In this document: positions 1 to 21,945 of the stretch, one piece after another
Position numbering within the stretch: position 1 is the stretch's first letter
Layout: each line of letters begins with the position of its first letter
Source of the DNA: a candidate division WOR-3 bacterium
Lineage (GTDB): Bacteria > SDB-A
Length of the DNA: 21,945 nucleotides
NCBI GenBank assembly: GCA_016926475.1
Contig: JAFGON010000054.1
Location: forward strand, 1 to 21,945
Reading direction: 5' to 3'
The notes under the pieces: model-generated
The model's input: the letters and a program-made list of their open reading frames with translations, nothing else
What the model was told of the DNA's origin: nothing
Database searches by the model: none
Made by a program: the position numbers and the translations under genes

Positions 1-2852
1 CTGGTCATTGCCTGGTTAAGTGATACAACAAGATGTTTTGATATTTCTCCCAGCAATTCCATGTTTTTTGAGTTGTCGGAAGGGAAATCCTTTTCGGTCA
101 GCTTTTCCGCCATGTTTGAAACAATAGCTGAAACATCTCCGTATTTCGATCCCTCGCACGCTATCAGTGACAGAATTCTAAGGTAGACGCTTTTTTCAGG
201 ATTTATTCTTCCTATTGTCTTCGTCAAAGTTGTATAAAAAATGCTCCAATTTTCTGATGGGATGTCTTGTCCTTCGTTTATAGCCTTGAGTGCCAAACCG
301 ATTTTTTCTGTTTTCTCGCGAAAGGTTTCAACGCATTCCAAGGCTTTTTGCTCGTCGCCAGAAATCAACGCCTGGATGAATTTCCTTTCAAAAACATAAT
401 TTTCATCGGACATTTTGTCGAAATGGGATATTCCAGGTCGGGTATCATCAACCGCTGCGCTCAAGTCTTTCGACATTTGAAAAAGCGTCTGGAACCTCAG
501 TCCGAAAAAAGTTATCTTGTCGGCTATTTCGAAAGCTTTTTCTTTCGCACCTTTTTGATGAAGATTTTTCGCGATGTAGGACATAGCGGCAGATCTGTAT
601 ATGTTGTCGGGCATGTTTTCAGCGATCTCAAGAGCTTTTTGGGTCTTGTTTTCCAAACAAAGAATTTTTGATATTTCGGACATTGCGTAGGACCTCATCT
701 CATGATTGTCCGCAGGTATTCTTTCGAGGATCCTAAGACCTTCTTCTAATTTGTAAACGGAAATTTTTACGGCGATTTCAGCCGTCGTTTTATTCTTCAG
801 GTATACATCCTTAATTTGATCTGCGATTCTCAGTGACCGGTTCAAAGATCCTGTTTCTCCTTTCGCTATCCTTTCAGCGTAGGATATCGCTATAAACGAA
901 AGTGCTGAAAACTTTTCGTTGAGTTCTTCAATCTCTTGGGCTAACGACTCGGACTCTTCAAAAAAACCCATAGAAGCCTTCTTCTTAGCGATGATTGAAA
1001 GAATCGCAGGTTTGTTCTGGATGTCTTCATTCGACACGATAATTTTAAGCGCCTCTGAAGGGTCTCCTGTTTTAGCTACCAACAAAGCGATTTCAGATAT
1101 TTTTTTAGACCTTTCTTCGGAATCGGACAATTTTTCCGCAAGAGTGATCGCCGCTTCGGCGTTTTTCGAATAAATCAACTCGTCTATGACCCTGACGGCC
1201 ATCTTGTCTTTTTCAACTGTTTCTATAGCTCCCAAAGTCAGCATTTTCCAAACATTTTCTGGTTTTTGAGTTTTTAAAAGCTCGCAAGTCCAGTAAGCCA
1301 TAAACTTGCTTGAGAAAAAGAACTTCCAGTCGCCGATCCCTTCTGAAAGTTTTGAAAATATCTCCCTGAAAAGCGCGTCAATTTTTTTGTCGCAGTTTTC
1401 GGAATTTGAATCACCAACAGCAAGGGATAAAGTTGACAAAACGGATAGCCCGTAATATTTAAAATCGTCCAACCCGGATAAATTCGATATCGTTTCGATT
1501 ATATCGTCAACTTTATAAATCTGAATTTTCGAAAAATATTCTCTGACATCGATTCCTTTGTAATTTTTGGACTCAGCGATCTTTTCAATGTAAATGAGAA
1601 GGGAAACAAGATCCTTTTCGTCATGGGCTTTTCTCGATTTTTGGCCAAGGTTCTTTTCAACTGCCAAAGAAGCCAGCCCAAACTGATAAGGAGCGACCGA
1701 CGTTCCAAGTAAAAACCGAAAAACCGAAGATCTTGTATTTTTGCCCTCATATATTCGGTCTTTAGACAGATTTTCCCAAATCCACCTTGCTCTGATTTTC
1801 TGGCAAAATTCTTCGAAGGGAGAATCTTCCGTTTTTTCTCTCGATATAAGAGCATCCTCGAATTCCGAGACAATGTTTTCAATTTCGCCCTGACAATTAT
1901 CAAGCAATTTTTTTTTAAAAATCCAATTATCCATTTCGTAGAGTGTTTCGCCTTTTTCGGCCACGATGGTCTTCAAGACACCGGAAAATGGTTTAAAAAT
2001 ATTTTCGGGCAAATCACCTCCGGCGATAAATGAGAGAAATTGAAATCTTACAGGAAAACCGCAAATGGCCAAAGTCAAAAGGGGTTTTAATGCCTCTTCA
2101 GCAAAGCCCTTTACCTTTTCGCTGATCAAAACACCGATCTCTTCAATAGAACAACAACTTTCCGCTTCTTTCCTCTCGCAAATTTCCAAAGCGGTGCTTA
2201 TCATTCCGGCTTGGGCGGGACTGTCGACTTTTAATTTTATTATCAGATTTTCAAAAAACTCCCTGTGTTCAGGCCTGACAATATCTGAAACTCTCCAAAA
2301 ATCCCCATTTTTCAAATCCAACCCCGTTGTTTCGAGCCCAGAGATTTGATTCTGCCAGAACTGGACGAGTTTATGTGGTCTGTATGAAAATAGATAACGG
2401 AGCCAAGTATTAGGTGGCGGCAAGAATGTGGTCAATTGAGGGTATTTTTCCAATCCATCTATGACAACAGTCAACAATGTATGATTTTCCATTTCGTCTA
2501 TTGCATTATATCTATCATGCAACCTTTGAAGCTTTTCAATGATCTTCACTCCCTTATGAAAACCTCTCAGGCCGTATTTGTCGTCGAGAGTTTCAGAAAA
2601 GAAATCCAAAAAATCAAAAGGGTTTGCAATCATATTTATGCCGTTCAAGTCGTATCTTACTGTTTTGCCCAACAATTCTTGAACAGTCACTTCATGTAAT
2701 ATGTCGTCGAGAAGGCGCGATTTACCAGAGCCTGGTCCGCCTGTCAAAAAAAAGACCTTTTTATCTCCATGGAAAAAATCTAAAATATCGGTTTTCTTCT
2801 TCGAGTAAAAATCTGAAACTGCTTCGTTTTTAACCTTTTTTTTTCTCGCCAT
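1..2852 (-). CDS. STAND/NACHT-like P-loop NTPase with C-terminal helical repeats (partial, runs off left edge)
   Basis: I translated the minus strand codon by codon from the ATG at 2852 to base 1 and met no stop (950 codons plus 2 bases), so the 3' end lies outside the window. Seen: Walker A GGPGSGKS at residues 38-45; a Walker B-like strand LLTVVID ending at Asp132; then RYLFSYRP at 152-159, which resembles the sensor strand (xxSxRP) of NACHT/STAND NTPases. Residues ~160-560 are mostly helical with no motif I can name. Residues ~564-803 form about seven consecutive 33-36-residue units with a pattern like ALxIAexIxdxxxRsxAlxxIAkxL, a TPR/PPR-like solenoid. No signal peptide or membrane segment is visible, so it is probably cytoplasmic. 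The start is supported by GGAG just upstream and a good promoter. STAND proteins typically act as ligand-gated switches in signalling or defence; the role here is unknown. There is no recognisable N-terminal effector domain, so any effector would have to lie in the missing C-terminal part. Confidence 0.82.
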   Translation of the reverse strand, partial: MARKKKVKNEAVSDFYSKKKTDILDFFHGDKKVFFLTGGPGSGKSRLLDDILHEVTVQELLGKTVRYDLNGINMIANPFDFLDFFSETLDDKYGLRGFHKGVKIIEKLQRLHDRYNAIDEMENHTLLTVVIDGLEKYPQLTTFLPPPNTWLRYLFSYRPHKLVQFWQNQISGLETTGLDLKNGDFWRVSDIVRPEHREFFENLIIKLKVDSPAQAGMISTALEICERKEAESCCSIEEIGVLISEKVKGFAEEALKPLLTLAICGFPVRFQFLSFIAGGDLPENIFKPFSGVLKTIVAEKGETLYEMDNWIFKKKLLDNCQGEIENIVSEFEDALISREKTEDSPFEEFCQKIRARWIWENLSKDRIYEGKNTRSSVFRFLLGTSVAPYQFGLASLAVEKNLGQKSRKAHDEKDLVSLLIYIEKIAESKNYKGIDVREYFSKIQIYKVDDIIETISNLSGLDDFKYYGLSVLSTLSLAVGDSNSENCDKKIDALFREIFSKLSEGIGDWKFFFSSKFMAYWTCELLKTQKPENVWKMLTLGAIETVEKDKMAVRVIDELIYSKNAEAAITLAEKLSDSEERSKKISEIALLVAKTGDPSEALKIIVSNEDIQNKPAILSIIAKKKASMGFFEESESLAQEIEELNEKFSALSFIAISYAERIAKGETGSLNRSLRIADQIKDVYLKNKTTAEIAVKISVYKLEEGLRILERIPADNHEMRSYAMSEISKILCLENKTQKALEIAENMPDNIYRSAAMSYIAKNLHQKGAKEKAFEIADKITFFGLRFQTLFQMSKDLSAAVDDTRPGISHFDKMSDENYVFERKFIQALISGDEQKALECVETFREKTEKIGLALKAINEGQDIPSENWSIFYTTLTKTIGRINPEKSVYLRILSLIACEGSKYGDVSAIVSNMAEKLTEKDFPSDNSKNMELLGEISKHLVVSLNQAMT
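571..1163 (-). repeat. Coding repeats: tandem ~34-residue helical hairpin units in the STAND protein
   Basis: Within the minus-strand NTPase frame, seven successive segments begin at residues near 564, 598, 631, 667, 702, 737 and 770; the last one or two continue to about base 440. Each pairs a helix of the form ALxIAexI with a second helix of the form RsxAlxxIAkxL. Examples are KALEIAENMPDNIYRSAAM and EGLRILERIPADNHEMRSYA. The pattern is clear by eye, but the units are diverged in sequence, so this is protein-level periodicity and not a DNA repeat. Such solenoids usually bind peptides or proteins and may form the ligand sensor of a STAND switch. Confidence 0.65.
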
Positions 2853-2880
2853 CAAATCTCCGCTAGGAAAAAATTGTATT

Positions 2881-2909
2881 ATTATAAAGTAAAAAACAGA
2901 ACCTGTAAA
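2881..2909 (-). promoter_or_regulatory. Candidate sigma-70-type promoter of the STAND NTPase gene
   Basis: On the minus strand, TTTACA (2909-2904) and a perfect TATAAT (2886-2881) are separated by exactly 17 bases. Transcription would start near 2874, about 22 bases before the ATG at 2852, leaving room for the GGAG ribosome binding site. Confidence 0.6.
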
Positions 2910-3009
2910 ACCCGAAGAATCCGCTTAGATTTTCTGATTAAGTGGAAATTGTACTCAATCTTGAAAAAATCCAGATTACTGTTGATTGTCACACGCTTCT
3001 GACAGAGAA

Positions 3010-3627
3010 CTAAAAAAAGCCGCCGACGCAGAAAACGAAACTGTAAGTATTTACCGTTTGGTCTCCGGCGTCTCTGTAATCGAAATCGAATGAAAGGTTT
3101 AGGTGTTCAGGATACGAAACTCCCCATGGAATACCTACTCCTGCTCCTGCGGACACACCATAACCGAAAGGTGAAAATCCGTCATAACCGAAATCCGTGT
3201 TGAATTTTACCTTTGAAAAACCGTTCAATACATGAAAGTAGGGTCCGGTGCCTATCGCTGAAAATGGATAAACAGCGAGATCGATTCCCAGGGTTCCTGC
3301 CAGAATTTCTGATTTTGCTCCGGAACCAAAAGCGCTCGATTGGTAATACCTGTCGTAGAAAAGGTTCATCATAAAACCCAGCGACGTTTTTTTGCTCAGC
3401 CAAGGAATATAAATGCCTGCTTTTCCTGAAAGGCTGTAATTTTTCAGGTCAAAATAAGAAATTTCATCGTCAATACCTGTCTTGAATCTCTCTGTATAAG
3501 CAGGTCTTGAATAACCGACTCCTATCATCCCGTAGTAATTCTTTATCCTCAAATCCACACCAGAAAAGGGGTTGGCAAAGCCGACAGCAGCAAAAGCAAA
3601 TTGCGATAAAAATAGTAAAATTTTCAT
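3010..3627 (-). CDS. Small outer-membrane beta-barrel-like protein, unknown function
   Basis: Encodes a 205-residue protein with signal peptide MKILLFLSQFAFAAVGFA and likely cleavage before NPF. The mature part alternates hydrophobic/aromatic and polar residues in short strands separated by Gly/Asn/Asp-rich turns, and ends in a terminal Phe (GGFF), as many outer-membrane barrels do. I chose the ATG at 3627 over an in-frame ATG at 3699. At 3627 the signal peptide starts cleanly and GGAG lies 4 bases upstream; the longer form would put 24 charged residues ahead of the signal peptide and would start upstream of the predicted promoter. The predicted size fits an 8-10-strand barrel. Possible roles include structural, adhesion or small porin-like. 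I do not recognise a named family. It stands alone between the NTPase gene and nifJ. Confidence 0.68.
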   Translation of the reverse strand: MKILLFLSQFAFAAVGFANPFSGVDLRIKNYYGMIGVGYSRPAYTERFKTGIDDEISYFDLKNYSLSGKAGIYIPWLSKKTSLGFMMNLFYDRYYQSSAFGSGAKSEILAGTLGIDLAVYPFSAIGTGPYFHVLNGFSKVKFNTDFGYDGFSPFGYGVSAGAGVGIPWGVSYPEHLNLSFDFDYRDAGDQTVNTYSFVFCVGGFF

Positions 3628-3666
3628 TTCTCTCCGTCTCTTGACTTGAAATTTTTCCAAACTTTG

Positions 3667-3695
3667 TTTATAACAAATATCCTTTAAACGCGCAA
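3667..3695 (-). promoter_or_regulatory. Candidate promoter of the barrel protein at 3010-3627
   Basis: Minus strand: TTGCGC (3695-3690), 17-base spacer, TATAAA (3672-3667). The start of transcription would fall near 3660, giving a leader of about 33 bases that contains the GGAGA ribosome binding site. It also argues against the upstream ATG at 3699. Confidence 0.45.
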
Positions 3696-3743
3696 GCAAG
3701 ATGAAAACATCAAAATTTTATTTTATAAACAGGATTATCTGAT

Positions 3744-3771
3744 TTGAATAATTTTTTTTATGTGTTAAAAT
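3744..3771 (+). promoter_or_regulatory. Candidate promoter of nifJ
   Basis: TTGAAT (3744-3749), 16 bases, TAAAAT (3766-3771). A second AT-rich box, TATAAA, lies at 3773-3778. The stretch is very AT-rich, so the exact -10 is uncertain. The leader to the ATG at 3825 would be about 45 bases. Confidence 0.35.
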
Positions 3772-3824
3772 GTATAAAATAGTTGTTTTTTTGCCCTTAA
3801 CTTATTTCTATTTTCGGAGGATAT

Positions 3825-6800
3825 ATGCCTGATAAAAAAATAGTGATGATAGACGGCAACACAGCCGCGGCTTACATCGCTCATGCCACCAACGAAGTGA
3901 TAGCTATATACCCGATAACCCCCTCCTCCAACATGGGTGAATTGGCGGACGAATGGTCTTCAAAGAAAAAAACAAACATCTGGGGAAACGTACCTGTTGT
4001 CGTTGAACTGCAATCCGAGGGAGGAGCCTCTGGAGCCATACACGGTTCCCTGTCAGCGGGAGCTCTCACCTCTACTTTTACTGCCTCTCAGGGGCTGTTG
4101 CTTATGTTGCCCAACATGCATAAAATAGCGGGAGAACTTCTGCCGACTGTTTTTCACATAGCGGCAAGATCTCTTTCCTGTCAAGCCCTTTCGATTTTCG
4201 GAGACCATAGCGACGTGATGGCGGCGAGGACCACGGGTTATTCTTTTCTGTTCTCGGCTAATCCTCAGGAATCAATGGATATGGCTCTTATTGCCCAGTC
4301 AGCTACCTTGAAATCCAGGGTGCCTTTTCTTCACATATTCGATGGATTCAGAACATCCCATGAAATACAAAATGTTGAAGAAATTCCGTTTTCAGTTGTA
4401 AGCCAGATGATCGACAATAAAGATATTGAAAATTTCAGAAAAATCGCGTTGAATCCTGAAAAACCCACGATCAAAGGTACGTCTCAAAATCCCGATGTTT
4501 TTTTCCAGGGCAGAGAAACAGTCAACCCCTTTTACGTAAAAGTTCCCTCCATCGTCCAAGAGGCTATGGACAAGTTCCAAAAACTTACAGGAAGGCAGTA
4601 TAAGCTTTTTGAATACATCGGCCATCCTGAAGCCGAGAGAGTTATGGTCATTATGGGTTCAGGGGCGGATGTAGCAGAAGAAACGGTACAATATCTATCC
4701 GAGAGAAAAGAAAGGGTAGGGCTTATCAAAGTCAGACTCTTCAGGCCTTTTGACAAAAAAACGCTCTTGTCAGTTCTACCCATCACCGCAAAATCTATGG
4801 CGGTTCTCGACAGGACAAAAGAACCCGGATCCGTAGGGGAGCCTTTATACACTGATATATCCTCGGCGCTCAACGAGCTCTCGGAAAGCGGCGAGATGAA
4901 ATTCGCAAAACCAAAGGTCTATGGCGGAAGATACGGATTGAGTTCGAAAGAATTCACACCGGCTATGGTCAAAGGTATACTCCAGAACCTCTCAGAACCA
5001 AAACCAAAAAACCATTTCACGGTAGGCATAGTCGACGACGTTTCTAACACTTCTCTTCTATACAACCACGAATTCAGCATCGAGCATGACGGGTTCGAAG
5101 GCAAATTTTACGGCTTGGGTTCGGACGGAACCGTTGGAGCGAACAAAAACAGCATAAAAATAATTGGTGAAAATACAGGCTTTAACGCTCAAGGATTCTT
5201 TGTCTACGATTCCAAAAAATCAGGTGCGGTGACTGTCAGCCATCTGAGGTTTGGCGCTAAGCCGATTTTGAGCCACTACCTCGTTCACAGCCCTTCTTTC
5301 GTGGCAGTCCACAACCCTTCTTTCTTGGACAAATACGATGTCACTCAGGGGATTAAAAAAGGCGGGACGTTGCTTTTGAACACCCCTTACGATAAAAGCA
5401 GCGTATGGAGTTCTCTTACCAAGGAACTCCAATCCGACATAATAAAAAAAGACCTGAAAGTATACGCCATAGACGCCATATCCCTGTCGGAGAAAATAGG
5501 ACTCGGAACGAGAATAAACACCATCATGCAGACCGCTTTCTTTGAAATATCTAAAATTCTCCCCAAGGATAAATACATGACAGCCATCGAAAATTCCATC
5601 AAGAAGACATACGGTTCTAAAGGAGAAAAAGTCGTCGAGATGAACATAAACGCTGTCAGAATGACTTTGGAAAATCTTTTTCAATTAGACATACCCCAGT
5701 CGGTCACTTCGACCAAAAAAAGAAAATTCGATATTCCTGACGACGCTCCTGAATACGTAAAAAAAGTCGCTCTTAAAATTTTTGAAATGAAGGGGGACGA
5801 AGTCCCCGTAAGCGCAATGCCCTGCGACGGAACTTTCCCAACAGGCACCACAAAATACGAAAAGCGCAATATCGCTGTAGAGATTCCTGTCTGGGATCCT
5901 GATTCATGCCTTCAATGCGCGACCTGTTCTTTCGTCTGCCCTCACGCCGCCATTAGGGTGAAACTCTACGACAGGAGTTATGCAGAAAAAGCGCCTCCTT
6001 CTTTTAAAAGCGTTCAATCGAAAAAACATTCCGACATGGTTTGGACAGTTCAGGTAGCGCCTGAGGATTGCACGGGTTGCGGACTCTGCATTGAAAGTTG
6101 TCCCGGAAGGCGCAAAGACGCAAAAGGCAACAGAACCGAATACCGGACGATTGAATTTGAAAACCTTCTCAAACACAGGGAGGAAGAAAAGGCCAACTTT
6201 GAATATTTCCTCTCGATACCACAGACGGATGAAAAATTCATCGACAGATCTTCACTCACGGGAACTCAACTTCTGCCGACAATGTTCGAATTTTCCGGTG
6301 CTTGTGCCGGGTGCGGTGAAACTCCTTACATAAAGCTCGTCACTCAACTATACGGAGACAGATCACTGATAGCCAACGCCACCGGATGTTCATCAATATA
6401 CGGGGGCAACCTGCCTACCACGCCATACACAAAGAGAAATGACGGAAGAGGACCTTCATGGAGCAATTCACTTTTCGAGGACAACGCCGAGTTCGGGTAT
6501 GGAATGTTCCTCGCTTCTGAAAAACTCAAAGAAACCGCTGTCGAAATTGCCTCTACAATGATTGAGGAAAAACATCCCCTCAAAGAAATTCTAAAAAACA
6601 TAATGGACGAAAAACAAGACAACCAGATAAGCATCGAACTCGTCAGGGACTACATATCTCAACTCAGGAGACTTCTTCCCGAATACAAAGACGAAAAAAG
6701 CCAAAAGCTTTTGAACCTTCTCGATTACCTCGTCAAAAGATCCGTCTGGATATTCGGCGGCGATGGTTGGGCATACGACATCGGTTACGGCGGACTCGAC

Positions 6801-7391
6801 CATGTTTTGGCGAGCGGCAAAAACGTCAATGTCCTCGTCCTCGACACCGAGGTTTATTCAAACACCGGAGGACAGATGTCCAAGGCGACGCCTCTCGCCG
6901 CCACAGCGAGATTTGCCGCGGCGGGAAAACCGTTGCCAAAAAAAGACCTCGGTCTTCTGGCGATGACTTACGGATACATCTATGTCGCTCAGATTGCTCT
7001 TCTTGCAAATTACAACCAGACAATAAAGGCGATAACCGAAGCCGAGAGCTACCCCGGACCTTCGCTGATAATCGCATACTCTCATTGCATAAACCACGGG
7101 ATAGACATGCGCAAAGCGAGACAAGCTCAGTTAAAAGCCGTCAATTCCGGGTATTGGATCCTCTACAGGTACAACCCTCTTCTCTGTGATCAGAAAAAGA
7201 ATCCTCTTGTCGTAGACGCTCCAAAAGAGATAAAAATCTCTTTTGAAGAATACGCCTACAATGAAAACAGGTACCGCTCTCTTTCAAATTCGATGCCGGA
7301 TAGAGCGAAAATGCTTTTGGAAAAAGCTCAGGAGGCTGTCACGCGCAGATTCGAGTACTATAAAAAACTCGAAAATCTCGATGTATGCTGA
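3825..7391 (+). CDS. nifJ: Pyruvate:ferredoxin (flavodoxin) oxidoreductase, single-chain
   Basis: 1188 residues, close to the usual ~1170-1230 of homodimeric PFOR. It oxidatively decarboxylates pyruvate with CoA to acetyl-CoA and CO2, reducing ferredoxin or flavodoxin in the cytoplasm; it is the central carbon step in many anaerobes. Seen in order: N-terminal pyruvate/TPP domain with YPITPSSNMGE and a conserved Glu in VELQSEGGASG; FDGFRTSHE; the gamma-type domain; two 4Fe-4S ferredoxin motifs with Cys 695/698/701/705 and 749/752/755/759. The proximal-cluster Cys are 827, 830, 855 and 1088, matching the spacing known for Desulfovibrio PFOR (812/815/840/1071). The TPP site reads GDGWAYDIGYGGLDHVL ... 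LDTEVYSNTGGQ. The start has GGAGG five bases upstream. All expected cofactor ligands are present, so it should be active. Despite the name there is no nitrogen-fixation context. It is monocistronic. Confidence 0.97.
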   Translation: MPDKKIVMIDGNTAAAYIAHATNEVIAIYPITPSSNMGELADEWSSKKKTNIWGNVPVVVELQSEGGASGAIHGSLSAGALTSTFTASQGLLLMLPNMHKIAGELLPTVFHIAARSLSCQALSIFGDHSDVMAARTTGYSFLFSANPQESMDMALIAQSATLKSRVPFLHIFDGFRTSHEIQNVEEIPFSVVSQMIDNKDIENFRKIALNPEKPTIKGTSQNPDVFFQGRETVNPFYVKVPSIVQEAMDKFQKLTGRQYKLFEYIGHPEAERVMVIMGSGADVAEETVQYLSERKERVGLIKVRLFRPFDKKTLLSVLPITAKSMAVLDRTKEPGSVGEPLYTDISSALNELSESGEMKFAKPKVYGGRYGLSSKEFTPAMVKGILQNLSEPKPKNHFTVGIVDDVSNTSLLYNHEFSIEHDGFEGKFYGLGSDGTVGANKNSIKIIGENTGFNAQGFFVYDSKKSGAVTVSHLRFGAKPILSHYLVHSPSFVAVHNPSFLDKYDVTQGIKKGGTLLLNTPYDKSSVWSSLTKELQSDIIKKDLKVYAIDAISLSEKIGLGTRINTIMQTAFFEISKILPKDKYMTAIENSIKKTYGSKGEKVVEMNINAVRMTLENLFQLDIPQSVTSTKKRKFDIPDDAPEYVKKVALKIFEMKGDEVPVSAMPCDGTFPTGTTKYEKRNIAVEIPVWDPDSCLQCATCSFVCPHAAIRVKLYDRSYAEKAPPSFKSVQSKKHSDMVWTVQVAPEDCTGCGLCIESCPGRRKDAKGNRTEYRTIEFENLLKHREEEKANFEYFLSIPQTDEKFIDRSSLTGTQLLPTMFEFSGACAGCGETPYIKLVTQLYGDRSLIANATGCSSIYGGNLPTTPYTKRNDGRGPSWSNSLFEDNAEFGYGMFLASEKLKETAVEIASTMIEEKHPLKEILKNIMDEKQDNQISIELVRDYISQLRRLLPEYKDEKSQKLLNLLDYLVKRSVWIFGGDGWAYDIGYGGLDHVLASGKNVNVLVLDTEVYSNTGGQMSKATPLAATARFAAAGKPLPKKDLGLLAMTYGYIYVAQIALLANYNQTIKAITEAESYPGPSLIIAYSHCINHGIDMRKARQAQLKAVNSGYWILYRYNPLLCDQKKNPLVVDAPKEIKISFEEYAYNENRYRSLSNSMPDRAKMLLEKAQEAVTRRFEYYKKLENLDVC
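7222..7245. repeat. Perfect 10-bp inverted repeat with 4-base loop inside nifJ
   Basis: Arms CAAAAGAGAT (7222-7231) and ATCTCTTTTG (7236-7245) enclose AAAA. It lies within codons near the 3' end of nifJ, about 145 bases before the stop. No T-run follows, so it is not a standard intrinsic terminator. Confidence 0.5.
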
Positions 7392-7411
7392 GACACAAGT
7401 AATACTCCGAA

Positions 7412-7864
7412 TTAAAACAAAACAGAAATTTTCTGCGCAACTTCCTCGAGAAAAGTTTTGTCTTCTTGTTTGAATGCGTTTTCCTTGTGCGAATCGATGT
7501 CAATTTCAGCTACGATTTTACCTTTTTTATAGACCGGGACGACTATTTCGGATTTGACCATGGGACTGCAGCTCAGGTAGTTTTCTTCAAATTTTACATT
7601 TTCGACGACAACAGTCTCTTTGTTCTCGAGCGCTCTGCCGCATACGCCTTTTCCTCGGGGTATGACCTTATGTTCAGTCGGTTCACCTCTGAATGGCCCA
7701 AGTTTTAAAGAACCGTCCGGCGTAGCTAAATAGAAGCCTGTCCAGTCATAATGGTTGAAATTTTCACAGAGTAAGGCGCAGACCTTATCCAGCTTTTCAT
7801 TTGTTTCAATTGAGCTGGCGATGATTTTTTGAATTTCTTCCGCAGCATTTTTGAAAACTTGCAT
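7412..7864 (-). CDS. GAF-domain protein of the free methionine-(R)-sulfoxide reductase-like family
   Basis: 150 residues forming a single GAF domain. The block LGPFRGEP...IPRGKGVCG...NYLSCSPMVKSEIVVPV...AEIDIDSH is characteristic of the fRMsr (YebR/YtsP) branch, which reduces free Met-R-sulfoxide. Two of the three conserved Cys of that enzyme are present (GVCG, and the Cys before the SEIVVP strand). The first (the AC before the RIP segment in E. coli) is replaced by Glu/His in GEPTEHKV. From memory, a sub-branch of GAF proteins carries this same EPTEH variant, so this may be a redox- or ligand-sensing GAF protein instead of a classical reductase. The ATG at 7864 is preceded by GGAG. It converges with nifJ; the two stops are about 20 bases apart, with no obvious terminator hairpin between them. 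Confidence 0.8.
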   Translation of the reverse strand: MQVFKNAAEEIQKIIASSIETNEKLDKVCALLCENFNHYDWTGFYLATPDGSLKLGPFRGEPTEHKVIPRGKGVCGRALENKETVVVENVKFEENYLSCSPMVKSEIVVPVYKKGKIVAEIDIDSHKENAFKQEDKTFLEEVAQKISVLF

Positions 7865-7975
7865 TATTGTTCTCCTTTATCTCTATGAAAATGAATTTCA
7901 AATCAAAAAACTACATTTACCATCTAACTCAGGCCTGAACAACATTTTCTTTGCCACATTTTCTGGTTTCTCAAA

Positions 7976-8005
7976 TTGACTTACTTGACTTTGAATTGTT
8001 AGAAT
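7976..8005 (+). promoter_or_regulatory. Candidate promoter of the ABC exporter operon (possibly leaderless)
   Basis: TTGACT (7976-7981), 18 bases, TAGAAT (8000-8005). A second TTGACT lies at 7985-7990. The start codon is at 8016, only 10 bases after the -10 box, and no Shine-Dalgarno-like sequence is visible immediately before it (the ten bases are ATTTAGATTC). Confidence 0.5.
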
Positions 8006-8015
8006 ATTTAGATTC

Positions 8016-9740
8016 ATGAATCCAGACACAAAAAAAACAGTCAAAGAATTTTTCAAACCATATTTTTGGGTTATTGTGACTGCTTTTCTTCTCGTCGGTA
8101 TCGGAATAACCGCTGAACTTTCCATACCTTCTATGACCCAAAAAGCAATAGACCTTGGAATAGGAAAATCTGATGTCAGATACACCGTCTTCTGCGGCAT
8201 TGTAATAATTGTTCTCGCTATCTCAAGGGCAATTTTTCAAAACTTCGCAAACATCCTATTCACTGGAGCGAGTTCAAGAGTGACAAGGGACCTTCGCTCA
8301 TCTCTATTCAGACATGTTTTCTCACTCGAATTTTCCGACATCGACAAACTTCAAACCGGAAGGCTCATGACGAGGATATACAGCGATACTTCACAGATAC
8401 GGCGTCTGAGCTCGTTTGGATTCAGGATGATGTTTCAGGGTTTATTTCTCATCATCGGCAGCAACATAATGATTTTTAGAATCGACAGTAAAATTGGTTT
8501 TATAGTTTTGGCTCTGACCCTTTTAAATGCTGTTTTCTTCACTTTTTTCTCAATTGCAGCCAAAAAAATATTTCTCGCGATACAAAACCAGTTAGGAAAG
8601 TTGAATTCCACAATCCAGCAGAATTTCTCCGGAATCAGTGTCGTAAAAATATTTTCCGCTGAACAAAGAGAAATCGAGAATTTCGACAAAGAATCTGAAA
8701 AACTGAAGAAATTGACAGTCAAGGTCGGCCGTCTGATGGGAACAGCTTTCCCTCTTTTCATGCTTGTTATCAACATCGGAATACTTCTTATTCTGCAAGT
8801 GGGCGGGACGGGAGTGGTGAACGAAAATCTTGAGATAGGGAAACTCGTCGCCCTGACTAATTACCTTTTTATGATAATGTTTCCGCTTATGATGCTTGGA
8901 ATGTCCATGACTATTTTTGCGCAAGCAAGCGCTTCTTCTCAAAGGATCAGAGAAATCTTATCCATTCCCCTCAACGACAAAAAACCTGATTCCTCGTTTA
9001 CAATTAAAAGAGGCAAGGTCAAAATACGCGGACTTGTGTTTTCTCATGAAAAGGACACAACTCTTTTAAATGGCTTGGACCTAGATATATATGAAGGAGA
9101 GACCCTGGGCATAATCGGTTTGACGGGTTCAGGCAAGACGACTCTTTTGAACTTGATATCAGGTTTTTACACTGCTTCGAAGGGGATCATTGAAATAGAC
9201 GGAAATGATATCGAGTCTATACCAAAAAAAGAACTCCGGGAAAAAATATCAGTAGTATTTCAGAACCCGGTTCTTTTCAAAATGACCGTCAGGGACAACA
9301 TCACATTCAGCTCAGAGAAAATCAAGGACGACGAACTCGAAGACATCTCTGAAATATCGGAACTTAACGACTTTGTAAAAACTTCAGAATACGGTTTTGA
9401 CCTCGAGATAATGCCGAGGGGGATTAACGTCTCCGGAGGCCAACGTCAGAGAATCGCCATAGCAAGAGCTCTAGTCTCGAACAAGCCTCTCCTTTTATTG
9501 GACGATTCTTTCAGTTCTCTCGACAGAATTACCGAATCGAGGCTTCTCGATAAGCTTTTGAAATACAGAATTAATCTGACGTCGGTCATAGTTTCACAAA
9601 AAATTTCATCCATCAAAAAAGCCGACAGGATAGCTTTTCTTCACAACGGTAAAATTATTGCCCAGGGAGATCATCAGCAAATGATAAAGGAATGCGACCT
9701 TTACAGAGAAGTTTATCTTTCGCAGGGATACGAAATATGA
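8016..9740 (+). CDS. Heterodimeric ABC exporter, subunit 1 (degenerate catalytic site)
   Basis: 574 residues: an N-terminal six-helix type IV (ABC exporter) membrane domain, roughly residues 15-310, then a nucleotide-binding domain. Walker A is GLTGSGKT (368-375) and the signature is VSGGQ (472-476). Walker B ends LLLLDD, so the catalytic Glu is Asp497, and the H-loop His is replaced by Gln528 (VSQKISS). Loss of both catalytic residues with an intact signature is the pattern of the non-catalytic half of heterodimeric exporters such as TM287/288, BmrCD or LmrCD. The partner gene follows with an ATGA overlap. It probably exports a drug, lipid or peptide from the inner membrane; the substrate cannot be read from the sequence. 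The start fits the expected N terminus but lacks a clear ribosome binding site. Confidence 0.93.
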   Translation: MNPDTKKTVKEFFKPYFWVIVTAFLLVGIGITAELSIPSMTQKAIDLGIGKSDVRYTVFCGIVIIVLAISRAIFQNFANILFTGASSRVTRDLRSSLFRHVFSLEFSDIDKLQTGRLMTRIYSDTSQIRRLSSFGFRMMFQGLFLIIGSNIMIFRIDSKIGFIVLALTLLNAVFFTFFSIAAKKIFLAIQNQLGKLNSTIQQNFSGISVVKIFSAEQREIENFDKESEKLKKLTVKVGRLMGTAFPLFMLVINIGILLILQVGGTGVVNENLEIGKLVALTNYLFMIMFPLMMLGMSMTIFAQASASSQRIREILSIPLNDKKPDSSFTIKRGKVKIRGLVFSHEKDTTLLNGLDLDIYEGETLGIIGLTGSGKTTLLNLISGFYTASKGIIEIDGNDIESIPKKELREKISVVFQNPVLFKMTVRDNITFSSEKIKDDELEDISEISELNDFVKTSEYGFDLEIMPRGINVSGGQRQRIAIARALVSNKPLLLLDDSFSSLDRITESRLLDKLLKYRINLTSVIVSQKISSIKKADRIAFLHNGKIIAQGDHQQMIKECDLYREVYLSQGYEI

Positions 9741-11491
9741 GAGGCCAAAGAGCCAAAATTGAAAGACCTAAAAATACCAAAAACGCTTTTGTGACTCTAT
9801 TTGAGAGCATTTTGCCTTACAAGTTTAAAATTATTTTCGTCCTCTGTCTTGTGTTCGCCACAGGAATAATATCTCTCTCCACCCCCTATTTCATCAAAAT
9901 TGCTATCGACGACTATATACAAAAAGGAGACCTGCAGGGCCTTAAGCATTTGTCGATAGTGTTTTTCGCCGTCATAGTTCTACAGATGATTTTCAGCTAT
10001 TTCCGCTCTGTCGAGACAGTGACGATATCACAAAGCGTCTTGAAAGACATAAGGGTCAAAATATTCACCCACATTCAGAATCTCGTCTTCGACGTACTGG
10101 ACAAAATGAAAAAAGGCGACGTGTTATCGCGGATAAGCAACGACGTAGAGAACGTCAACAATTTCCTTTCTCAAGGTTTTTCAGAGATTTTAAGCAACCT
10201 CGTTTTCGTCACAGGGACCCTTATCGCCATGTTCTTGATAGATTGGAAACTAGCCTTTCTCGGACTTTCCATGATTCCGATAATTTTGTTGGTCACATTT
10301 ATCGTCGCTAAAGTGACTAGAAAAGTCTACAGAGAAAACCAAGCAGTGGCTGGAGAGATGAGTGCGTTTTTGGAGGAAAACCTTAGCGGGATAAAGACAA
10401 TAAAATCATTCGGAAAAGAAAAAGACTACATAGCAAAATTTGAAGTGTTAAACGCGAGAGCGAGAAAAATTGAAAACAGGGCTGAATTGCTTTCTTTAAT
10501 CCTTCCCCCGACCCTGCATGCCCTCGGCGCAGCGAGCATAGGAATGATTGTTCTCGGCGGCAGTGTCCTGATCATAAACGGACATACCACCATCGGAGCG
10601 CTCGCAGGAATAATAGCATATACGAGAAGATTTTTTCAGCCGTTCAGAGCCATGGCTGAGCTTTACAATCAAATGCAGTCCGCCCTTGCCAGCTCAGAGA
10701 GGATAAGTGAAGTATTCAAGAATTTGACGGAAAACTATGCCCTTTTTTCCGAAGTGAAAACATCCGAAAACAGAGAATTAGTTTTCAAGGATGTAGACTT
10801 TGCGTATCCCAAAGGGCCGAATGTTCTCAAAAATATAAACTTAACGGTTGAAAGGGGAAAGACCATCGCCCTTGTAGGGCCTACAGGCGCGGGTAAAACT
10901 ACAATAGTTAAGTTGATTTCGAGATTCTACGAACCGCAAAAAGGGACAATCGAATTCGGAGACAGAAATATTTCAAAAATCCCTCTTAAAAATTACCGTG
11001 ATAATTTCAGCATAGTATTGCAGGATCCATTCATCTTTTCCAGGAGCATCCTCGAAAACATAAAATACGGAAAACCAGAAGCATCTTTTGAAGAAGCCGT
11101 CAACGCGGCTGGAATCGCTGGGATAAAAGACTTTATCGAGAAACTGCCCGAGCGATATGACACTATTATCTCGGAAGATTCTACAAACATTAGCGCAGGT
11201 CAAAAACAGCTCTTATCCATAGCAAGAGCTATTCTTTCCGACAGAGACATTCTCATACTCGACGAAGCTACGAGCAATGTAGACACATGGACGGAAAAGA
11301 CCATCCAGGAAGCAGTCTCCAAAATAAGCAGAGAAAAGACATCAATAGTAATTGCCCATAGGCTTTCCACCATAAAAAACGCGGACTACATCCTCGTAAT
11401 CGACGGTCACAAGATAATAGAAAGGGGCGACCATCGGGAGCTGATGTCGAAAAAAGGCTACTATTACGAGATGTACATGTCGGGTTTATAA
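9737..11491 (+). CDS. Heterodimeric ABC exporter, subunit 2 (catalytic site residues intact)
   Basis: 584 residues with the same fold as its upstream partner. Walker A is GPTGAGKT (381-388), Walker B is ILILDEATS with Asp509 and catalytic Glu510, and the H-loop is His541 (IAHRLSTI). The signature is ISAGQ (485-489) instead of LSGGQ. In a head-to-tail dimer this weakened signature would pair with the degenerate Walker B of subunit 1, while its own good Walker A/B pairs with VSGGQ of subunit 1. That gives one active and one degenerate ATP site. I chose the ATG at 9737 because it overlaps the upstream TGA (ATGA), has AGGGA at a good distance, and is followed by a normal exporter N terminus. An in-frame ATG at 9692 would overlap the upstream gene by 49 bases. 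Confidence 0.94.
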   Translation: MRGQRAKIERPKNTKNAFVTLFESILPYKFKIIFVLCLVFATGIISLSTPYFIKIAIDDYIQKGDLQGLKHLSIVFFAVIVLQMIFSYFRSVETVTISQSVLKDIRVKIFTHIQNLVFDVLDKMKKGDVLSRISNDVENVNNFLSQGFSEILSNLVFVTGTLIAMFLIDWKLAFLGLSMIPIILLVTFIVAKVTRKVYRENQAVAGEMSAFLEENLSGIKTIKSFGKEKDYIAKFEVLNARARKIENRAELLSLILPPTLHALGAASIGMIVLGGSVLIINGHTTIGALAGIIAYTRRFFQPFRAMAELYNQMQSALASSERISEVFKNLTENYALFSEVKTSENRELVFKDVDFAYPKGPNVLKNINLTVERGKTIALVGPTGAGKTTIVKLISRFYEPQKGTIEFGDRNISKIPLKNYRDNFSIVLQDPFIFSRSILENIKYGKPEASFEEAVNAAGIAGIKDFIEKLPERYDTIISEDSTNISAGQKQLLSIARAILSDRDILILDEATSNVDTWTEKTIQEAVSKISREKTSIVIAHRLSTIKNADYILVIDGHKIIERGDHRELMSKKGYYYEMYMSGL

Positions 11492-11501
11492 AGGAGGGAG
11501 A

Positions 11502-12617
11502 ATGAAAATAATTCTTTTTGCGCTGACGCTTTTGTCAACCAACCTTTTTTCAAGCGTCGATCCTTTCTTTTCCACTGGATCAATCGACCCCTTCGATAAA
11601 AATTACCTGGAAACCATAGGGACAGACGTCGAGGGTCTCAAAGCTAAAGCGCTCGAATATTACAGGCAAGGCGACTACGAAAACGCCGCGAGGTATTACA
11701 TAAGTACCGTTTCGCACAGCTATGACGACGCCGTCAGTTTATACAACCTGGCATGCTGTTACGGTCTTCTCGGGAATGCCGAATTCGCGGCACGATGCCT
11801 TCAACTGTCAGTTAGAGCGGGATTTCAAGACACAGAACTAATTAGAGGTGACACCGATTTCGAAAACGTTTTATCCGATACACTGTTCGTCAAAACAAGG
11901 GATTCCCTTCTGCTTTCAATAGAAATTTCGTTGAATTCCGAAGGCAACCAAATCTGGTTTGAGGTCGCGACATTTCTGGATTCACGCGTATATTATCCTC
12001 CTTATTTTAATCCCGAAACCGGTTTCAACCTAATTGTCGGTCTTCATGGTTTTGGCGGAAATCCAGAATCATTCCTGAAACTTGTGGACAGATTCAAAGA
12101 CAGAAATTTCATATTCATCTGTCCGAGAGCTCCTTACCTCGCTTATCCGGGCAGAATTCCCGGGTACGGATGGTTTCTGAGAGACGATTCGAGACCGGAA
12201 TACTGGGACAATACTCTCAGAACAAGTGTAAACTACGTCTGCGATGTAACCGAGAAAGTTAAGTCTTATTACAACATAGAAAAAACATTCTTGATGGGAT
12301 TTTCCCAGGGTTGCGGTCTTGCATACATGGCCGGTCTGACCAATCCAGAAATGTATGACGGATTGATATGCTTCGGAGGCTGGCTCGATACTTCTTTCGT
12401 CACCCCGGAACAAATATCCTCTGCTGAAGGTAAAGTTGAAATTTTCATCGCGCACGGACTGAACGACAGAGTTGTTGAAATCAAAAACGCAAGAGAGGCT
12501 TTCGAAATACTGGACTCTCACGGATTTGACGTCACTCTTTTCGAATTCGACGGAGCTCATTCTGTCCCCGAAGAAGCCGTTTTACAAGCAGAAAACTGGA
12601 TTCACAAAAAACGATGA
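11502..12617 (+). CDS. Exported TPR-containing phospholipase/carboxylesterase-type alpha/beta hydrolase
   Basis: 371 residues. A short signal peptide (MKIILFALTLLSTNLFSS) is followed by a TPR-like segment at ~45-110 (YYRQGDYENAARYY, LYNLACCYGLLGNAEFAAR) and an alpha/beta hydrolase domain from ~residue 165. Catalytic features match the Abhydrolase_2 (carboxylesterase/phospholipase) family: oxyanion loop GLHGFGG, nucleophile Ser268 in GFSQG, Asp322 in HGLNDRVV, His353 in GAHSVP. It would hydrolyse an ester of unknown identity outside the cytoplasmic membrane. AAGGAGGGAG lies just before the ATG, and the gene begins 10 bases after the ABC gene stop, so it is co-transcribed with the exporter. The context suggests it may process the exported compound or an envelope lipid; this is inference. 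The TPR plus hydrolase fusion is unusual for this family, whose members are normally ~220 residues. Confidence 0.85.
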   Translation: MKIILFALTLLSTNLFSSVDPFFSTGSIDPFDKNYLETIGTDVEGLKAKALEYYRQGDYENAARYYISTVSHSYDDAVSLYNLACCYGLLGNAEFAARCLQLSVRAGFQDTELIRGDTDFENVLSDTLFVKTRDSLLLSIEISLNSEGNQIWFEVATFLDSRVYYPPYFNPETGFNLIVGLHGFGGNPESFLKLVDRFKDRNFIFICPRAPYLAYPGRIPGYGWFLRDDSRPEYWDNTLRTSVNYVCDVTEKVKSYYNIEKTFLMGFSQGCGLAYMAGLTNPEMYDGLICFGGWLDTSFVTPEQISSAEGKVEIFIAHGLNDRVVEIKNAREAFEILDSHGFDVTLFEFDGAHSVPEEAVLQAENWIHKKR

Positions 12618-12628
12618 CCATCACTTTT

Positions 12629-13354
12629 TCATATCTGAAGGACAATTCCCGCTGATACGTAATTTACCAGAGTAAAGTTGTAGACTTCGTCGTTGTCTGC
12701 CCCTCCCTCCAAAACTCTGTAACCGGCTTTAAAACCGAGGTCATCTGCTGGAGAGTATAAAACACCGAAGAAAATATCTTCTGCTCTTCCCTGTGGAGCC
12801 GCCAATGCATCGCCGTCCATCACAAGGTCTACCTGCCGGCCAAGAGAGAAATCCAGTCTGAAATTGACGAGGGGCACAAATCCTGTGTTTTTCTTGGAAG
12901 CTTCTTTTGCTCCATCGGTCAGCCTTATCTCAGCGTCCCTTATTTTCCCTGTCAGCCCAGCCCCTGCAGAAAATCTGCCGTTGTCGTAAAATTCATACCT
13001 GTAAGTAATCCTGTAGGAATCAAACCTGTAGTTCCCTGTCAAAGGGACTCCTCTTTCGAAAACTTCCCCTTCGTAGAGGATGTCTCTGTTTGGGGCACCC
13101 ACAGCTTTTATTCGTAATGGCGCGAATAAAAGCGAGATAAAATGTCTTTCTCCTAATTGCCTTGAAAACCTCAGCCTGGTGAAGAAAGTGGCGTCAGGAG
13201 ACAAGTCGTCTTGAAGAGAAAACAGGGTTCCTGAGTTCCCGGGAATCCTGACGTCGTTGTATCCCGTGAAAGCCATGCCGGCTTCAAAATCTATTTCGTA
13301 TTGAGATAAAAGGTTCCCTGAAAAGAGAAAACTTAACAACAAAAACATTCTCAT
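12629..13354 (-). CDS. Outer-membrane beta-barrel-like protein, unknown function
   Basis: 241 residues with a signal peptide (MRMFLLLSFLFSGNLLS, cleavage probably before QYEID). Strand-like segments alternate polar and hydrophobic residues, rich in Tyr, Phe, Arg and Gly (for example YRFDSYRITYRYEFYDNGRF and FSAGAGLTGKIRDAEI), and the protein ends with VNYVSAGIVLQI. This suggests a 10-12-strand outer-membrane barrel, though the last residue is Ile and not the usual Phe. The start is supported by AGGAG six to seven bases upstream and a promoter. It converges on the hydrolase gene with about 11 bases between the stops. No named family recognised. Confidence 0.7.
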   Translation of the reverse strand: MRMFLLLSFLFSGNLLSQYEIDFEAGMAFTGYNDVRIPGNSGTLFSLQDDLSPDATFFTRLRFSRQLGERHFISLLFAPLRIKAVGAPNRDILYEGEVFERGVPLTGNYRFDSYRITYRYEFYDNGRFSAGAGLTGKIRDAEIRLTDGAKEASKKNTGFVPLVNFRLDFSLGRQVDLVMDGDALAAPQGRAEDIFFGVLYSPADDLGFKAGYRVLEGGADNDEVYNFTLVNYVSAGIVLQI

Positions 13355-13388
13355 TTTTGACTCCTTTTGAAAGCTCTGCTAAAAATAT

Positions 13389-13417
13389 TTATTACCAAAG
13401 AATTTCTTTCAGGTCAA
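13389..13417 (-). promoter_or_regulatory. Candidate promoter of the barrel protein at 12629-13354
   Basis: Minus strand: TTGACC (13417-13412), 17 bases, TAATAA (13394-13389). The leader would be about 28 bases and includes the AAGGAG site. Confidence 0.5.
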
Positions 13418-13431
13418 AATCTGTTTCTGCT

Positions 13432-13459
13432 TTGACGAAGCCACTTTTTATTATATATT
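13432..13459 (+). promoter_or_regulatory. Candidate promoter of the M16 peptidase-cyclase operon
   Basis: TTGACG (13432-13437), 16 bases, TATATT (13454-13459). The ATG at 13493 follows a leader of about 27 bases with GGAG at 13484-13487. Its -35 lies 15 bases from the -35 of the divergent barrel promoter, so the two could share regulation. Confidence 0.5.
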
Positions 13460-13492
13460 TACATTACAAAACAAAAAAACATAGGAGTTAAC

Positions 13493-16027
13493 ATGCCGGT
13501 ATTAACATTTTTAATGATAATTCAGGTGTTTCAATCTACTCTTCCAAACGGACTTAGAGTCGTCCTTGAGGAAGATCATTCTTCGCCGATAACCACCGTG
13601 AGAATTTTCATGGATCAAGGATCTATCTACGAAGGCTTCAACACTGGAAGAGGGCTTTCGCACTTCTGTGAACACATAGTCAGCGGCGGCTCGACAGAAT
13701 TCAGAACGGAAGACGAATACAGAGAAATGGAGATGAGATTCAACTCCAGGTCTAACGCCTATACTTCATGGGAAGTCACCTGTTATCACCAGACTGTTCC
13801 TTCAAGGTATTCCGACTCGGTCGCAATGATGCTGATGGAACAAGTTTTTTCTTGCAGTGTCGACACTTTTGAAGTCAGGAGAGAACACGGCGTCATACAT
13901 CATGAAATTCTGACCTCGGACACTCCGGACGAAAGAATTTGGAGGGCGGCTTTCGTTTTTTTCTTCGGCAACCATCCTATTTCAGTGCCGATTCTCGGGC
14001 AAGAAGACGCCATGCTCGCGATTACACAAGAACAACTTGTAAGTTTCTACAAAACCCATTATTCACCTGGTAATGCAGTTCTCGTAGCCGTCGGAGATTT
14101 CGAAACTTCCCAGCTCTACGATTTTATTTTACACGAGTCCGAAAAGTTTCCGGGAAGAGCTTATGAACCTTCTACAACCCCTTCAACCCCCATATACACA
14201 CACCCGAGAACCGACACTTTTTTCGATGAAATCCCCAACCCTCTTTGTTATTTGATGTGGACAGGGTGCCAGGAGACAAAACCTGAATATACAGCCCTTT
14301 CTGTCATATCAGAGTACCTGACAGGCGGACAATCATCACATCTTGAAAATATACTCATAGATGAAAAAGAACTCGCTTATGAGGTCTGGAGTTATAACAT
14401 GGGTTTGAGAAGAGCCGACGGCGCTTTCATAATTTCCATCTCTTCAGAAGACCCTAAAAAACTTCAAGAGGGAATCGAAATAGTCCAGTCTGAATTAGAT
14501 AAAATCGCAAGAGGCGGAATAGACGAATCGAGATTGACCAGAACAAAAAATCTACTTCGATACGCTCTTTTGAAAGACTGGACGGCGTCAATGAAGTCAG
14601 GACTCATAGGCGATGGAATTCTTACAGCAAACGACCCTCTGTATTTTCAAAAGACATTAGAGAATATTTCCGGTGTATCAGCCCAGGATATCTCAAAAAT
14701 CGCCCTCTCGATGCTGTCTTCAGAAAAAAGACAGACGTTTTTTGCTTTCCCATCCGAATACAATCAAATCACTGGAATTTACGATACTTATACAGGCGCC
14801 ATCCCCTTCGTCATCTACGAGGGCGCTGGAACACCCGCTATAATTTCCCAGAGAGATTCTTCTTCTCTTTATGTCTCCTTGCAGGTTGCTTTCGGAGGCG
14901 GCAGTTCTATCGATCCCCTCGGAAAAGAGGGCGCAATGGAAATGCTTTCTGAAATTCTCGGTTTGAGGACCAAATCCTTTGATTTAGATGGTTTTAAAGA
15001 AAAAATGGATGAACTCGGGATATCGAGAAATTCAAGATGCTACGACAACTATTTAGTCATCAACTACGATTTTCCGCTGGAAAATTTCAAAAAAGCGATG
15101 GAGTTGATAGGAGAAGCCATTTCATATCCCGATTTCTCGGATAAATCCCTGAGCGACATAAAAAAAGACATGCTATACAAACTCGACCAGAACAACACGA
15201 ATCCCAACTACAGGCACAATGTATTTTACACGTCAAAGCTCTACCCCGAAAACACATACGGAAGGTGCCAAGACGAAGTTTCAATAAACAGTATCGAAGA
15301 ATCCGACCTAAGAGCTTTGTTTGACAAAATATTAGTAGGCAAAAACGTCGTTGTATCTCTATCGGGCAACGTCTCCCCCGAAGACATTCTCGCTTCTGTA
15401 GAAAGCCGCTTTCCTCATCTTCTTCAGGGCGCTTCACTCGCCATGCTCCCCCCATCTGAAATACAATCCCTCATGGACGACAGTTTGATTTACGAATTTC
15501 AGCAGACTCTTGTAACTTTGGCTTTTCCTACTGTCCCCTGGAATCATCCGGACATGCCTGTTTTATACGTCATCGATGAGTTGATGTCCGGACCTAATTC
15601 AAGGATTCACGAAGCTCTCAGGGGAAGACAGGACCTGGTCTACTGGGGTTGGGGCTACCAGGAGAGCTTCAGCGACATAGGCTCGTTTGTTTTTATTGCC
15701 CAGACCAGCCTAAAAAATGAAGACAAAGTCAAAAACGCTTTTCTTGAAGAAATCAATCTCGTAAAATCCGAGCTTCTCAGCGGAGAAGAGCTTGCAAACC
15801 TGAAAAATAGCATCTTCGCGAGTTGGGATATGACGTCCCAAAATCCTTTTTCAAAACTCACAAGGCGTTCATATCTCTATCTCTCCGGTTTAGAAATCGA
15901 CTATTACGAGGATGATTTCAAGTCAAGAATTCAAGAAGTCACTTCTGAGGACGTAAGAAACGCCGCGCTGAAATATTTTGACGGAGGACATTGGTTTGTT
16001 TCAAGACCCGATGAGAGCAGTTATTGA
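13493..16027 (+). CDS. M16 family zinc metallopeptidase, two-domain full-length form
   Basis: 844 residues, long enough for two homologous M16 units of about 420 residues each on one chain. The first half has the inverted zinc motif HFCEH (His57, Glu60, His61) and the third ligand Glu138, 77 residues after His61 as in pitrilysin; Glu131 matches the additional conserved acidic residue. The second half contains SRIHEALRGRQDLVYWGWGY (~residue 702), which fits the substrate-binding Arg/Tyr region of the inactive half. It should therefore be an active peptide-degrading enzyme. The first ~15 residues are hydrophobic (PVLTFLMIIQVFQS) but have no positive charge, so export to the periplasm is possible but unproven. 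GGAG lies five bases before the ATG. It is first in an operon with the cyclase gene, 18 bases downstream. Confidence 0.92.
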   Translation: MPVLTFLMIIQVFQSTLPNGLRVVLEEDHSSPITTVRIFMDQGSIYEGFNTGRGLSHFCEHIVSGGSTEFRTEDEYREMEMRFNSRSNAYTSWEVTCYHQTVPSRYSDSVAMMLMEQVFSCSVDTFEVRREHGVIHHEILTSDTPDERIWRAAFVFFFGNHPISVPILGQEDAMLAITQEQLVSFYKTHYSPGNAVLVAVGDFETSQLYDFILHESEKFPGRAYEPSTTPSTPIYTHPRTDTFFDEIPNPLCYLMWTGCQETKPEYTALSVISEYLTGGQSSHLENILIDEKELAYEVWSYNMGLRRADGAFIISISSEDPKKLQEGIEIVQSELDKIARGGIDESRLTRTKNLLRYALLKDWTASMKSGLIGDGILTANDPLYFQKTLENISGVSAQDISKIALSMLSSEKRQTFFAFPSEYNQITGIYDTYTGAIPFVIYEGAGTPAIISQRDSSSLYVSLQVAFGGGSSIDPLGKEGAMEMLSEILGLRTKSFDLDGFKEKMDELGISRNSRCYDNYLVINYDFPLENFKKAMELIGEAISYPDFSDKSLSDIKKDMLYKLDQNNTNPNYRHNVFYTSKLYPENTYGRCQDEVSINSIEESDLRALFDKILVGKNVVVSLSGNVSPEDILASVESRFPHLLQGASLAMLPPSEIQSLMDDSLIYEFQQTLVTLAFPTVPWNHPDMPVLYVIDELMSGPNSRIHEALRGRQDLVYWGWGYQESFSDIGSFVFIAQTSLKNEDKVKNAFLEEINLVKSELLSGEELANLKNSIFASWDMTSQNPFSKLTRRSYLYLSGLEIDYYEDDFKSRIQEVTSEDVRNAALKYFDGGHWFVSRPDESSY

Positions 16028-16037
16028 GCTTTTTGTT

Positions 16038-16041
16038 GGAG
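16038..16041 (+). promoter_or_regulatory. Ribosome binding site that decides the cyclase start
   Basis: GGAG is followed by TTTG and then ATG at 16046. A TTG at 16043 is in frame directly ahead of this ATG but would be only one base from GGAG, too close, so 16046 is preferred. Confidence 0.6.
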
Positions 16042-16045
16042 TTTG

Positions 16046-19000
16046 ATGAAAAACCTCATCCCTTATTTAGTTAAAAAGAAGTTTTCCGAAGGCAAAACCC
16101 ACGGCGACCTGGATTGTTATGTTTTACTGGCAGACCTGACCGGTTTTTCTGGAGTGACAGACAGATGTCTGAAAATGGGCAAAAAAGGCTGTGAAAAGAT
16201 AAAGGACCTTTTATCTTTGGCTTTCGACTCTTCAATAAATGCAGTGTACGACAGCGGAGGTTTCATAGAAGCCTTTGCCGGCGACGGGTTTACCGCGTTG
16301 TTTGACAAAAATTCATGTGAAATTGAAAATATTTTTAAAGCGGCATCTGAAATATCGAACACCCTGGTAGAAGACGGACTCGACAGCATGACTTTCAAGA
16401 TAGGCTTGTCGGCGGGTATCTGTTCTTGGAAAATCATCGAAACACATTACCAGATAACTTATTTCTTTGAAGGGGAAGGCATAGAGAGGGCTGCATATTT
16501 CAAGAGCAGAGCGTCTCCCCGCGAAGTTATTGTCGATTTCAGACTCATAAAAGAAGTCAAAAACAAGGATTTGATTGTAAAGAAAGGAGAAAATTTTCTC
16601 CTTTCTCAAAAAGCCAGGTTTGACCCAAAGGAAAATCTTTATACCCCTCTTTCCGGAGCTCCATTCGACGAGACTCCTTGGATAAATCCCGCCCTCGTTT
16701 CAGAGGGCGGCACAGCGGAGTTCAGGGACGTAGTCTCGCTTTTCATTTGCTTTGAAAGGTCAAACGATTCACTATACGGACTCAGAAAGATAGCGGAACT
16801 GTCTTACGAAAACGGCGGGTACCTAAACAAGATCGATTTTGGCGACAAAGGAGGGATTGCTCTCGTCCTGTTCGGCGCTCCCTGTGAAATAGAAAAAAAA
16901 TACACACGCGCCGCTGACTACGCATTGTCATTGAGAAGAATTCATAAATTCGAAAATAAAATCGGAATTTCATGCGGCAAGGTTTTCTGCGGTTTCATTG
17001 GAAACGAAAAGCGTTCGGAATATACCGTCCTGGGAACCGCGGCCAACGTTTCATCGCGCCTCGCCGAAAAAGCTTCAAACCGAGAGATATTGATGGACGA
17101 GTCATTTTCAAAGAAAATTTCAGACAATTTCAAAACATATCCGGTCGGAGAAGAAAATCTACGAGGGATGAAAGGAAATACGAAAATACTCGGTTTGAGT
17201 TCCAAAAAAAGAGGTGAAGACGCAAAGAAAACGGAAAAAGCTCCATTCACCGGAAGAAAAAACGAGATATCCGCCCTGAAGTCAATCGCAAACGCCGTTT
17301 TCACATCAAAAAAATCTCATTTCGTTGTTTTGTCTGGTCAAACCGGTATTGGTAAAAGCAGGCTTATAGAGGAATTCAACCTTTCTTTCTCCGGGTGCGA
17401 TTTTAAAATAATCGAAATCGTATGCGATGATGTCCTGAGAAAACCATTCAGCGCTTTGAAAGGCTACTTGAAAACTGTTTTTGAATTTTCAGAAAACGAT
17501 AATGAGTTTTTAAACAGGGTCCGTTTTGAAGACATTTTATTTAGAAAAATCAACAAAGCCTTAGAGAGCGACGACAAAGAGACTTCTGAGAAGATATCTC
17601 TTTCTTCGGAATGTTTTTCATTCTTTTTGGGCTTCGACCTTGAAAATAGCGAGTTCCAAATTTTAGACGCCAAGACCAAATACAGGATATGTTCAAGAGC
17701 TCTCAAAGATCTTTTACTTTTCGAATGCTCCGAAAAACCGACAATTTTGGAAATTTTCAACTCAGATAACATGGACGAAGACTCTCTTGCCGTGATCAGC
17801 GACCTGACAATTCCCCTGAAAACAACTCAGACAATGGTCGTTTTTGAAACCAGAGACCTTTCTTTCGGGGACAGGATAAAGCTATTTGACCAAACAGAAA
17901 ACACCAAGATAAATTTATCTAAACTGTCCCACGGTGAAAGCGAAAGTCTTTTGAGGATATTCATGGATATATACGGAAGGCAAAACGAATCCGTCTTGTT
18001 CAGCGACGAACATTACAACATAACAGAGGGCAATCCTCTTTACCTTGAAAACCTAGCGAGAACTGTCACGAGTGAAGATTCTCTTTCGGATCCCTCTTCG
18101 TTAATAGGTTTTCTTTCCGACCCCCCGGACCTTTCGAGTCTCATACTCTCAAGGTATGACAGGTTTCCCAAAAGTATAAAAGAGGCGGTTCGGGTCGCTT
18201 CCGTCCTTGGAGTTTCGTTCACAGATGGATTGTTCGAGTCTGTTTTCAAAGAATTGTTTCCTGAATTCAAATCGCGGGATTGCCTGCAAAACGCGCTTAG
18301 CAATGATGTGTTTAAAAAGACGACAGAAGGATACTCGTTTTCGAGCGCGTTGATGAGGGAAATTGTCTACGGCATTCAGATGAATCCCTTCCTTTCAAAA
18401 GCGCACTTCCTTGCTGCCGAATACCTGCAGAGAAAAAAATCAGTGGACAAGTTGTCTCTCGAAGAAATCGCCAAACACTATATAGCAGCCGAAAAGTTCC
18501 GTGAAGGGGCAACAGTCCTGTTGGAAGCGGCAAAATCGTTATACGGCCTTTACCTCAACCACAGAGCGCTCGCCTGCCTTGATAATGCACAAGAAATCTG
18601 CACCAAAGACAATACATCCTTGGAAAATTTTGAGATTCAGTATTATAAAGCTTCGATTTACAGGCTGACTGGAAAATGGGTCGGCGCTAAATCTTGCGCT
18701 CAAAAGTGTCTTTGGACTGCCCATAGGCATAAAATGCCAAAAGAGTATTGTCTTGGTCTCGACATTTTGGCCTCTCTCGAGAGAAATTCCGGAAACACTT
18801 TAAAAGCATTGAACATCGCCAAGAGGGGATTGAAAATAGCCGAATCGATAAAAGACGATTTTATGACCTCGATCATGGAAACCTCTTTGGGTCACACCCT
18901 GTTTAGAAGGGGGGACTACCAGGAAGCTTTAGCCCGTTATTCAAATTCCCTATCCCTGTCAAAAGACGATAAACTTCTTAAATCCAAAATTTTAAACAAC

Positions 19001-19867
19001 ATCGCCAACATCTGGGCTGAAATCGGAAATTTCGAAAAATCTCTTGAATTCTACACAGAATCCCTCAAATTGTGCAGAGAGAATCGGGATATAGCAACCG
19101 AATCAGTTGCTCTTTTAAACATTGGAACCATTTTCCACTCTCTTGATGAATACGAAAAAGCCATGGACTCGTATTCCAAGGGCTTGGCTCTGAAAAATAT
19201 TTACGGAGATGAAGACGGCATTCTGATTTTGAAAAGCAACATGGGCTCCGTCCAGGAAGCCATTGGTGATTTTAAAAAAGCTTTAGAGCTTTTCAAAGAA
19301 AGCGCCGAAAAGGCGAGAGAAATAGGCGACGGCAGAAGTCTTTCAATCGCCCTTGTAAACATGGCAGGGGTTCATAAGGACCTAAATGAAATAGAAGAAG
19401 CCGAAAAACTATACACAGAAGCCATAGAGATTTCAAAGAAAACAGGTTCAATATACAACTTGAGCAATTCTTTCTACCAACTCGCAGATTTGAATTTCGA
19501 GAAAAAAGATTACAACAAATCTGAAACCTATCTGGAACGAGCCCGTGGGCTGGCTTTAAAAGTCGGCAGAAAAAACGTTCTGGAAAACTGTGAAATTCTC
19601 GGGCACGCGCTGGATTATGTGAAGGGCAAATCTCCCGACAGAGCTATTTCAGAGCTCGATAAAAAACATCTGCTTTCAAAAGACAAAAAAGTTAAAGCCG
19701 ATATATCCTACATAATTTTCCAATTGACAAAAAATCCCCGAAAGGCGGAACGGGCTTTAAAAGAGTACTCTGCCTTGTCGAAAATGTCGAAAAACGTGCT
19801 GTATAAAAACAGAAAAGAAGAAATCCAAAATTTTCTTGCTTCAAAGTCTGACGAGGAGGATAGATGA
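16046..19867 (+). CDS. sAC-type adenylate cyclase: tandem class III cyclase domains, P-loop ATPase and TPR array
   Basis: 1273 residues, no signal peptide or membrane span. C1 (~residues 20-165) holds the two metal-binding Asp, Asp30 in ADLTGF and Asp80 in FAGDGF. C2 (~225-385) lacks metal Asp at the first position (LFICFER) but carries Lys262 (YLNK), Thr327 (EYTVLG), Asn334 and Arg338 (ANVSSR). These are the adenine-selecting and transition-state residues of mammalian sAC (ADCY10). Together they form one complete composite site, so ATP to cAMP conversion is predicted. A P-loop ATPase follows: FTGRKNEI at ~401, Walker A GQTGIGKS (431-438). Its Walker B equivalent, EIFNSDNMDEDS, lacks the usual acidic pair. 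Residues ~780-1270 are TPR-like repeats of about 40 residues (e.g. ALARYSNSLSLS, SLEFYTESLKLC, AMDSYSKGLALK). It lies in an operon with the M16 peptidase and overlaps the next gene by ATGA. It is probably a cytoplasmic, ligand-gated cAMP source. Confidence 0.9.
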   Translation: MKNLIPYLVKKKFSEGKTHGDLDCYVLLADLTGFSGVTDRCLKMGKKGCEKIKDLLSLAFDSSINAVYDSGGFIEAFAGDGFTALFDKNSCEIENIFKAASEISNTLVEDGLDSMTFKIGLSAGICSWKIIETHYQITYFFEGEGIERAAYFKSRASPREVIVDFRLIKEVKNKDLIVKKGENFLLSQKARFDPKENLYTPLSGAPFDETPWINPALVSEGGTAEFRDVVSLFICFERSNDSLYGLRKIAELSYENGGYLNKIDFGDKGGIALVLFGAPCEIEKKYTRAADYALSLRRIHKFENKIGISCGKVFCGFIGNEKRSEYTVLGTAANVSSRLAEKASNREILMDESFSKKISDNFKTYPVGEENLRGMKGNTKILGLSSKKRGEDAKKTEKAPFTGRKNEISALKSIANAVFTSKKSHFVVLSGQTGIGKSRLIEEFNLSFSGCDFKIIEIVCDDVLRKPFSALKGYLKTVFEFSENDNEFLNRVRFEDILFRKINKALESDDKETSEKISLSSECFSFFLGFDLENSEFQILDAKTKYRICSRALKDLLLFECSEKPTILEIFNSDNMDEDSLAVISDLTIPLKTTQTMVVFETRDLSFGDRIKLFDQTENTKINLSKLSHGESESLLRIFMDIYGRQNESVLFSDEHYNITEGNPLYLENLARTVTSEDSLSDPSSLIGFLSDPPDLSSLILSRYDRFPKSIKEAVRVASVLGVSFTDGLFESVFKELFPEFKSRDCLQNALSNDVFKKTTEGYSFSSALMREIVYGIQMNPFLSKAHFLAAEYLQRKKSVDKLSLEEIAKHYIAAEKFREGATVLLEAAKSLYGLYLNHRALACLDNAQEICTKDNTSLENFEIQYYKASIYRLTGKWVGAKSCAQKCLWTAHRHKMPKEYCLGLDILASLERNSGNTLKALNIAKRGLKIAESIKDDFMTSIMETSLGHTLFRRGDYQEALARYSNSLSLSKDDKLLKSKILNNIANIWAEIGNFEKSLEFYTESLKLCRENRDIATESVALLNIGTIFHSLDEYEKAMDSYSKGLALKNIYGDEDGILILKSNMGSVQEAIGDFKKALELFKESAEKAREIGDGRSLSIALVNMAGVHKDLNEIEEAEKLYTEAIEISKKTGSIYNLSNSFYQLADLNFEKKDYNKSETYLERARGLALKVGRKNVLENCEILGHALDYVKGKSPDRAISELDKKHLLSKDKKVKADISYIIFQLTKNPRKAERALKEYSALSKMSKNVLYKNRKEEIQNFLASKSDEEDR
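16581..16606. repeat. Perfect 26-base palindrome inside the cyclase gene
   Basis: AGAAAGGAGAAAA (16581-16593) is followed immediately by its exact reverse complement, 16594-16606. It encodes KKGENFLLS between the C1 and C2 domains. Both strands carry an internal AAAGGAG motif. No T-run follows, so it is not an intrinsic terminator. Confidence 0.6.
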
Positions 19868-20340
19868 AAATCAGCCAAGAGATAGTCCAGGGATTCCACA
19901 GAAAGACAGCTCAGGAGCTTTTCAATTACGTCTGGGAACTTCTGGACAAGACCGAAAGAACCGAAAAGGAAAACAGAATCATGATACACGCAGCACACGC
20001 TTCTCTTTTTCATTGGCTTCAGGTTGGAGACGCCGAAAACGAGTTCATAGGAGAATGGCAGATATCAAGAGTTTACAGCACTCTGAATAAAGGAGAATCG
20101 GCTTTATACCACGCCAAGATTTCTCTTGAGGTCTGCGAAAATAATAAATTCACAGGTTTCAACCCCGCCTGCGCTTACGAAGCTCTCGCAAGGGCTCATT
20201 GGGTTCTCAAAGACAGGGAAAACGCGTCGAATTTTCTTAGAAAATCTGTCGAAGAGAGTAAAAAAATCACAGACGAAGAAGAAAAAAAACTGATCGACGG
20301 AGATATAGAGAATCTTTCAACACTTGTAAACCGCGATTAG
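19864..20340 (+). CDS. Small conserved helical/TPR-like protein coupled to the cyclase
   Basis: 158 residues, predicted all-helical, no signal peptide. The core contains HAAHASLFHWLQVG, then GEWQISRVYSTLNKGESAL, ALYHAKISLEVCENN and AYEALARAHWVLKDRENA. From memory this matches a widespread uncharacterised bacterial family with conserved HASxxHW, GEWQISRVY and YEALARA blocks. The invariant-looking His, Trp, Glu and Arg residues hint at ligand binding or catalysis instead of a plain scaffold, but the function is unknown. The ATG overlaps the cyclase TGA (ATGA at 19864-19867), with GAGGAGGA directly upstream, so translational coupling is likely. Its stop lies inside the 3' end of the convergent Nudix gene. 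Confidence 0.82.
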   Translation: MKISQEIVQGFHRKTAQELFNYVWELLDKTERTEKENRIMIHAAHASLFHWLQVGDAENEFIGEWQISRVYSTLNKGESALYHAKISLEVCENNKFTGFNPACAYEALARAHWVLKDRENASNFLRKSVEESKKITDEEEKKLIDGDIENLSTLVNRD

Positions 20341-20748
20341 TATCAGATCACTGGGACAGAAGTTGACCTTTTGCATGTCTTTTATCGAAAACCACTTGCA
20401 TTTTCTTTTCGACAGCCCCTTTTCAAAATCAATTTTATCCTTATCGCCGGAAGTCTTATCGAGCTCTCCGAGAAAAAAAGCTTCCAATGTAAAGCTGTCA
20501 CCGGTTTTGAATTCTTTCAGCCCCAACAACCTTTTTATGCGGACTTTAATCCCTGCCTCTTCATAAGCCTCTCTTTTCGCGCACTCAGACAGAGCCGACA
20601 GTTCATCCTTGCCCGTTTCAGATACATCCTGGGGCTCTAAACCACCTCCGGGAGGGATCCACAGTTCAGTCTTGCTTTTTTTGCTCTTGACGAGCAGGAC
20701 CTTCCCATCTTCAACTATGACCACGGCTGATCTAACTCTTACTTCCAA
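20317..20748 (-). CDS. Nudix hydrolase with interrupted Nudix box
   Basis: 143 residues. Seen: SAVVIVEDGKVLLVKSKKSK, then WIPPGGGLEPQD, and after an inserted stretch REAYEEAGI. The consensus Nudix box is Gx5Ex7REUxEExGU. Here the first Glu position is Asp and the spacing to REAYEE is 18 residues instead of 7, an 11-residue insertion. The metal-binding REAYEE helix is intact, so hydrolysis of a nucleoside diphosphate derivative is still likely; the substrate is unknown. No ATG fits. Translation should start at TTG (20748), preceded by GAGGAGGAG. The last 24 bases overlap the end of the convergent gene at 19864-20340. A good minus-strand promoter lies upstream. Confidence 0.87.
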   Translation of the reverse strand: MEVRVRSAVVIVEDGKVLLVKSKKSKTELWIPPGGGLEPQDVSETGKDELSALSECAKREAYEEAGIKVRIKRLLGLKEFKTGDSFTLEAFFLGELDKTSGDKDKIDFEKGLSKRKCKWFSIKDMQKVNFCPSDLILIAVYKC

Positions 20749-20763
20749 ATCTCCTCCTCACCA

Positions 20764-20789
20764 TTGACGATTTTTAGATTTTGTATAAT
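20764..20789 (+). promoter_or_regulatory. Candidate promoter of the ECF sigma operon
   Basis: A perfect TATAAT lies at 20784-20789 on the plus strand. The nearest -35-like hexamer is TTGACG (20764-20769), at a short 14-base spacing. The -10 physically overlaps the -10 of the divergent Nudix promoter. The spacing makes this call weak; an ECF-type autoregulated promoter could also be present but I cannot recognise one. Confidence 0.35.
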
Positions 20790-20810
20790 ATGTTTTAGAT
20801 AAATTGTCAA
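20782..20810 (-). promoter_or_regulatory. Candidate promoter of the Nudix gene
   Basis: Minus strand: consensus TTGACA (20810-20805), exactly 17 bases, TATACA (20787-20782). Transcription would start near 20775, ahead of the GAGGAGG site. Confidence 0.6.
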
Positions 20811-20870
20811 CTTTCAAAAAAACTACAATAAAAACGGCGCATGAAACGTCTTATAAGCAAAAGGTATGAA

Positions 20871-21380
20871 ATGAACCAGATTTTAATACAAAAATTCAAG
20901 GACGAGAAAGCAAAGCTTTTTTCCTACATAAAATCGATGGTTGACGATTCCGACGAAGCCCAAGATATACTGCAGGACGTTTTTTTATGCGCTCTTCTCA
21001 ATTTTGACACAATAAAATCCATTGAAACTTTGACTTCTTGGCTATTTGCTGTGGCTCGAAACAAAGCCCTGGATTATTTCAGAAGAAAAAAAAACACAGT
21101 CGCCGATCTCGAACTTGAGGACTTGATCGATGACAGGAGCCAGGACATCGACAGCGAGGTCAAAATTGAAGTTTTCACCGACAGAGTTTCAACCATTTTG
21201 TCGTCTATGCCTGAAAACCTTAGAAGCGTATTTTTGTATCACGAAATCGAGGGCATGACATTTAAGGAAATTTCAAATTTAACAGGGATCCCAATCAACA
21301 CTTTACTGACGAGAAAAAGAGAGGCTTTAAAATACATTCAGAAAAAAATAAAAATATACAAGGAGGATTTATGTTCTTGA
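20871..21380 (+). CDS. ECF-type (group IV) RNA polymerase sigma factor
   Basis: 169 residues. Region 2 is visible as DEAQDILQDVFLCALLNF...WLFAVARNKALDYFRRKK (core binding and -10 recognition). Region 4 is LRSVFLYHEIEGMTFKEISNLTGIPINTLLTRKREAL (helix-turn-helix for -35 recognition). No region 3 lies between them, only a short acidic linker, as expected for ECF sigmas. It redirects RNA polymerase to a stress or envelope regulon. I prefer the ATG at 20871 because AAAAGG sits six bases upstream and the N terminus then matches the family. An in-frame ATG at 20841 would add 10 basic residues with a poorer ribosome binding site. The gene overlaps the following membrane-protein gene by 10 bases, so that product is the likely partner or regulator. 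Confidence 0.93.
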   Translation: MNQILIQKFKDEKAKLFSYIKSMVDDSDEAQDILQDVFLCALLNFDTIKSIETLTSWLFAVARNKALDYFRRKKNTVADLELEDLIDDRSQDIDSEVKIEVFTDRVSTILSSMPENLRSVFLYHEIEGMTFKEISNLTGIPINTLLTRKREALKYIQKKIKIYKEDLCS

Positions 21381-21667
21381 GGTTCTTCAAAAACAGAATA
21401 CTTTGGGTCGTCGGAGGGATCCTTTTCGCGGCTGTTTTCGCCCTTTTAGGGGGTTTGTTCGTCAAAATCCTCTGGAACTGGCTCATGCCCTGCCTTTTTT
21501 CACTGCCGAGGATCTCATACTGGCAAGCCTGGGGTCTGGTCATCCTCTCTCAAATTCTTTTCAAACAAACCGAACATCACTTCGGCAGCAATTCAAGAGA
21601 AGATAGGCATCGTAAAATAAGAGATAAACTTCGTGACAAATTTCCCGAAAATTTCGAGCAGTCTTAA
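21371..21667 (+). CDS. Small membrane protein coupled to the ECF sigma factor (possible regulator)
   Basis: 98 residues. Hydrophobic segments at ~10-33 (ILWVVGGILFAAVFALLGGLF) and ~50-64 (YWQAWGLVILSQILF) flank the motif LWNWLMPCLFSLPRISYWQAWGL. The C-terminal tail is charged and His/Arg-rich. From memory, short proteins with this WNWLMPxLF-LPxIxYWQA-GL pattern occur next to ECF sigma genes in several Gram-negative phyla; their function is not established. AAGGAGG precedes the ATG, which lies within the sigma gene (10-base overlap), pointing to coupled expression. It lacks the ZAS Cys/His motif of classical anti-sigma factors, so an anti-sigma role is only inferred from position. Confidence 0.82.
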   Translation: MFLRFFKNRILWVVGGILFAAVFALLGGLFVKILWNWLMPCLFSLPRISYWQAWGLVILSQILFKQTEHHFGSNSREDRHRKIRDKLRDKFPENFEQS

Positions 21668-21696
21668 AAGCGGCTAAGGAAGCCGCCTTTTATTTT
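21667..21696. terminator. Bidirectional intrinsic terminator between the membrane-protein and serpin genes
   Basis: Stem GCGGCT (21670-21675), loop AAGGA, stem AGCCGC (21681-21686), followed by CTTTTATTTT on the plus strand. On the minus strand the stem is followed by TTTTAAG. It starts at the stop codon of the membrane-protein gene and overlaps the serpin stop codon (21690-21692), so it can serve both converging genes. Confidence 0.8.
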
Positions 21697-21945
21697 GCCG
21701 GATCCAAGACCCTGCCCATGAATAGGACCAGACCGTTTTCCCTCTCCCTTATGACATAGATGAAAGGTCTGTCCGCTTTGAAATATATCCTCTGGACAGG
21801 GGCAGAAGAAGTTCTCTCCATCACAACCGCTGTCGCCGCGGCGGCTTCCGTGCCTTCTTCGTCAACGGCTATGTAGGCCTGATGTATGACCTTGCTTATG
21901 TAGAGGTCCATAGTCCCCGTCATGCCTGAAAAATCAGCGCCGCCA
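21690..21945 (-). CDS. Serpin (serine protease inhibitor), C-terminal part; 5' end beyond the right edge
   Basis: The minus-strand frame is open to base 21945, 84 codons. An internal Met at 21923 is not the start, because the residues before it (GGADFSGM) belong to the serpin fold. Seen: GADFSGM; IHQAYIAVDEEGTEAAAATA, which is the reactive-centre-loop hinge; and FKADRPFIYVIRERENGLVLFMGRV, the serpin C-terminal signature. Serpins trap target proteases by loop insertion after cleavage. The Ala-rich hinge (P15 Gly to P9 Ala) is intact, so it should be inhibitory. Counting as in alpha-1-antitrypsin puts the scissile bond near ERTSS (Arg-Thr or Thr-Ser), but P1 cannot be fixed by eye. Whether it has a signal peptide cannot be seen here. 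Confidence 0.93.
   Translation of the reverse strand, partial: GGADFSGMTGTMDLYISKVIHQAYIAVDEEGTEAAAATAVVMERTSSAPVQRIYFKADRPFIYVIRERENGLVLFMGRVLDPAK

Follow-up and report, generated by a model that had tools for sequence, protein, structure and literature searches.

A bacterial member of the soluble adenylyl cyclase family with a predicted STAND-TPR tail and without the mammalian bicarbonate-binding residues

The protein P0001, encoded on contig JAFGON010000054.1 of a candidate division WOR-3 bacterium (21,945 nucleotides, the whole of which is referred to here as the window), belongs, as judged from its sequence and its modelled fold, to the sAC (ADCY10-type) family of tandem class III cyclases. 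We consider it likely that P0001 is a ligand-gated, cAMP-forming enzyme of this family, in which a single C1/C2 site would be gated by STAND and TPR domains and bicarbonate activation of the Arg176 type would be absent. In animals sAC is a bicarbonate/pH sensor and activates sperm, and the ancestral status of its bicarbonate control is under debate. The bacterial family, which is large and diverse, keeps all of the catalytic machinery and the STAND-TPR tail without the Lys/Arg pair in every row examined, and therefore the ancestral mode of control is testable in soluble bacterial enzymes.

The gene is a continuous open reading frame on the plus strand (16043/16046-19867; 1273 codons counted from the ATG, with zero internal stops), and the Pfam domains of its product follow the order Guanylate_cyc, AAA_16, TPR (Table 1). 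The first-pass annotation of this DNA had described tandem cyclases, a P-loop module and TPRs in an ADCY10-like order, and this layout was borne out by Pfam, phmmer and the fold model. The C1 domain was too divergent to be found by a single-sequence Pfam scan but was detected by phmmer against human sAC, which aligned C1 over residues 22-162 (i-E 2.2e-05) and C2 over residues 258-339 (i-E 2e-08), with a joint E-value of 2.6e-17. When a profile of the bacterial family was compared with solved structures, human sAC came out at the top (E 1.8e-57, 198 bits), followed by CyaB with 96 bits. Assignment to the TOMM kinase/cyclase fusions (TIGR03903) was rejected, because the match scored 115 bits where the cut-off is 705.75 and the kinase domain is absent.

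Table 1. Features of the P0001 gene and its neighbourhood (positions in the window)
Feature	Positions	Strand	Basis
Tandem class III cyclase-STAND-TPR protein P0001	16046..19867	+	Open frame, Pfam domains, sAC homology
C1 cyclase domain, residues ~19-165	16100..16540	+	phmmer and profile alignment to human sAC C1; AF2 model
Asp30 codon (sAC Asp47, metal)	16133..16135	+	phmmer alignment; conserved in 63/63 rows
Ala76 codon, position of sAC Lys95 (bicarbonate ligand)	16271..16273	+	Alignment; Lys/Arg in 0/63 rows
Asp80 codon (sAC Asp99, metal)	16283..16285	+	phmmer alignment; conserved in 63/63 rows
Ala150 codon, position of sAC Arg176 (bicarbonate switch)	16493..16495	+	Alignment; Lys/Arg in 0/63 rows
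C2 cyclase domain, residues ~223-390	16712..17215	+	Pfam Guanylate_cyc 300-380; alignment to sAC C2
Lys262 codon (sAC Lys334, base recognition)	16829..16831	+	Alignment; Lys in 52/63 rows
Thr327...Asn334...Arg338 (sAC Thr405, Asn412, Arg416)	17024..17059	+	Thr/Ser 62/63, Asn 62/63, Arg 63/63 rows
STAND switch (NBD, helical, winged-helix/arm), residues ~399-780	17240..18385	+	Pfam AAA_16; predicted-fold matches
Walker A GQTGIGKS (431-438), intact	17336..17359	+	Lys437 in 41/41 family rows
Walker B region (566-577)	17741..17776	+	Family consensus hhhE/D-D; Phe571-Asn572 in P0001
TPR superhelix, residues ~800-1235, presumed sensor	18443..19750	+	Pfam TPR_12, four stretches; model covering first part
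M16 (insulinase-type) peptidase	13493..16027	+	Pfam; 18 bp upstream of cyclase
158-aa helical protein, no known family	19864..20340	+	4-bp overlap with cyclase stop (ATGA coupling)
ECF sigma factor, further downstream	20841..21380	+	Synteny with cyclase kept in G002

Human sAC was the best solved-structure match to P0001 by sequence and also by predicted fold. A fold search with the AF2 model of residues 1-390 (pLDDT 93.6, pTM 0.92) returned human sAC at all ranks from 1 to 24 (Z 38-41, rmsd 2.5-2.9 Å, 380-389 residues), the best match having a Z of 41 and 2.5 Å across 384 of the 390 residues. Since one superposition spans 380-389 residues, the model predicts the same mutual orientation of C1 and C2 as in human sAC. 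The term "look-alike" used in the first-pass annotation understates the relationship, since from sequence and fold P0001 is a true homologue of human sAC. In an unrooted tree of 57 rows human sAC clustered with the bacterial sequences L265-L267 (96/91), and P0001 was placed in the other half (97/99). Because the bacterial branch that includes human sAC is a different one, P0001 was ruled out as a strict ADCY10 orthologue and is treated here as a member of the sAC family.

All six catalytic positions are intact in P0001, and each residue assigned earlier to the active site was matched to its counterpart in the alignment with human sAC (Table 1). Conservation of Asp30, Asp80, Asn334 and Arg338 in diverse bacterial rows was far above chance, the residues of the composite site being near-invariant over many bacterial phyla, and between orthologues C1 and C2 were the best conserved regions, at 59 and 67%, the NTPase reaching 45%. 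The alignment, the family conservation and the high-confidence model all point to a single complete composite site, as had been proposed, with metal ligands contributed by C1 and base and transition-state residues by C2. An arrangement of the homodimer type, in which each domain has a site of its own, was ruled out, as C1 is without the Asn/Arg and C2 without the first Asp.

The earlier reading of Ala at both positions that hold bicarbonate ligands in sAC (Lys95 and Arg176) was confirmed by alignment, and neither position was occupied by Lys or Arg in any of the 63 bacterial tandem rows, so that the mammalian pair was absent throughout. Sea urchin and salmon sACs without Arg176 or Lys95 are bicarbonate-insensitive (PMC12867704). 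Judged by these residues, P0001 is most likely bicarbonate-independent, in the sense that bicarbonate would not activate it via the mammalian Arg176 mechanism; bicarbonate could act through other residues.

The model of the region downstream of C2 (pLDDT 87.5, pTM only 0.63) gave fold matches to MalT (8bob, Z 22.9), PH0952 (6mfv, Z 20.9), NRC1 (Z 20.9) and Apaf-1 (Z 20.6). The designation "P-loop ATPase" given to this region was retained in part: Walker A is intact and the predicted fold is that of a MalT/Apaf-1-like STAND module, but the Walker B acids are gone in P0001 and in both of its orthologues, which read F-Q and F-K. Since these acids are replaced by Phe571-Asn572, we do not claim a working ATPase cycle for P0001, and a classical STAND cycle is made less likely. 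The STAND module of this orthologue group probably binds ATP without hydrolysing it, and because hydrolysis is probably absent, the enzyme would be gated through nucleotide binding or partner contacts. STAND-TPR proteins are autoinhibited and are opened by an inducer (PMC6468293).

For catalysis, the ATP substrate, the gating and the nature of the signal we infer the following scheme. The C1 and C2 domains would pair inside one chain, with a single complete ATP site arising where they meet. There Asp30 and Asp80 would hold the metals, Lys262 and Thr327 would read adenine, and the transition state would be stabilised by Asn334 and Arg338. The other, pseudo-symmetric C1/C2 site would be dead. 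The TPR superhelix may bind an inducer or a partner protein, the STAND module would relay this signal as a switch from an autoinhibited to an open state, and the opened switch would increase cAMP output.

The 2.15-Mb genome encodes at least 13 tandem-cyclase paralogues, P0001 included, which amount to 2.2% of the genome, and 27 cyclase-domain matches were counted in it. Such an investment in one signalling architecture is unusual. The family is maintained across this rare phylum, and orthologous sets are largely kept in three congeners. The sAC-type Lys/Thr base-recognition pair is present in P0001 and four paralogues; in several others the residues are altered (K262 to R, S, D or C; T327 to S, V or A), and for that reason products besides cAMP may be formed within the family. 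Several catalytic residues are lost in a sister orthogroup (G000_L039_2310, G001_L105 and G002_L123), whose genes are still retained. The same genome also encodes cyclic-nucleotide-binding proteins with canonical phosphate cassettes, including a CRP-like protein and an MscS channel. In G002 and G003, too, an M16 peptidase gene precedes the cyclase, and the adjacency of the cyclase to the gene for the 158-aa protein is repeated in G001 and G002. An Rfam search of the window gave zero matches, a tRNA search found none, and promoter and terminator scans near the cyclase gene gave signals close to shuffle level.

Other explanations of the protein were weighed against this evidence. Direct gating of P0001 by pH, as in sea urchin and salmon sAC, appears unlikely: loss of Lys95/Arg176 accompanies pH control in non-mammalian animals (PMC12867704), but the pH-sensing Lys of the sea urchin enzyme, the equivalent of Lys95, is itself Ala in P0001. 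That the catalytic head makes cGMP, cCMP or cUMP instead of cAMP seems to us improbable, since P0001 retains the sAC Lys/Thr pair (Lys in 52 and Thr in 59 of the 63 rows), even though base-recognition positions vary across paralogues and the homologue of sAC in Dictyostelium is reported to be a guanylyl cyclase (Roelofs 2001, as cited in PMC6660944). The weak PycC profile matches to C2, which could be taken in the same direction, are limited to the generic C-terminal half of the cyclase, at E 5e-9 or weaker and far below sAC.

These PycC matches come from PADLOC and, being weak and confined to half of C2, were judged generic. Together with the combination of a STAND-TPR protein with cyclase output and the numerous divergent paralogues, they would fit an NLR-like or Pycsar-like anti-phage system, yet the orthologous sets are largely preserved in the three congeners, synteny with the M16 peptidase is kept, and the window holds no typical Pycsar effector gene, all of which makes an anti-phage role of the array very improbable. 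There is also little probability that P0001 is an idle cyclase-fold protein serving as a nucleotide/pH sensor or as a scaffold. Retention of the sister orthogroup despite its lost catalytic residues, and the lost Walker B of P0001, are in keeping with such a role; against it stand the six intact catalytic positions and the slower evolution of C1 and C2 than of the remainder. We prefer to regard P0001 as a ligand-gated, cAMP-forming enzyme.

We tentatively suggest that in this phylum the STAND-TPR cyclases, at least 13 in number, act inside the cell as an array of sensors for different ligands that share one cyclic-nucleotide pool, with rewiring specific to each orthogroup, the P0001 group having a hydrolysis-dead switch and another group a dead cyclase. 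A literature search on cAMP signalling in WOR-3 returned nothing relevant. If the sensor-array reading is true, the mammalian sAC bicarbonate switch would be a late addition onto an older ligand-gated STAND enzyme.

Since descriptions of bacterial sACs that carry a P-loop NTPase domain date from 2002-2004 (Roelofs and Van Haastert 2002; Kobayashi, Buck and Levin 2004; as cited in PMC6660944 and PMC3085406), this kind of protein is already known, and it is the copy number and the absent bicarbonate-binding residues that are informative in the case of P0001. Those enzymes likewise combine a tandem cyclase with a P-loop domain; the emphasis at that time was on bicarbonate-regulated members, whereas P0001 lacks the bicarbonate pair and belongs to a strongly expanded family. 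With human sAC, for which a STAND domain is predicted in the full-length protein (PMC12802110), P0001 shares the N-terminal C1-C2 tandem, the downstream P-loop/STAND region, the 'DKG' loop of C2 and a predicted single composite site with an Asp pair from C1 and Lys/Thr/Asn/Arg from C2; it differs in the Ala residues at the Lys95 and Arg176 positions, in its clear TPRs and in the Walker B lost from its orthogroup. The sea urchin and salmon sACs resemble P0001 in retaining the catalytic residues with a broken bicarbonate pair, but in them the change as a rule affects a single ligand and in P0001 it affects both, and pH regulation has been demonstrated for the animal enzymes (PMC12867704). Two proteins of the same genome, L044 and L045, have the domain order of P0001 with a single cyclase domain followed by AAA_16 and TPR, and with one such domain each they would need to dimerise to form a site. 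MalT and PH0952, STAND proteins with a TPR sensor, have the NBD-WH-arm-TPR layout predicted for P0001, but P0001 has an N-terminal cyclase as its output domain in place of a C-terminal DNA-binding domain, and it has lost the Walker B acids.

The window is the whole of contig C54 of the source genome (G000; 2.15 Mb, 106 contigs, estimated 100% complete). The cyclase frame encoding P0001 is open for 1273 codons, with the mechanical ORF start a TTG at 16043, one codon 5' of 16046. The first cyclase domain (C1) was sub-threshold in a single-sequence Pfam scan, yet residues 22-162 aligned to C1 of human soluble adenylyl cyclase (sAC, ADCY10) with phmmer. This alignment and the Pfam order along the protein (Guanylate_cyc, AAA_16, TPRs) confirm the layout described in the first-pass annotation, namely two cyclase domains, a P-loop ATPase and TPRs in the order of animal sAC.

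Human sAC was the top match over both domains when all PDB chains were searched with residues 1-400 (phmmer, E 2.6e-17), with Cya2/CyaC-type cyclases of bacteria next, none better than 5e-8. With a profile from 63 bacterial rows it scored 198 bits (E 1.8e-57) over C1 and C2, and the second-best protein, CyaB, 96 bits. The alignment paired D30 of P0001 with D47 of human sAC, D80 with D99, K262 with K334, T327 with T405, N334 with N412, R338 with R416, A76 with K95 and A150 with R176. Every residue assignment made in the first-pass annotation was thus correct. By sequence reading the pseudo-symmetric second site is incomplete: C1 Glu147 and Tyr151 occupy the positions of C2 Asn334 and Arg338, and Asp30 has no counterpart in C2. 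An AlphaFold2 model of residues 1-390, with the 63 natural rows as input, reached pLDDT 93.6 and pTM 0.92. Its best 24 fold matches were human sAC structures only (Foldseek E down to 1.1e-27; VIA, Z 38.4-41.1, rmsd 2.5-2.9 A over 380-389 residues), membrane cyclases ranking next (Z 37 at most) and bacterial cyclases of the single-domain type lower still (about Z 21). Because a single superposition spans both domains, the Asp pair of C1 and the residues contributed by C2 are expected to be placed as in sAC, and the contrary outcome, a C1 Asp pair and C2 Lys/Asn/Arg failing to share a pocket, is not indicated by the model. The observation of an sAC-type bacterial enzyme is confirmed, and its original interpretation supported.

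The model of residues 391-960 (pLDDT 87.5, pTM 0.63) matched MalT (8bob; Z 22.9 over 381 residues), NRC1 NB-ARC (Z 20.9), PH0952 (6mfv; Z 20.9, rmsd large) and Apaf-1 (Z 20.6), and by this model the tail is a predicted STAND switch with a TPR sensor. A P-loop-containing STAND domain is likewise predicted in full-length human sAC (PMC12802110). In STAND-TPR proteins arm and sensor contacts keep the NOD shut and the inducer opens it (PMC6468293). Walker A is intact (Lys437 in 41/41 rows). In P0001 Phe571-Asn572 stand in place of the Walker B acids, which nearly all relatives have as E/D-D; its two orthologues carry F-Q and F-K at this site. The family winged-helix His (34/41 rows) is Ser767. Because these residues are altered, ATP hydrolysis by the STAND module appears unlikely in the P0001 orthogroup.

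The helical-looking 158-aa product encoded next to the cyclase gene in three genomes (source, G001 and G002) had no match among family models and is a candidate partner of the TPR sensor. In G002, too, the cyclase is preceded by M16 genes, with a sister cyclase intervening, and in G003 (L134, G003:C25) it is flanked by two M16 peptidase genes, one on each side. Nudix and ECF sigma genes follow further downstream, in partial synteny. Tandem cyclase genes of G002 also occur in head-to-tail pairs overlapping by 1-4 bp. Of five cNMP-binding proteins in G000, one that is CRP-like and another that is an MscS-type channel have the canonical phosphate-cassette Arg, so cAMP readers plausibly exist there; the channel is possibly cAMP-gated.

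Coordinates of P0001, its neighbours and related loci
Feature	Location	Strand	Contig	Remark
P0001 cyclase ORF	16046-19867	+	G000:C54	
Guanylate_cyc	residues 300-380			Pfam
AAA_16	residues 400-588			Pfam
Many TPRs	residues about 920-1200			Pfam
M16 peptidase gene	18 bp upstream of P0001 gene		G000:C54	
158-aa gene, all-helical-looking product	19864-20340		G000:C54	4-bp overlap with P0001 stop (coupled)
MscS-type mechanosensitive channel fused to cNMP-binding domain	L226:1330-2853	-	G000:C64	canonical phosphate cassette
Pseudo-cyclase	L039:2310-6029	-	G000:C33	
Pseudo-cyclase	L105:1304-5029			
Pseudo-cyclase	L123:1086-4799			
Asn334-altered paralogue	L039:10548-14519		G000:C33	
Asn334-altered orthologue	L114:3037-7032		G002:C13	
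Head-to-tail pair	L117:1523-9189		G002:C20	
Head-to-tail pair	L114:3037-10745		G002:C13	
CHASE2-cyclase receptor	L056:2514-4919	-		G000

G000 has 27 Guanylate_cyc matches. Its open tandem C1-C2 proteins number 13, one of them truncated at a contig end, and further fragments are present. The 13 tandem genes make up 2.2% of the genome, and their number may exceed 13, as several sAC-like genes are truncated by contig ends or sit at them (C39, C77, C79, C93, C105). D, D, N and R are kept in 11/13, and the full D-D-K-K-T-N-R set, which takes in Lys118 (sAC Lys144), in five, P0001 included. The phylum has just four genomes in the collection, with 15-23 profile matches in each. In a tree of 59 tandem rows orthologous sets persist across three congeners, and the tandem copies are therefore old and maintained. 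One such tandem cyclase-STAND orthogroup is a conserved pseudo-cyclase with catalytic residues lost (Asp30 to His, Arg338 to Phe and Lys262 to Leu in the G000 copy). Another set, with orthologues in L093 and L114, has Asn334 changed to Ile/Thr and Lys262 to Ser with both metal Asp retained, and may differ in activity or product. A CHASE2-cyclase receptor and single-cyclase AAA_16-TPR proteins (L044, L045) also occur in G000. Same-layout relatives were found in Fermentibacteria, Cloacimonadota, Delongbacteria, Coatesbacteria, Mcinerneyibacteriota, Chloroflexota, Planctomycetota, Gemmatimonadetes, Spirochaetes and others, mostly 1-5 per genome and 9-15 in a few. A match with E no worse than 1e-25 was present in 54/386 genomes of a domain-wide sample, in about 38 of them along the entire tandem (count from the result table).

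Human sAC binds bicarbonate through Lys95 and Arg176, and Arg176 switches Asp99 (PMC12250328). The alanines noted earlier at these positions of P0001 were borne out by the alignment. Neither position held Lys or Arg in any of 63 bacterial rows. In a set of 49 rows with greater divergence, the Lys95 position was occupied by Lys 14 times and by Arg twice; Arg stood at the Arg176 position in one row, which lacked Lys at the former. The pair occurred together in no row of a 59-row set; the three sets overlap partly. One or both ligands are missing from most non-mammalian animal sACs, and the two tested, from sea urchin and salmon, are pH-responsive and not bicarbonate-responsive (PMC12867704). Bicarbonate may act through residues other than these equivalents.

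An unrooted tree of 57 rows, built by maximum likelihood, divided the bacterial tandem enzymes into two halves (97/99). Human sAC grouped within one with bacterial rows L265-L267 (96/91), and this half also held two paralogues from G000 (L046, L047); the other held P0001 and most of its paralogues. Evidence for the placement of human sAC is moderate, because its row consists of C1 and C2 stretches from the profile alignment and its branch is long. As human sAC and P0001 lie in opposite halves, P0001 is a member of the sAC family and not an ADCY10 orthologue. L265, L266 and L267 have a 'DDKG' loop in C2 and, where sAC has Lys95, a Lys or Arg; they are the better bacterial models of ADCY10. Knowledge of bacterial sACs that contain a P-loop domain goes back to 2002-2004 (Roelofs and Van Haastert; Kobayashi, Buck and Levin; as cited in PMC6660944 and PMC3085406), and P0001 therefore belongs to a known kind. 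Its notable features are how far the family has expanded in a rare phylum, the degenerate STAND module of its orthogroup and the lack of the mammalian bicarbonate pair in all bacterial rows examined.
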